In this document: piece by piece, positions 1 through 49,517 of the stretch
How the letters are laid out: each line of letters begins with the position of its first letter
Numbering within the stretch: position 1 is the first letter of the stretch
IMG/VR virus record: IMGVR_UViG_3300025011_000068
Coordinates: 1 to 49,517 of that record
Strand: one strand, 5' to 3'
DNA length: 49,517 bases
DNA from: a virus
Notes under the pieces: generated by a model
Seen by the model: only the letters and a program-made list of their open reading frames with translations
Told to the model about the DNA's origin: nothing
Databases searched by the model: none
Program-made: the position numbers and the translations under genes

Positions 1-20
1 CCAACCAAAGGAGCAAGTAA

Positions 21-755
21 ATGATAAATGAAGAGTGCTGCTGCGTGAGGGCAGCAACGATCGACTCGGCCTGGCGGGAGGTAATGTGGCTGTGTGTCAA
101 GAACGGCTATGATTTCCTGGTAAAGGGTGGGTCCTATGTCGGTCAGATCCGCAAGCAGCTGGAGGGGGTAAAGATCGTCATTGACCAGCCGGGGACCCGC
201 CCGCTTGCACCAATTCTGCCGCCTGGGGTACCGCCACCCACAAGCGACGAGAAGATCGAGGCCTACTTCCTGCGCTACATCGTTGGATCGGAAAAGAGCG
301 ACAACGAGGTCTACACTTACGGCGAATTCATTTCCAAGCAGTTGGTCAGAATTGTGGAGTTGCTTGTATCGTCGAACGGCAATACCAACCAAGCGACGAT
401 CTGCATCGGTAACATTGAGACCACCTTTCTTGATGATCCTCCTTGTCTCCGATCGATATCATTCAAGGTGGTGAAAGGGCGGTTGAATATGACCGTGTAT
501 TTCCGGTCCTGGGATCTGTACGCCGGCTTGCCTGAGAACCTCGGCGGCCTACAGAGATTGAAGGAGACCGTTCTCGAGTACCTGCAAGCCGCCGAGATGC
601 AAGTCGAGGACGGCAAGCTCATCGCGTTCTCGGATGGGCTCCACTTGTACGATCAGTATTTCCAGATCGTCGACACCTTGAACGTGGACAAGGTCCAGGT
701 CGGTGCCCAAGCGTTGAGGGATAAAGCAATGTGGTTGACTGAGAAGGGCATTTAA
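21..755 (+). CDS. thyA: Thymidylate synthase (ThyA superfamily, archaeal-like)
   Basis: Predicted to methylate dUMP to dTMP using methylenetetrahydrofolate. A ThyA core is readable: DPPC with candidate catalytic Cys142, then RSWD (R162, S163, D165), then GLPEN with N173 and H208-x-Y210. This matches E. coli R166/S167/D169, N177 and H207/Y209 in order and spacing. The Asn at 173 favours dUMP over dCMP, arguing against a dCMP hydroxymethylase. At 244 residues it is slightly short, and the DPPCLRS and FRSWDLYAGLP style recalls archaeal-type enzymes. Start chosen at ATG 21 after AAAGGAGCA. It heads the visible early operon; upstream context is missing. Confidence 0.82.
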   Translation: MINEECCCVRAATIDSAWREVMWLCVKNGYDFLVKGGSYVGQIRKQLEGVKIVIDQPGTRPLAPILPPGVPPPTSDEKIEAYFLRYIVGSEKSDNEVYTYGEFISKQLVRIVELLVSSNGNTNQATICIGNIETTFLDDPPCLRSISFKVVKGRLNMTVYFRSWDLYAGLPENLGGLQRLKETVLEYLQAAEMQVEDGKLIAFSDGLHLYDQYFQIVDTLNVDKVQVGAQALRDKAMWLTEKGI

Positions 756-780
756 CAACACACTTTAAAGGAGCACTACC

Positions 781-1047
781 ATGAAGTTCACTGAAGCAGA
801 AATAAAAGAGCTGTTTGCCAAGCACACCACCTTGAAGGTTACTTTTGAGAAGAAAGACAAGTCCTTGCGGGAAATGGTCTGTACCAGGGACTTAGGGCTT
901 GTCCCGGACGAACACCACCCCAAGAGCGACAAAGTCAAAGTCACCCCGCCGGGGCTTCTGAATGTTTACGAGATCGGCGTCGGCTGGCGGTCGTTTCATT
1001 GTGAGTCCGTCCAGGAGGTGGAGGCGGTATGTGGCGATACCGTGTGA
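781..1047 (+). CDS. WYL_2-like (Sm/SH3-fold) small phage protein
   Basis: 88 residues. The pattern of a V-x-F-x-K-K-D start, then REMVCTRDLGLVP, then a C-terminal GWRSF segment resembles the WYL_2 family (Sm-like SH3 beta-barrel) common in T4-like and other phages, whose role is unknown. The leader TTAAAGGAGCACTACC before ATG 781 is nearly the same as the leaders of the genes at 21 and 3590, suggesting a shared strong ribosome-binding site for this early operon. It overlaps the next gene by 19 bases. The family call comes from motif memory only. Confidence 0.6.
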   Translation: MKFTEAEIKELFAKHTTLKVTFEKKDKSLREMVCTRDLGLVPDEHHPKSDKVKVTPPGLLNVYEIGVGWRSFHCESVQEVEAVCGDTV

Positions 1048-1367
1048 AGCTGGCAGCTTGGTGGGCCGGTCCGCATATAGCCGTCTTGGGTTTTCTCTTG
1101 TCGAGCTTGGCGGGAATGCTGACCACATACCAAATGATTCTCTGTCAGCTCGGTACGGTGCTCTGTGCGCTGGTGGTCCTACGTATCTGGGGAAAACCGA
1201 AACGGCCGGAAACAGTGTGGTGGGTAACAAGTCAGGGCACTTTCAGCTCAGTAACACTTAGCTCGGTGGGGTTCGACGACAAGGAAGAAGCCGAAGCGTA
1301 TAAAACCAAGATGGCAGCCAGGGCGCCATATCTGCAGTTCTACCTAAAGGAGGAGATCAAGCAGTGA
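1029..1367 (+). CDS. Small membrane protein, two predicted TM helices
   Basis: 112 residues. After a short basic N-terminus there are two hydrophobic stretches (about residues 13-31 and 36-51), then a soluble tail with a WWVTSQGTFSSV segment and a charged helix. The start ATG 1029 lies inside the end of the preceding gene and follows GGAGGTGGAGGCGGT. The end overlaps the next start as GTGA. No family recognised. Its place in an early operon suggests an inner-membrane accessory protein, for example host takeover or superinfection exclusion, but nothing in the sequence proves this. Confidence 0.55.
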   Translation: MWRYRVKLAAWWAGPHIAVLGFLLSSLAGMLTTYQMILCQLGTVLCALVVLRIWGKPKRPETVWWVTSQGTFSSVTLSSVGFDDKEEAEAYKTKMAARAPYLQFYLKEEIKQ

Positions 1368-1843
1368 GTAAATGCACCAACCAACAGCTCACAGTGCTCG
1401 CGGCCGTTTCCGGGTGTTTGGCAGTGATGTCGATACCCGGAGCGGTGTCGCGGGTTGATTGGAGAAAATTTATCGAGGACACCAAGGAGGTCGTGGACGA
1501 CACCATCGCCGTATGGGAGGCCACGGGCGACGACATCAATAATTTCAAACGCCATATCCAGCCGGCGATTTTGAAATGGCACGACTTTTTAGAGGGCCAG
1601 CAGCGGATACGGTTGACACCTGTCAACTTGGCATGCATGTGTGCCAGAGTAGTTCAAGATCAATTGGACCGGGGATCCGACCGCCGCAAGAAATACCTGC
1701 TGGAGGAAATTGCCAAACGGATTGAAACGATCCACAACTACTTCGACCCTGAGGGCAGAAACTTTGTCGCTTACGACGAGTCAGGGGTGTTGATGGATTT
1801 TCTTTATGAACTTATTGGGTGGGAATTCGATTGGAGGAAATGA
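1364..1843 (+). CDS. Hypothetical protein, 159 aa
   Basis: Starts with GTG at 1364 overlapping the previous stop, with AAAGGAGGAG just upstream. Residues 10-28 are moderately hydrophobic and could be a membrane anchor; the rest is helical and charged (for example EDTKEVVDDTIAVWEATGDD). No known domain recognised. The 3' end encodes FDWRK using TTGGAGGAAATGA, so its last codons supply the ribosome-binding site of the inserted homing-type gene that follows. Confidence 0.5.
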   Translation: MSKCTNQQLTVLAAVSGCLAVMSIPGAVSRVDWRKFIEDTKEVVDDTIAVWEATGDDINNFKRHIQPAILKWHDFLEGQQRIRLTPVNLACMCARVVQDQLDRGSDRRKKYLLEEIAKRIETIHNYFDPEGRNFVAYDESGVLMDFLYELIGWEFDWRK

Positions 1844-2550
1844 CCGTGGGCAAATTTATTAACCTAATCGGGGAGCAATACGGGAAACTAACTGTGTTAA
1901 GTCAGCTACCTAACAAAGGTAAACACACCATATGGTCTTGTAAGTGCTCCTGCGGCAATGTAGCTGCCGTGGCATCTACCCACTTAAGATCAGGTCACAC
2001 ACAGTCTTGTGGCTGCCACCGTGAGGAAGTGCGGGTATCAAGTAACACAACCCACGGAGTGTCAGACTCCCCAATATACCCTATTTGGTTGTTAATACTA
2101 AGACGGTGCTATTCTGAGAAAGATAGGCTGTACGCCCGATATGGTGGCAGAGGCATTAAGGTTTGGGATAAGTGGCTGGATAATCCTGCTGAGTTTGTCT
2201 CTTGGTGTCAGAATAACGGGTGGGTGAAAGGACTGGACATTGATCGAGAAGATAACAACGGGGACTACACACCAGATAACTGTAGGTTTGTGACCAGGTT
2301 GGTGAATAACCATAACAGAGAGTATGGCAGTAAAACTAGAAACTCTAAAACTGGGATTGCCGGCGTATCGCCCAGTGGTACTGGATTCCGAGCTTACATC
2401 GGCTCCAGAGTTTTTAGTGGAGCCCCGGAAGGTGCACCGGGTAGGCAGATAAATTTAGGTGTTTTTAGCACTGTAGAAGCTGCACTTAAAAGTCGAAACA
2501 ATTTTATTACAGAGCATAGTTTGCCTAATAGAATTCAGGAGGTAATATGA
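1840..2550 (+). CDS. Putative homing endonuclease, Zn motif + YGGRGI domain + AP2-like domain
   Basis: 236 residues from ATG 1840, chosen over GTG 1819 because GGAGGA lies 4 bases upstream and ATGA overlaps the previous stop. Order: an N-terminal Cys-rich zinc-type motif (CKCSCG then SCGCH, about residues 34-60); a Y-x-I-W...RCY segment with YGGRGIKVWDKW, D-R-E-D-N-N-G-D-Y and NCRFVT (about 80-155), the HNH-like module frequent in phage selfish genes; then an AP2-like DNA-binding segment near the C-terminus (about 170-225). Its codons are more A+T-rich than its neighbours, consistent with recent insertion. The end overlaps sbcD as ATGA. Nuclease activity is inferred. Confidence 0.62.
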   Translation: MTVGKFINLIGEQYGKLTVLSQLPNKGKHTIWSCKCSCGNVAAVASTHLRSGHTQSCGCHREEVRVSSNTTHGVSDSPIYPIWLLILRRCYSEKDRLYARYGGRGIKVWDKWLDNPAEFVSWCQNNGWVKGLDIDREDNNGDYTPDNCRFVTRLVNNHNREYGSKTRNSKTGIAGVSPSGTGFRAYIGSRVFSGAPEGAPGRQINLGVFSTVEAALKSRNNFITEHSLPNRIQEVI

Positions 2551-3569
2551 TAAAGGCAATCAACGACATACATCTTGATGTCAATCGAGTAGGCGGCACG
2601 ACGGAGACATCGAGGGAGGCCTTGCAGCTCTACGCTGTCAATCAGTTCAAGAACCTCCTTGCCCGCAGCAAGGACGCGGACCACCTGCTCATCCTCGGGG
2701 ACCTTTTCAACAAGGCCAAGGTAGAAGAGTGGGTGTTTCTTGAGGTGTACAAGGCCCTGGTGAGTTTTATGGCCGACGCTCCAAATTGCGTCCTGATCCT
2801 GGTTAGAGGCAACCATGATTCACGTAGTAAGGACAGGCAGAACCTCTGCTCCCTTGAGCTACTCGCCAACATCAGCCAGGGCAACGTCGTGTTCGTCTTC
2901 GACGCCCCCTACCTGTTCGAGGACGACGGCAAGGTCCACTACGTAATCCCGCATATGTTCAACCAGGAGCAGTTCGACGCAGCCGTAAGCGCGGTCACGG
3001 ACGAGGTCGACTTCCTGTACCTACATAGCAATGTTGATAATCCTTTTGCGGTAGGGGATCACAGTATCAATATCTCGAAGGACCAGGTCAAGACCTTGCA
3101 CGACAAGGGCGTCACGGTCATCTGCGGCCATGAGCACCAGCGCCGCCGACCGTTCCCGAACGTGCATGTGATTGGTAATCAGTTCCCGACAAGTATCTCA
3201 GACTGCAAAGGCAACGACGAGAAGTTCCTGTTGAGAATTGAGAACGGGCAGATCGTTAAAGAGCGGACTTGGACCGCCGCCGGCAACTATTACGACGTGC
3301 CAGTAGAACTGTTGGACACCGTCCCGGACACAGCCCAGTTCGTCCGGGTCCACGGCGAGGTCGCAAAAGCGGACTTTGCCAAGGTCATTCAGGAGGTCGA
3401 CAAGTTCCGCCGGAAGTCGTCGGCGTTTGTCGTCAGCAACGCCGTCTCGGTCGTGGTCGAGGGCAAAGTCCTGCAGGCGGAGGAGGTCACCAACATCAAT
3501 GTGGTTGAGTTGCTGATCCAGGCCGTACCGGAGAAGTACCGGGAAAAGGTAGCGGCGTGTAGGGCATAA
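2547..3569 (+). CDS. sbcD: SbcD/Mre11-like metallophosphoesterase nuclease subunit
   Basis: 340 residues. All calcineurin-like phosphoesterase motifs are readable: D7-x-H9, G51-D52, GNHD at 88-91, H160, and GHEH at 194-197. With the following SbcC/Rad50-like ATPase it would form the phage equivalent of SbcCD or T4 gp47/gp46, which processes DNA ends for recombination-dependent replication and degrades hairpins or host DNA. Start ATG 2547 overlaps the homing gene stop, and its Shine-Dalgarno CAGGAGG (2536-2542) lies inside that gene. Twenty bases separate it from sbcC. Confidence 0.88.
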   Translation: MIKAINDIHLDVNRVGGTTETSREALQLYAVNQFKNLLARSKDADHLLILGDLFNKAKVEEWVFLEVYKALVSFMADAPNCVLILVRGNHDSRSKDRQNLCSLELLANISQGNVVFVFDAPYLFEDDGKVHYVIPHMFNQEQFDAAVSAVTDEVDFLYLHSNVDNPFAVGDHSINISKDQVKTLHDKGVTVICGHEHQRRRPFPNVHVIGNQFPTSISDCKGNDEKFLLRIENGQIVKERTWTAAGNYYDVPVELLDTVPDTAQFVRVHGEVAKADFAKVIQEVDKFRRKSSAFVVSNAVSVVVEGKVLQAEEVTNINVVELLIQAVPEKYREKVAACRA

Positions 3570-3589
3570 CAAATTAAAGGAGCAAACAG

Positions 3590-6064
3590 ATGCCAACAAT
3601 AGACAGCATTACCCTGACAAATTTTGGGATTCACAGAAAACGATTTTTCCAATTCGGCCCCGGATTTAACGTCATCCGCGGCGCCAACGAGGCTGGCAAG
3701 ACCACCATCCTGGAAGCGATCGCCATTGCCTTCTTTGGCAGCAGCGCCCTCCGGGGCGGCTGGGAGGATGTGGTCACGGAAGGCGAGAAGGTCGGCAGCC
3801 TGGCCATCAACCTGCGCTATGGCCAGTACACTGTTCATCGATCCAAGGCATCTGCTTCCGTTGTCAGCGACGACGGCAAGGTCGAGGTCTCTGGCCACGG
3901 CGACGTCACGGACTTTTTCCTGCGCCACTTCGGCATCGAGAAGGGCACAGAGCGAAACGTCATGATTGCCCAGCAGGGCAAGATCCAGGGGATACTGGAG
4001 TCCGGCAACGCGGACGCTACCAAGTTCATTGAGAACCTCGCCAACTTTGACCAGATCGATCAGCTGGTCGAGCGGATGAAGGCCAAGTACCCAGTCATTG
4101 ACCAACAGGCCCTGAATCAACAGATTGCAGCCCTCGAGGAAAAATTGACTGCGAAGGAAGCGGAAGAGCTGCCGGATCTGGCTGCTGACCAGAAAAGCCT
4201 GAAAGAGTGGGAGGTAAGAGTCGACGCCGCAAAGAACAAAGTCGCTGCTGCGGTCGACGTCCTGGCTCAGCAGAACACAGAGCTGGAAACTCTGCGGAGC
4301 CAAAAGCGGGAGTTCGACAGCGCGGTCAAGGCCGTAGCCGACCAGGAGCAAGCCGTAAGTGATTTGCAGGGTAGCCAGAAGAAGATAGCCGATCAGGTCA
4401 AAATTCTGGAGACGGAGATTAATTGCTCCAAGAGTCGGCTGGATGGCGCCCGGGCGTTCCTTGCCGATCTGGAGAAAAAGCAGACAGCCTACCACGATTA
4501 CCGGCGGGTTGTCGACTTCGTCGGCTGCGACGATACGTGGGGCGAAAGCCTGGAGGACCTCCACAAAGAACTGGAGGGTACAAGGAAAGCGGCAGTAGTG
4601 CTGCAGGCGGAACTAAAGGCCAGTGAGAAGAAGGTAGCTACGCTCGAGGCCTCACCAATAATAGACAAGCAAGTGGAGGCTCTACAGGCAAAGGTCGCGG
4701 ACATCTCCAAACAGAAGGCAGTGCTGAAAGCGATGACCGGAGACTCCGAGGAGGTGGCCAAGCTCAAACAAGAGATCGCTGACGTGGGTACTCAGGCGGC
4801 TGTGGCCTTATCCAAACAGATACTGGAAGAAATTTGCCCAACTTGTGGTACAGACCTCCATGAAAAAGCTGAGGCTGTCAATGACGCTATCAACGACGAG
4901 TTGGTGGCTCTTAATGACGCCAAGCAAGGGCTAGAGGCTGAATTAGAGGCTGCTTATCAAGCGCAGCGTGATGCCCGTGCGCAGCAGGAAAAGGATCTGG
5001 AGAAGGAATTCGACCGCACCCTTAAGAAGACTGAGGAGTTGATCGTTATCCTAGAGCAGGCTCGGGCGAAGGAACTTGAACAGATCAACGAGAGTATTAG
5101 TAAATTGAAGGAAGCTCTTACTGAAACAGAAGAGACGGTCAGGATACTGGAGGGCATCATCACGGTCCAGGACAAGGTCGTCGCCCTGTTGGAGACTGTT
5201 ACAGCTACTTCTCTATGGGTGAATAAGGACGTCTACCCCTGGAGCATATCTTGGGGCGCAGACGCTCCGGAGAAAACCAACCAGCAGCAGATCGACAAGG
5301 CCAACAACGACGTGGTCTACTGCACGGGCTTGGCCACCCAGTTGGAGGGGAAGGCCAAGGAGTTTCATAAATGCTGCGCGGAGTTGTCTGCGGCCGAGGT
5401 CAAGCTCACGGGCTTGCGGTCCCAGTCGGCCAAGCTCAAGGACCCATCCGAGCAAATTGAGGTGCTTGTAGTTTCAATATCCACTGGCAAGGTACAGTTG
5501 GTGGAGCTACAGACAAAGCTCAACGCCCAGATCGAGGGCGCCAACGCGGCCCGAACCAAACTCGCCCTCGACCAGCAGACCGTCAATAAACACGGCGAGG
5601 ATGTGGCCACAATCAAGGGCGACATCCAGGGCGTCAGAAACCAGATACTGAAGTCCGCGGAGAACAACGCGCTGCACCGGGCGGTCGCGGAGGCCCGCAC
5701 GACCGTAATCGAAGGCGTCTGGAACACGCTCTTGACCGCAGCCAACGAGTGCTTCTCTTCTATTCGCGGCACCGTTTCCGACATCACCCGGGAGGGCAAG
5801 GTCTTTAAAGTCAACGGCATTAAAACCGTCAGGCTGTCAGGGTCGACGTTGGATTCCCTCGGGCTGGCGATGCGGGCGGCGATCAGGGCAGTGTTCTGTC
5901 CGGCCACGGATTTTGTTTTGTTAGATGAAATTGCAGCAGGGATGGACGTTGAGAGAACCGCAGCGGCCATGGCCCAGGTAGCGTCCCTTGGAATTCCTCA
6001 AGTAATTCTGGTCACTCACGAAGAGGTCAGCGACGGATTGGCAAATAATATTATTGAAGTATAG
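3590..6064 (+). CDS. sbcC: SbcC/Rad50-like SMC-type ATPase
   Basis: 824 residues. Walker A GANEAGKTT at residues 31-39; a long coiled coil interrupted by a zinc hook CPTC (C416, C419); then C-terminal signature motif LSGS (around 748) and Walker B FVLLDE (around 775-780). This is the complete Rad50/SbcC arrangement, shorter than E. coli SbcC and closer to phage gp46 proteins. It partners the adjacent SbcD. The leader ATTAAAGGAGCAAACAG matches those of the genes at 21 and 781. Codon use around the zinc hook (about 4790-5120) is less G+C-rich than the flanks, hinting at a mosaic segment. Confidence 0.9.
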   Translation: MPTIDSITLTNFGIHRKRFFQFGPGFNVIRGANEAGKTTILEAIAIAFFGSSALRGGWEDVVTEGEKVGSLAINLRYGQYTVHRSKASASVVSDDGKVEVSGHGDVTDFFLRHFGIEKGTERNVMIAQQGKIQGILESGNADATKFIENLANFDQIDQLVERMKAKYPVIDQQALNQQIAALEEKLTAKEAEELPDLAADQKSLKEWEVRVDAAKNKVAAAVDVLAQQNTELETLRSQKREFDSAVKAVADQEQAVSDLQGSQKKIADQVKILETEINCSKSRLDGARAFLADLEKKQTAYHDYRRVVDFVGCDDTWGESLEDLHKELEGTRKAAVVLQAELKASEKKVATLEASPIIDKQVEALQAKVADISKQKAVLKAMTGDSEEVAKLKQEIADVGTQAAVALSKQILEEICPTCGTDLHEKAEAVNDAINDELVALNDAKQGLEAELEAAYQAQRDARAQQEKDLEKEFDRTLKKTEELIVILEQARAKELEQINESISKLKEALTETEETVRILEGIITVQDKVVALLETVTATSLWVNKDVYPWSISWGADAPEKTNQQQIDKANNDVVYCTGLATQLEGKAKEFHKCCAELSAAEVKLTGLRSQSAKLKDPSEQIEVLVVSISTGKVQLVELQTKLNAQIEGANAARTKLALDQQTVNKHGEDVATIKGDIQGVRNQILKSAENNALHRAVAEARTTVIEGVWNTLLTAANECFSSIRGTVSDITREGKVFKVNGIKTVRLSGSTLDSLGLAMRAAIRAVFCPATDFVLLDEIAAGMDVERTAAAMAQVASLGIPQVILVTHEEVSDGLANNIIEV

Positions 6065-6099
6065 TTGACACGTACACCCGTAAGGAGTATAAATAGTTT

Positions 6100-6276
6100 A
6101 TGAAGAAGATAAATTCGTACTTTACAGAAAAACAGATAGAAGCTCTTCGAAAGCTATCTGCGGATACTGGCCTGACCGTAGCTGAGCTACTGAGAAGGGC
6201 CATAGACCATTATTTGGGGAAGGACAGTGGGATACAAAAAACCAATACACGGGATGTACTACCACCACCTATATAA
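6100..6276 (+). CDS. Ribbon-helix-helix (CopG/Arc-like) small protein
   Basis: 58 residues. The sequence SYFTEKQIEALRKL, then TGLTVAELLRRAIDHYL, is a typical RHH pattern: one strand and two helices, with G-L-T-V-A-E-L at the turn. It is probably a DNA-binding regulator. AAGGAG lies at 6082-6087, an unusually long 12 bases before ATG 6100. The last 50 bases overlap the homing-type gene at 6227 in another frame, and the tail after the RHH fold (about residue 41) looks unstructured, so the insertion may have replaced the original C-terminus. Confidence 0.6.
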   Translation: MKKINSYFTEKQIEALRKLSADTGLTVAELLRRAIDHYLGKDSGIQKTNTRDVLPPPI

Positions 6277-6721
6277 GACTTGGTGGTGTATGGTTAACAG
6301 GTGCAGAAACCCTAAATATAAGGAATATCACTTATACGGTGGTAGAGGTATAAAGGTTTGTGATGATTGGGTGAACTCGCCTTTACTTTTTATAAAATGG
6401 GCTGAGCTAAATGGAGCTGAGCCTGGGTTGCAGTTAGATAGGAAAGAGAACAACGGGGACTACGAGCCAGGTAACTGCCACTTCACCACCCCGTCTCAGA
6501 ACGCTATAAATAGAAGGAAGAAATCAAATAACAGTTCGGGCTACACTGGTGTCCATTATATGATGAGTGCTAGTTTATACATAGCGAGAATAAGTGATAA
6601 AAGTATATCTAATAAGCGGATTCTAATAGCCTGCTGCACGACATTACATGAAGCGGTTGCTGCTAGGAATAAATTCATAATTGATAATAAACTAAAACAC
6701 CCAATACAGGAGATTAAATGA
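6227..6721 (+). CDS. Putative homing endonuclease, YGGRGI domain + AP2-like domain
   Basis: 164 residues, related to the protein at 1840-2550 but lacking its N-terminal zinc motif. Readable signatures: HLYKTWWCMVNRC, YGGRGIKVCDDW, LDRKENNGDYEPGNC and a C-terminal AP2-like segment. GTG 6227 is favoured by GGGGAAGGA upstream; ATG 6254 is a weaker alternative. The DNA is clearly A+T-richer than the ligase gene after it. The stop overlaps the ligase start as ATGA, and the final codons encode IQEIK through CAGGAGATTAAA, providing the ligase ribosome-binding site. Confidence 0.6.
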   Translation: MGYKKPIHGMYYHHLYKTWWCMVNRCRNPKYKEYHLYGGRGIKVCDDWVNSPLLFIKWAELNGAEPGLQLDRKENNGDYEPGNCHFTTPSQNAINRRKKSNNSSGYTGVHYMMSASLYIARISDKSISNKRILIACCTTLHEAVAARNKFIIDNKLKHPIQEIK

Positions 6722-8109
6722 AAAGCATTTTGGAGAAACGAGACAGAGTAGCGGCAGTGAATAAAGAGGTCAAAAGAACCCTAATCAAGGAATATATGAA
6801 AGACCCGGACTTCAATCGATTCATGCATTATTGTCTCGATGATTCTTTGACTTTCAATGTAGCCAGAGTAGCTGTAACTTCTCCTGTTGGCGGCGATTTC
6901 TATAAACTGCTGGACGAGCTTAACACTCAAAGGGCTGCCAGTAAAGAGCAGAAAGAACTATTGGCCGGTCTTGGCAGTCAATCACCCGAACATCTTGCTG
7001 TGCTCAATTGCATCCTTAGGAAGAACCCCGATTGCGGCTTTTCGGCGAAGTCTATGCATGCTATACTCCCCGGGGAGATCCCGTATTTTGGTTATCAACG
7101 GTGCAGCACGGACGCCGAACTCGACCGCATCTTCGGCGACCTTGTCGACGGCGAATTCGCCCACTCGGACCTAAAGGAAAACGGCCTCTTCATCAGGATC
7201 AAGATCCCGGCCGGCGGCAAGCCAATATTTGAATCCCGCAACGGCAAGGTCTTTGACTTCGACGGCTACTTCGACGAAAACTTCCTCGCCCTCGACCCGG
7301 GCGTCGTTAACGTCGGCGGCGTGGACGAGGACACGTTCGCATCCGGCATCGTGTTCGAGGGCGAGGGGCTGGTTCTTTCCGGGGATGAAAGCTTCCCTTG
7401 GCTACCACGGACGCTCGGCAACGCCACGATCAACAAATTCCAGGGCGGTTACGGCAGCCAGGAGGAACTGAGCAGGATCAGTTTTTCCCTCTGGACCTGC
7501 CTACCCTACGACCATTATTTCGACGGCTACAGCCCGCTCACGGTCCGACAACGGCGAGAGTGTGTCGCCCAAGTTATCGACGCCGCCACAATCGATTACG
7601 ACATCATTCACCAGACAGAGACCCGGCGGGTGCGAACAAAAGAGGAAGCTTGGGACCACTATTATGAGGTCCGGGCCCGGCCGGTGCCGGAAGGCGAGGA
7701 ACCTTACGAGGGCACTATCGTCAAGCACCCGAATGAGGTCTGGAAAGACGGCACCAGCCTGTTCCAGTCTAAGCTCAAGGCTGTTAAGGAGTGCGAGGTC
7801 GAGATCTGCGGCTGGGAGAAGGGCAAGGCCGGCGGCAAACACGAGCACAGATTGGGCTCATTCCACATCAGAAGCTCCTGCGGCGGACTGGTAGGCAAAT
7901 GCTCAGGCATGACCGACGCGATGCGTGACGAGGACCCTGAGACATTTGTCGGCAAGATCTGCACGGTCAGGTTCAATGCCGTATCTAAATCCAAAGATAC
8001 AGATAAGCCCAGGTCATTCGACCATGCTCGTTTCGTCGAAATCCGCGGAGACAAGAACGTGGCCGACAACCTTGAATATATCCTGAAAGTGAAGTCGAAA
8101 AAGAGGTAG
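6718..8109 (+). CDS. ATP-dependent DNA ligase, divergent T4-like
   Basis: 463 residues. Nucleotidyltransferase motifs can be followed in order: motif I K153-E-N-G156 (usually K-x-D-G), SRNGK at 173-177, FEGEG at 213-217 (motif III-like), EGTIVK at 331-336 (motif IV) and SKLK at 351-354 (motif V). An OB-fold follows, ending near residue 442, as in T4 gp30. The protein should seal nicks with ATP, AMP being transferred to K153. The N replacing D in motif I is unusual. Start ATG 6718 is coupled to the homing gene. Likely partners are the recombination and repair functions of the SbcCD pair. Confidence 0.78.
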   Translation: MKSILEKRDRVAAVNKEVKRTLIKEYMKDPDFNRFMHYCLDDSLTFNVARVAVTSPVGGDFYKLLDELNTQRAASKEQKELLAGLGSQSPEHLAVLNCILRKNPDCGFSAKSMHAILPGEIPYFGYQRCSTDAELDRIFGDLVDGEFAHSDLKENGLFIRIKIPAGGKPIFESRNGKVFDFDGYFDENFLALDPGVVNVGGVDEDTFASGIVFEGEGLVLSGDESFPWLPRTLGNATINKFQGGYGSQEELSRISFSLWTCLPYDHYFDGYSPLTVRQRRECVAQVIDAATIDYDIIHQTETRRVRTKEEAWDHYYEVRARPVPEGEEPYEGTIVKHPNEVWKDGTSLFQSKLKAVKECEVEICGWEKGKAGGKHEHRLGSFHIRSSCGGLVGKCSGMTDAMRDEDPETFVGKICTVRFNAVSKSKDTDKPRSFDHARFVEIRGDKNVADNLEYILKVKSKKR

Positions 8110-8111
8110 GT

Positions 8112-8336
8112 ATGAGCGGCAGCACTGAATGCCAGTGCCCGTACTGCGGAGGGGTTGCCTTGTGCAGCCCTTCCAAGGGCATCTGGTGCGACAAATGTAA
8201 AAACGGCTTCTGGGAGCAGGAGCGAAACGTTATTCAAAGATGGGAGAGAACAAATGGAAACAGTACCTTGGCAGAAAATACTGGACAAGTGGAACGCCTA
8301 CCAGCTGGCCGCAAACAAGACCGCAGTTTACCCTAA
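8112..8336 (+). CDS. Lar-like zinc-ribbon small protein
   Basis: 74 residues with CPYCGG (C10, C13), then C26, then CDKC (C34, C37)-like spacing, followed by a helix with VIQRWER. This resembles the Lar/restriction-alleviation family (CPFCGG, then CxxC, then an A-x-x-x-W-N-x-R helix), small proteins that modulate host type I restriction. The end overlaps the MazG-like gene by 83 bases in another frame, so the last 25 residues are probably non-conserved. Start ATG 8112 follows AGAGGTAGGT, two bases after the ligase stop. Confidence 0.55.
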   Translation: MSGSTECQCPYCGGVALCSPSKGIWCDKCKNGFWEQERNVIQRWERTNGNSTLAENTGQVERLPAGRKQDRSLP

Positions 8337-8823
8337 AGAGTCCTTGGTCTACCCGGTCCTTGGTCTGGTCGGGGAGGCTGGGGAGTTTACTGAGGCGCTG
8401 GTCGGCGGCGACCCAGAAAAAGTAACCAAAGAGGCTGGCGACGTTTTGTGGTATTGCGCAGCGATCTGCACCAGTCGAGGTATAAGACTTTCTGAGTGCT
8501 ACCCAATGGTTTATAAGGATGCAGATTTCAGTGGGTACACTATTCTTATTGTTGCTGCGAGATTGGCTGAGCAGTATAAGAAAGCAATTAGATCTGGATT
8601 CCAGGCCCCTGTAACTGGAGTAATTACCAAAGCTTTGATGCAACTTACAATTGTGCTTGAGCAGACAATTGCACCTATCGGATTACCAACCATCCCAGAG
8701 ATAATGGAGATCAATATTGAAAAACTTGCGGCCAGAGCAGTAGCGGGGACGTTGAAAGAAAGAGGTAATCGCCCACCTAATCCTCCATACATTGACCCGA
8801 AGCACGGACAACAGAGAGGGTAG
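8254..8823 (+). CDS. MazG-like nucleotide pyrophosphohydrolase
   Basis: 189 residues from ATG 8254 (GGGAGAG upstream). GLVGEAGEFTEAL (about residues 34-46) and KEAGDVLWYCAA (about 59-70) are the metal-binding helices of the all-alpha NTP-PPase/MazG-like superfamily (E-x-x-E, then E-x-x-D). Phage members hydrolyse non-canonical NTPs or dNTPs, or (p)ppGpp. The C-terminal half beyond residue 75 is less typical and its codons are more A+T-rich (about 8480-8770), suggesting a mosaic join. Another start at 8155 would overlap the zinc gene more and lacks conserved sequence. Confidence 0.75.
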   Translation: METVPWQKILDKWNAYQLAANKTAVYPKESLVYPVLGLVGEAGEFTEALVGGDPEKVTKEAGDVLWYCAAICTSRGIRLSECYPMVYKDADFSGYTILIVAARLAEQYKKAIRSGFQAPVTGVITKALMQLTIVLEQTIAPIGLPTIPEIMEINIEKLAARAVAGTLKERGNRPPNPPYIDPKHGQQRG

Positions 8824-8833
8824 CGACTCACCA

Positions 8834-8861
8834 ATGAGACACAACCTTGGTTGTGTCTCAT
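8834..8861. promoter_or_regulatory. Perfect 13-bp inverted repeat, 2-nt loop
   Basis: ATGAGACACAACC is followed by TT and its exact reverse complement. It lies in the 55-base gap between the MazG-like gene and the next gene. There is no U-run after it (ATTTATAAG follows), so it is either a weak terminator or attenuator, an RNA processing hairpin, or an operator. It is 7 bases upstream of the next Shine-Dalgarno AAGGAG (8868-8873). Confidence 0.6.
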
Positions 8862-8878
8862 ATTTATAAGGAGATGAG

Positions 8879-9065
8879 ATGCAAAGAAAGCCACGAGTAC
8901 GCTTTTGCTGGGAGTGTGGCCGGCAGCTCTGGGGGCAACCACCACGTCGAGGTTGAGGTCGACGGCCACAACAGAATCCTGCACAAGGACTGCTATCAAA
9001 AACTATTTCCAGAGGAGGCGAAACGTGCCAAGAAAAGTAACAATGGAGGACTTCATCATCCCTGA
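8879..9065 (+). pseudogene. Zn-binding small protein interrupted by +1 frameshift at a G run
   Basis: From ATG 8879 (AAGGAG five bases upstream) the frame reads MQRKPRVRFCWECGRQLWG and stops soon after. A second frame continues as NHHVEVEVDGHNRILHKDC and on to 9063. Removing one G from the five-G run at 8931-8935 joins them into one protein with a CxxC knuckle and an H/C pair, which looks like an intact phage zinc-ribbon protein of about 60 residues. An alternative start at ATG 8874 has no usable Shine-Dalgarno spacing. The indel may be a sequencing error, a real mutation or a frameshift site. Confidence 0.55.
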
Positions 9066-9276
9066 ATTTCGCGGAAAGGATCCTGAAGACTATGAGTTTC
9101 GTAGGGATGGTACTATTGTCCGCAAAGATAGATGGGAAAAGGGTATAATGGAAATAGCTTTCAGACTCACTAACTCAGGACGGGTTGAGTTTGAAATTGA
9201 CAACCTAGTCAAGACTGTCGAGTGGCTGCTTGACCAGATACCTGATCGGCAGATCCCAGACGAAGAGGAGGAGTGA
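9025..9276 (+). CDS. Hypothetical protein, 83 aa
   Basis: GTG 9025 is favoured by GAGGAGG at 9012-9018; the longer frame from 8905 would have to cover the zinc gene. The protein is acidic, with a short N-terminal basic segment, DPEDYEFRRDGTI, a mixed middle and an acidic DEEEE end. No family recognised. It overlaps the preceding gene by 41 bases. An 18-base piece of it (9079-9096) recurs downstream at 9348-9365. Confidence 0.45.
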   Translation: MPRKVTMEDFIIPEFRGKDPEDYEFRRDGTIVRKDRWEKGIMEIAFRLTNSGRVEFEIDNLVKTVEWLLDQIPDRQIPDEEEE

Positions 9277-9413
9277 ACCATGTTTGGAGAATACTAGTAC
9301 AGCCGACCTAACTCCACTTTGGCTAGACCGTAGGTACTTTTACTTTAGATCCTGAAGACTATGAGGAGGATTCGGCCGGCAACAGAAGTCACCTCACCTC
9401 ACCTCACCTCACC
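9277..9413. other. Convergent junction between early and late gene blocks
   Basis: Plus-strand genes end at 9276 and minus-strand genes end at 9414. The 137 bases between hold no clear terminator hairpin. They contain an 18-base duplicate of part of the gene at 9025 (9348-9365) and most of a TCACC pentamer array. No gene is supported here. Confidence 0.5.
9348..9365 (+). repeat. 18-bp direct repeat copy of 9079-9096
   Basis: GATCCTGAAGACTATGAG occurs at 9079-9096 inside the 83-residue gene and again here outside any convincing gene. In the same reading the second copy continues as DPEDYEEDSAG before running into the pentamer array, so it may be a scrap of a duplicated gene left by deletion. 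Confidence 0.7.
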
Positions 9414-9418
9414 TCACC
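9389..9418. repeat. TCACC pentamer array, six copies
   Basis: Six head-to-tail copies of TCACC. The array overlaps the stop codon of the minus-strand gene ending at 9414. It is a slippage-prone microsatellite; copy number could vary between isolates. No regulatory role can be shown. Confidence 0.85.
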
Positions 9419-9617
9419 CCATAACCTCAAAACGAATAGCGTGCCGCTCGCACGCCTCTTTGGCCTTGCACAGCCCGGTCCAGATCTCTGCAAACTCGGG
9501 ATCGTCCTTAATGACCATCGCGACCTTGCCCCAGACGCCAAACAAGGGATATGCCGCAACGCAAGGTTCGGTACATCCTCGACCGCACTTTAGTGGATCA
9601 GCAGCTACTCTATGCAT
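9414..9617 (-). CDS. Cys-rich small protein, 67 aa
   Basis: ATG 9617 is preceded by GAGGGGCG and overlaps the upstream gene stop by 13 bases. Cysteines are spaced CGRGCTEPC (C-x3-C-x3-C) near residue 11, with two more near residues 50 and 56. It could bind metal or form disulfides. No family recognised. It is the last gene of the late minus-strand operon and its stop lies in the TCACC array. A real gene is supported by the overlap, ribosome-binding site and cysteine pattern rather than by homology. Confidence 0.45.
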   Translation of the reverse strand: MHRVAADPLKCGRGCTEPCVAAYPLFGVWGKVAMVIKDDPEFAEIWTGLCKAKEACERHAIRFEVMG

Positions 9618-9814
9618 CGTCGCCCCTCTATGTAGACAGCACTCTCTGGACAGAACTGGATAACAAGGCCTATCCTGTAACCAAGCTCAGCATCCTTCAG
9701 TGCCCAGACCGATAACGGCAGGTTGCCGTCGTATTTCGATCGGAAACCTTTCAGCAGGATTTCGCACATTCCACAATCTTGGCACTCTTGTTTGTCGGTG
9801 GTTAGGAAGTGCAT
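9605..9814 (-). CDS. Ferredoxin-like small protein (CxxCxxC ... CP)
   Basis: 69 residues from ATG 9814, two bases after the endolysin stop (TGATTATG), chosen over the upstream ATG at 9871 that would sit inside the endolysin. CQDCGMC (C11, C14, C17) is followed 38 residues later by CPESAVYIE (C55), like the two parts of a [4Fe-4S] ferredoxin signature with an insertion between the third and fourth cysteines; a fifth Cys is at 67. It could bind an Fe-S cluster or zinc. Being coupled to the endolysin gene is odd for a redox protein. Confidence 0.5.
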   Translation of the reverse strand: MHFLTTDKQECQDCGMCEILLKGFRSKYDGNLPLSVWALKDAELGYRIGLVIQFCPESAVYIEGRRCIE

Positions 9815-9816
9815 AA

Positions 9817-10302
9817 TCAGTCCGTATCGTCGGCGCCGTAACGCAAGTTCTGGGCAATCCGCTTCACCCATCCCCGGGCGTTCGGCAGAAAGTTCTTGCA
9901 GTCGGCCATGAAATCTAGGCGCTCGGCCAGGATCAACATCACCAGATCAGAGTCGGAAGTGTCATCGATCTTTGCTCGAGTAATGGGTCCGACAATGCCG
10001 TCATCTTTCAGCCCAAGCGCCTGCTGTAGCTGCTTGATCGCTGTCTTCGGCCCGGAGTTCACCCCGAAGTCGAAGAGCTGGAAGGCAAGCCCGCGAGGAA
10101 ATCTGTCGAGGTTCATCGGAATAATGTAATCGGCAATGTAGATCGCGCCGGCCTGGTCAATTGTGAGATTTTTGATATTGAGATGGGGGTATGATCGCTG
10201 GCTGACACCCCACTTGGTTGGTCCGCCGACCGGATCGTCCCAGTATCCGCCTTCATGGCCCAGGCATCGACGCAGCAATTCTCGAACCTTATCGGATGTC
10301 AT
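9817..10302 (-). CDS. Endolysin, GH108-type N-acetylmuramidase with PG-binding domain
   Basis: 161 residues. An N-terminal HEGGYWDDPVGGPTKWGVS (E17 the likely catalytic Glu) is the hallmark of the glycosyl hydrolase 108 / secretion-activator family. The C-terminal half contains the LQQALGLKDDGIVGPIT segment of the type 3 peptidoglycan-binding domain. It should cleave the glycan strand of host peptidoglycan at lysis. There is no signal peptide, so it would depend on the upstream holin-like protein. The start overlaps the preceding stop as ATGA. Confidence 0.9.
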   Translation of the reverse strand: MTSDKVRELLRRCLGHEGGYWDDPVGGPTKWGVSQRSYPHLNIKNLTIDQAGAIYIADYIIPMNLDRFPRGLAFQLFDFGVNSGPKTAIKQLQQALGLKDDGIVGPITRAKIDDTSDSDLVMLILAERLDFMADCKNFLPNARGWVKRIAQNLRYGADDTD

Positions 10303-10718
10303 TGATTTCTCCCCTCAAGGTGTTCAATTCTTTTGGCATTACTCTCTACGTCCTTTGATGTCTGCCTGATTGATAATTCAAAAGTGTTTTTCAACACTTC
10401 TGTGCTTGTGGTCATTCGGTTCACACTGGCAGTGACGCTGGCAGACGAGGCTTTTATTTCCGCCACGCTTTCCCTAATTTCTGACTTAAACAGTGCGAGC
10501 AGTGTGAAAAGAGCACCGAGAGTTATAGCCACAACCAACACCATTACTGCAATAGCACCGACAACTTTGTTTTTGAAACTGAGTAACGGCGGGATCTCTC
10601 TGAGCAATTTTTCACTTGCCTCCGTATCTGCTTTGTGCTTTTCTTCAAGTCTGATAAAGTTTGGACAGTCGTTACATGCTCTCCTGTCAGTCTCGCCGTG
10701 TCTGCGGTCATCGGTCAT
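10299..10718 (-). CDS. Membrane-anchored coiled-coil protein, probable lysis accessory
   Basis: 139 residues. The N-terminal soluble part is charged and contains CNDC; one strong TM helix lies at about residues 51-75; the C-terminal half is a Ser/Thr/Glu-rich coiled coil (EIKASSASVTASVNRM onward). One-TM coiled-coil proteins beside holins and endolysins often act in lysis (XhlA-like or spanin-like), so that role is inferred. No lipobox is seen. The stop overlaps the endolysin start. Confidence 0.55.
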   Translation of the reverse strand: MTDDRRHGETDRRACNDCPNFIRLEEKHKADTEASEKLLREIPPLLSFKNKVVGAIAVMVLVVAITLGALFTLLALFKSEIRESVAEIKASSASVTASVNRMTTSTEVLKNTFELSIRQTSKDVESNAKRIEHLEGRNQ

Positions 10719-10723
10719 TTATC

Positions 10724-11206
10724 TCATCCTTTAGAAAATACTTTCTCAATAAGAGGCTGAAGATTAAGGACCGCACGCTCACCAAAAAGAAAACCAAGCA
10801 CAAGCACATTGATTATGATCATAGCCAGACCTTGCTCTTGGCTAAACTCGTTACTTGAAAAGATCCACTTATAGTCGAGCCACAATGTAGCAAAACCCCA
10901 AGCCGGACGTTGTACCCCACGTAAAAAAACAATAGGACGGCCAATCCAGCCAAGAGCATTCAAGTCAGAAGCAGTACCCTCTTGCTCGGCAATTCGCTTG
11001 TCAATTTGCGCAGCTGCTTCGGATAACATTTTGTCAGTCTCTAACTGTTTTGCTGCAAGAAGTTCTGTCATTTTCAGATTAACTTCTGCTTTTTGCAAAG
11101 GAGTCAGATCAGGGGGGAGGTAAGACAACACTGTTTCTTTTATCTCTTTGAACAGTCCGCCGCCTACAAAGTTAGCTACTGCCGAAAGTATTTTTCCTGC
11201 GCTCAT
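10724..11206 (-). CDS. Holin-like protein (3TM/GTA-holin type)
   Basis: 160 residues from ATG 11206, preferred over ATG 11212 because AAAGGAGG would touch the first ATG. An amphipathic N-terminus and a helical linker precede a GRPIVFLRGVQRPAWGF segment and two hydrophobic stretches (about 108-126 and 132-150), as in the three-TM phage holins related to gene-transfer-agent holins. It would permeabilise the inner membrane for the endolysin. Its place directly before the lysis genes supports this; family membership is inferred. Confidence 0.6.
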   Translation of the reverse strand: MSAGKILSAVANFVGGGLFKEIKETVLSYLPPDLTPLQKAEVNLKMTELLAAKQLETDKMLSEAAAQIDKRIAEQEGTASDLNALGWIGRPIVFLRGVQRPAWGFATLWLDYKWIFSSNEFSQEQGLAMIIINVLVLGFLFGERAVLNLQPLIEKVFSKG

Positions 11207-11218
11207 CAACATCCTCCT

Positions 11219-11320
11219 TTATATCCACCAAATCCCCATGCACACCACCAGCAGCACGAGGGCTATGCCGAGATCTATGAGGGTGCGTTGGGTTTGTTGT
11301 TCTTGGTCTTTTGAGTTCAT
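11219..11320 (-). CDS. 33-residue single-TM small protein
   Basis: ATG 11320 opens a frame with a polar N-terminus (KDQEQQTQR) and a hydrophobic helix LGIALVLLVVCMGIWWI ending at the C-terminus. The stop overlaps the Shine-Dalgarno of the holin-like gene. No good ribosome-binding site precedes it (ACCAAAAT), so expression is uncertain. Type and position fit a minor holin, antiholin or lysis regulator. Confidence 0.4.
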   Translation of the reverse strand: MNSKDQEQQTQRTLIDLGIALVLLVVCMGIWWI

Positions 11321-11348
11321 ATTTTGGTTAATTGTAGTTTTTTATCAA

Positions 11349-12131
11349 TCAAATATTTTTAAACATCTCAGTTCCCCAGAACAACCGTTTGGTGAGCAGC
11401 GGACGAGTCTTGAACCATTGAGAAGCAGCCAGCCTACCGGTAAGGCTGAACCGATCAGCTACCCACTTCTCTAATCGTTGAAGATCATAAACACCAGGGT
11501 CCGCAGTGCAGAAGAATGCCATCGCCACAACCCCTGTGAAGTTCCTGGTGTTTTTGTAATGACATCCGAGGTTCATCCGGTTAAAGGTCTCTGGCTCATT
11601 ATAAGCCCCACCGTTTGATATTACACCGTTCTTCATGAATGTGGAACCATTGGCACCACCACCACGGGAACTTACAAAATGCCACTGGCTATCGTTGAGA
11701 TCCCCGGCTACACTGCCCAGGGAGACGCTCTCACCTGAGTAGGTTGAGGTGAATCCACCGCCAGTTTCGATCCTTGAGAAAAACTTATCCGCTGGGTCAA
11801 AGTACCGGGTAAGCGCCACAGTGTCCTTCCACTCCTGCGCCGTGTTTGAATAACATAGACATCCGTAGGCAAAGCCGTTGCCTGAGATATCCCCGATATT
11901 CTTTGTCATCATCGAGGCATTGCTTGAGATGTTAAACGCATTGCCGTTGATGCCGTTGATGAGAACTATGGTTGGCGCGGTACCGTAATTCGCGAACGAT
12001 CCTGAGCCATACTGAGCAGCCCACGAAGACGCAGATATGTTGGTTCCATCTACGTAGATGTGCATTCCGGTCATCATCCCCGGATTCCAGCCTGACCAGA
12101 AGTTTAAAGGTTTGGATACGTTGGCTGCCAT
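11349..12131 (-). CDS. LamG/concanavalin-like tail-tip or receptor-binding protein
   Basis: 260 residues. A beta-rich body contains a pattern typical of LamG-like jelly rolls (W-x-F-V-S then a G-rich loop, later NLGCHYKNTRNFTG and a YDLQRLEKWVADRF helix). The C-terminus KTRPLLTKRLFWGTEMF parallels that of the neighbour upstream, and both begin MA-x-NVSK, so the two are tandem paralogues with diverged middles. Likely a surface-exposed fiber component binding carbohydrate. Nine bases separate it from the paralogue. Confidence 0.6.
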   Translation of the reverse strand: MAANVSKPLNFWSGWNPGMMTGMHIYVDGTNISASSWAAQYGSGSFANYGTAPTIVLINGINGNAFNISSNASMMTKNIGDISGNGFAYGCLCYSNTAQEWKDTVALTRYFDPADKFFSRIETGGGFTSTYSGESVSLGSVAGDLNDSQWHFVSSRGGGANGSTFMKNGVISNGGAYNEPETFNRMNLGCHYKNTRNFTGVVAMAFFCTADPGVYDLQRLEKWVADRFSLTGRLAASQWFKTRPLLTKRLFWGTEMFKNI

Positions 12132-12140
12132 GATTTCCCC

Positions 12141-12953
12141 TTATATCGCTGAAGCAAATGCTTCAGATCCCCAGAAGAGCATTTTTGATAGCGGCTTAAT
12201 ATTTTTGTGCCAATGGGTACTTGACAATTTATCTTTTCTCCCAAACTTATCAGCCAAGAAGCCTTCTAACGCCACTCGGTTAGCCTCACTCAATGTGGTG
12301 TTAAATACCATCATCTCATATATAGTTAGGTTGCCATAATATGTTGCCGCACTTTCCTTGCACATCTGCATGAGTGCAGTATTTGTTGCTGTCGGCGCTG
12401 TGGTATATGTTGCAGTACCTTGTGCATTACCATCTTGATGATATGTCATGGTATTTGCGGCATCATTCCATACATACTCAAGCATAAAAGCAGTATCAAC
12501 TCCAAGAGCACTGCTACTAGGGTCCATCCAAGCGACGCTAGCGTTAAGACCTCTCATTTTACCATCTGCCAGAGGGCCATTTATAGCATATGAAACACCA
12601 GAACCACTAGCTACACATAACATCCTCCCGTTGTTACCTGTGTGTACTGATGGAGTCCTAACAACGGCTATAACCGACGATGTGCTGTATATAGCACTGT
12701 TCTGTATTCCTGTTGTGAGCCAGTCATTACTGCCGTCAAAGTACGCCCCCTTATAGCCATTCAAAAGATTCGCACTAATGACCGGCTGGGAGGCCCCTGT
12801 TGCCTGAGTTGCATTAGTCCCCACGTTTGCTGTCCATGTAGCTACTGCACCGCTTGCCGGGAGTTCCTCCGGCCTGAAACGGGCTACTAACCCAGGAACA
12901 GTATTAGGGTTATAATCATAAAATCCTGCCGCCTTACTTACATTAGTAGCCAT
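12141..12953 (-). CDS. LamG/concanavalin-like tail-tip or receptor-binding protein (paralogue)
   Basis: 270 residues. It opens MATNVSK, then PGLVARFRPEELP and GAYFDGSNDWL, the usual start of a LamG-3 type concanavalin fold; then LTIYEMMVFNTTLSE and LEGFLADKFGRK, which matches the ends of many LamG fiber proteins. The C-terminus IKPLSKMLFWGSEAF mirrors the downstream paralogue. The start overlaps the preceding stop by one base (TAATG). DNA here is more A+T-rich than in the hub genes, consistent with exchangeable host-range genes. Confidence 0.65.
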   Translation of the reverse strand: MATNVSKAAGFYDYNPNTVPGLVARFRPEELPASGAVATWTANVGTNATQATGASQPVISANLLNGYKGAYFDGSNDWLTTGIQNSAIYSTSSVIAVVRTPSVHTGNNGRMLCVASGSGVSYAINGPLADGKMRGLNASVAWMDPSSSALGVDTAFMLEYVWNDAANTMTYHQDGNAQGTATYTTAPTATNTALMQMCKESAATYYGNLTIYEMMVFNTTLSEANRVALEGFLADKFGRKDKLSSTHWHKNIKPLSKMLFWGSEAFASAI

Positions 12954-14863
12954 TATGCCACCTCCGCTAATACAAGTTTTGCGTCAGAAATCACCTTGGC
13001 GTTCACTTCGATGAAGCATTGGGCGGTTCTATTTGGCGCTGTCCCTGTCACCGAGTAAACCATGAAGTTCAGTTCGGTACCTATCGTATCCCTAAACCTG
13101 AACCCTTCAGACTGGTAGGCTGCTGCGGGGAATACCAGTGATTGCCCCGAAACATGGAATTGATAGCCTACGGAGTTCAGGGACTCACCTACGTTCAGTT
13201 CGATCAAATCACCTGCAGCCAGGTTCAGAGTCACGCCGTTTCTAACAACGCTGGTATTGATGGCTACTTCGATATTAAAAGCGGTCTTGAAATGCACAAC
13301 AGCGCTTCTTTGCACCGGGATATGATCCGCGTTGAGATGATCCACGGTCAATAGGTAATCCGTAGCCCCTGAGAGTTTTTTCTCTGCGGGCACGGTATAG
13401 GACAGGCCAGCAACCGTTTCATCTATAACTGCCATATGGGTTTCAGCCCGGATAAGTCGAACCCTAGATTTTGCTACGTCGTAGTCCAGCTTCTGTGGAT
13501 TTGATTGATCAATCTCGATGAAGAATGAAGCTGCGGGCATATTCACATTGCCACTCACGGAAACACAACGCAGTTTAACTACAGTGTCAACTGCAGTAGT
13601 TATTCGTGCAACAGATACCGGTTGAGATGAATTATGTCCTGCTGTAGTGACCTCGTAGCAAATAGCGTCTACGCCATCAGGCAGTTTAACATTTGCATTA
13701 TCAACCCAAGAGAACCTGGCACTTTCTGCTGCAGACACATTGGCTATTTGACAGTACGCACTTAGCTTGTAGCTTTTACCAGCCTTTAACGTGATAGAGG
13801 AACCAGTGTTTGCCAAGGTACCCGAAACCAGGTCAAAGGTTATATCTGTATTGGCACCAAAATTGGTCTGGTCAGCAGATTTCCTACAGAACAAGAACTC
13901 CTTTGTAGCGCCTTTAGTGCTCGTAATCGTCGGTGTCAACGACTGCCCAACCGAGTTATCTGCCGGAGCCGTCACGTTGATCGCCGGGAAGATCAACTGG
14001 GTAGGAGTCAGGGCGATATGTTCCTCGGTAATCATATCAACCGCCCGCCATGGTAAAGTCTCGTCCTGGTTGGTATAAATTTTGAAGGTCTCAGCTGGAT
14101 CAATCGTCTTAATCCACCAGGTCATTGCCTCGCCTTCAGGGTAATCGGCCTCATCTACATTGATGAAAAGTTCCTGCCGTTGGGTATATATAGACAAGTC
14201 TTCTGCATCCATATCAGCGGGAGTTTTCAATTTATCGTAGAATTTAATATCATCATAGAGTCCAGTTCCAGCAGTCTCGTCAGCCTCCAGAGCGGTAAGC
14301 TGGATGTTGCCATAGTATGCCCTGACTCTGACACCGGCGTGGGCCTGCACTTCCGCAAGAGTCATCCCGAGGTGATAATAAATCCTTTGCAGTATGTACG
14401 TTACGGCAGGCACTGCCAGATATCGGTATGAACTGGTTTCAAGAAGGTGCGTGAAATCTTGCACCACCAACGGAGCAGCACCATCGGCGGGAACCCCCCA
14501 CGTACCATCGACCAAGCCGCTCTTGTCTCCAGCGTTGCCGTGGGTAACAACCCGCTTTTCGAGAGGCCCCATTTTTGGCATGTAGACCGTGCCGTTGCTC
14601 CCCGCAGTGGTCCATGGGGTTCCAGGAAGGATAGACTCGTATTCGTGGCCTGCAACTTGCACTGCAAGGTGATGACCTTTGAGCCTAATTTTGCCCACGC
14701 CGTGAAGGTCGAGGCCAGCAGATGGCAATAACGAACTCACAGCAACGCTTTTACTCGACCCCTCAGGCCCCATTGTGGTATCTGAAGGATCGATTACGTG
14801 CATTCGAGCGTTGGCTATTTTCGTCGCATCAGTTAATTCGGTATATTCTGATAATTTTGACAT
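12953..14863 (-). CDS. Large tail fiber protein
   Basis: 636 residues. The N-terminus (SKLSEYTELTDATKIANARMHVIDPSD, then SKSVAVSSLL) is the phage-fiber attachment segment in which a list of parameters leads to a trimer start. The remainder is beta-rich; residues about 290-480 contain an Ig/fibronectin-like stretch (NVTAPADNSVGQSLTPTITS) and a carbohydrate-module-like segment. Probably the main side or tip fiber with the two LamG proteins. AAAGGA precedes ATG 14863. Confidence 0.65.
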   Translation of the reverse strand: MSKLSEYTELTDATKIANARMHVIDPSDTTMGPEGSSKSVAVSSLLPSAGLDLHGVGKIRLKGHHLAVQVAGHEYESILPGTPWTTAGSNGTVYMPKMGPLEKRVVTHGNAGDKSGLVDGTWGVPADGAAPLVVQDFTHLLETSSYRYLAVPAVTYILQRIYYHLGMTLAEVQAHAGVRVRAYYGNIQLTALEADETAGTGLYDDIKFYDKLKTPADMDAEDLSIYTQRQELFINVDEADYPEGEAMTWWIKTIDPAETFKIYTNQDETLPWRAVDMITEEHIALTPTQLIFPAINVTAPADNSVGQSLTPTITSTKGATKEFLFCRKSADQTNFGANTDITFDLVSGTLANTGSSITLKAGKSYKLSAYCQIANVSAAESARFSWVDNANVKLPDGVDAICYEVTTAGHNSSQPVSVARITTAVDTVVKLRCVSVSGNVNMPAASFFIEIDQSNPQKLDYDVAKSRVRLIRAETHMAVIDETVAGLSYTVPAEKKLSGATDYLLTVDHLNADHIPVQRSAVVHFKTAFNIEVAINTSVVRNGVTLNLAAGDLIELNVGESLNSVGYQFHVSGQSLVFPAAAYQSEGFRFRDTIGTELNFMVYSVTGTAPNRTAQCFIEVNAKVISDAKLVLAEVA

Positions 14864-14887
14864 TTATTTCATTCCTTTATTGAAAGG

Positions 14888-15292
14888 TTATAGTGTCCAA
14901 TCACTGAACACTGAACCATCCTCAAACTGATAAATTGATCCGTCCTCGAAACGGTTGGCAGTTGCCATAAACCCGTTCCAGATATCTACCTCTTTAACAT
15001 ACTGGAATGCTTTACTTATGATACTCTCTGGCGTATCGTAGACGTAAAGCAACAGCCTATCCTCTGATTCTGTCCCCAGCATTGACCAAGTATTTAACAG
15101 CGGGCTTGCCAATGCTAGGTCGATGGCGTCGGCGGTTGGCCTCAGTGTAATTTTGTCAATGAAAAATATCGGTCGTAAAGTAGGCTCTACACGGTCATAG
15201 TCCGCGACTGATAAGCCGATAACATCAACCCAGCCATCAGCAGCCAAAGCCAGAAACGCCAACCCCTCGCCTGGCAAACCATTACCCCCCAC
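14888..15292 (-). CDS. Tail-tip associated hypothetical protein, 134 aa
   Basis: Starts at GTG 15292 inside the end of the preceding gene (11-base overlap). Beta-rich, with VDVIGLSVADYDRV and DKITLRPTADAIDLAL, ending in a short repeat FEDGSIYQFEDGSVF that resembles phage tail proteins with a C-terminal FEDGS motif. No family named. Its place between hub-like and fiber genes suggests a baseplate or fiber-connector component. Confidence 0.5.
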   Translation of the reverse strand: MGGNGLPGEGLAFLALAADGWVDVIGLSVADYDRVEPTLRPIFFIDKITLRPTADAIDLALASPLLNTWSMLGTESEDRLLLYVYDTPESIISKAFQYVKEVDIWNGFMATANRFEDGSIYQFEDGSVFSDWTL

Positions 15293-15632
15293 CAGTGCTT
15301 AATATCCACGGCACGGTCACGCCGTTAAATACAAGGTTGAAGGTCAGCACCACATCGGGTCCAGGTGAAGCCGTAGCCCGTACCTTGCACTTCTTCGACG
15401 CAGGCCAGACTCGATCACCAGCAGTCAGCCAGGTGGTGCCGTCAAACGACAACGCGGAGTTAGCCGGGATGGTGTAGTCCTGTCCTGCTGTAATTCTGGG
15501 ATAAAACCAGCGGGACTCAACTTGCGCGGAGGGTTCGGCGTTGAGGCGGAGGCCGGGAGTGCGGTGGCGACCAGTATTAGGCCGTTTAGTTGGAACTCCA
15601 GCTGTTCTGCCTACTGGCGAGAAGGCGCCCAT
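15282..15632 (-). CDS. Tail-tip associated hypothetical protein, 116 aa
   Basis: A basic N-terminus (RTAGVPTKRPNTGRHRT) is followed by a beta-rich domain with DYTIPANSALSFDGTTWLTAGDRVW and a C-terminal V-P-W-I-L-S-T-G-G-G. It resembles small adhesin or tip proteins but no family is recognised. It lies two bases after the preceding gene stop in the same operon. Confidence 0.5.
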   Translation of the reverse strand: MGAFSPVGRTAGVPTKRPNTGRHRTPGLRLNAEPSAQVESRWFYPRITAGQDYTIPANSALSFDGTTWLTAGDRVWPASKKCKVRATASPGPDVVLTFNLVFNGVTVPWILSTGGG

Positions 15633-15634
15633 TG

Positions 15635-15940
15635 TTACACCCCGGAGGTGACGACTCTAAGGCCGCAGTCTGCTGTCGTTTCTGATTTGTGTGGGCGGAT
15701 GTATGCAGGGGAATAGAAGGTGACTTGGTCGTGGCCGAGGTATATCTTCAGCTCTTCCCCGTCTATATTGGCGGTGCGCCAGCCGCCGACGGCGGCGGGG
15801 TCCTCGACCTCGAATACAATAGACTCTTCACCTTGTAAGGTGCCGATAATTTGGAAAGTAACCACACGGTCGCGGATAAGCATGGGGTCGAGGGCGACCT
15901 CGTCTTGGGTGGGGACAATCAAAGGGTCGGGCAAGCTCAT
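15635..15940 (-). CDS. Tail-tip associated hypothetical protein, 101 aa
   Basis: Acidic, beta-rich protein (EESIVFEVEDPAAVGGW, then YLGHDQVTFYSP). GGAGGT lies upstream of ATG 15940, the first gene after a 79-base gap, so it may start a translational sub-unit of the tail operon. No family recognised. Confidence 0.5.
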   Translation of the reverse strand: MSLPDPLIVPTQDEVALDPMLIRDRVVTFQIIGTLQGEESIVFEVEDPAAVGGWRTANIDGEELKIYLGHDQVTFYSPAYIRPHKSETTADCGLRVVTSGV

Positions 15941-16019
15941 AGAATACCTCCGGATAGTTGTTGCACAACGCTACCATAGTTAGGCTAACGAGTAAACTAA
16001 TTGTTTTGTTATCAAAGGA

Positions 16020-16250
16020 TTAAACCTCGTAAACTCTCGGTTTACCCTCCCGTCCGCCTGCATGAACAACCTCCTTGTCACGAACAACCACGGGAGTACC
16101 AACAGGGTAGAAGTTGACCGACTCCGCATAAGACACCTGGCCCGTGTCGTCTACCAGTTCGTAGCGGGTTGCCGATAGTCGTTTCGACACTATTAAATAT
16201 TGGGTTCTCGGGGCCGTATTTTCAAACAGCCTCTTCAACGCGTCTTTCAT
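16020..16250 (-). CDS. Tail-tip associated hypothetical protein, 76 aa
   Basis: Compact protein with a helix (MKDALKRLFENT) then a small beta-barrel-like stretch (ATRYELVDDTGQVSYAESVNFYPVGTPVVVRDKEVV) similar in style to OB or SH3 tail-assembly modules. The start overlaps the preceding stop as ATGA. No family recognised. Confidence 0.5.
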   Translation of the reverse strand: MKDALKRLFENTAPRTQYLIVSKRLSATRYELVDDTGQVSYAESVNFYPVGTPVVVRDKEVVHAGGREGKPRVYEV

Positions 16251-16558
16251 AGTTCCTTCTCCACAGTCAGGCGGGTATCCGCGGTGAAACGCTCTCCGCT
16301 GTCATCCACGGTCAGGGTTAGAGACCAGTAGCGTATTATCCCAGGCCAGCGGCGGTGGCTCTCAGTAATGCTGGCAAGGCTCCCCGTCGGCATGTATGTG
16401 CGGGCCGGGCACTGGCAAGCGATCAGGTCCCGGTCTGTGCCGTTGTAGTCGATCTCCCGCCGCGCTCGGGCTACGCCCGCCTGATCCGTCGTGAGCAACT
16501 CGTCGAGTATATCTGGCCCTTGGAAGTCGGCGGGCTGCCGCTGGACGGTAATCCGCAT
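16247..16558 (-). CDS. Tail-tip associated hypothetical protein, 103 aa
   Basis: Contains C-x-C (ACQCPARTYMPTGS) and a beta-rich C-terminus (YWSLTLTVDDSGERFTADTRLTVEKEL). No recognised family. Its start shares one base with the previous stop (TAATG), so expression is coupled within the tip cluster. Confidence 0.5.
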   Translation of the reverse strand: MRITVQRQPADFQGPDILDELLTTDQAGVARARREIDYNGTDRDLIACQCPARTYMPTGSLASITESHRRWPGIIRYWSLTLTVDDSGERFTADTRLTVEKEL

Positions 16559-17064
16559 TAGTTTATCTCCTCATACTCAATGACGATGTCAGTCGGAAAG
16601 TCCTCCCCGTCCGTGATCGCTGCTACGGCCGGGCGGTGGGAGTACTGGACAAAGTTGACAGGATAGGATACCTCGCCCAGGCACGGAGCCAGATCAGCCT
16701 GAACCTGCCGGCCATCTAAGAAAAGGTTACTCGAGCGCCCGAACCATTCCGCGGATAACGCCCCGGCGGGAATGTAACCAAGGTCCAGAAGGTGGGCGGG
16801 GTGCTGGAAAGACAGCTCTTCCTTCCTAGTCCGTACCACGGGGCCTACCAACTGGATGTCGCCGTCGTCGGTAGCGCGTAGTCCGAGGACTCTTATTTTT
16901 GCTGGGTCGTAGTGCAGCAGAAAATACACGACATCCCCAGGCGCAAACGACGACCGCTCTTCTCCCTCGGCGTCAAGGTGCATCTGGCCGTCAATCTCAG
17001 TATGTAAGGAATCAGAAGAATTACCTTGACCAAAAGTATAGACGGATGTCAGGGTATCACTCAT
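16558..17064 (-). CDS. Tail-tip associated hypothetical protein, 168 aa
   Basis: Acidic protein with FAPGDVVYFLLHYDPAKIRVLGLRATDDG and a YIPAGALSAEWFGRSSNLFLDGRQVQADLAPC stretch, probably two beta domains. It follows the hub-like protein with ATGA overlap, as baseplate accessory proteins usually do. No family recognised. Confidence 0.5.
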   Translation of the reverse strand: MSDTLTSVYTFGQGNSSDSLHTEIDGQMHLDAEGEERSSFAPGDVVYFLLHYDPAKIRVLGLRATDDGDIQLVGPVVRTRKEELSFQHPAHLLDLGYIPAGALSAEWFGRSSNLFLDGRQVQADLAPCLGEVSYPVNFVQYSHRPAVAAITDGEDFPTDIVIEYEEIN

Positions 17065-18686
17065 AATAGAACCAACCTCGGAAAGAATTGTACGTCTTCA
17101 GCAGTGTAATCAAAAACAGAAAACCGCCAATATTTAGTCACATAGGTGAGGTACAACAAAGAGTTACCAGCCGTAGCCGTGGTCACGGTACCATCTTCCT
17201 TGACTGTGACTGCCCCTAAATCAGTCTCATTGTAGTCGTGGAAAACCTCCCCGTAATATGGCTTTGCGGTTTGTCCCGCGCCGCCGACAACCTCAATACG
17301 CTCAGACGTTATCGTTTCTTCCTTTATACCTTGGTCGATTACCATGACCCGGGCGGGGGCACCAGAGTGGTCGAGGGCAATTTTGTATCTCTCATCCCAT
17401 GGCACCTGATAGACCTGGTACTCGCCCTCCCACGGGCCTATGGTCGACGACTCCATCCTCAACCCATCCCCAGACAGCTGCTGGTCGGACACCATGAAAA
17501 TGTTGTAGCCAGGCCGCGATTCGGGAGCGCCATCGATCTGAAAAAAATCGTCCTGATCCGTCAGGTGATAGTCGGGCTCCGCCTCGGCCCACTGGTTGAC
17601 CGAGACCGGGTACTCCGGCTCACAGACCAACATATTCTCCGGATCAGTTTGGATCACGCCGCCGACAGCCTCAACAATCCGGCGGATAACACCGATCGCG
17701 GCGTCGCCCTCGTTCACGGCCAGACGCCCGGGCGAAATAAACCAGTCGACCAGCCGCCAGGAAACAGTAAACGGCGCCGCCAGGGTCGCGACCAGGGCCG
17801 AGGCCATGCCGGACAATTCTCCCGCGGCCAGCCGGCTATGCGGCGTATCGAGCAGTTTGGTTCGACTCACTAGCGGCACCACATAGGTGGTCAACCCGGG
17901 CTGCCTGGTCTCCCGGGGCACCTCCGGCATCAGGTGACACTGCCAGCCATCGACGGTGAGCACCACCTCCGAGCTGTACTTCTTGTAGTCGAGGTACTCC
18001 GTCTCGTCATAGAGCTGTAGCTCTCCGGCAATAAAATATTGTCCGCGGTCCTGCTCAATATTGATGTTGGCGTAGGATGTATGGGCTTTGCCGTCGCACT
18101 TAACAGTGATATCAAATCGCTGAACTAAAGCCTCACCAGCTGCGATGACATAGAGCATATCCAGGACCTGGCGGACCAGGTCTTTGTCCTGCAGGTCATT
18201 GAGCTGGTCGAGGACAGCCCGGACTTTGCCTTCGGATATCGAGTAATTTTGGTCCAGGGCTTGGCGTAGGCCGGCGTGCAGATTGTAGAGCTGGTTAAGG
18301 GCTGCGCGGTAGCGTGGGGTGTTGCCGTAAAGTTGCTCAAGTTTACGGCGGATTTTGGCTGCATCGCTGTAGCGTTGGTCGAGTGTTTTTCGAAGAGTAG
18401 CGGCGTTGCCGTAATATTGGCTAAACGTCACCAGCATCCGCAGGCCATAGACCTGGTCGAGGAGTGCGGCCAGGCGAACAGTCAGTGCATACGGTTGATC
18501 CAGGATGGCTCTGACCAGCGGCACCCCCAGCAGATCATATATCTGTTCGCAAACAGCGCGTACTTGATTGGTCGGCGCCGGTGAGTCCCCATCCATAACA
18601 AAATTTACCGCACTCACCGCCGGCGGCGTATAACCAGCCGGCAAAACAAAATCAACTGCGGTAATAGATGGAGGGATGTACGGCAT
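17061..18686 (-). CDS. Tail hub / baseplate hub-like protein with N-terminal 14-residue repeats
   Basis: 541 residues from ATG 18686 (TGATG overlap with the previous stop; TTG 18689 rejected). Residues 1-31 repeat a PPS-x-TAVDFV pattern twice. Residues about 42-190 consist of roughly ten units of 13-16 residues with consensus [VL]R-x-x-LDQ-x-Y (for example VRAILDQPY, LRKTLDQRY, IRRKLEQLY, LRQALDQNY). The C-terminal 350 residues carry PLVSRTKLLDTPHS, AIGVIRRIVEAVGG and PEYPVSVNQW, a pattern I associate with tail-hub (gp27/Mu gpP-like) proteins. Hub function is inferred; the repeats are seen directly. Confidence 0.6.
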   Translation of the reverse strand: MPYIPPSITAVDFVLPAGYTPPAVSAVNFVMDGDSPAPTNQVRAVCEQIYDLLGVPLVRAILDQPYALTVRLAALLDQVYGLRMLVTFSQYYGNAATLRKTLDQRYSDAAKIRRKLEQLYGNTPRYRAALNQLYNLHAGLRQALDQNYSISEGKVRAVLDQLNDLQDKDLVRQVLDMLYVIAAGEALVQRFDITVKCDGKAHTSYANINIEQDRGQYFIAGELQLYDETEYLDYKKYSSEVVLTVDGWQCHLMPEVPRETRQPGLTTYVVPLVSRTKLLDTPHSRLAAGELSGMASALVATLAAPFTVSWRLVDWFISPGRLAVNEGDAAIGVIRRIVEAVGGVIQTDPENMLVCEPEYPVSVNQWAEAEPDYHLTDQDDFFQIDGAPESRPGYNIFMVSDQQLSGDGLRMESSTIGPWEGEYQVYQVPWDERYKIALDHSGAPARVMVIDQGIKEETITSERIEVVGGAGQTAKPYYGEVFHDYNETDLGAVTVKEDGTVTTATAGNSLLYLTYVTKYWRFSVFDYTAEDVQFFPRLVLL

Positions 18687-18976
18687 CAAGCCACCTCCTC
18701 GCGGAGATGATCGGAAACGACAGAGTTATCCACGCCCTCAATGCCCAGGCAAACTAGACGGAATACATCGTTATGATTGCCATTGACCTGCAACGTGTAT
18801 CCCCCGCTGCCGCTGGCTGATACAGTGGCTGCATGAACATCCGTCAGAGATAAATTGCGGTTTGCCACGATCGTTCGAACTAGGCCATTCCCTCCGGAAT
18901 CCTTGACGGTGCCGCTGATCGGAAACATTCTTCGTGCCCCCGCAACAAACCCGATCTCAATAATGTCAGCAGCCAT
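18686..18976 (-). CDS. Carboxypeptidase-regulatory-like beta domain protein, 96 aa
   Basis: RRMFPISGTVKDSGGNGLVRTIVANR followed by GGYTLQVNGNHNDVFRLVCLG resembles a single transthyretin/CarboxypepD_reg-like Ig domain, common as small decoration or tip proteins in phage tails. Three bases after the preceding stop; its stop overlaps the hub gene start. Confidence 0.55.
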   Translation of the reverse strand: MAADIIEIGFVAGARRMFPISGTVKDSGGNGLVRTIVANRNLSLTDVHAATVSASGSGGYTLQVNGNHNDVFRLVCLGIEGVDNSVVSDHLREEVA

Positions 18977-18979
18977 TTA

Positions 18980-19987
18980 CTAAACCTCCTTAACCATTAT
19001 CGCCATGTTGGAATACAGGAGAAACGCACGATAACTCACGCCAGCAACTACATGGACATCGAGGGCTGTCACACCATCAGGGCGACGATAAACATCTCGC
19101 ATAAAACCCATCAATCCCATAGACGTCCCCCCAGTGTAGAGCGGGGTCATGAGATATTTGCCAGTCAACGGATCAGGGTTGCCGTAGGTGACCAGGGTCG
19201 CGTCTGATTTCCAGCCTCCGCTGTTCGTATTTTTATTTCCATCACCATCAATCAACCAATAAAATTGGGACGTCAACTGGTCGCCACCGGTGCAATAGTA
19301 TCCCACATAGGCTGATAATTTTGCCCCTGCATCGTAGGCCCGTGCCAGTGTCGCGGTGATAGTAGATCCCGTCATAGCGGAGATGGTTATTCTGTCGACG
19401 TTGGCATTGTCACGTATAAAAATTTTCTGGCCAACCTGCCAGCTTGCCGGGACGGTACCAACGTCAATAACCTTATCGGCCCCGGAAGTCAGAGCCCCGG
19501 CGCTGCTGACGATATCCTCCCCCAACACCGGATGTGCCCCCTTGCCTATTGGCATGCCGTAAAATTCCGACGCAACAGTGCTTGCTCTGGCTATGGCAAA
19601 GATCGCATTGAGATCTCCGTAGGCCCATAGTACTGGGACCATCGCGTCGTCAATAGGCCAGTTGAAATTCCCGTTGTAAGCCTGCACGCCAGCATGCGTA
19701 GAAGCGTTCCAGTACAGATAACCAATCAGTTGGATAGAGCTGGCCAAGAAGGAGCACTTGAAATAGAGATCCTCGTTGCCGTTTTCGCCGGGCGAATAGA
19801 TCACAAAATAATCGTTGGTCGAGATAGTGTCTTCATCAACGGCATAAACTGCATCATGCAAGGTCCAGCCGATGCCGGCGGCGCTGTAATCGTAGCTGCC
19901 GTTTCGCTTGCAGACGAAATCCCGAAAACGCTTAAACAGCTCTGTTCTACTTACACACTCAACGCTCACTAGGTTTTTATAAGCCAC
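18980..19987 (-). CDS. Tail protein, 335 aa, with a mobile beta domain
   Basis: GTG 19987 is chosen because GGGGG lies seven bases upstream; TTG 20005 would lengthen it by six residues. The start MAYKNLVSVECVSRTELFKRFRDFVCKRNGSYDYSAAGIGWTLHDA is distinctive for a tail protein that begins with a helical domain. Residues about 160-225 carry a small beta domain (G-Q-K-I-F-I-R-D, then ITATLARAYDAGAKL) also seen in the capsid and decoration proteins here. It overlaps the zinc-ribbon gene by 11 bases. Confidence 0.55.
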   Translation of the reverse strand: MAYKNLVSVECVSRTELFKRFRDFVCKRNGSYDYSAAGIGWTLHDAVYAVDEDTISTNDYFVIYSPGENGNEDLYFKCSFLASSIQLIGYLYWNASTHAGVQAYNGNFNWPIDDAMVPVLWAYGDLNAIFAIARASTVASEFYGMPIGKGAHPVLGEDIVSSAGALTSGADKVIDVGTVPASWQVGQKIFIRDNANVDRITISAMTGSTITATLARAYDAGAKLSAYVGYYCTGGDQLTSQFYWLIDGDGNKNTNSGGWKSDATLVTYGNPDPLTGKYLMTPLYTGGTSMGLMGFMRDVYRRPDGVTALDVHVVAGVSYRAFLLYSNMAIMVKEV

Positions 19988-20246
19988 TATTTTTCCCCCA
20001 CTCAAGAATGGATTTTCTGGACAGTTCGGAATAACGACACTTTAGGTTGCGGCACATAACCGACGTTTTCCAGCTTCCACCGATATTGGTGCATCTACTG
20101 ATATTCACAGCTGTAATATGCAAAAAAGACCCGCATTTCGGACAAACAGGTCCTCTTTGGAATGCACTTGGCAACCCTTTTCGCAGCAGGTATGGCGGCG
20201 GGTTGGTTATAATTGGCGCCATTGTTCGTGTTTTAGGAGCCATCAT
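19977..20246 (-). CDS. Zinc-ribbon small protein, 89 aa
   Basis: ATG 20246 overlaps the preceding stop (ATGATG around TGA); the longer frame from 20471 is antisense-like and rejected. CPKCGS (about residues 35-40) and a later CRNLKC form a C-x2-C ... C-x4-C zinc site, followed by SELSRKSILEWGKNSG, similar to Ogr/Delta-like zinc fingers. It could be a late-gene regulator or a structural metal site in the tail tip. No family named with certainty. Confidence 0.5.
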   Translation of the reverse strand: MMAPKTRTMAPIITNPPPYLLRKGLPSAFQRGPVCPKCGSFLHITAVNISRCTNIGGSWKTSVMCRNLKCRYSELSRKSILEWGKNSGL

Positions 20247-22213
20247 TCGCAATCCGGACAAAACGGCGCGACGATTGTGGCGCCAATCACAGACCTTTGA
20301 ACAACCTTCCAGGCGAGGATGCCGTTGTACAAGGTCTCCTGAATACTGACGTATGTAGCCGCAGCCGCCTCTGGAACACCAATAACCCATGAGCCTGGCC
20401 CCATGCCGGGGTTTTCGTATTGATATATGTACAAGGGGACGGCATCGCCCATCTCGGTATAACTGATCCACACCGGTTCCATAGGTTCAAACCAAGGATT
20501 CTCGTAAAAATAACTAGTTCCGACAAGCTTAAGGTTTACACATACCATCCCGGTCGGAACGCCTTTCACCTGCACTGTGGTAGAATCACTACCGGCACAG
20601 GCATCACTTACATTGACCCCAAAATCACCGTCGCAAAGCTGTTGCGGGTCAACAAACACGTCGACACCGCCACCTCCCCCGAGCACAATCTGCTGGAGTC
20701 CGTTGGCAAATGTGGTGTGCTCCCCGGTAGTCGTTACCACATATGGCGGGACCCCATCAGCTATGTGCAGGGTGATCACTCCAAATGACATCTCACCATC
20801 ACTATAATTGTCGATCGACACCGGAGTGGTGTCGCTGGTTAGAGGCATGGAAAGGCGAGAGCACCCATCGTCAACTACAACTACGCTATTTGGGCATGGT
20901 GGATCCGGGGGATATACTGTTTCACTGTGATTGCCTGTTCTTTTGGTAGCTTGACCGTTGTCAAAAACCAATCCACTTGATGCACGCCACAACAATAGGG
21001 TATCAGGTTTGCCATCGTGTACGGCCAGGGTTACAGGCCCTCCGGAGGTGGTGGTTGGGTTTTCCGGATCCGCTGACAGTGGGACGACCTCACTGCAGCA
21101 ATTATTACGAGGTATTTTCAGGTGATAGTGTATGGTTCCGCACCCATCCGCGCCGGTCGGGGATACCGGGCAAAATGTTGTGTGCGGATTAGCGGCCAGA
21201 TATTTATCTATCGTGGCCTGATCAAGGCCGTGTCCGCCAGGGTTTTGCGTGGTCCAGTGGAGGCAGGACGAGGGGATCCCGGTCGGTGGGTAGCAACATA
21301 TTTTCAAAAACCGGTCGAGGTCCTCCAGAGATCTATCCCACTCCTGGCAACCATACTCTGGCGGCGGCGGAGGTTCCGGCAGGGGACCATCATCGTCATC
21401 GTCATCAGTAGTCCCACCATCTTCCAGATATCCACACAGCCGCAGTAGATAATCGGCAGTGATAGTGTCGTCTCCGGCCGGTGCCTGGATGTCGCCTTGA
21501 AACACCATCATATGGTAAAACGCCAAAAGCTTAACATCCTGCGGCATCCCCAACTCCGACCCCGGAGAGTTGGGGATGCCGGGAATTTCAAAGGTGATCA
21601 AATCGTACTGGGTGGCAAACTCAACCCTGATGGTTCCAGTAACCGATTCCGTCCAATACAGAGTATTGCCAGACCGCTTTATTTCCGGAGCCTCAACAAT
21701 ACCTGATGCGCCGATCACCAACCCGAGCCAGCCGGCGGCAAAGGGGCCGTCAACCGGATATTCCAATTCAACAGACGTGTCGCCCTTGATGTCGATGTTG
21801 AGGCTGAGCTGCTCCGAGGCAACCACGGTCTGCACCACTTCACCAGCCGATAATACCAGCCGATAACCCTCTTCGGGGTGACTGCGGTACAGGCGGGCGG
21901 TCGCGGTATACCCCCCGGATAGCGCCCTGCGACAAACATCCAGACCATCGCCGAAAACCTCCTTGGCAGCACTGAGCAATTTCTCTTCGTCCGGCCCGAC
22001 AGCGGGTTCTTCCTCTGGTTCCGCGCTATTCTCCCCTTCAATCACAATACAGGGATCGATGTCATAGAGCTTGTCAGCAATATCTGCAATGTCTCCGGTG
22101 GTGGCCAGGTCACCCTCCCGTTCCTGCTCGATCCGCAGCCAATACGATGGGTTGACCGCAGAGGCTGGTACGGGAGATGTCCTAGTTATACGGAGCGTTG
22201 TAAACTCGCTCAT
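20243..22213 (-). CDS. Tail-tip protein with LRITR module and Ig-like C-terminus (paralogue 3)
   Basis: 656 residues from ATG 22213 (ATGA overlap; ATG 22231 lies in the previous gene). Residues 1-210 form the module shared with the two genes upstream: MSEFTTLRITR, then LRIEQ, then a PEI-x-x-SGN-x-L region. A proline/acid linker (DDDDDDGPLPEPPPPPEYG) leads to a Cys-rich segment with CCYPPTGIPSSC, and to Ig-like repeats (ADGVPPYVVTTTGEHT). Likely surface-exposed. The ends diverge strongly between the three paralogues. Confidence 0.6.
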   Translation of the reverse strand: MSEFTTLRITRTSPVPASAVNPSYWLRIEQEREGDLATTGDIADIADKLYDIDPCIVIEGENSAEPEEEPAVGPDEEKLLSAAKEVFGDGLDVCRRALSGGYTATARLYRSHPEEGYRLVLSAGEVVQTVVASEQLSLNIDIKGDTSVELEYPVDGPFAAGWLGLVIGASGIVEAPEIKRSGNTLYWTESVTGTIRVEFATQYDLITFEIPGIPNSPGSELGMPQDVKLLAFYHMMVFQGDIQAPAGDDTITADYLLRLCGYLEDGGTTDDDDDDGPLPEPPPPPEYGCQEWDRSLEDLDRFLKICCYPPTGIPSSCLHWTTQNPGGHGLDQATIDKYLAANPHTTFCPVSPTGADGCGTIHYHLKIPRNNCCSEVVPLSADPENPTTTSGGPVTLAVHDGKPDTLLLWRASSGLVFDNGQATKRTGNHSETVYPPDPPCPNSVVVVDDGCSRLSMPLTSDTTPVSIDNYSDGEMSFGVITLHIADGVPPYVVTTTGEHTTFANGLQQIVLGGGGGVDVFVDPQQLCDGDFGVNVSDACAGSDSTTVQVKGVPTGMVCVNLKLVGTSYFYENPWFEPMEPVWISYTEMGDAVPLYIYQYENPGMGPGSWVIGVPEAAAATYVSIQETLYNGILAWKVVQRSVIGATIVAPFCPDCE

Positions 22214-23160
22214 AGCAAACTCCGTAACCAAGGACCCGGGTCAGTTTGCAACTCTATCCTGGTGCAGTACTTATGCGGGTCCAGCCCATCGCAAACCTTT
22301 ATTACCTCGCCCGTACAAGAATTATAATAGACATTCGTACTGCTCACCTTTTGGCACCAGTCAAGGATAAACAATGGGTTGCCTGGGCACCACCCAAGAA
22401 CATCCAGAACGCCCTGAGGGACTTCTAATCGAAGCTGATCTGTATCTGTCGTATTGTCAGTCGTTGTCTGCCAAGAGGCGGTTATTGTCGGCTCGATATT
22501 GGATATCTTGTTGCTGTTGGTCGTATTTACCGGCAGTTGATTAATAAAAGTTTTATCCCCTTGGGTCTGCTCTGGCCTCGTCGCTTCCGGTTCGTCCCAC
22601 AGCCCCTTGTCCACCTCGACAGTCAGAACGTGGTAGCCACCCACGGCTTTGCCTACGACTCGCAGCGCCCCGAAACTCTCATGGCTCAGTTTGAGGTAAT
22701 TACCCATATTGGTAATCTCTGGCACAGCTATTTGCTCACCATATCGATCATAAACCGGAGTTTCCCATACCACCGTCACATCCACCATATAACATTCCAG
22801 GTCGATGACTGCGGCATTTTTCGCAAAAGCTGAAAACTCCCGAGGCAACTCGATCAATTGTTGTGGTCCGACCTCACCGATAGTTGTAGTCAGTTGGTAG
22901 GGGAGGCCCGGAGCGGACGGCCACACATAGAAACCCAGAAAAAAACGGACAATCGTACCATCAAATTCAACCGGACTGCCGGACTGCCGTGATCTCGTAG
23001 CCGATTTGCCGGTAGCGGCATACATCCAGGCCTGGTACAGATCCTGGATGCTCGCATATTTCCTTGTGGTAGCCGGTATAATCTGCTCCAATCTCACCCA
23101 TTGCCCCGCAGTTGCAGTCTGGTCAGATCTGGTTATACGCAAAGACGTGAACTCGCTCAT
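22210..23160 (-). CDS. Tail-tip protein with LRITR module (paralogue 2)
   Basis: 316 residues from ATG 23160, coupled to the previous gene by ATGA. It begins MSEFTSLRITRS, then WVRLEQ, and carries the shared VPEITNMGNYLKLS...FGALRVVG...VLTVEV block near residues 160-210. The C-terminal 110 residues are unique, with a DWCQKVSSTNVYYNSCTGEVIKVC Cys-containing tail. No known function; position and acidic/beta character suggest a fiber- or tip-connector subunit. Confidence 0.6.
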   Translation of the reverse strand: MSEFTSLRITRSDQTATAGQWVRLEQIIPATTRKYASIQDLYQAWMYAATGKSATRSRQSGSPVEFDGTIVRFFLGFYVWPSAPGLPYQLTTTIGEVGPQQLIELPREFSAFAKNAAVIDLECYMVDVTVVWETPVYDRYGEQIAVPEITNMGNYLKLSHESFGALRVVGKAVGGYHVLTVEVDKGLWDEPEATRPEQTQGDKTFINQLPVNTTNSNKISNIEPTITASWQTTTDNTTDTDQLRLEVPQGVLDVLGWCPGNPLFILDWCQKVSSTNVYYNSCTGEVIKVCDGLDPHKYCTRIELQTDPGPWLRSLL

Positions 23161-23924
23161 GACTTGGTCACCGTCCCGTCGCAATAATCCACATCATAAT
23201 GAAGATCCTCTGGTTGCGGCGGGGCAGGCTCACAATCAGGAGGAACCACAGTAACAGAACCACCACCCCCTGAATTGCAGCGACCGCCATCCAAAACGGT
23301 TGGTGGGGGGTTGTATTCAATAAAATTATTACCGCCATCCCAGAGTGCATAGATATAACTCTGATATTTGTTTTCAGCGGCTTCAGGTCGAGGATAAATC
23401 GTAACTGAGTAAGCGTGGCGGACGACCCTATAAATCACCAACAATGTGCCATATACCTGCTCAGCTATTCGCGGTCGATTGCCGGATATATCTACCGCAG
23501 GCCTGGGCAAGACCTCTCCATCAACGGCAAAAGCGTCGGTTACCCATTCAGCAGAAAGAATTTCACTGGTCGGATAGCGAAGCGCTGGCTCCGTTATCTT
23601 TTGAATCTGCAGCAATTCAGCATATTCCAGCTCAGCCACAACCCTCGGCCCCAAAACCCCATGGCTGATTTTAGCTGAGTAGTTGAGGTCCGGTGGGTCC
23701 GGGTAGGCAAATACATTTCCGGAAACACTGCCGTCCTCATTGACGCCACAATTTTCCTCGACACCGTCTCCCTCGCCGAATAACAAATCGTGTAGATAAG
23801 CGACCACGCCGCCTTTGGTCAGCATTCCGATATACGGGTCCCAGCGTTCCTGTTCGAGGAGGACTCGATTCTTCGCCTCCGATCCAGGCAGGCTGCGGGT
23901 TATGCGTAGAGTAGTGTATTCCAC
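23157..23924 (-). CDS. Tail-tip protein with LRITR module (paralogue 1)
   Basis: 255 residues. Starts MEYTTLRITRSLPG, then VLLEQ, and retains the conserved block ending YGTLLVIYR...YSVTIYP. The C-terminus is short and ends in a Pro/Cys tail (VPPDCEPAPPQPEDLHYDVDYCDGTVTKS), without the long extension of paralogue 3. First of three tandem copies, two bases after the preceding gene. Confidence 0.6.
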   Translation of the reverse strand: MEYTTLRITRSLPGSEAKNRVLLEQERWDPYIGMLTKGGVVAYLHDLLFGEGDGVEENCGVNEDGSVSGNVFAYPDPPDLNYSAKISHGVLGPRVVAELEYAELLQIQKITEPALRYPTSEILSAEWVTDAFAVDGEVLPRPAVDISGNRPRIAEQVYGTLLVIYRVVRHAYSVTIYPRPEAAENKYQSYIYALWDGGNNFIEYNPPPTVLDGGRCNSGGGGSVTVVPPDCEPAPPQPEDLHYDVDYCDGTVTKS

Positions 23925-23926
23925 AG

Positions 23927-24952
23927 TTACGCAGCCGCCTCACCAGATAACACTTGAGTGCATTTATTGTTGGCAAGTGAGGCCGAACCTGCCGGGACAA
24001 CCCTTAGTTGTCCAATTGGAACCCTAGCTGGATGAGTCGTAAACGTTACTGTATCACCAGCCTGCCAAGTTCCACCCCATACGCCAGATTCAAGCGTAAA
24101 GTACGGTCTGGTGAAATCGGTATTATTGGGGGTAAAATTATTTCCGATTACTTCACCGCCTTTCGAACCAAGGCTATCCCCGGACAGGGTAAAATTGGTG
24201 GCATCGGTAAATGTAATCGTCCAATCCTCATCGACTGTTCCAGCATTATCAAGGATTAAAGGATAGGTTGAAAAATCAACGGTCCCAGAAGTAGATGTTT
24301 TGACAGGGGTCGTAGCAGTCGGCTCAATATCTCCGGGTTCAATAAGAGAGGAAACCCGAACTGAACTTTGAGAATATGGCGCCGTAGATGCCGTAAATGC
24401 ATTAACAAATGCGACAGTAACGGTGATGGTCACATCCAGGCCGGAAAATGTTGGAGTCCCGGAGATGGTTTTTACCTCCTCCGCGCCATTGGTTGCAAGA
24501 GCGGTCGTATGGCTGCAGACCTTGATTTTGTACCCATCCTTGAAAATGTCCTTCGCCCCACCCGGCAAGAGAGCGGCATTTTTCACCGTAACCACAAGAG
24601 TCAGGGCGTCGATAACGATATTGTTTTTCAAATAGGCAGTCCCGACCAGGTCGGCCGTGGCCATCTCCGCCGCTAGCCCCGCCTCGGTTGTCCGTTGTCC
24701 GGAGAGCCACTTCACCATGTAGTCATTAGGCGAAATCGTCGGCGCGTCGTGGTAGTCTTCCGGATCGAGCAGGGGAAGGTTGTCGGTATTGGTCAAACCG
24801 GCAAAGGTTTTTTTATAGGTGTCTAACCCCGCCGCACGCTGGGCACTAGTGACATGGGGAAAAACGTTCTGCACCACTCCGGAGGTGATGACAGTTGCCC
24901 CGCACCGACCATTGGCCAGCGGACGAAACCATTTAATATCAGTTGATAGCAT
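23927..24952 (-). CDS. Tail protein, 341 aa, sharing a beta domain with the tail tube protein
   Basis: Begins MLSTDIKWFRPLANGRCGATVITSGVVQNVFPHVTSAQRAAGL, probably a structural core. Residues about 225-300 (EDWTITFTDATNFTLSG, then PYFTLESGVWGGTWQAGDTVTF) match a stretch of the tail tube protein (IWTVVFTGAANYKVYG, then PYFTIPANHFTGTW). Located after the tape measure, so probably a distal tail component. One base separates it from the previous gene. Confidence 0.55.
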   Translation of the reverse strand: MLSTDIKWFRPLANGRCGATVITSGVVQNVFPHVTSAQRAAGLDTYKKTFAGLTNTDNLPLLDPEDYHDAPTISPNDYMVKWLSGQRTTEAGLAAEMATADLVGTAYLKNNIVIDALTLVVTVKNAALLPGGAKDIFKDGYKIKVCSHTTALATNGAEEVKTISGTPTFSGLDVTITVTVAFVNAFTASTAPYSQSSVRVSSLIEPGDIEPTATTPVKTSTSGTVDFSTYPLILDNAGTVDEDWTITFTDATNFTLSGDSLGSKGGEVIGNNFTPNNTDFTRPYFTLESGVWGGTWQAGDTVTFTTHPARVPIGQLRVVPAGSASLANNKCTQVLSGEAAA

Positions 24953-24953
24953 G

Positions 24954-25343
24954 CTATACCTCTTTCAGGGTCAAGGTGCCGGCGCATATCTCATCGCCGG
25001 CAGGGGTTTTCGAGTATTGACGTAACGGCTCAATGCTGAGGCCGCCCAAGGGGATCATTACGGAACGGGTTTCCGTATCGTAGGTAAGTGTGAGGATTGA
25101 ACCATCATCCCGCCAGGCTGCGAGCTGTGCTACCTGAGACCACAGGAACCACCCTGACAGGCGATTGCCGTCGACCTTGGCTTCCAGGATAATATCCTGG
25201 TTTGTTGGGCCTGCCAGGCGCTGAACCACCAAACGGCCAAAAGTTGCCCGTTCACTACCCCGAGCCCTGTCTTGGCTGCGGTTGGTCCAAATGATGTGAT
25301 GAAGATTTACGGTAACGATCCCATCAGTCAGCGGTATTATCAT
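24954..25343 (-). CDS. Hypothetical tail protein, 129 aa
   Basis: ATGA overlap with the tape measure stop. Beta-rich (TDGIVTVNLHHIIWTNRSQDRARG, then EAKVDGNRLSGWFLWSQVAQLAAWRDDGSILTLTYD), ending in ICAGTLTLKEV. First gene after the tape measure in the order of transcription, the usual place of a distal tail protein, but no family is recognised. Confidence 0.55.
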   Translation of the reverse strand: MIIPLTDGIVTVNLHHIIWTNRSQDRARGSERATFGRLVVQRLAGPTNQDIILEAKVDGNRLSGWFLWSQVAQLAAWRDDGSILTLTYDTETRSVMIPLGGLSIEPLRQYSKTPAGDEICAGTLTLKEV

Positions 25344-28300
25344 GAGCGCCCTTTATGCATCTTCATAAATTCATTCATGACCGACTTCGCCAAGGTTTTT
25401 GCTGAAGCCTGGGACGCTGCTCCAGAATAGCTGAAATGGAGCTGGTAGGTATCGCCGCCAGAAGTAGCGGAGGCCAGGGCATCAACCACTCGAGAAACCT
25501 GGTCCCCAATTCTGGCATCCAATGTACCTAAATTATTTAATGAAGACAATACATTTGTGTTTATCCCCGACTGCGCAGGCACCGGAATCGGCACTGCCCG
25601 GGAGGTGGGCCCCTTCAACACTGAATTCTTGAGGTACTGGCCTGCTTGGCTCATGGGCTTGTGGACCGCGTTCATAAACCAATCGCCCAAGTTTCTGGCC
25701 CAATATGTGGATTGCTCATCCGGTATCCACCACTCACCCGGCCGCGACAACACCTTCACCTTATCCTTCGGGGACTTCGTGCCCGGGATCCTGCCGCCGC
25801 CGGCCATCGCATAGGTCTGCCCGCCAGCAGCCTTACCCTGGGTAGTGGTTACCGGGATCTCAATTGTGTAACGGCGCTGTGCGTCCCGGACAAACTCGCG
25901 AATCATTTTCTCAGCTTTCGTGAAATCAAGAGACGGCTCCCCGGGGTATTTGTCTAGGGCCTCTCGAATACTATCCAGTAACGGCTCAACTTCCTTCTTG
26001 GTAGCCGGGCTTATAACCACACTCACCGGGGCACCCTCGAGATTCTCGGTTATATCGAAGTCCTTCATCTCCTGGGCGACGGCCTCGGTGGTGGCTTGAC
26101 CCATGACCGCACCCTGTTCCCGTCCTTGCGCCTTCCATTCTTCAAGAGGCACCCCATCGACCTTCACCCCGTCAAACAATCCCTCCCGGGTGCCGGCGGC
26201 AACCTGGTCGCTTACTGCCTTTTTGATCTCTTCCGCCGACATGGTAGTGCCGTCAGTAACTCCCTTCTGGATGCCCTTGGCTGTGGCTATACCAACATCT
26301 CGCTCGTACTGCTCCCAATTAAAATCAGGAGAGATGCCGCCTCCGGAGTTGTCTGAACCGCCACTCGGCGCCGGGCTGTTGATCACAGCGGATTGCTGGT
26401 TGGCGATCGCCGCGGCCTTTTCCTTGAGCTTGGCGATCTCACTATCAATGTGCTGCATCTCAGCATTGTGCCGAGCCTGCTCTTTCGCCATAGCGGCTGC
26501 ATAATAATTGTTAACAGCGTCAACCCGGGCTGTGAACCTGTCCTGGTTCTTCTTGAGAGCTTCGTCCTCTAACTTATTGATCTCGTTAATTTTGTCTCGA
26601 TGAAGCGCTTTTTCCTTAGCCAGCTTACTCTGATTCTCAGCAAGCTCTACCTGCTCTTGGGCTTTCCTGGCCTCGATCAAGGCGTCTGTTACCTGCTGCA
26701 GACCAGAGATAGCGCTGGTTGGGTTCTCCAACTGGTCGTAGTAGCCGCCAGCTGACTCTATAAGTTCTTTGGCCCGGTCTATAGCCTCCTTGTCGTTCTT
26801 GGCCTTGGCCTCGGCAAGCGCCTGCTGCCCGGCGGCGAGCCGCTCGGCAGCCGCGGATGCCAACGCGCTTTCCTTGGCTTGGCCCTCGAGACCCTTCATC
26901 CTGATATTAGTAATCTTGTCCTGAAGAGAGTCTTGCAGCCCGGTTATGTCTGCCGCCGCCGACCGCTCAATCTCTACCCTGGCCTTGACCAGCTCGGCTC
27001 TTTTATCCTCGTAATCCTTATCCGCCTCTATCCGCTTGTCCTTGGCGTCGCGAGCGATCTCGACAATCTTGGTAGTGGCCTCTTCCTCCAGCTCGACAAG
27101 TTCCTTTGACTGCTCTTCCCGAAAGTCCAGGACATCCTGGGCCACACTCTTGGCCATCAAACCGGAGGCCTTCTCCAGGGCAGCCAGCTTGTCCGCTGTC
27201 CCTTTCCTATTTTCAAGCACCTTGTCGTCGTGCTTGGCCTCCTCGGCAATTCTCTTCTCCTGCCAAGACGAGAGCTTCTCTTCAATAGCAATACGTTTTT
27301 GCCCAAATACCTCCAGCTTCTGGAGCCTGACTTGGTTGGCCTTTTCAACTGCGGCGTCAACCCTGGTCTGTGCTTCTGTCTGCTGCTCCGGGGTCCCACC
27401 CGCATCCGCAGCCTTGGCGTAAGCCTTGGCCACTTCAACCATCTCGTCGTAGGCTTTGATTGTGGCATTGAGCTTTGTGAGTTCCGCTTCTTCATGGGCG
27501 ACGGTGCCTTTGGCCTCAGCCACGGAAACAGCGTAGAGTCTTTCAGCAAGCCCCTTTTCCAGTTTTTGGTTGGAAGATTTGAAGTCTATAGTGGCTATGG
27601 ATTTGTCAAACTCCTCAGCCAGCTCTAAGCCCTCGATTATACCTGCAGCGCCTGCCTTGCCTACTTTGACCCCCGCCTGATACGCCGGATCCTCCATAGA
27701 TTTCAGTGCTGCTTCGAGGCCCGCGACCATCTTATCCACTTCATTGGAGGAGAGGAACTTACCGCGCATGGCCTCCCGGAAAGAGGCAACTATCTGCTTA
27801 TCCGTAAGCTTTTTTGCCTTACCGTCCCGGATGTACTGCTCGGTATATTTCGCGTTATTCTCACTGAACTGCTTCCGAGTCTCATCCTCGGCGGCTTGAG
27901 ACTGAATAAGTTCCCGGAGGCTCCATTCATATTTTGAAGCCGCCAAGCTGTTGTCGATCAACAGTTTGCTGGTGTTGGCCATCGCCTCGCCCAACTTCTG
28001 CTGGAGGAGGGCTTCCTGTTCCTTCCGGATCTCGCCCAAGACTCTGGCCAGGTCCTCCCCGTCGCCCATGGCAGTGCGTAGGGCGGTAGCGAATCTGGGG
28101 TAGTCAGCAATCAGTTTTTCCAGAGTTTCAGATTGGGCATTCTGGGTAGCTGTGTTTTTCTTAAATACCCGCTCAGCTGCATTCAGCTTTACTATCTGGT
28201 CCTCAACCTGTGAGGTGACGGCTCGGATCTCAACGGCGTTGTCCTTCAAAGCCTGGGTATAGGTGGTCACTTCATAAATGACGTACCCAATCGCGGCAAC

Positions 28301-30916
28301 AATTGCTGTAGGCAGGAAGGTCATGAAACCAGCCTTTAGACTGTTCAGTGCCATAGTCAAAGCGATGGTACTGGTAGTCGTGCTGCCCATCGCCACTTGG
28401 ACCGCAGCCAAGCCCAGGGATATTGAAGACAACGCTGAGGTAATAAAGGTGGCGCCTTTGAACCACTGAAAAGCCAGGACCAGGCCGTGGGCGGCGGCGG
28501 CGGCCAGTGTCGCCTGCACGGCAAATCTGACGACTCCATTACTGGCTAAGTCTGTAAGTACGTCCACGGCGCCCCTGGCGACATTGACCATGGCCTTCAA
28601 TACACCGGTGAGGCCGCCCTCGCCCATGGCGATCCACAGGTTTTTGACCTTATCCTGAAGGTTCTTGAACATCAGCTGCAGACCCTGTAACTGGATCTGC
28701 GCCATCTCCGCCGCGGATCCCGATCGGCTTATGGACGCGCCGAGTAGATCAAATTTATCGACATCCTTGATCAGGGCGGTAACCGCAGCAGAGCCGTAGA
28801 TCCCGAAGTCAGCGAAGGCCTCCTTGTTGGTGGTCACGACCTTGGATAAGTTGTGGAGTACCTTGGAGATCCCTTGCGAGTTCACATCAAAATCAGCCAG
28901 AGTCAATCCGGCAGCCTTAACGTTTTTCTTAAAGCTCTCCGTCGGGATAGCCAGCTTGGCCAGGATCCGGCGGAAGCCCGTGGCCATGGAGCTGGCCTTC
29001 AAACCGTTGTCGCGCAAGACCATCATCACCCGGGCGGTTTCGTCCAAAGACATGCCGGCGTTGTGGGCCGCGGGAGCGATGTAGTTAAAGGCCGTCTTGA
29101 TGTCCTCGATCGTCAGCTTAGATTTATTGACGGCGTTGGCGAAGACGTCGGTGATATAGCCGGTGTCCTTAGCGGCAAGGCCAAAAGCCCGCAAAGTAGT
29201 TGACGTCAGATCCACTACCGTAGCCAGATCCGTCATGGTACCGGTAGCAAGGTTGGTGACCCCGGGGATTGCAGCTACGGTCTCCTTGGCATCCAGGCCG
29301 GCCTGACCAAGAAGCTTCATCCCTCCAGCAGTCTCTGCTGCCGAGAATTTGGTATCGGAGGCCACCTTTTTCATCGTGTCCGCCATCAACGTCAGATCGG
29401 TGTTTGTCGCCCCTGTAATGGCCTGGAGGTCCTTCAGGGACTGGTCGTAAGTGGCGACTGTCGACACCGCCGTCCTGATACCGGCGATAAAAGTGAAGAT
29501 GGCTGACGAGGCTACGAGGTAGCCGGAGTAGGAACGAAGTTTGGTTATGACCAGGTTGACAGCTCCGCCGAGTGTGGTGAACCCCCTCTCGGCTATTCTC
29601 TGCTGGCGCTGCAGGACCCCTAAAGCAGCCCCGGCCTTCCCTATCTCGATATTGTGGGCTCGGATATTTCCGATGATCTTGTTGGCGGCCTGGCCATACC
29701 GATCGGTGCTGAGGCGGAGGTCGGCGTATTGTTTCCTGAGGCGCTGGATACCCTCTGACTGCCTACTGTAATCCACGGAGGACTGGGCTTCTCTCTTCTT
29801 GGCCTCGTCCAGCCTTTTCAGGACATTGATCTGTTCTTGATAGGAGAGATTGGTTTTTTGAAGCGCGGCAATTTGTTTCCCGTACTGGGGAAACTTCGCA
29901 TTCAAGCTCTGGAAGGCTGCAGCTGATTTGGTTGCTGCTGTCGTTACTTCCCCAAACTTTTTCTGAAGTTCAGCCAGCCGAGCTTTCAACTCCTCAATTT
30001 TCTTGCTGTCACTTGCTTGGGGTACAAACTGTGCAAAGAGATTTCTGGCGTTCGCTCCAGTAGCCCCCTTAGAGGCGAGTAGCCTACTGTAATCTCTCGC
30101 TAATTTGTTGACGCTTGCTGATGCTTTTTCGTTCAGAGCCGCCGTTTTAATTAACTCCTTATTCGCCTGCCGTTGTTTCGCTTCTTCTTCTGCTCTTGCT
30201 GTCTTAAGTCTTTTCAGGACATTGATCTGTTCCTGATAGGAGAGATTGGTCTTGTCTAGGGCACGTATATGTTTCTCAAACCCGGGGAACTTTGCATTCA
30301 GGCTCTGGAAGGTAGCCGCGGATTTGGTTGCGACCGCTGTCGTCTCTCGATAGCTTGCCTGCAGCCGTTGCAACTGCACCTCCAGAATCTTTGTCTGCCC
30401 ACCATCATTGATCTTGGGTAAGGTGGCCTCCCCGTTCTTACCCACTCCAGGGGTCAGAAAAGAAGACAGCAGCGTATTGGCGGATTTCCCTGCAGACCCG
30501 GGGGCGTTCAACACATCGTGGAACTTCGTCTTCAGCACGTCAAGCTGGGCTGCTGCCTTGGCAGATATCAGCGGTGTCTTTTCAAGTTCGGCATTGGCCT
30601 TCGCCAATTTAGATGCAGCCTTTTCCTGAGCGGCAGCGCCAGCCTCAACCACTGCCCGCCCCTCCACTTGGGCTTTCGACAGCATTTTCGTCGAGGCTAC
30701 TTGCTTGTCCAGCCCGGAGGTGAGTTTATTGATGCTCTTGGCGGTGTCCTCAAAGATCTTGGCTGGCGCCTCCTGCCCAACTTTCCGCATTGCTGCGGCG
30801 GAGTCTGACATGGCCTTGGCGATCTGGCGGAACCCGTCGGCTATTGTAGAGAAGGCCTGTTTGGTGCCGGCTTCAATCTTCGACCCCAACCCTAATACTG
30901 CTGATTGCTCGCCCAT
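25340..30916 (-). CDS. Tail tape measure protein (TP901-type core)
   Basis: 1858 residues. A helical N-terminus contains an internal duplication (KSAATFQSLNAKF ... NLSYQEQINVLKRL near residues 205-250 and again near 330-375). Residues about 465-770 carry the TP901 tape-measure core (ATYDQSLKDLQAITGAT, FNYIAPAAHNAGMSLDETARVMM, DNGLKASSMATGFRRIL). Hydrophobic membrane-insertion segments lie near 800-910, then long coiled coils and a Gly-rich end with KVLSRPGEWWIPDEQ. By the usual rule of about 0.15 nm per residue the tail would be near 280 nm. ATG 30916 follows the GT chaperone gene. Confidence 0.9.
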   Translation of the reverse strand: MGEQSAVLGLGSKIEAGTKQAFSTIADGFRQIAKAMSDSAAAMRKVGQEAPAKIFEDTAKSINKLTSGLDKQVASTKMLSKAQVEGRAVVEAGAAAQEKAASKLAKANAELEKTPLISAKAAAQLDVLKTKFHDVLNAPGSAGKSANTLLSSFLTPGVGKNGEATLPKINDGGQTKILEVQLQRLQASYRETTAVATKSAATFQSLNAKFPGFEKHIRALDKTNLSYQEQINVLKRLKTARAEEEAKQRQANKELIKTAALNEKASASVNKLARDYSRLLASKGATGANARNLFAQFVPQASDSKKIEELKARLAELQKKFGEVTTAATKSAAAFQSLNAKFPQYGKQIAALQKTNLSYQEQINVLKRLDEAKKREAQSSVDYSRQSEGIQRLRKQYADLRLSTDRYGQAANKIIGNIRAHNIEIGKAGAALGVLQRQQRIAERGFTTLGGAVNLVITKLRSYSGYLVASSAIFTFIAGIRTAVSTVATYDQSLKDLQAITGATNTDLTLMADTMKKVASDTKFSAAETAGGMKLLGQAGLDAKETVAAIPGVTNLATGTMTDLATVVDLTSTTLRAFGLAAKDTGYITDVFANAVNKSKLTIEDIKTAFNYIAPAAHNAGMSLDETARVMMVLRDNGLKASSMATGFRRILAKLAIPTESFKKNVKAAGLTLADFDVNSQGISKVLHNLSKVVTTNKEAFADFGIYGSAAVTALIKDVDKFDLLGASISRSGSAAEMAQIQLQGLQLMFKNLQDKVKNLWIAMGEGGLTGVLKAMVNVARGAVDVLTDLASNGVVRFAVQATLAAAAAHGLVLAFQWFKGATFITSALSSISLGLAAVQVAMGSTTTSTIALTMALNSLKAGFMTFLPTAIVAAIGYVIYEVTTYTQALKDNAVEIRAVTSQVEDQIVKLNAAERVFKKNTATQNAQSETLEKLIADYPRFATALRTAMGDGEDLARVLGEIRKEQEALLQQKLGEAMANTSKLLIDNSLAASKYEWSLRELIQSQAAEDETRKQFSENNAKYTEQYIRDGKAKKLTDKQIVASFREAMRGKFLSSNEVDKMVAGLEAALKSMEDPAYQAGVKVGKAGAAGIIEGLELAEEFDKSIATIDFKSSNQKLEKGLAERLYAVSVAEAKGTVAHEEAELTKLNATIKAYDEMVEVAKAYAKAADAGGTPEQQTEAQTRVDAAVEKANQVRLQKLEVFGQKRIAIEEKLSSWQEKRIAEEAKHDDKVLENRKGTADKLAALEKASGLMAKSVAQDVLDFREEQSKELVELEEEATTKIVEIARDAKDKRIEADKDYEDKRAELVKARVEIERSAAADITGLQDSLQDKITNIRMKGLEGQAKESALASAAAERLAAGQQALAEAKAKNDKEAIDRAKELIESAGGYYDQLENPTSAISGLQQVTDALIEARKAQEQVELAENQSKLAKEKALHRDKINEINKLEDEALKKNQDRFTARVDAVNNYYAAAMAKEQARHNAEMQHIDSEIAKLKEKAAAIANQQSAVINSPAPSGGSDNSGGGISPDFNWEQYERDVGIATAKGIQKGVTDGTTMSAEEIKKAVSDQVAAGTREGLFDGVKVDGVPLEEWKAQGREQGAVMGQATTEAVAQEMKDFDITENLEGAPVSVVISPATKKEVEPLLDSIREALDKYPGEPSLDFTKAEKMIREFVRDAQRRYTIEIPVTTTQGKAAGGQTYAMAGGGRIPGTKSPKDKVKVLSRPGEWWIPDEQSTYWARNLGDWFMNAVHKPMSQAGQYLKNSVLKGPTSRAVPIPVPAQSGINTNVLSSLNNLGTLDARIGDQVSRVVDALASATSGGDTYQLHFSYSGAASQASAKTLAKSVMNEFMKMHKGRS

Positions 30917-30925
30917 GCGGATTCC

Positions 30926-31390
30926 TTAAGTGTGATACTCTGGTTTCTTCGGCTCCAACATTTTACTCCCCAGCGGCTTCCAGTGTTTCAGCATATTCTG
31001 GGTCAACTCGGCACGTTCCTGTTCTGATAGGTGTGTATACTCCGCCGGATCTCCAAACAGCATCTTGGAGCCTGCTCTTTTGGTTGCAACCCGGGGAGGA
31101 CCACCAACAGGTTTCTCTGCTGCTGGGGTGTCAATATCGATCCCGTGAATGGCGGCCATGAATCGGTTGCGCCCGTACAGTTGGTCGTCGGCAGCTTTAT
31201 GGAGGAAAAGAAACTGCTCATAGGTCACGCCCCCCTCTCGATAGGCCTTCGTGTAGAAGTCCTCTATCCGGTAAGCCGGGTAGCTCTGCAGCACGAAAGC
31301 TACTGCGGTGTCAACTCCGGAATTGCTGGACCTGTCGCCGCTTTCTCCGGTCGAAACAGTTTCTTCACCCTCTGCGCCAGGTCCAAGGCC
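30926..31390 (-). CDS. Tail assembly chaperone T domain, made by -1 frameshift
   Basis: Open frame of 154 codons from the slippery site to the stop at 30926, without a stop codon. It begins GLGPGAEGEETVSTGESG, then VDTAVAFVLQSYPAYRIEDFYTKAYREGGVTYEQFLFL. It should be translated as the C-terminal part of a 279-residue GT fusion with the upstream G protein. GTG 31294 could start a free form but has no strong Shine-Dalgarno. The fusion would be the lambda GT counterpart that loads tail tube protein on the tape measure. Confidence 0.75.
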   Translation of the reverse strand, partial: GLGPGAEGEETVSTGESGDRSSNSGVDTAVAFVLQSYPAYRIEDFYTKAYREGGVTYEQFLFLHKAADDQLYGRNRFMAAIHGIDIDTPAAEKPVGGPPRVATKRAGSKMLFGDPAEYTHLSEQERAELTQNMLKHWKPLGSKMLEPKKPEYHT

Positions 31391-31764
31391 TTTCCCACGG
31401 CGCCCTCGTAGTTGACTTCAAATATGGCATCAACGATGTCGATGAACTGTTCGTTGGTGAGGTCGGCCATGGTGACCTTGTCCATGCACTTCTCGAGGAT
31501 GTAACCAATGTTCTTCACGATAAGGTCCATGATGATTTTGATTGTCGCCATGTCCTTGTCGTCACCTGGTTCACCTTTGCCTGAGAGGCTCTTGACTGTG
31601 GAAACAGCAAGATCTCCCGCATCTAGTTTCCCCATCTGAATGACGGCTTCGATGATCTGGTCCGGCAGGGCTAATTGATCTGCCATCGAGAGGGGATAAA
31701 GAACCTCTTCACGGACTTCTCGTACACCAACTTCAACTTTCCTGATTTTAGGACTTAAGGCCAT
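31300..31764 (-). CDS. Tail assembly chaperone G
   Basis: 154 residues, acidic helical protein (REVREEVLYPLSMADQLALPDQIIEAVIQMG, FIDIVDAIFEVNYEG) encoded between tube and tape measure, the fixed place of the lambda G homologue. It carries the slippery heptamer at codons 123-125, so most product ends at 31300 and a minority reads on into the T frame. Confidence 0.78.
   Translation of the reverse strand: MALSPKIRKVEVGVREVREEVLYPLSMADQLALPDQIIEAVIQMGKLDAGDLAVSTVKSLSGKGEPGDDKDMATIKIIMDLIVKNIGYILEKCMDKVTMADLTNEQFIDIVDAIFEVNYEGAVGKALDLAQRVKKLFRPEKAATGPAIPELTPQ
31390..31396 (-). promoter_or_regulatory. Programmed -1 frameshift slippery site GGGAAAG
   Basis: In the G frame the codons are GTG GGA AAG, giving G_GGA_AAG, the same heptamer used by lambda G/GT. 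After a -1 slip the T frame is open from here to 30926. No stop exists in the -1 frame between this site and the G stop. Confidence 0.85.
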
Positions 31765-31789
31765 TTTGGTCTCCTGTTGAGGTTAAAAC

Positions 31790-31824
31790 TCAGGCCGCCT
31801 ATCTGTATAAGATGGGCGGCCTGA
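31790..31824 (-). terminator. Hairpin after tail tube gene
   Basis: Perfect 10-bp arms TCAGGCCGCC and GGCGGCCTGA (31790-31799, 31815-31824) with a 15-base loop; on the minus strand GTTTTAACC follows. Sits 21 bases after the tail tube stop, so likely an attenuator that lowers chaperone and tape measure transcription relative to the tube. Confidence 0.6.
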
Positions 31825-31844
31825 CTTGTTACTGCCCAATGCTA

Positions 31845-32744
31845 TCAGCCGCCAAGGAACAGGATCTGGCCGTTCGGCATGTTGTTCCACGCGGCGTTGC
31901 CGCCAGTAGTATCCTCACTGGCGCCCATGGACTTAATTGTCATGGTGACCGCCGCCGCGTCTTCAGGCTGCTGATCGAGGTTCAAGCTCGAAGTGATATT
32001 CGCCCGCGGGAAAACAATTACCATCGAGTAGGCCGGGTTCGGGAAGGTGTATACAGCCTCGACCCTCAGGAACTTCGGCGCCGCCAGGGTGCCAAGAGGG
32101 ATATTCCCGAGATGAGCGTTGGTGTAGGCGCTGGTTCCGGAAACAAAGGCTGTAGTGGCGAATACCTGTTCCTGGTCAGCTGCCCAGGTACCAGTAAAGT
32201 GGTTGGCGGGGATGGTGAAGTAGGGGTTACCACCATTGTCCGGCGCGAACGCGGAGGTAATAGCGGAGGTGCCGACGTACCCCGTTATTCTGCCATAAAC
32301 CTTGTAGTTGGCGGCGCCCGTAAAAACTACTGTCCAGATGTCGGTGATAACTCCACCGGCATCGGTAACCGCGATGTCATCAACGACGTGAACGCCGGCG
32401 ACAGTTTTGGTGGAAAGGATCGTGGCAGCCGCGGCGATATCCGCGAAAGGGTCCATACCTCGGGAAATTGCCAGACTCTTTGGAGTGATTTCCTTGAAGG
32501 CGCATTCCAGGGTGTTGGTCTCCCGCATCGGGAAGGTTGCATCCAAAGACAGCGGAAAGCCCGACTCCAAATCGAAATATTCGGTCTCGGAGTTGAAGGC
32601 GGTGGACGCCAAGGCGCCAAGGGAATCCAGGGCTGTCAGCACCGGAGTCACTGTGGCGATATGTGACGCGGACTTACCGATCCGAATTTGGCTTAAGCCA
32701 AGCTGGACGGTTGAGGCGTCTCTCGTAATAGGTCCTGTTCTCAT
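31845..32744 (-). CDS. Major tail tube protein
   Basis: 299 residues. N-terminal VQLGLSQIRIGKSASHIATVTPV, then ETEYFDLESGFPLSLDATFPMRETNTLECAFKEIT and a C-terminal FLRVEAVYTFPNPAYSMVIVFPRANITSS, followed by QQPEDAAAVTMTIKSMGA, fit a tube subunit with an inserted domain (residues about 120-200). That inserted stretch is shared with the 341-residue tail protein at 23927. Position just upstream of the G/GT chaperones and followed by its own terminator supports a highly expressed tube protein. Confidence 0.75.
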   Translation of the reverse strand: MRTGPITRDASTVQLGLSQIRIGKSASHIATVTPVLTALDSLGALASTAFNSETEYFDLESGFPLSLDATFPMRETNTLECAFKEITPKSLAISRGMDPFADIAAAATILSTKTVAGVHVVDDIAVTDAGGVITDIWTVVFTGAANYKVYGRITGYVGTSAITSAFAPDNGGNPYFTIPANHFTGTWAADQEQVFATTAFVSGTSAYTNAHLGNIPLGTLAAPKFLRVEAVYTFPNPAYSMVIVFPRANITSSLNLDQQPEDAAAVTMTIKSMGASEDTTGGNAAWNNMPNGQILFLGG

Positions 32745-32822
32745 AGTGGTTCTCCGTAAAGTTAATTAAGCCGAGGATACTATTCCTGTATTGCAGGACT
32801 GGTTACACACTTTTGCCTATAG

Positions 32823-33026
32823 TTACCTTTTATTGGGGAAAAAATCAAATATATTAAGATGTCTGCAACTCTTCCTCAGACACAACATCCTGACAGATCC
32901 GTGGATTTCAATGTCGACCACCGGCTCCTTCCTCGAACCAAAACGGCCGAACTCAAACCGCCACAGCCCATTATCCTGCCGGACCAGCAGTCGTTTGCCA
33001 CACTTCTCACAGTTCGCCTCGTACAT
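32823..33026 (-). CDS. Com-like zinc-finger small protein
   Basis: 67 residues. CEKCGKRLL (C6, C9) and a later CLRKSCRHLN (C49, C54) recall Mu Com-type zinc knuckles, which in Mu act as an RNA-binding translational activator. The second pair is spaced C-x4-C rather than C-x2-C. It lies between tail-terminator-like and tube genes, with a 78-base gap before the tube gene. Role inferred at most. Confidence 0.5.
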   Translation of the reverse strand: MYEANCEKCGKRLLVRQDNGLWRFEFGRFGSRKEPVVDIEIHGSVRMLCLRKSCRHLNIFDFFPNKR

Positions 33027-33033
33027 AAATTGC

Positions 33034-33510
33034 CTATATTGTAGCGAATTTTAAACGAATCGGGATCAACCGATAAAGGGTGTTGTCGTCGGCTTCCTCT
33101 TCGTCCGAGGGCTCTCCCAAAGTTACCACCATCCTGGAGCACTCCACATTTGTTAAGTCCAACAAAGGGATAGCCCGAATACCATTCCCCGCTGGGTCAG
33201 TATTGACCAAATAGGCCATGAGCTTGTCCCTAGTCTGGGCCAGGAGATTGCCGGACGAGGCCGTAGCCGAACCCCGGGAAAAGACGTAGGCCCCGACCTT
33301 CACCACGCTCAGGCCGCCAACAGGGTACGCTCCGCCAAAGAAAAACTTGACCCAGGTATCGTGCTCGATGCCAGAAACACTGGCCTTGGGGGTCATGTAA
33401 ATATGCGCGAAGTACACCGGCACCCCATCTACAGCCTTTAAGCCACTGTAGAAGTACTTCTTGATGGAGTACTGGATACACTCTTCACTTAAGGTCGGAT
33501 GCAGCGACAT
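33034..33510 (-). CDS. Tail terminator-like protein
   Basis: 158 residues. YSIKKYFYSGLKAVDGVPVYFAHIYMTPKA, then DTWVKFFFGGAYPVGGLSVVKVGAYVFSRG, LDLTNVECSRMVVTLG and LYRLIPIRLKFATI give an alpha/beta pattern common to tail terminator (gpU-like) proteins, and it occupies that position directly before the tail genes. It overlaps the preceding gene by 26 bases. Family not proven. Confidence 0.55.
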   Translation of the reverse strand: MSLHPTLSEECIQYSIKKYFYSGLKAVDGVPVYFAHIYMTPKASVSGIEHDTWVKFFFGGAYPVGGLSVVKVGAYVFSRGSATASSGNLLAQTRDKLMAYLVNTDPAGNGIRAIPLLDLTNVECSRMVVTLGEPSDEEEADDNTLYRLIPIRLKFATI

Positions 33511-33712
33511 TAGGCAGCAGCTCCTTTAAGGTATCAGCAAGTTCGGGGTAAAAGCGCCCGTGCAGGTAGTCATTGGCCGCGACGTGGGCGGGGTTGTCCC
33601 CGTCCATGTTGAAGGTCATGTTGTCCATGATGATTTTGAGGTGCTTCAGATCGTCAAGGGAATACGCCACGATTATTCTGAACCCGACAGGAAGGACTTC
33701 CAATACTTGCAT
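33485..33712 (-). CDS. Hypothetical neck/tail-joining protein, 75 aa
   Basis: ATG 33712 follows AGAGGC and leaves ten bases after the previous stop; ATG 33760 lies in that gene and is rejected. Sequence: MQVLEVLPVGFRIIVAYSLDDLKHLKIIMDN, then an acidic C-terminus. No family recognised; it lies among head-tail joining genes. Confidence 0.5.
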   Translation of the reverse strand: MQVLEVLPVGFRIIVAYSLDDLKHLKIIMDNMTFNMDGDNPAHVAANDYLHGRFYPELADTLKELLPNVAASDLK

Positions 33713-33722
33713 GTAATGCCTC

Positions 33723-34748
33723 TTAATCGTAGATGTACTCTCTTGGGATCCTACCACCAAAAGCTATCTCAACGATCTCTGCTATTTTATCAGAGTTGTA
33801 ACCACTGCTGGCTAGCTCTTGAAAAAGAATAGGTTTCAATTGGGATTTCTGTGTCGGCGTAAGCGGTGCTGCCCTAGCTGTTTTGTAGACGAGATCGGCT
33901 GCTACCCTGGACACGGTCTTGGCTAAGTTGTCCAAGCGATCAGCCTGACGGTTGATGTTGGCCAGAACATCTATCGCACTATTACCACTGGACGAGTCAT
34001 CTTCATCATCCCTTGGTATAATGATATCGTCCGCCAGATCCTCTTTCCCACCACGATCACGTTTCATCCAGACGATTTCTCGCATAAGCCGCTGAAAGGC
34101 TATACGCCAAGCATCCGATTGGGTTGCTATCCATCCAAGCATCGAGCCCGTAATTATCGGCCGGCCAGGGATTTTACCAGTTACACCCCCACTGCCATAT
34201 TCATGGACATAGACATAATCTGATACCTTCACCCCCGGCACACCAGGAGCTGCTGAAGGGCCTACATAGTCTCCATTAACCGTGATCACGGTTTTGCCTC
34301 CCGCGCTTGTTCGAATACCAAGCGAGGCCAGTGTAGCCCCTGTTAACCGCATCAACGGGGCACCTCTAAAATAGGAGACCTTGTGCTTCCAATGTGCATA
34401 CCCCCAACCAGGCCCAGCCTTAGTCCCCTCGCCGTCACTAAGTGGATCCATTGGTGGGCCTTTGTATCTGGGGTTGTTGCCTCCTGCCAGTAAAGATTTT
34501 TTAATGTAATCCAGGGCATGGACAGCCATCGCTGGGGACAAGGTACCACCACCGCCGTATTTTCCGCTTGGAACAAAGTAGTACATAGCCCTACCCAGAC
34601 CTTCAACTCCTCGTCCATATCTCGTGAGATTGCTGGTAAATCGGCCTATTGAATATCCCTGTTTTTTGCCCTCAAAGGTTTGCTCAAATAACATCAGGGC
34701 ACCATCCATTGCGCGACCTAACCGCTTTTCTACAATCTTTTTCGTCAT
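33723..34748 (-). CDS. HK97-gp10-like neck/tail protein, extended
   Basis: 341 residues. The core (MVR-like basic N-terminus; YAHWKHKVSYFRGAPLMRLTGATLASLGIRTSA; YVYVHEYGSGGVTGKIPGRPIITGSMLGW) resembles gp10-type tail-completion proteins in the usual place after the head-closure protein, with HEYG and PGRP as the typical loop. The last 120 residues are an added charged, helical part rarely seen in the family. ATGA overlap with the previous gene. Confidence 0.6.
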   Translation of the reverse strand: MTKKIVEKRLGRAMDGALMLFEQTFEGKKQGYSIGRFTSNLTRYGRGVEGLGRAMYYFVPSGKYGGGGTLSPAMAVHALDYIKKSLLAGGNNPRYKGPPMDPLSDGEGTKAGPGWGYAHWKHKVSYFRGAPLMRLTGATLASLGIRTSAGGKTVITVNGDYVGPSAAPGVPGVKVSDYVYVHEYGSGGVTGKIPGRPIITGSMLGWIATQSDAWRIAFQRLMREIVWMKRDRGGKEDLADDIIIPRDDEDDSSSGNSAIDVLANINRQADRLDNLAKTVSRVAADLVYKTARAAPLTPTQKSQLKPILFQELASSGYNSDKIAEIVEIAFGGRIPREYIYD

Positions 34749-35395
34749 GCCCTGGTGTCCTCCGTCAAAAACACGGACCTGATGCCGATGAAATTGTTGT
34801 CCTCGATGTGGTCAACCTTGTACACCACACCTCCAACAGCAGAACGCCACTGCATACCCATGGCGATATCCGCAAAGTAGGAACTGATAAACAGTTGCAG
34901 ACGTATCACTGACACATCCATGGACTCATTTGCGGCCGGCTTGGCCATTGAGCGGTACATCTGGTCCATGACCGCGCCATGGATCTCCACGCCTGGATAG
35001 AGCTGCACCCAGGCGGGCACCGGGTCGTATTTGTTGGCCTCGTTGGCTACGGCGTCTTGATCGTATTTCCAGAAGGCCCCTTTGGCGTTGACCACATAGC
35101 CGGAGGCGATGTACTCGACAACCTCGTTCTCGAACATCTGCGGAGCAATGGCTGTGAGAATGACCTCGGCTTGATGCGGATCACTCCCCCAGATCAAGGT
35201 GTCACCCACTACAGCTGCGGTCGGCGCCTGCAGATTCAAGTCAAAAAAGAAGGCCCGGATCATCGGGTTGGTGTGCTCGGTGTGGCTGTTGTCATCCAGG
35301 AACTCTCCGGTGACAAGAGTGCCGCCGGGTTTCCGGATGGTCATCTCGGATCCCACCTCCTGCAGTACCGCCCGAATTTCGTCAGCTATACTCAT
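34745..35395 (-). CDS. Head closure-like protein
   Basis: 216 residues. EIRAVLQEVGSEMTIRKPGG, then a mixed alpha/beta domain with AAVVGDTLIWGSD and VLTAIAPQMFENEVVEYIASGYVVNAKG, fits a head-closure or stopper protein in the standard order connector, closure, gp10. The C-terminal WRSAVGGVVYKVDHIEDNNFIGIRSVFL looks like a beta-strand pair. The start overlaps the previous gene by 14 bases. Confidence 0.55.
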   Translation of the reverse strand: MSIADEIRAVLQEVGSEMTIRKPGGTLVTGEFLDDNSHTEHTNPMIRAFFFDLNLQAPTAAVVGDTLIWGSDPHQAEVILTAIAPQMFENEVVEYIASGYVVNAKGAFWKYDQDAVANEANKYDPVPAWVQLYPGVEIHGAVMDQMYRSMAKPAANESMDVSVIRLQLFISSYFADIAMGMQWRSAVGGVVYKVDHIEDNNFIGIRSVFLTEDTRA

Positions 35396-35831
35396 AGGTT
35401 ACATCCTGGCCTATCTGGTCATAAACAAACCCGGCCGGATTGGCCATAAAGCCCTTGGCCAGCAGCTCACTTGTGGCATCATCCAAGGCGCTGATGTCCA
35501 TCAGGGCAGGCTCTTCTTCCATGGCTTGGGCGAACTCCGCGTCCATGGCGCTGATTATCTTGAAGTAGTTGTCAAATTTTTGTTGTAATTTTATCTGCTT
35601 ATATTGGAAACGCTCGGCCTGCAGCACCAGTGTAGTATATAGGGTGTGGCGCTTACAACGCTCTACCATCCAATAGGCTTTCCTCGAGACCAAAATAGGA
35701 AACACCCAACCAAGCTCTTCGCCGGCCTGGGTGATAACCGCCGCCTGTGCGTCCGCGGAAAGGGTCGACCACGCAGACCCCATCAGGGCCGCCAGCCTCG
35801 CTGTCAATTCTGTTGTGTCTGCAATAGCCAT
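35382..35831 (-). CDS. Head-tail connector-like protein
   Basis: 149 residues, helical, with TARLAALMGSAWSTLSADAQAAVITQAGEELGWVFP followed by KAYWMVERCKRHTLYTTLVLQAERFQYKQI. The long helix series and place directly downstream of capsid genes match DNA-packaging adaptor (gp6-like) proteins, but no family motif is decisive. Confidence 0.55.
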   Translation of the reverse strand: MAIADTTELTARLAALMGSAWSTLSADAQAAVITQAGEELGWVFPILVSRKAYWMVERCKRHTLYTTLVLQAERFQYKQIKLQQKFDNYFKIISAMDAEFAQAMEEEPALMDISALDDATSELLAKGFMANPAGFVYDQIGQDVTYEYS

Positions 35832-35842
35832 AGGCCCTCCAG

Positions 35843-36127
35843 TTATTCAGCAGGCTCGTGAGATGATGCGGCCGGAGCTACCTTCTCTGGTTCCGGGTCG
35901 ACAGGTGGTGGGGCTGCCTTCTTAGGGCGCCGTGCTTCTTTAACAGGATGTGCTTGGCGAGGTTTCTCGAACCTGGTCAGGACCTCCTCCACATGCGGGG
36001 AGCCAGCCTCGTACTCCTGCTCCAACTGCGGCGGAATGTTGTCGCCCTCGTAGTCCCCCGGGGGGAGGGTGAGTGAGCTGCCAAAAGCCAGGGTTACTTT
36101 GGTGCGAAGAACTCTTTTTTCTTCCAT
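35843..36127 (-). CDS. Hypothetical head protein, 94 aa
   Basis: N-terminal beta part (KVTLAFGSSLTLPPGDYEGDNIPP) then an acidic and Pro/Lys-rich disordered tail (HPVKEARRPKKAAPPPVDPEPEKVAPAAS). First gene after the capsid terminator. Short Pro/Lys-rich head-completion proteins of this kind are common, but it is not assigned to a family. Confidence 0.5.
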   Translation of the reverse strand: MEEKRVLRTKVTLAFGSSLTLPPGDYEGDNIPPQLEQEYEAGSPHVEEVLTRFEKPRQAHPVKEARRPKKAAPPPVDPEPEKVAPAASSHEPAE

Positions 36128-36155
36128 AATATCCTCGATAGTTATCGACTAAATT

Positions 36156-36184
36156 AAAAAGCCCAACCCAGTGAAGGGCTGGGC
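36156..36184 (-). terminator. Intrinsic terminator after major capsid gene
   Basis: On the minus strand GCCCAGCCC pairs with GGGTTGGGC (nine pairs, one G-U) and is followed by TTTTTAATTT. It lies 30 bases after the capsid stop and before the connector genes, so it likely lowers transcription of the neck and tail genes relative to capsid. Confidence 0.8.
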
Positions 36185-36213
36185 CTTGATACAGGAACTT
36201 TTGCTGTTTATGC

Positions 36214-37437
36214 TTAGAACACAGTCAGTACGTAGGAACAATCCGGATGATAAACAACCGGCAGAGATTTGTTCTGGATACGGACGACAGTGCCTTCCGG
36301 GTCAAACTCGTCCTTGGTGTCCATGGTCACGCCGTAGTTGCCGCCGAGGCCAAAAGGCGCCAGGACGTTTTCCGCTATCTTCATACCATCGGCGTTGGTG
36401 TCAGACCACATAATAAACTTGTTGTCCTTGACGATCTTCTCCCGTACCCGCACAGACGACTTGCCCAGGGCGTAAGAGCCAACCAGAGCCACGGAGAGGG
36501 TGATAGTGCCAGCACTGGTGTCGACCGCAGAAACGACCTTATCCTCCCAGGTATTGGGTTTGGTGTCATCGTAAAAACGCACCTTGGCACCCACCGCCAC
36601 ATCCTCGGCATAGGTAACGTAGATAGCGGTGTCGCCGGCGGTGGCCGCGGCGGTAAGCACGATGTCAACCTCATGGAAGTCATCAAAGACCTGCAGAGGC
36701 CCGACACCGAGCAAGGTGCCGATTACCCCCGCCGGGTTCTTGAAGAGATCCCCATCACCAAAGGCCGACTTGGCCAACAGTGCCTGGATGGTGGAATCCA
36801 ACATCAAGGTCTTCAACAGGGTGCTGTTCAAGGTACAGAACTTGGCCTTGATGCCGGCATCGTCCGCCAACACCTGGTTGCCGGTAAGCACGTCGTCCAG
36901 GATATTTCTGGTGGAGCCGCCGTTCCATTTGTAGTTGGTCGTGAGGGTAACAAGGTGAGTGGCCGGGATACCGTAGTTAACGGTGATCCTGGTGCCACCC
37001 TTCTCCAGATAGGAGAAGCCGCCATCAAGAACAGCTTTGGCGGTCATCCACTCACGGCGCCGGTCCATCCTGGCGCGGAGTTTCTGGATCAGCCTGGCAA
37101 CCTGACGCTGCCCGGTCTCCTTGGTGCGATCGGTACCCACCGCCCGCAGGTTATTCAGCACAGACTCATCGAGGAACCCGGCCTCCTTCATATAGGCGAC
37201 CTTGGCGGAGCCGTTGCCGATACCGTCACGGCCGACCTTGGGGGCGACCGCGCCCGGGGCGACGAACGGGGTCATGCCGGCAGAACCATATTCAACCTCC
37301 CACTCGATCGAGTCACTCTGTGCCCGGATTTCCGGGAACATATTGGTGAAGGTGAGAGTGGGTGCGGCCGGCAGCTTCTGGACCAGCTTATTGAGTGTAG
37401 TGAGTTGGAGTTCGGGAATTCCCGCAGAACCTTTCAT
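36214..37437 (-). CDS. Major capsid protein (lambda gpE family-like) with inserted beta domain
   Basis: 407 residues. NKLVQKLPAAPTLTFTNMFPEIRAQSDSIEWEVEYG, then PFVAPGAVAPKVGRDG, LRARMDRRREWMTAKAVLDGGF and PVVYHPDCSYVL at the C-terminus are the gpE-type order. Residues about 258-331 (LTAAATAGDTAIYV, then TWEDKVVSAVDTSAGTITLSVALVGSYALG) form an added domain absent from lambda gpE, exposed on the capsid surface if other insertion-domain capsids are a guide. It lies 12 bases after the decoration gene. Confidence 0.82.
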   Translation of the reverse strand: MKGSAGIPELQLTTLNKLVQKLPAAPTLTFTNMFPEIRAQSDSIEWEVEYGSAGMTPFVAPGAVAPKVGRDGIGNGSAKVAYMKEAGFLDESVLNNLRAVGTDRTKETGQRQVARLIQKLRARMDRRREWMTAKAVLDGGFSYLEKGGTRITVNYGIPATHLVTLTTNYKWNGGSTRNILDDVLTGNQVLADDAGIKAKFCTLNSTLLKTLMLDSTIQALLAKSAFGDGDLFKNPAGVIGTLLGVGPLQVFDDFHEVDIVLTAAATAGDTAIYVTYAEDVAVGAKVRFYDDTKPNTWEDKVVSAVDTSAGTITLSVALVGSYALGKSSVRVREKIVKDNKFIMWSDTNADGMKIAENVLAPFGLGGNYGVTMDTKDEFDPEGTVVRIQNKSLPVVYHPDCSYVLTVF

Positions 37438-37449
37438 ATTCGTTTCCCC

Positions 37450-38121
37450 TTATTTCAGAATGGTGAATTTGCCTCGGGAAACGGCGCCGAGGGCGGTAAT
37501 AGCCGCCGCATCCATGCCCACCAAAGCGTTGGTGTACAGTACTGCGTTTGACAAGACGATCGACACGTTGGCGCCAGCGGGGGCCGGGTAGTCAGAACTA
37601 CCGGTATCTACCGCCTGATCGATTATACAGGTGGCCGCCGAGAACTTGCCGTTGGTCAAGGTCTTGTGGTAGACGTTGGCCAGCTTGGCCACGGTCGCGG
37701 TGATGTCGTTCGTCACCGTCACCTTGGTAAGCCCGGGGACCGCATCCACAACTATCGCGGTGATGGGGCCGCCGTCGGTATAGGTGTTGTCGCTATCGGA
37801 GGAGCAGATGGTCTGGCCCACTTTGAACTTCAGGGCCGCGGTGTTGGTCATGTACAAATCCGTGCCCGCTGTAACATCCGCAGCCAGGAATGACCGTCCG
37901 ACATCCGTAAGAGCAATTGTGGTCGGGATGTAGGGCACGGCGTATTCCCCATAGGTGGCCATGACCGTGCCCGCCTTCAGGGGGCCAAAACCGCCCAGGA
38001 TGGTCGCGGGCAGGATAAGTGCCTGCTCCCGGTAAGAGTAAAACAACGGCGCGATTCCGGGGGTCCGCCCGGATGCGTTGAACTGCGGAGTAGATCCGCC
38101 AAGTCCGTAAGGCTGATTCAT
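37450..38121 (-). CDS. Head decoration protein
   Basis: 223 residues. Small beta-rich protein between protease/scaffold and capsid, the fixed place of lambda D-like cement proteins. GGFGPLKAGTVMATYGEYAVPY is typical of the family N-terminal part, and the end reads GAVSRGKFTILK. Residues about 73-150 contain a beta domain like that in the capsid insertion (VGQTI, then TKVTVTNDITA). Probably a trimeric outer-capsid stabiliser. Confidence 0.65.
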   Translation of the reverse strand: MNQPYGLGGSTPQFNASGRTPGIAPLFYSYREQALILPATILGGFGPLKAGTVMATYGEYAVPYIPTTIALTDVGRSFLAADVTAGTDLYMTNTAALKFKVGQTICSSDSDNTYTDGGPITAIVVDAVPGLTKVTVTNDITATVAKLANVYHKTLTNGKFSAATCIIDQAVDTGSSDYPAPAGANVSIVLSNAVLYTNALVGMDAAAITALGAVSRGKFTILK

Positions 38122-38154
38122 ATCAAATACCCTCCAAAGGATATAGTTAATCGA

Positions 38155-38709
38155 TTACACGGCGGCTGCGGGAGAGACAAATGCCAGCAAGGCGTCGACC
38201 GTAGCGTCGACCTTGGTCAGGTCGTCGGTGTCTTCGTTGCCCTTGGCGCCAAGACCCTTAAGCACCGGCTCTTCTTCCGCCTTGGCTCCAAGTTCCTTGG
38301 CCCAATCACCAACTTCGGCGCTGATCGAGGCTTTGTAACCCTCGGCATCAAACACACCGTCCTTGGTAAAGGACTCGGAAGTGGCGCAAGTCCTGCGTAC
38401 CTTATCTTCAAGCCGGCCGGGGATGCCCGAGGCCTTAAACACCTCGGAGAACACACCCTCAGCCTGGACCTGGTTGGCTTTTTCCAAGGCGATCGCCTTA
38501 TCTTTCTCCAAGGCTTTCAATCGAGCGTCGTTGGCGGCATTGATCTCAGCTGCCTTATCGAGCTGGCTTTTCAACTGGCTGTTATCCTGCTCAAGGAGCA
38601 CGATCTTGGTGGTTGCCGAGGTCAGGTTCGCAGACACCTCCGCGGCCCCCTCGGCCCGGATCGCTTCATACTCTCCGGGAAATTTATCCTTATATTCAGC
38701 TTTCTTCAT
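38155..38709 (-). CDS. Possible nested scaffold protein (Nu3-like internal start)
   Basis: Same frame as the protease C-terminus. ATG 38709 follows ATGGAGATTACCAG, with GGAG at the correct distance for a start, and opens exactly where the coiled-coil region begins. It would give a 184-residue scaffold. This is an inference from lambda C/Nu3 architecture; no direct evidence for expression. Confidence 0.45.
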   Translation of the reverse strand: MKKAEYKDKFPGEYEAIRAEGAAEVSANLTSATTKIVLLEQDNSQLKSQLDKAAEINAANDARLKALEKDKAIALEKANQVQAEGVFSEVFKASGIPGRLEDKVRRTCATSESFTKDGVFDAEGYKASISAEVGDWAKELGAKAEEEPVLKGLGAKGNEDTDDLTKVDATVDALLAFVSPAAAV

Positions 38710-39603
38710 CTGGTAATCTCCATACGATGAATATGATGTGGTCTCTTCCTTTTCCAATCGATCAAGGAGAGCCTCTAGGGTATCGACGCGATCCACCATG
38801 CCTGCCGCTACCGCGGCCTCACCGGTGATCATGCCTCCTTGGCCAAAACGCTCCAGTACCGTCTCAAGACTGACTTTTCGACCTGCGGCTACTTCCTTGG
38901 CAAACACCTCGGCGATACTGTTAACCATGGAAAGTATTTCGGTTTCGCCCTCTTTTGATTCAGGGTCCAACCTTTTCTTGGGACTGATGGAGCTTACAAA
39001 CTGCAGTTCTTTCGGGTACTCTTCCGCACCCGCCTTCCGATACTTCGTCATCGACATCACCACCCCGAGGCTGCCGACGGCGGACGTCGGGGAGATGCTG
39101 ATCTGAGTCATCTGCGAGAGAATCCAGTACATGGCGGAGGCACCCATGCCAGAGACGTGTCCGTAAGTAGGTTTGGTCAGCTGACGAAGCACCGCCCCAA
39201 ACTCATCCACCCCGGTCACCACCCCGCCGGGGGAGTCCGACGGGAACACGATGTGCTTGACATCCGGGTCCATCTCCGCGGCCAGGACATCTGCCGTCAC
39301 CAACTCCAAGGAAGTGGCGCCACAGTACTTGGTCATCAGGTTTGCGCGGGGGAATATTGGCCCTCGGACAGGAATCACCGCCACCGGGCCCCGGCGATAC
39401 ACGCCGCGGTGCAACCGGTAATTGGCGTCCTCGTCCGAGTCCTCGTCTTTCTGGAGGATTCCTTTAAAAGCCAAGGAGTTAGCCAAAGCTCCATCGGTTT
39501 GATGGGCTCGGAAAATTGCATACATTTCCTGCAGCCACGACTCCTGAATGGCCCAGGGGCTGTCCAGGAGTACGGCGGCTATTCGGGTAAGAGATCTCGG
39601 CAT
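38155..39603 (-). CDS. Prohead protease (S49/SppA family) fused to scaffold domain
   Basis: 482 residues. Residues about 70-280 are an S49 peptidase: VAVIPVRGPIF, FPSDSPGGVVTGVDEF, then GHVSGMGASAMYWILSQ carrying the predicted catalytic Ser, and later GQGGMITGEAAVAAGMVDR. Residues about 295-482 are charged coiled coil with an Ala-rich end, resembling a scaffold. An internal ATG at 38709 with GGAG eight bases upstream opens MKKAEYKDKFPGEYEAIRAEG, so a separate scaffold, as in lambda C/Nu3, may be made. It should mature the portal-capsid shell. Confidence 0.82.
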   Translation of the reverse strand: MPRSLTRIAAVLLDSPWAIQESWLQEMYAIFRAHQTDGALANSLAFKGILQKDEDSDEDANYRLHRGVYRRGPVAVIPVRGPIFPRANLMTKYCGATSLELVTADVLAAEMDPDVKHIVFPSDSPGGVVTGVDEFGAVLRQLTKPTYGHVSGMGASAMYWILSQMTQISISPTSAVGSLGVVMSMTKYRKAGAEEYPKELQFVSSISPKKRLDPESKEGETEILSMVNSIAEVFAKEVAAGRKVSLETVLERFGQGGMITGEAAVAAGMVDRVDTLEALLDRLEKEETTSYSSYGDYQMKKAEYKDKFPGEYEAIRAEGAAEVSANLTSATTKIVLLEQDNSQLKSQLDKAAEINAANDARLKALEKDKAIALEKANQVQAEGVFSEVFKASGIPGRLEDKVRRTCATSESFTKDGVFDAEGYKASISAEVGDWAKELGAKAEEEPVLKGLGAKGNEDTDDLTKVDATVDALLAFVSPAAAV

Positions 39604-39662
39604 ATGGCTAAGTCCTTATATTTAATGAGTTAGGCGAACCATATAGGGCCAAACTCTCTTTG

Positions 39663-41327
39663 TCAAGAATTATCCATATCTTCTTGTTCTTCAGGAACTT
39701 TCTTTTGTCGTGGTGCTGCCCCTGGCTCGGCCACCTTTTCCGCCAACTGCTCGGCCTCAAGCTCGGTTATCAATTTGGGGTACAGTTTCTCTTCCGTCGC
39801 CAGTTTCAGCCTGCTCTTGTGGAGATTTTGGAAGCCGATCCGCCGGGCTATATCCTCGCTGGCGATCCCCAAGGTCTGGTTCACCGCCCCGTGCTTGACC
39901 CCGAGCAATGCCTTGACCTTGGACTCAAGGTCGCCTATTTCAGACAGCGGCCAGTTAATCGCTATCGTCTCATGAGCCTCGACCGGTACCTTCTTAAACT
40001 TGGCCACCCCGTTTTCAAATTTGTAGGCCTTATTTTCCGATACGGTCCAGGGCATATGTCCTGTTTTTGAGTGCAGGAACAAAGCTCCACGCCAAAAGGT
40101 GTAGGTCATAAACCGCTCCAGGTCCGCGACCTGGTCCGCGACCCTGTCCGCGATCGGGCCCCGGCTCATCTTTACCCCGCCGTAGGTCTGACCGGAGCTG
40201 CTGCCGGTCATCATATCCTCGGAGGTGTTGAGGCCGGCCGAGACCATGCGCAGGATGTCGTCGTCCTGGTTGGTAATCGAGGACAACTTCGGGTTATTGC
40301 AGGTCAGCTTAAACCCGGGGGGTAAAAACACCGTCATCCCCGGGGTCTTAGGCTGCATAAGCCCTGTCTTCTTTCGCTCTTCATCAGACATCCCCAGCCA
40401 CAGCCGGAAGGCCGCCCGGTCCACAACCTCGATCGACCACAGATAAGCGCCGGAGGATTTCTTATGATCCAGCTCCCACTTCTTGATGTTGTCGTAGTGC
40501 TCGAGCCACTCCAGGGTTACCTTTAACCTGCCGACGTTTCGCGAGGTCACCAAGCCCTGGTCAAACTGGACCATGAACTGGGTGTAGCCGCCTAACGGTT
40601 TAAATTTTGGGGAAGAATCCTTGCCCGCAATGTCACTCTCAACCACGGAGGGCCACTCCGGATGCGCCCGCAGAGTCTTCCACAATTCCGGATAATAGGC
40701 CAGGTTGATCGAAGGGATAAACCGGGCTCGGGTTATGCTGTTGGTCGTGGTTTCTACCCTATAAAGGAGCGGAAACATTGGTTTATTCTCCGGTGTGAGA
40801 ATGCCTGAGCCGTTTTGAAAGCCGCTGATAGCTGTAGGGCTGATGAAGTCAACCTCGACAAAGCCGTCTTTGTGAATGGTAAACACCAGAAAAAGCTCCC
40901 CCTGGATCACCGCCCGGGCGACGTATTTGGAGAAGTGCTGGACCAGGAGGTTACGTGGATCCGTCCAGACTTTTCTCATAAACTCATCAGCCTTTGTGTA
41001 GGTACTGCCCTGGTCAAAACCGAGCCCGGTCAACCTCCCGGTCGTATCCATCACCGTGGTGAACACGAACGGGTTTCGGTTGAACTTTTCCCAGCAGGCC
41101 CGCTGCAGCTGCTGGAAGCCGGCGTAGGCAAAGTCATCCCCCACCATCTTCAGCTTGAAGCCGTCCACGTCCACGCCGTTGTTGTAGCCCGCGGCGCTGC
41201 CGGCAGGGTTGCCTTGCCAGGGGGCCATAGCCCCGACCTTGCCGATCAGCACGTCCAGGTTGGCGTCACTTAAACCATCCAGGCTGGCTACCAATTCATC
41301 AAAGTGCTGCAAAGAGTCTTCACTCAT
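39663..41327 (-). CDS. Portal protein
   Basis: 554 residues. An N-terminal segment with NPAGSAAGYNNGVDVDG, then a large portal core, QGELFLVFTIHKDGFVEVDFISPTAISGFQNG, and KKTGLMQPKTPGMTVFLPPGFKL followed by DDDILRMVSAGLNTSEDMMTGSSSGQTYGGVKMSRGPI (helix alpha-10 and tunnel loop region). Placed between TerL and the protease, and it overlaps the TerL stop as ATGA. It should form the dodecameric portal. Confidence 0.82.
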   Translation of the reverse strand: MSEDSLQHFDELVASLDGLSDANLDVLIGKVGAMAPWQGNPAGSAAGYNNGVDVDGFKLKMVGDDFAYAGFQQLQRACWEKFNRNPFVFTTVMDTTGRLTGLGFDQGSTYTKADEFMRKVWTDPRNLLVQHFSKYVARAVIQGELFLVFTIHKDGFVEVDFISPTAISGFQNGSGILTPENKPMFPLLYRVETTTNSITRARFIPSINLAYYPELWKTLRAHPEWPSVVESDIAGKDSSPKFKPLGGYTQFMVQFDQGLVTSRNVGRLKVTLEWLEHYDNIKKWELDHKKSSGAYLWSIEVVDRAAFRLWLGMSDEERKKTGLMQPKTPGMTVFLPPGFKLTCNNPKLSSITNQDDDILRMVSAGLNTSEDMMTGSSSGQTYGGVKMSRGPIADRVADQVADLERFMTYTFWRGALFLHSKTGHMPWTVSENKAYKFENGVAKFKKVPVEAHETIAINWPLSEIGDLESKVKALLGVKHGAVNQTLGIASEDIARRIGFQNLHKSRLKLATEEKLYPKLITELEAEQLAEKVAEPGAAPRQKKVPEEQEDMDNS

Positions 41328-43204
41328 TTATATCTCCCTACTAAGTCATGGTTGTGGACGGAAGCGCCCATGAAGATGTTGCCGTTATGCGCGCCAAAGT
41401 CGTCTGGTGTGATTTCCCTAAGGCCGTAGATCCCCCAGCAGATGGCGAACATCACATCGTCCTGCACCCCTTTGGCGTTACTTTTGGTCAGGCTGCCGTA
41501 CCATTTTTTATGTACGTCGTGCCTAAACGCCTGCATCTCCTCTTTGAGCACGTCGTCGGTCTCCTTGCCGCGAATGACTGTGTCGGGGATCTTGAACAAC
41601 CCGGACTGCACCAACCGATAAAACTCATTAAAACCGGAACGCTGTTTGTCGTAGGTCGGAGAGATAAGCTCGATCTTGATGTCATTTTCCTCACAGTACT
41701 TCCGCAGCGCCCCCGCCCCCCAACGCTCAGAGCAGAACGTCTGTACTATCCCGAATTCATAGGCAAAATCCTCCAACTTCTCCTGGATTTCTCCTGCCTC
41801 GTTGCTCTGGATATGGACCAGGTGGATGAGAAAATAAATGTATCTGGCGTTATCTTTTAGTGTGAGGTGAAGGTCCGGCTGGGACCGCGACCCCGGCAGC
41901 CCCTTGGCAATAAAGGTGAGAAAGGATTGGGCGCCTTTGTTGATTTCATCCTTTAACGGGTCCGCGATATCGGCGCCGGTGCCGATCGCCCAGTTGGTGT
42001 CGTAGAGATCACCAAGGTATTGCAAATCATGCATCGATATACAGACAGGGTGAAAGTCTTCTTCCAGAGAGTAAGGCAGCGGTATCATTTCCGCCTTCAG
42101 CTCCTCAATCCTCGAGCGGTTATCCCTGAGGTCGTCCGATTCCTGCTCCTCTTCCAGCTTAGCAATCATCTGGCAATTCTTCAGCACGTTCGACTGCATA
42201 CCCAAGGTGCCGTTATACCCGATATACTTGGCAGAGAGGATCAGAGCCGGGCGGAATACCGAGGTGTCCACCAGCGTCCAGGTATTCTTGAAGTAACGGG
42301 CGAATTCCGGCGGGGTGAACTTGGTACGAAAGGAATCCAACTGAGCCTGGGTGTTGCAGGGGTGGAGGTAGTCTTTTTCCAGGGCCTGATTAGAGAAACG
42401 GTAACAGAACAGGATTCCCGGATCGGTGTTCTTTACCAGCGGCGAGGCCTCATAGAGATTATGTAGGACGTGGCCTTTCTCCGAGACCGTACTGTCGATG
42501 TAGCCCTGGCTGTTGGGGATATTCCGGCGCGAGGAATCCAACTGGTAAAAGAACTTTGGATTCGTTAGGTCAAAAAGCTCTGAAAAGGCATAACTAGTTA
42601 TATTACTATATATTCCTGTGAACGCGGACACTGCTATAATCTTTGAAACAGCTTCACCCTTAGAATTTTTTAATCTTATTTCTTTTTCTAAAATATTTTC
42701 AGCACCAAGAATAGCAATGAGTTTTGGAGAATTTCTAATTAGTTTAACAAGAATATCATATAGTGCAAACTTGGATTGGTCTTTGCTGTTGGCGCCAAGA
42801 ATGATGGTTTGGGCGGGGAGACAGAAAAATCGCCAAAGTATTAATAGACATGTTTGATATGATTTACCTTCACCCCGCGGTTGAACGTTGCACACCGTGT
42901 GATATTTGAGCAGCCCGTACTCGTCCCGAGAGGTTGCCGGACGAATAAAGTTTTCTTTTTGCCACTTCCACATTCCGTGGTACGTCCGTCCGGTAATTGG
43001 GTGGGGGGTAATCATGTTAGCTAAATCCCCTATCGGGACCCAGCGTTCAATGTTTAAGGCAAAATCCAATATATTAGTGTGAACATGCTCTTCGATCCAA
43101 GTCTCGGCCCCAAGTGGGTCTGTTTGGTAGAAACGCATTCTGGCGCGAATATGGTATAGTTTTTCAGCATCCGTCATTTCCTGAAAACTTGTTTTTTCTA
43201 CCAT
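41324..43204 (-). CDS. Terminase large subunit
   Basis: 626 residues from ATG 43204, where GGAG lies five bases upstream; GTG 43210 would overlap that site. ATPase Walker A variant QPRGEGKS near residue 110-117, Walker B-like AFSELFD near 210, and a nuclease domain starting GTGADIADP with acidic residues further on. It packages DNA into the prohead. No confident small terminase is adjacent; the 158-residue gene at 47560 is the nearest candidate. An A+T-rich insert of about 170 bases (42590-42760) interrupts otherwise balanced codon use. A TATAAG at 43238-43243 may be a -10 for this unit. Confidence 0.85.
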   Translation of the reverse strand: MVEKTSFQEMTDAEKLYHIRARMRFYQTDPLGAETWIEEHVHTNILDFALNIERWVPIGDLANMITPHPITGRTYHGMWKWQKENFIRPATSRDEYGLLKYHTVCNVQPRGEGKSYQTCLLILWRFFCLPAQTIILGANSKDQSKFALYDILVKLIRNSPKLIAILGAENILEKEIRLKNSKGEAVSKIIAVSAFTGIYSNITSYAFSELFDLTNPKFFYQLDSSRRNIPNSQGYIDSTVSEKGHVLHNLYEASPLVKNTDPGILFCYRFSNQALEKDYLHPCNTQAQLDSFRTKFTPPEFARYFKNTWTLVDTSVFRPALILSAKYIGYNGTLGMQSNVLKNCQMIAKLEEEQESDDLRDNRSRIEELKAEMIPLPYSLEEDFHPVCISMHDLQYLGDLYDTNWAIGTGADIADPLKDEINKGAQSFLTFIAKGLPGSRSQPDLHLTLKDNARYIYFLIHLVHIQSNEAGEIQEKLEDFAYEFGIVQTFCSERWGAGALRKYCEENDIKIELISPTYDKQRSGFNEFYRLVQSGLFKIPDTVIRGKETDDVLKEEMQAFRHDVHKKWYGSLTKSNAKGVQDDVMFAICWGIYGLREITPDDFGAHNGNIFMGASVHNHDLVGRYK

Positions 43205-43264
43205 ATCCACTCCAATTTTGGTGAGATTGTTTCAATTCTTATAAACTTTTTGTTTTAAAAAGAA

Positions 43265-43301
43265 AAGCCCTAGTATTCCAGTGTCAGGAATACTAGGGCT
43301 T
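43265..43301 (-). terminator. Strong intrinsic terminator after the secreted cassette
   Basis: Perfect 15-bp arms AAGCCCTAGTATTCC / GGAATACTAGGGCTT with a 7-base loop, followed on the minus strand by TTTCTTTTTAAAAC. Separates the beta-helix gene from terminase, so terminase probably needs its own promoter in the 43211-43264 gap. Confidence 0.88.
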
Positions 43302-43348
43302 AAGGATACCTCAGAAGGAAGAGTGTAGTTTCATATCGTGCAAGCCCA

Positions 43349-45361
43349 CTACTCCTCAATGAAAGCCATCGGCTCTGTGCCGAAGGTGAATGCTGCTTGT
43401 TGCCAAGTTCTTGGAGTGCTACAAGCCGGGCATGAGCCGCCGCAGTCTACGCCGGTTTCGTCGCCGTTTTGGGCCAGGTCTGAGCAGGTAGGATCTGGTG
43501 CAGGAAGGGCCGGATCGTACTCAAGCGCACCTACATCGAAAGCGTCAGCTCCCCTATACGCCCCATAAAAATCATACTCAGCAGCGGCCCAAACAACCCC
43601 GAAACCAATCGCGCCACTGCTAGATTGCAATGTAAAGTCTCCATTATCTGGGTCAGTGAGTAATGGATCGGCGGTCATATACCCAGAGTCCCATGCGGGC
43701 GGGGATGCAGGTGCGCCATTGCCTCCGTTATACCACACGTTGTTTGACGATGTGGGGTTTTTGTTGGTTATCACTGGCTCGTAACGAGCGTCTAATGTAT
43801 CAATAACAATATTATTCTCATAGTTCCAGGTTCCAGGATACCGCCACATCGTGGTATACCCTGAGCCATAAACGCCGACTGTTTCCATGTTATACGGAGT
43901 TGCGATAAATGTATTGTTGTACGCGTTTACATGGCCATCAAAACCAGCCCCATATATTTGCAGACCAGCAGTGGTGTATCCAGGCTGGGTGTGAGGAGGA
44001 CTGCCAGGGGCATGAACGATATTGTTGTAAACATTGACTGTTGTTGATAGACACGGGGACACCTGATATGTGAACAAACTGCCTATGGTTATCGCGCCGC
44101 CAGCCTGATTGCGGACAAGATTATTTGCGATATTTATATCAGTAACGATATCGCCGCACAATCCCTCATCATATATATGCAGTCCATTTCTCGCGTCATT
44201 GTCTTCAAGACGATTCCAGGATATATCAAAGCCTGGAATATTCCCGCTTTTGTAATTGGTGGAGTTAATCCAAGCAGACGGTGTTGTTGAGACGGTGGAT
44301 AGTTCCCAATATGTTTCCCACGATGCGCCGGTAACTGGTGTAGTTTCACTGCTAGAAACATGATCGACCTTGCAAGCATATTTCAAATCATCAGAACCTG
44401 TTATGACAGATTTTGACCTGTTTGAAATGTAAAAAACGTGGTGTTTTGTGGTTGTCGAAGGACAACCGAAGTCGTGAATATAGTTGCCATATGATTTAGT
44501 ATCCCCACCTTTGCCGAACGGGGCTGTAATAGCCCCCCCCTCGCCGTTGGCGCAGGTGGTGTCGGTGATCTCATTACCTATTACCCGCCAGCCGGTTCCG
44601 ACAGACACCCCGCTAACTTCCGTTATCACTCTCGCCTTTGATACTACCCAATATGATGAGTCATAGGGGTAGTAATTTACAATCCCGCTGGTAGTCGATA
44701 GGGTTGATGTAACCTCATACAGATAGCCAGGATAGGAGATAATTGCAAAATGGTTATCAGAGGTTCCAGCTTTCCCCCTGATTGCCTCCTGTGCAGCAAG
44801 ATCGCTCCCCAAGCTGTAGACAATATCCCCCGCAATTACCCCGGCTTTTGCTGATACACCAGGAGGGGAGCTGTAATATCCCATAGATTTCCATGGAGCC
44901 GCAAAACTACCATCTCCGGTGGTGTTGTCACCATCATCTGAGATATAGTAAATAGCTCCAGATCGCACAGTGAATGGGAGAGAATTTGACTCAACCGAAT
45001 CAACCTCAACCGTTATTGTCCCGGCCCCTATGGCGGAATCGGGAATTGAAAATGCTATTTCCTGCATTCTGTGGGAGCTGTAGAGGTTTGAAGGTCCACC
45101 GGGGATTAAACCATCAGCGTTTTTCCAATAATACACATGGGCAGCCTCTCGTTTTTGCGCCGCTGAATCAGTAAAATAAACCTTCGATGCGCCCTGAGCA
45201 CTCCCAAGCCTATTACCCCATAATGTAACTATTGCCCCGCTGCCTACCCCATCACCGACCCCAATATCTGGTCCAGATATCAGGTCAGAAAAATTCAGGT
45301 GTGGGGCGGCAATGGCGAGGCTCGACCATAACAAGACAGTTATAAATATTAAACTATTCAT
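43349..45361 (-). CDS. Exported right-handed beta-helix protein
   Basis: 670 residues. Starts with a Sec signal peptide (MNSLIFITVLLWSSLAIAAP). Residues about 25-135 form an IPT/TIG-like domain (GDGVGSGAIVTLWGNRLGSAQG...). A parallel beta-helix follows from about 140 to 590, with repeated N-x-I/V and GNYIHDF, IANNLVRNQAG, VYNNIVHAPG, AYNNTFIATP and ENNIVIDTL turns. The end has CSDLAQNGDETGVDCGGSCPAC, a Cys-rich segment known from bacterial surface proteins. A depolymerase or surface-modifying enzyme is possible; exported spikes are unusual for a virion. ATG 45361 overlaps the previous gene by eight bases. Confidence 0.7.
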   Translation of the reverse strand: MNSLIFITVLLWSSLAIAAPHLNFSDLISGPDIGVGDGVGSGAIVTLWGNRLGSAQGASKVYFTDSAAQKREAAHVYYWKNADGLIPGGPSNLYSSHRMQEIAFSIPDSAIGAGTITVEVDSVESNSLPFTVRSGAIYYISDDGDNTTGDGSFAAPWKSMGYYSSPPGVSAKAGVIAGDIVYSLGSDLAAQEAIRGKAGTSDNHFAIISYPGYLYEVTSTLSTTSGIVNYYPYDSSYWVVSKARVITEVSGVSVGTGWRVIGNEITDTTCANGEGGAITAPFGKGGDTKSYGNYIHDFGCPSTTTKHHVFYISNRSKSVITGSDDLKYACKVDHVSSSETTPVTGASWETYWELSTVSTTPSAWINSTNYKSGNIPGFDISWNRLEDNDARNGLHIYDEGLCGDIVTDINIANNLVRNQAGGAITIGSLFTYQVSPCLSTTVNVYNNIVHAPGSPPHTQPGYTTAGLQIYGAGFDGHVNAYNNTFIATPYNMETVGVYGSGYTTMWRYPGTWNYENNIVIDTLDARYEPVITNKNPTSSNNVWYNGGNGAPASPPAWDSGYMTADPLLTDPDNGDFTLQSSSGAIGFGVVWAAAEYDFYGAYRGADAFDVGALEYDPALPAPDPTCSDLAQNGDETGVDCGGSCPACSTPRTWQQAAFTFGTEPMAFIEE

Positions 45362-46367
45362 AGTTCACCTGTACCGATACTTCGGAAATTCGAGCGTCTT
45401 TCCCAACAACTGAGTACGACCGAGCGCCTGCCTCGAATGCGTCAATAATCGCGCATGTCCATGTCGTTGCCGGGTTATCGGTCCAGCCGCTCGGGGTGGT
45501 TGCCAACGTTACCGTGTAGTCTGTTGGAGTTGTATTGAGAGTGATATCCGCCGCAGCCCCAGCGGTATTGAGATAAGCACTTGTGCCACCTACAGCTTTC
45601 TCAAGCAAAGCAATTCTAACCGTTCCACCTGTAGTTGTTGACCATGCGCGGATAGTGGTTGCGACCGATGTAATGGCTTTCCCAGCACAATCGGCAGTAT
45701 TTGCCAGTGTTGGAGTATCAACCTCGAAGTTCGCGGAGGTGGAAATATACGTCGAATCACTAGTATCAACTAACTGTGACCATCCATTGGCCCCTGTGCT
45801 ATCCCATTGATGCACATGATCTGCCGTAGGAAATAGCGTCTCACTGGACGCCGATGGGGTGGGATTATTCCATCCAGTAAAAGTGACTGCGTAATAATCC
45901 CATTGATTGGTGGCCTCGCAAATGTAATGATTAGTGCCATTAAATGACCACTCCCCAACCGTGCAGGGATCATCGGAATAAGTTGGTGTCGCTACATAGC
46001 CGCCAACTCCGCCTGATCCATTCGCCGCCGCCGTAACCCGCCCCTGCTGATCAACCGTGATATTGGCATTGGTGTAGGCTGCCGGGGTTACTGCGGTGTC
46101 GTCAATGTTCAGCGTGCTGGTTCCACTGTCAAAGGTGAGGCCGGTCCCTGCGGTAATCTCTACTGTGTCAGCAAGAACATAGGATTTAATCCCGGTTAAC
46201 GGTATCCAGTGATCAGCAGTTGTTTCACCAGTGGTTTTCTGGATAGGCACAAATTCTGTACCGGCAGGTGTCGTTAGTTCGGTTATCCCACTCTTATTCT
46301 TCCAACTAGCTCCATAAGATGGCCCAGCCAGTATTAATAAAATAAAAATTACTGCTATCTTATTCAT
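45354..46367 (-). CDS. Exported fiber-like protein
   Basis: 337 residues from ATG 46367, coupled to the previous stop as ATGA. MNKIAVIFILLILAGPSYGASW is a clear Sec signal peptide. The mature part resembles phage tail fibers: ITELTTPAGTEFVPIQK, ITAGTGLTFDSGTSTLNIDDTAV and YTNANITVDQQGRVTAA, then two Cys-containing beta stretches. It is not a cytoplasmic virion protein by these signals. Overlaps the beta-helix gene downstream. Confidence 0.65.
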   Translation of the reverse strand: MNKIAVIFILLILAGPSYGASWKNKSGITELTTPAGTEFVPIQKTTGETTADHWIPLTGIKSYVLADTVEITAGTGLTFDSGTSTLNIDDTAVTPAAYTNANITVDQQGRVTAAANGSGGVGGYVATPTYSDDPCTVGEWSFNGTNHYICEATNQWDYYAVTFTGWNNPTPSASSETLFPTADHVHQWDSTGANGWSQLVDTSDSTYISTSANFEVDTPTLANTADCAGKAITSVATTIRAWSTTTGGTVRIALLEKAVGGTSAYLNTAGAAADITLNTTPTDYTVTLATTPSGWTDNPATTWTCAIIDAFEAGARSYSVVGKDARISEVSVQVNYE

Positions 46368-46783
46368 GATCCACTCTCCATATTTGATCCATCTGACCAT
46401 TGCATATTTGATCCATCTGACCATTGCCAACCCTCAATAAGAATCTCTCCAAAATACCGATACGGTCTCTGCATATCTGAGCCTTCTTCATAAACAGCGT
46501 AGCCTTTTGTCGAGTTTCCGACCAACTCCCAACCGTTATTCAGGATGGCGCTGGCTTCGATGTTGATGATCCGCTGCTCGTCACTGTACGGTTCGTCAAA
46601 CTCATCAAAGAGCAACGCCCATATTTCTGTCCTGACGTTTGGCTTATCGCTGATTGATAAGCCGATACTATCGGGCAAGAGCAACCCCGTCGCTGGGTCC
46701 TTCTTGATGAGCATCTGTAGTCCAGTCCTCGGGATTGACAATGCACCTGGTGATGGGCCGTTTACATATGGCCAACTGGTCAT
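46364..46783 (-). CDS. Hypothetical protein, 139 aa, with C-terminal duplicated octapeptide
   Basis: ATG 46783 overlaps the previous stop as ATGA; the longer frame from 46798 is rejected. MTSWPYVNGPSPGALSIPRTGLQMLIKKD, then a beta-rich domain (IGLSISDKPNVRTEIWALLFDEFD), ending with QWSDGSNM twice, encoded by a perfect 24-bp tandem duplication. Without a signal peptide, unlike the two following genes. Unknown function; second gene of the cassette. Confidence 0.5.
   Translation of the reverse strand: MTSWPYVNGPSPGALSIPRTGLQMLIKKDPATGLLLPDSIGLSISDKPNVRTEIWALLFDEFDEPYSDEQRIINIEASAILNNGWELVGNSTKGYAVYEEGSDMQRPYRYFGEILIEGWQWSDGSNMQWSDGSNMESGS
46379..46426. repeat. 24-bp perfect tandem duplication
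   Basis: Two copies of CATATTTGATCCATCTGACC plus ATTG, in frame with the gene above and encoding QWSDGSNM twice. The duplication also carries into the unused upstream part of the next frame. Likely recent slippage. Confidence 0.85.
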
Positions 46784-47280
46784 CTGAGTACCCTCCAATT
46801 TACTGTCATTGCTGCGGGGGTTACAGCTGCTCCGGTACGATTACAGACCAGGATGTTGATGTTGTCAGCAGTTGGGAAAGCTCTGATGGATAACTCGTCT
46901 GTGGTTGGGTCATAACCTGTCTTGCCGATCGGGGTTTCGTTGTAGCCAATATCCACAACGTCGGTTGTGAGGACTCCCGGGGCTTCGACCGTGATCAAGG
47001 CAGCGCAGGCGCTGTCTGCAATTTCTTCTGTAGTAAGGGCCTGAACTCCACTTGCTATTGTTTTGGCTCTTGCTTCCCATACCGGGGCGCCAGTACTTCC
47101 TTGGGAGATAAGGGCGAGGCCGGCAGCGCCTATTGGGAGTTCTTTTATGCCTTCTTCTGCGCCATCAGTATAAAAAAGTTTCCAGGTGCCGGGGACTGTT
47201 AATCCTTGGATACCAATGGAAGATTCCTCCATAAGGTAGACACCGGGAACACCAACAGTACGGGTTTTTTCCAAAGCCAT
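46780..47280 (-). CDS. Virion or fiber-like protein, 166 aa
   Basis: First gene after the sigma70-like promoter, with AAGGAGAT before ATG 47280. Beta-rich, GVPGVYLMEESSIGIQG, LPIGAAGLALISQGSTGAPVW, then a jelly-roll-like C-terminus with VVDIGYNETPIGKTGYDPTTDELSIRAFPTADNINILVCNRTG, which resembles the ends of phage fiber or appendage proteins. No signal peptide. Confidence 0.5.
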   Translation of the reverse strand: MALEKTRTVGVPGVYLMEESSIGIQGLTVPGTWKLFYTDGAEEGIKELPIGAAGLALISQGSTGAPVWEARAKTIASGVQALTTEEIADSACAALITVEAPGVLTTDVVDIGYNETPIGKTGYDPTTDELSIRAFPTADNINILVCNRTGAAVTPAAMTVNWRVLR

Positions 47281-47326
47281 AAGGGTATCTCCTTATTAAG
47301 GTGGGTCTTTTAAAATTTAGGCTTTT

Positions 47327-47355
47327 AGTATTGACATATTATTTTTAAAAGTCAA
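47327..47355 (-). promoter_or_regulatory. Sigma70-like promoter for the secreted cassette
   Basis: On the minus strand TTGACT (47355-47350) and AATACT (47332-47327) with a 17-base spacer, 5/6 and 4/6 to consensus, in an A+T-rich stretch upstream of the gene at 47280. Transcription would begin near 47320, giving a leader of about 40 bases. Confidence 0.6.
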
Positions 47356-47375
47356 AGCAAATCCGCGTACAAACG

Positions 47376-47406
47376 ACAAAACCCCATACGGGGTGGCCGT
47401 ATGGGG
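47376..47406 (-). terminator. Intrinsic terminator, minus strand
   Basis: Perfect 10-bp arms CCCCATACGG / CCGTATGGGG (47382-47391 and 47397-47406, 5-base loop), followed on the minus strand by TTTTGTCGTTTG. Ends the 158-residue gene transcript and insulates the cassette promoter. Confidence 0.75.
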
Positions 47407-47559
47407 CTTCAAGGTGGTGGGACAAAAAGTAATGCAAGCGTGTCCGGGAGGAGCGGCCCTGACAAATTATTTGTACAACATTGGCGTGGACCTGTCAAAT
47501 TTAATTTGGTCAGGGGCTGGGCCTCTACAATTAATTCGGGTCTACCCGGGCTTCTACAA
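47407..47559. other. Intergenic DNA, no gene seen
   Basis: Between the 158-residue gene and the terminator. Holds a small dyad ACAAATTATTTGT (47463-47475), a complementary pair around 47457-47468 and 47502-47516, and part of the 28-bp repeat. No ORF is convincing. Confidence 0.4.
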
Positions 47560-47587
47560 TTAATTTGGCCCTACCCGGGCTTCTACA
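47523..47587. repeat. 28-29-bp tandem repeat, about 2.3 copies
   Basis: Unit CTTCTACAATTAATTNGGnC followed by TCTACCCGGG. Copies at 47523-47550 and 47551-47579 plus a partial one to 47587. The last copies reach into the 3' end of the minus-strand gene, so its final residues EARVGPN are encoded in the repeat. Confidence 0.8.
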
Positions 47588-48036
47588 CTGCCCTGGCCGT
47601 CGTAGCACAGCATCTCATAGTAGCCGTTGCCGTTGAGCAGTTCGCCCATTGCCGACTTCAACGGCTTGTCCGCGGTCTCTTCCTTATATGCCCTCATCGT
47701 CTCGGTCAATACGTTGTTGATGGCTGAGATGCATTGTCGCATTTCTCGAAAGATCGGGTTTATCCCTTTTCCGTGGAACAGCTTCCGATGCTGCGTCTCG
47801 CCCATCTTTAATAGCAGTAATTGTTCAAAAAGTGGTCGGAGCAGAAGGTCCAACCTGAGCCTAGTTTCCGGCGCGTCGTCGAGCTTTTTAAAGGTGTCGC
47901 TGACGGTACGATCGAGTTGGAATAAAAATTGTTCCTTGATGTGACAGGGCGCCCCAGGCATAGGCCCATTGGGGCACTCTTCTGCTATCGGACACTGTTC
48001 CGGATCACACTCAATGTGTTTTGTCAACATATTCAT
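47560..48036 (-). CDS. Cys-rich protein, 158 aa; small terminase candidate
   Basis: N-terminal Cys cluster (HIECDPEQCPIAEECPNGPMPGAPCHIKEQ; spacings C-x4-C-x5-C-x9-C) suggesting a metal site, then helical regions (LRLDLLLRPLFEQLLLLKMGETQHRKL and MRQCISAINNVLTETMRAYKEE). Starts at ATG 48036 or 48030. It is the only gene upstream of terminase on the same strand outside the cassette, which raises a small-terminase role, but no TerS motif is clear. There is no Shine-Dalgarno; see the promoter entry. Confidence 0.55.
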   Translation of the reverse strand: MNMLTKHIECDPEQCPIAEECPNGPMPGAPCHIKEQFLFQLDRTVSDTFKKLDDAPETRLRLDLLLRPLFEQLLLLKMGETQHRKLFHGKGINPIFREMRQCISAINNVLTETMRAYKEETADKPLKSAMGELLNGNGYYEMLCYDGQGSVEARVGPN

Positions 48037-48042
48037 GGAGGT

Positions 48043-48048
48043 AGTATA
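48043..48048 (-). promoter_or_regulatory. Candidate -10 TATACT, possible leaderless transcript
   Basis: On the minus strand TATACT ends six bases before ATG 48036, so the transcript would start at or next to the A of ATG. A -35 is weak (TTCCCA at 18-base spacing). The gene has no ribosome-binding site, fitting a leaderless mRNA. Low certainty. Confidence 0.35.
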
Positions 48049-48073
48049 AAGTACTTTTTCTAATTTGGGAAGT

Positions 48074-48156
48074 GATTATCAAAAAAGAGTTTTTCAAAAA
48101 ATTGGGTTGGAATTTTTTGATTATCAAAAAATAGTTTTTCAAAAAATTGGGTCGGA
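48074..48156. repeat. Two 38-bp direct repeats with 45-bp period
   Basis: Copies at 48074-48111 and 48119-48156 differ at two positions. Core GATTATCAAAAAAnAGTTTTTC, then AAAAAATTGGGTYGGA. Inside each, TTTTTC-type and AAAAAA tracts give A-tract bending. Lies in the divergent region between the 158-residue gene and the plus-strand genes; could be iterons, an operator pair or a bent upstream element. Confidence 0.85.
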
Positions 48157-48220
48157 GTATGTGGTGGGGGTTAGTGAGGGCCGAGGTTCTCACCACAGAT
48201 TTTTTGCCCATAGGGGCCAT

Positions 48221-48233
48221 AGGTCACTGACCT
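48221..48233. promoter_or_regulatory. Palindromic operator-like element, copy 1
   Basis: AGGTCACTGACCT is a perfect dyad (6-bp arms, one-base centre), followed by ATTTT. It lies 31 bases upstream of the small ORF start at 48264 and recurs, slightly degenerate, before the next gene. Confidence 0.55.
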
Positions 48234-48263
48234 ATTTTCAACTACCACAAAGGAGTAGCCGAC

Positions 48264-48341
48264 ATGATAACCGTTATCGTTCTCACCGTTCTTGTTGAAG
48301 GCTTGCTCTATTCCTTTGGACAGGCACGCCGTGTGTTCTAA
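48264..48341 (+). CDS. 25-residue small hydrophobic ORF
   Basis: ATG 48264 with AAAGGAG upstream (48249-48255). Codes MITVIVLTVLVEGLLYSFGQARRVF, a short membrane-like helix with a basic C-terminus. The duplicated operator leader before it and before the following gene suggests real expression. Could be a membrane-active peptide or a leader peptide. Confidence 0.45.
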   Translation: MITVIVLTVLVEGLLYSFGQARRVF

Positions 48342-48358
48342 GCCAGGCCAGGAATAAT

Positions 48359-48371
48359 AGTTCACTGACCT
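48359..48371. promoter_or_regulatory. Palindromic operator-like element, copy 2
   Basis: AGTTCACTGACCT, one mismatch from copy 1 in the first arm, followed by ATTT. It is 28 bases upstream of the gene starting at 48399, the same relative position as copy 1 and its gene. Confidence 0.5.
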
Positions 48372-48398
48372 ATTTAATCAAACACTTTTAAGGAGATC

Positions 48399-49340
48399 AT
48401 GACCATGACACTTACCACCCTTCCTACCACTACAGCAATAACCGTTACTGAATCAAGCAAGATCTATTTGACAAGCGGCAACATTAAACCTGTTGTTATG
48501 GGCGAGACCAACTACCAAGGCGAGACCACGGAGTCTGACAACAAGGCAACTGCTATGGAAGTTTGCGGCTACGCTATCGGTTTTCACCCTGCCTCACTTA
48601 TGCCGGAAACAATTAGCTTTCTCCAGGATTATAATAATGGTGAAGCCGCAATCGACAAGGTTGAAGCCCGCAATGTTGTCAATTTCCAGCGTATTGGCAA
48701 TTTGTCAACAATTTGTGGCCAGTTTACCGTAGTCCTTGCTACATCTACTTTTCGTGATCCACAAGTAAAGCAGAATCTCAAAGTGTCTTTGCGACGATTT
48801 TTCGCAAAGACTTTTCCCGGTCGTGCTTTGGAAATTAAAGGTAATACAGTGGCATATGTAGTACTCAAGTCTGGCCAAGCGGTTAACATCAAGGGTAAGG
48901 TCGTTAAAGCTCCAACCGAGGATGAAAAGCGCCTGGCAAAAGAGAAGGCCGACAAGAAAGCAGCCCTGCTTTTGGAAGCGGAACAGACATCGCTCCGCCT
49001 TGCCGCTGAGGAATCAGCACGCAAACAAGCTGAGGCTCTTGCCGCTGAGTTGGTCAAGAAACAGAACAGCCACGATGATGAGAAAGCCACTATCCTGTCG
49101 AAAAGTAAAGCTACTGTTGACATTCTCTCTCAACAAGTCGCTGACCTGACTCGGCAGCTTGAATACGCTCGCCATGAAACAGCGGCAACCATCCGCGAGT
49201 ATGAGTCTTTGAAGTCCATGATCCTTGGCAAGACCACTATCCAGGCGCTGCGCGCTAAGGTATCCGGCAGGGCCATGGATACCAGCAAGCCGGAAATGAC
49301 GGCCGCTGAAGTGGTTATCGCCGTCCGCAAGGCAGCCTAA
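48399..49340 (+). CDS. Coiled-coil protein, 313 aa, unknown
   Basis: ATG 48399 or 48405, both after AAGGAG. N-terminal 30 residues are Thr-rich; residues about 30-165 form a mixed fold (MEVCGYAIGFHPASLMPETISFLQDYNNGEAAIDKVEARNVVNF...); residues about 170-270 are an Ala/Glu/Lys coiled coil (EDEKRLAKEKADKKAALLLEAEQTS onward). The C-terminus SKPEMTAAEVVIAVRKAA is helical. Function not recognised. Followed by a strong terminator, so it ends a transcript. Confidence 0.6.
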   Translation: MTMTLTTLPTTTAITVTESSKIYLTSGNIKPVVMGETNYQGETTESDNKATAMEVCGYAIGFHPASLMPETISFLQDYNNGEAAIDKVEARNVVNFQRIGNLSTICGQFTVVLATSTFRDPQVKQNLKVSLRRFFAKTFPGRALEIKGNTVAYVVLKSGQAVNIKGKVVKAPTEDEKRLAKEKADKKAALLLEAEQTSLRLAAEESARKQAEALAAELVKKQNSHDDEKATILSKSKATVDILSQQVADLTRQLEYARHETAATIREYESLKSMILGKTTIQALRAKVSGRAMDTSKPEMTAAEVVIAVRKAA

Positions 49341-49367
49341 CCAAACACAAGAATACATAATAACACA

Positions 49368-49406
49368 AGCGAGCCCCTGACAGCTTTGTCAGGGGCTCGC
49401 TGTTAT

Positions 49407-49418
<12 letters not shown>
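49368..49418 (+). terminator. Strong intrinsic terminator (possibly bidirectional)
   Basis: Perfect 15-bp arms AGCGAGCCCCTGACA / TGTCAGGGGCTCGCT (49368-49382, 49387-49401), 4-base loop, then GTTATTTATACTTTTTTG. Ends the gene at 48399. On the minus strand the same hairpin follows the stop of the partial ORF (TGTGTTATTATG after the stem). Confidence 0.92.

Positions 49419-49517
<99 letters not shown>

Follow-up and report, generated by a model that had tools for sequence, protein, structure and literature searches.

Does the short gene directly behind the endolysin gene of this phage encode a ferredoxin, and what would such a protein do at the end of a lysis cassette? The window, that is, the whole stretch of DNA that we analysed, comprises the 49,517 bases of a phage record, in which a minus-strand lysis block running from 11212 down to 9414 encodes, in order, a hydrophobic protein, a putative spanin-like protein, an endolysin and two small proteins, P0001 and P0002 (Table 1). 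The P0001 open reading frame (ORF) begins with an ATG at 9814 and ends with a TAG at 9607-9605; its product carries the motif C11-x2-C14-x2-C17, followed by 37 residues and then by C55-P56-E-S-A-V-Y-I-E. The endolysin stop codon, TGA, occupies 9819-9817, leaving exactly two bases (TT) before the P0001 ATG. P0002 contains the sequence CGRGCTEPC. Cysteines make up five of the 69 residues of P0001 and five of the 67 of P0002, versus 173 of 15003 (1.15%) over the 48 likely genes of the window. A preliminary description of the locus had given the coordinates, the motif, the two-base gap after the endolysin stop and the cysteine-rich neighbour, all of which are correct. The position of a ferredoxin-like gene right behind a phage endolysin is unusual.

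Table 1 Features of the lysis block and their coordinates in the window
Feature	Coordinates	Strand	Remarks
P0001, 69-aa divergent single-cluster [4Fe-4S] ferredoxin-like protein	9605..9814	-	Predicted ligands C11, C14, C17, C55
P0002, 67-aa Cys-rich protein, CX3CX3C and CX5C	9414..9617	-	13-base overlap with the P0001 gene
GH108 endolysin, 161 aa	9817..10302	-	Pfam E 3.2e-16
139-aa protein, one hydrophobic segment	10299..10718	-	Putative; weak Rz-like spanin matches, PHROGs E 0.008-0.053
162-aa protein, hydrophobic segments	10724..11212	-	Putative; holin-like by position and look only
Divergent lysis island	9308..11194	.	Defined by DNA identity to G001

The first protein of the block, encoded at 10724-11212, had no useful family match in Pfam or PHROGs. 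Elsewhere in the window, a 74-aa ORF on the plus strand at 8112-8336 has six cysteines (CPYCGG ... CDKCKNG), looks zinc-ribbon-like and is the most cysteine-rich of the 48 likely genes counted; a related ORF is present in L001, a locus described below. A 158-aa protein encoded on the minus strand at 47560-48036 opens with a cysteine cluster (CDPEQCPIAEEC...C) and has no match in Pfam. Two similar proteins of the replication gene block, encoded on the plus strand at 1819-2550 and 6227-6721 (GGRGIKVWDKW and GGRGIKVCDDW), which we take to be HNH-type, likewise have no Pfam match.

Scans of IMG/VR viral contigs for P0001 homologues yielded only two near-identical records of the same phage group (L001 and L002), with 62% identity to P0001. 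L001 lies in the contig G001, of which a further contig, G002, is not independent; conservation of P0001 is thus judged from two distinct alleles from close relatives, those of the window and of L001 (P0004). In L001 the order endolysin, ferredoxin-like gene, P0002 is the same as in the window. The two P0001 alleles are identical at 43 of 69 positions. Over residues 1-26 they differ by 12 synonymous changes and one non-synonymous change; over residues 27-63, where synonymous sites are saturated, 18 of 37 residues are identical. The endolysins of the window and G001 share 131 of 158 residues (dN/dS 0.12), and P0002 is identical in L001 at all 67 positions despite 20 synonymous differences. Since L001 keeps the order behind the endolysin, with many synonymous and few non-synonymous changes, we conclude that P0001 and P0002 are real coding genes. 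The complete conservation of P0002 between otherwise diverged lysis blocks is the pair's strongest sign of function.

The preliminary description had made its proposed metal site depend on conservation of the cysteines. In the two-allele alignment, both proteins keep the four ligand cysteines, the proline of the CP pair, D7, G15 and I62-E63, so the motif cysteines are retained at 62% identity, whereas the extra cysteines, C67 in the window and C28 in L001, are not shared. Genome contigs searched with P0001 gave no match; among phage records, neither P0001 (E at least 7) nor P0002 (E at least 0.4) had a real match, and P0004 had none at all; and plasmids searched with P0004 gave partial matches only (E at least 0.1). 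A Pelobacter ferredoxin used as query against viral contigs found no match. Among 14 loci, including the window's own stretch (L004), an ORF of the form CxxCxxC-x25-50-CP was found only as this gene and its relatives. One further candidate, L003, was rejected as a homologue of P0001, being a 12-residue chance match within another protein.

The window and G001 are 94-97% identical over most of their length, and the flanks of the lysis island are 96-97% identical. The island itself shows 79% DNA identity over 9308-10269 and no match over 10270-11194. Against the identity elsewhere, this divergence is a sign of module exchange: the lysis block appears to have been swapped for a diverged version, with the order endolysin, ferredoxin-like gene, P0002 kept. 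We had considered that G001, which gave no terminase match, might be an unrelated phage, and rejected this on the 94-97% identity; the G001 record seems to end before the terminase. The terminase of the window had no match in genome contigs or phage records. At 9389-9418, starting at the P0002 stop, a 5-base unit (GGTGA, read on the minus strand) is repeated perfectly six times; L001 has about two copies, and the repeat number therefore varies between close phages.

A search with the endolysin found eight loci. Homologues of P0001 beside endolysins, which the preliminary description had suggested looking for, are present at two of the eight, in the same records as L001 and L002, and absent from the other six (L009-L014), where no CxxCxxC-x25-50-CP ORF was found in the flanks examined. 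L009 and L010 carry the closest endolysin relatives outside the phage group (68-69% identical to that of the window). Because only two of the eight endolysin loci carry the pair, we conclude that P0001 is cargo of this phage group and not a general lysis component. In another phage, L011 has at 3689-3943 a different 84-aa protein with seven cysteines and no ferredoxin motif, encoded downstream of an endolysin that is 54% identical.

By eye, no good Shine-Dalgarno sequence is visible upstream of the P0001 ATG, whereas AGAGGGG precedes the P0002 ATG, which makes reinitiation behind the endolysin a reasonable possibility for P0001. Translational coupling of the two genes, as the preliminary description proposed, is plausible from the sequence, and L001 has the same endolysin/ferredoxin-like junction as the window. 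P0002, whose gene overlaps that of P0001, is probably co-produced with it.

We compared the P0001 alleles with 15 single-cluster ferredoxins: 13 from plasmids and one from Bacillus phage SP-15, all annotated as such, together with that of Pyrococcus furiosus. An unannotated phage match, L018, was left out of this set. The interval between the third and fourth cysteines spans 34-43 residues in these references and is exactly 37, the mode, in nine of the 15; it is 37 in both alleles. The preliminary description had read the motif as split by a 37-residue insertion, a model that we reject because 37 is the commonest native spacing of single-cluster [4Fe-4S] ferredoxins. On the 15-ferredoxin profile the window protein scores 16.1 bits and the L001 protein 24.4 bits, and the two rank first and second of 1153 six-frame ORFs (frames between stops, 40 aa or longer, taken from the window and from 40,000 bases of G001), the next best scoring 5.7 bits. 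A two-allele profile searched against the PDB has as its top match the P. furiosus ferredoxin (E 0.0057), with the four cysteines in register, and the next matches (E 0.24, 1.5 and 2.8) are all ferredoxins. With the L001 protein alone there are three PDB matches, all ferredoxins (E 0.029-0.89); with the window protein alone there are eight entries, at E 0.056 and worse, one of which is a ferredoxin and two of which are other Fe-S proteins. Alignment to ferredoxins with hhalign gives a probability of 95.6% over 64 columns, and a blind scan of G001 and G002 with Fer4_13 picks out only this ORF in each, at 8.4 bits. The description of P0001 as ferredoxin-like is therefore borne out by profiles, PDB matches and hhalign as well as by its four conserved cysteines.

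Curated models tell against ordinary membership. The L001 protein falls under the Pfam cut-offs, given in brackets, for Fer4_13 (12.2 bits; 24.5), Fer4_15 (11.4; 22.4) and Fer4 (14.9; 21.1); the window protein has no Pfam match at E of 1 or below, and a Fer4_13 scan of the window did not find P0001. Four of the references, checked in Pfam, exceed the Fer4_13 and Fer4_15 cut-offs, and the references, each scored on a profile built from the rest, reach 46-73 bits, versus 16-24 for the alleles. An AlphaFold model of P0001 (three rows) has a mean pLDDT of 37.7. With scores below the cut-offs, references at 46-73 bits and no usable model, P0001 is ferredoxin-like and, by curated Pfam score, lies outside both Fer4_13 and Fer4_15. 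Identity as a zinc finger or a two-cluster ferredoxin was also considered and rejected, no family match being above cut-off.

Single-cluster ferredoxins hold one low-potential cubane cluster and transfer one electron at a time. We consider it likely, with a probability of roughly two in three, that P0001 is a divergent single-cluster [4Fe-4S] phage ferredoxin whose gene is cargo at the 3′ end of the lysis cassette and which probably acts as an electron carrier; judged by its sequence, it looks and probably works like one. Its four cysteines (CxxCxxC...CP) would ligate a single cubane cluster within the small beta-alpha-beta fold typical of ferredoxins. It would be translated late, by reinitiation behind the endolysin, and would pass low-potential electrons on to a redox enzyme of the host (or to an unknown one), with the overlapping and extremely conserved P0002 made alongside as a possible partner. 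For P0002 itself, searches that included Pfam, PHROGs and phage records found nothing useful and no detectable ferredoxin or metal-site homology, and a single-sequence AlphaFold model is all-helical and of low confidence (mean pLDDT 59.2). Of the proposed redox or metal-binding pair of the preliminary description, P0001 is ferredoxin-like by sequence and P0002 showed no such similarity; P0002 may be a partner of P0001.

A rather unlikely alternative is that P0001 derives from a ferredoxin and no longer carries electrons, its cysteines binding zinc or a structural cluster in a binding or regulatory factor that acts on lysis proteins or host enzymes. Its strong divergence from true ferredoxins, its location in a lysis operon and the loss of the P-[DE]-V-F stretch that normally follows the third cysteine would all fit, as would the lack of a recognised redox partner gene among the 28 other window proteins scanned against Pfam (30 of the 48 likely genes were scanned); the families matched were thymidylate-synthase-like, SbcCD-like, ligase OB-like, MazG, endolysin, portal, S49 peptidase and tail proteins, besides weak matches. 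However, the exact ligand spacing, the CGxC and the CPxxAIxIE-type features are kept, as cluster binding and electron transfer would preserve them. The missing stretch and the lack of a recognised partner gene also count against the main reading.

That a small cysteine-rich phage protein of unrelated fold happens to mimic a ferredoxin is distinctly unlikely. All curated family scores are below threshold and no fold is confidently predicted, as such a coincidence would have it. However, when each allele was shuffled 3000 times with all cysteines and the CP kept fixed, only 2/3000 shuffles (window) and 0/3000 (L001) scored as well on the 15-sequence profile, and 0/3000 did so for either allele on a profile of 12 references. 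Together with the hhalign result, this indicates that the similarity to single-cluster ferredoxins extends beyond the placement of cysteines; moreover, among the cysteines only those of the motif are conserved.

We regard as very improbable the idea that P0001 and P0002 form a phage redox device in the lysis cassette that halts envelope synthesis or times lysis by the redox state of the host. Such a device would be made with the endolysin and would divert or block electrons bound for a host enzyme that depends on ferredoxin, such as one of isoprenoid/undecaprenyl synthesis, or would sense redox state. The response to metal, oxygen or envelope stress raised in the preliminary description found no support in this analysis. 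Least probable of all is that P0001 is a lysis helper which, late in infection, starves envelope synthesis by acting as a decoy for a host enzyme that is an Fe-S protein or depends on ferredoxin or flavodoxin. In favour of this, its gene lies directly behind the endolysin, in a lysis island exchanged as a block, and PMC8835842 reports that the 63-aa lysis protein YdfD of the Qin prophage inhibits IspG, but YdfD is a functional analogy only, and L009 and L010 lack the gene, which is therefore not needed for lysis in general.

Among known proteins, the Fer4_13 (PF13370) and Fer4_15 (PF13459) ferredoxins, such as that of P. furiosus (PDB 2z8q), resemble our divergent candidate ferredoxin in length, in the register of the four cysteines, in the C3-C4 spacing and in the CP-x-x-A-I-x-I-E ending. 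They differ in that P0001 scores under the curated cut-offs, lacks P-[DE]-V-F after C3 and lies in a phage lysis cassette. The ferredoxin of Bacillus phage SP-15 (SP15_183, AMM44981.1) is also a phage-encoded single-cluster protein; unlike P0001, it exceeds the Fer4_13 cut-off (53.5 bits) and lies among hypothetical genes, with no lysis gene annotated within 3 kb on either side. The Prochlorococcus phage ferredoxin is reportedly a plant-type [2Fe-2S] protein, unlike P0001. The title of the study on it (Campbell 2020, cited in PMC9973337) names electron transfer to sulfite reductases. Viruses of Lake Baikal Nitrospirota encode a 4Fe-S ferredoxin that, according to PMC7678222, is read as an auxiliary metabolic gene and is 86% identical to the host ferredoxin, whereas for P0001 our searches gave no close cellular relative. 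A late-made P0001 could supply a host enzyme by analogy with that reading (PMC7678222). Phage Fe-S assembly genes are the subject of PMC5332604; PMC7556043, which describes a phage inserted in the ferredoxin gene of a host, was set aside as not relevant.

Searches of the literature turned up no ferredoxin in a phage lysis cassette. Ferredoxins in phages are already known; what sets this one apart is the divergent sequence, the position in the lysis cassette and the invariant neighbour. Should P0001 prove to be a true ferredoxin, the unannotated genes behind phage endolysins may include small divergent Fe-S carriers that go unnoticed, and the pair would offer a small biochemical test of phage electron use at the end of infection. 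Most phage ferredoxins reported to date have been interpreted as aids to metabolism, and the ones compared here are either similar to host proteins or reach the scores of ordinary ferredoxins. P0001 has diverged strongly, is missed by the curated models that we tried, and is joined to a lysis gene together with a strictly conserved companion.

Follow-up and report, generated by a model that had tools for sequence, protein, structure and literature searches.

Virion fibers are generally taken to fold and attach in the cytoplasm, and tailspikes can join virions in vitro. Among the described systems closest to the locus analyzed here, the Cellulophaga phages phiSM/phi3:1 (gp8-gp9), phi39:1 (gp25-gp26), and phi10:1 (gp091-gp095) carry one or more exported fiber-like genes directly before an exported pectate-lyase-like gene. 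According to GenBank record notes, signal-peptide-bearing fiber-like proteins are virion proteins by MS/MS in phi10:1 (gp091-094), phi39:1 (gp25), and phiSM (gp08), as is the signal-peptide pectate lyase of phi39:1 (gp26). For the exported lyases phi10:1 gp095 and phiSM gp09, no such MS/MS support is recorded. Over 590 aa, the phi39:1 lyase shares 66% identity with the C-terminal part of phi13:1 gp024, which has a conventional, nonexported N terminus and is itself recorded as a virion protein by MS/MS. The records for phi10:1, phi39:1, and phiSM do not support a premise of the first-pass annotation of the present locus, namely, that a signal peptide argues against a place in the virion. Because signal-peptide proteins are recorded on particles by MS/MS, such a peptide alone cannot mark a phage gene as metabolic or as a nonvirion "moron." Two flavobacterial phages, Nekkels and Ingeline, are also among the closest known systems, through a remark made in passing (Bartlau et al. 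2021, PMC8776804); the accessible portion of that account contains no discussion of a cassette, a shared C-terminal end, or the export question. In the literature that we searched, this passing remark was the only mention of such export-tagged fiber/lyase arrangements.

The window analyzed here is a viral stretch of 49,517 nucleotides (IMG/VR record IMGVR_UViG_3300025011_000068). As in the Cellulophaga phages, an exported fiber-like gene directly precedes an exported lyase-type gene, here as the last two members of a cassette that adjoins terminase; the phiSM/phi3:1 pair similarly lies among head genes, with portal on one side and Clp protease on the other. The Cellulophaga phages differ in having Bacteroidota hosts and in the lack of a Cys-rich end in the proteins examined, and no sequence relation to the window proteins was detected (phage-collection searches with the latter returned no Cellulophaga record).

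ORF analysis confirmed four coupled minus-strand genes, each neighboring pair overlapping by 4 to 8 nt. Gene 1 (46780 to 47280; 166 aa) lacks a signal peptide and gave no Pfam match and only a weak match to phrog_33673 (E 0.03); by our own reading of the sequence, it contains a fiber-like stretch, "LPIGAAGLALISQGSTGAPVWE." Gene 2 (46364 to 46783) also lacks a signal peptide and encodes 139 aa when counted from its ATG, the listed 144-aa ORF starting at an upstream TTG; its C-terminal end is a duplicated WSDGSNMQ unit, and family searches returned no match. Gene 3 (45354 to 46367; 337 aa) encodes the predicted exported fiber-like protein, and gene 4 (43349 to 45361; 670 aa) encodes a predicted exported IPT and beta-helix lyase-type protein. 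The perfect-stem terminator reported earlier at the cassette end stood up to analysis (43265 to 43301, minus strand; 15-bp stem plus T-run; −25.8 kcal/mol; z = −7.3). A second intrinsic terminator upstream (47377 to 47411, minus strand; 14- to 15-bp stem; −22.9 kcal/mol; z = −5.2) parts the cassette from a TerS-like gene, so that the cassette is bracketed by terminators. The annotated sigma70-like promoter, TTGACT-N17-AATACT, is present on the minus strand (47327 to 47355; 9/12 match), but it is no better than chance, with 5 promoter-like sites in the 6-kb region versus 8.9 ± 3.0 in shuffles.

The signal peptides assigned to genes 3 and 4 proved well formed (MNKIAVIFILLILAGPSYG and MNSLIFITVLLWSSLAIA, respectively, each followed by A at the predicted cleavage site), as called by a rule-based predictor and hydropathy. 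In gene 3, the peptide spans about residues 1 to 19 (46311 to 46367, minus strand), with predicted cleavage between G19 and A20 and an 11-residue mean hydropathy of 3.64. In gene 4, it spans residues 1 to 18 (45308 to 45361, minus strand; hydropathy 2.21), with predicted cleavage after A-I-A, between A18 and A19. Among the 48 ORFs of the window, N-terminal hydropathy was highest by far for the 337-aa protein and third highest for the 670-aa protein. Both N termini have the rule-based features of Sec type I peptides, namely, an n-h-c layout and small residues at −3/−1, kept across relatives; in one relative of gene 4 (L003), a different signal peptide precedes the same mature start. Of 317 phage ORFs that lie outside such cassettes and encode 200 aa or more, the rule-based test flagged only 5, three of which look like wrong start codons.

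Structure modeling of the 670-aa protein, from an alignment of 13 sequences, supported the predicted parallel beta-helix with an IPT-like domain (pLDDT 75.7; pTM 0.82). The IPT/Ig-like domain covers about residues 20 to 135 (44957 to 45304, minus strand), with pLDDT mostly >90 and Ig/filamin and CGTase matches, and is followed by a right-handed beta-helix at about residues 136 to 614 (43520 to 44956, minus strand). The model matched PL9 Pel9A (VIA Z 25.6 over 349 residues) and an alginate lyase (VIA Z 25.4), and Foldseek returned 3vst (2.9e-5) and 1ru4 (6.9e-5); these matches to solved members assign it to the PL9/PL6/GH120-like beta-helix polysaccharide lyase/hydrolase fold. The Vibrio cholerae biofilm-matrix polysaccharide lyase RbmB (PDB 9ozl/9ozd) also forms a right-handed beta-helix (291 residues aligned; VIA Z 21.9) but is bacterial, only 11% identical, and aligned without an IPT domain; the match does not imply a common substrate. 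Phage tailspike depolymerases (Dettilon gp208, 6f7d; Fri1 gp49, 6c72; and Klebsiella K1 lyase, 7w1c) likewise share the glycan-active beta-helix fold (VIA Z 17.8 to 21.5). Known virion tailspikes attach through a virion-binding N-domain and are not known to bear a Sec signal peptide; no such N-domain was recognized in the 670-aa enzyme. K242 and R259 are invariant in 13/13 sequences, and H308, R315, H395, and D398 are conserved in 11/13; these polar residues are shared with cellular relatives. In sequence searches, Pfam PF17161 (DUF5123) scored 29.4 bits, below its 35.1 gathering cutoff, NCBIfam gave nothing above cutoff, the PDB sequence search gave no match, and the annotated phage collection gave none for the 670-aa protein, TerL, or the C-terminal end.

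Relatives of gene 4 occur at ten cellular loci, and nearly all are predicted to be exported. Wherever the neighbors were informative, these genes sat amid polysaccharide-synthesis genes, pointing to probable capture of the enzyme from a host. The exported beta-helix proteins of exopolysaccharide (EPS) loci in Desulfuromonadaceae (L101), Marinobacter (L104), and Colwellia (L105) are homologous to gene 4 over most of its length (29 to 38% in best segments), sharing export, the IPT plus beta-helix layout, and the conserved K/R/H/D residues. Unlike gene 4, they are chromosomal, lie amid glycosyltransferases and flippases, and lack the phage C-terminal peptide. When the major capsid protein was compared, as a route to the host, with the class to which the Desulfuromonadaceae MAG belongs, matches reached only 24 to 31%, and no host was assigned.

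The likeness of the 337-aa protein to a tail fiber held for one short module only (residues 66 to 122; phrog_38058, E = 7e-7). Its relative in L010 also bears a signal peptide. We dropped the idea that fiber-like proteins generally bear such peptides, as they were credible in only L010, L067, and L082 of ~60 proteins with the same module. Elsewhere in the window (12953 to 14863) lies a second fiber-like gene, of conventional type and without a signal peptide; therefore, the cassette need not encode its main fiber.

The 670-aa enzyme ends in a Cys-rich CSDLAQNGDETGVDCGGSCPAC module (43421 to 43486, minus strand), common to exported phage enzymes and some cellular proteins, and a C-terminal peptide, WQQAAFTFGTEPMAFIEE (43352 to 43405, minus strand), common to the L090 and L107 enzymes; around the latter, 142 bp are 85% identical to L090 DNA. 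We rejected the Cys-rich motif alone as a phage export or docking tag, because it also occurs in cellular proteins, even repeated; in the sequences compared, only the last ~18 residues look phage specific so far. The Cys-rich end is also found on unrelated exported enzymes of other phages, where an exported fiber-like gene nearly always overlaps or abuts the enzyme gene on its upstream side. Such pairs, in which the enzymes differ but end in a similar C terminus, occur in L010, L090, L092, L093, L095, L107, L125, L126/L132, L127, L129, and L131 (spacing, −35 to +11 nt in 13 pairs measured). The L010 enzyme exceeds the Pfam PcRGLX_2nd cutoff (37.1 versus 23.5 bits). In L091, the enzyme has a signal peptide but the preceding gene does not.

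The cassette occupies a variable slot between the TerS-like gene at its left edge (47560 to 48036, minus strand; named from its position and sharing 48% identity with the gene that precedes the slot in L118) and the terminase large subunit at its right edge (41324 to 43210, minus strand; phrog_2, E 4.1e-7). The proposal of a self-contained block beside terminase was supported: the slot holds different genes in a sister phage (L117; 94% TerL) and an HNH gene only in a more distant relative (L118; 79% TerL), as expected of a moron absent or replaced in close relatives. Homology to L117 starts at 43332, just past the cassette, and the terminator at the cassette end, retained although the slot genes differ, is identical in the sister phage and largely kept in L118.

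We consider it somewhat probable that this block is an exchangeable, exported adsorption/depolymerase cassette whose products dock on virions after lysis. The fiber-like protein and the lyase-type enzyme would be made from overlapping genes and, given their Sec signal peptides, should leave the cytoplasm and acquire their fold, including disulfides, in the periplasm. The enzyme, putatively derived from host exopolysaccharide machinery, may then act on the capsule or EPS of its own or neighboring cells. Its fiber-like partner would most likely join virions after lysis, and the enzyme could follow through that partner or through the shared Cys-rich end, with part of the product perhaps working as free enzyme. 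Several observations count against this reading: the virion data come from record notes on Bacteroidota phages with other proteins, not from the window phage; the enzyme lacks a recognized N-domain; two of the Cellulophaga lyases lack MS/MS support; the window phage also has the conventional fiber-like gene; and in L091 the gene before the enzyme has no signal peptide. The earlier proposal of a moron modifying surface polysaccharide thus survives in part: the exchangeable block, exported proteins, lyase-type fold, EPS-locus relatives, and C-terminal end common to lyase-like phage enzymes all fit, but its nonvirion conclusion is not supported.

A plausible but rather unlikely alternative is a secreted, nonvirion depolymerase module, with both proteins staying at the cell surface or in the medium and stripping EPS at lysis or earlier, which would release progeny and open up neighboring cells. 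The enzyme's architecture, that of exported EPS-locus proteins without a phage N-domain, is consistent with this scenario, as are the flanking terminators, the conventional fiber-like gene elsewhere, and the lack of virion records for the exported phi10:1 and phiSM lyases; however, three Cellulophaga phages have virion records for fiber-like partners in this arrangement, and phi39:1 has one for its lyase as well. Host-surface decoration or superinfection exclusion, in which the exported fiber would adhere to receptors or the enzyme would alter them and thereby keep other phages from adsorbing, would also fit an exported fiber with a glycan-active enzyme. We regard it as improbable, since many phages have the arrangement within their block of structural genes and the MS/MS records put such fibers on particles; nothing in our analysis favored the superinfection blocking suggested earlier. 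Finally, that the hydrophobic N termini serve as uncleaved anchors or assembly elements in ordinary tail proteins put together in the cytoplasm is very improbable: the rule-based export call, a gene 4 N-region without Lys/Arg, and the virion presence in Cellulophaga phages are compatible with it, but the n-h-c layout places small residues directly before a conserved mature start, and cellular relatives bear signal or lipoprotein peptides in the corresponding position.

Returning to the docking cassette, we tentatively extend it to a broader proposal, which we hold with less confidence: that, in two or more host groups, tailed phages make part of the adsorption apparatus out of a Sec-exported fiber and depolymerase. 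These would mature outside the cytoplasm, where disulfides can form, and be added to particles from outside, at lysis or later; the enzyme would have been exchanged in from host EPS loci and given a common C-terminal end. That end would aid in finding further phage depolymerases in metagenomes. The recurrence of an export-tagged fiber and lyase, with MS/MS particle records in three isolates, makes adhesin assembly outside the cytoplasm in tailed phages a testable question, and if exported proteins do form part of the phage tail, the question becomes how such assembly works.

On its minus strand, the window, an IMG/VR virus contig, has the gene order of a tailed phage (TerS-like gene, cassette, TerL, portal, head-maturation protease, major capsid, ..., tape measure, tail genes, fibre-like gene, and endolysin), with DNA-metabolism genes on the plus strand. 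The coupled block reported in the first-pass annotation was recovered: four overlapping genes lie between the TerS-like gene on the left (47560-48036, minus strand) and TerL on the right (41324-43210, minus strand), and genes 3 and 4 (337 and 670 aa), which close the block, begin with signal peptides. The starts of these two are supported by preceding Shine-Dalgarno-like sequences (GGAG for gene 3; AGGTGA for gene 4). Two strong terminators were found, one on each side, in line with the terminator described earlier; the proposed sigma70-like promoter matches the consensus no better than chance. The Cys-rich N terminus of the TerS-like protein (CDPEQCPIAEECPNGPMPGAPC) is conserved in the relative L118 and resembles a zinc-binding knuckle, here within the small terminase subunit. 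At the tail-module end lies another fibre-like gene (12953-14863; 636 aa; MSKLSEYTELTDATKI...), of conventional type and lacking a signal peptide; read by eye, the start of its product resembles the N terminus of the mature 337-aa protein. At 49400-49517, the window finishes with tandem copies of a 12-bp unit, (CTGTCCCGGTCG)n, probably the point where assembly stopped.

The interval between TerS and TerL varies among relatives. In L117, a sister phage (TerL 94% identical), homology to the window starts only at 43332, directly after gene 4; its slot holds genes of 358, 89, and 111 aa, plus one for a beta-helix-repeat-like protein that is truncated at the contig end (332+ aa). In L118 (TerL 79%), the order is TerS homologue, HNH gene, TerL. 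The window itself has two HNH endonuclease genes (1819-2550 and 6227-6721), either side of an SbcD/SbcC-like pair. The cassette-end terminator is identical in L117 and mostly kept in L118. Upstream of TerL, a terminator patch of ~115 bp is near-identical to L117 with diverged DNA on each side, which gives it the look of a recombination joint. TerL is itself mosaic relative to L117 (42571-43332): identity in 60-bp steps is mostly 57 to 87% in the 5' third and 92 to 100% from ~42571 on. In another locus, L003, four signal-peptide genes are flanked by a TerS-like gene and by a TerL that belongs to a different family (last two names by reading of the sequences).

The model of gene 4 (43349-45361; residues 20 to 614, from 13 sequences; pLDDT 75.7, pTM 0.82) agrees with the earlier fold assignment, with a predicted N-terminal Ig/IPT domain followed by a right-handed beta-helix. 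The closest solved structure was the PL9 pectate lyase Pel9A (Z 25.6, 349 residues), and other top matches were an alginate lyase (Z 25.4), a PL9 rhamnogalacturonan lyase, and the Vibrio biofilm-matrix lyase RbmB (Z 21.9). Because the Streptococcus adhesin PfbA matches as well (Z 19.8), the common fold does not prove enzymatic activity. Relatives were found in ten cellular loci (29 to 38% identity in best segments), and by Pfam the neighbours in four of these (L101, L104, L105, and L113) include glycosyltransferases, Wzx-type flippases, O-acyltransferases, and a UDP-sugar dehydrogenase. The phage protein retains the conserved K242, R259, H308, R315, H395, and D398. We infer that gene 4 probably encodes a captured exopolysaccharide-acting enzyme. 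In a Moranbacteria MAG (L096:794-6693), three exported paralogues of the beta-helix protein stand in tandem; the first shares the Cys motif of gene 4, and all three finish in a dockerin-like segment.

The signal peptides on the 337- and 670-aa proteins also held up. The rule applied required a hydrophobic run free of charged residues and, after it, small residues at -3/-1; outside such cassettes, it was passed by only 5 of 317 phage ORFs (minimum length 200 aa), 3 of them probably mis-started. The L003 relative of gene 4 carries a different, well-formed signal peptide, after which the mature protein begins with the same conserved P-x-L-x-F-[ST]-D-L, and cellular relatives with a readable N terminus have a signal or lipoprotein peptide at the same place.

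The end of gene 4 recurs on other enzymes. An 843-aa enzyme of L090 (heparinase-like by weak Pfam match only) has both the Cys-rich module and the final ~18 residues at 87% identity; a 978-aa enzyme of L010 (PcRGLX_2nd above cut-off) has a related form, and an L107 enzyme has the C-terminal end without the Cys module. A Cys-motif survey added L092, L093, L095, L125, L126/L132, L127, L129, and L131. Throughout this set, the enzyme and the overlapping or abutting preceding gene both carry signal peptides (measured pairs are spaced by -35 to +11 nt; the upstream gene of L095 appears frameshifted); L091/L122 is an exception. That enzymes of different kinds have like ends within phage groups suggests that this end has a shared role in docking or handling. 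DNA identity between the window and L090 (85% over 142 bp) indicates recent exchange. In place of the FIEE end, the exported lyases of L129 and L131 finish with a common N-x-T-[IL]-I-W-W-type peptide (L129:6090-6138; L131:6090-6135), so a C-terminal tag of their own may exist in other phage groups.

The first-pass annotation took the signal peptides to argue against a place in the virion, which is contradicted by GenBank MS/MS notes for isolated Cellulophaga phages. Proteins annotated there as virion proteins (phi10:1 gp091-gp094; phi39:1 gp25 and gp26, a pectate lyase; phiSM gp08) begin with canonical signal peptides, as read for phiSM gp08 from the phi3:1 copy. In phi39:1 gp26, the lyase part matches the C-terminal end of phi13:1 gp024 at 66% identity over 590 aa, and phi13:1 gp024 is likewise recorded in virions by MS/MS and has a conventional, non-exported N terminus; thus, the same enzyme occurs on particles both with and without an export tag. 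This evidence is record annotation, however, for proteins unrelated to those of the window and from another host group. Bartlau et al. (2021, PMC8776804) had already remarked on signal-peptide-bearing lyases of flavobacterial phages, so this type has some precedent; no account of the cassette logic, shared C-terminal end, slot exchange, or virion paradox was found in the searchable literature. The phi10:1 and phiSM lyases are not among the MS-supported virion proteins, which counts against a simple rule, and a free-enzyme role is the main rival to virion docking. By analogy with the Cellulophaga phages, we favour docking, in which the fibre-like protein of the window phage would attach to virions after lysis, and the enzyme possibly too.
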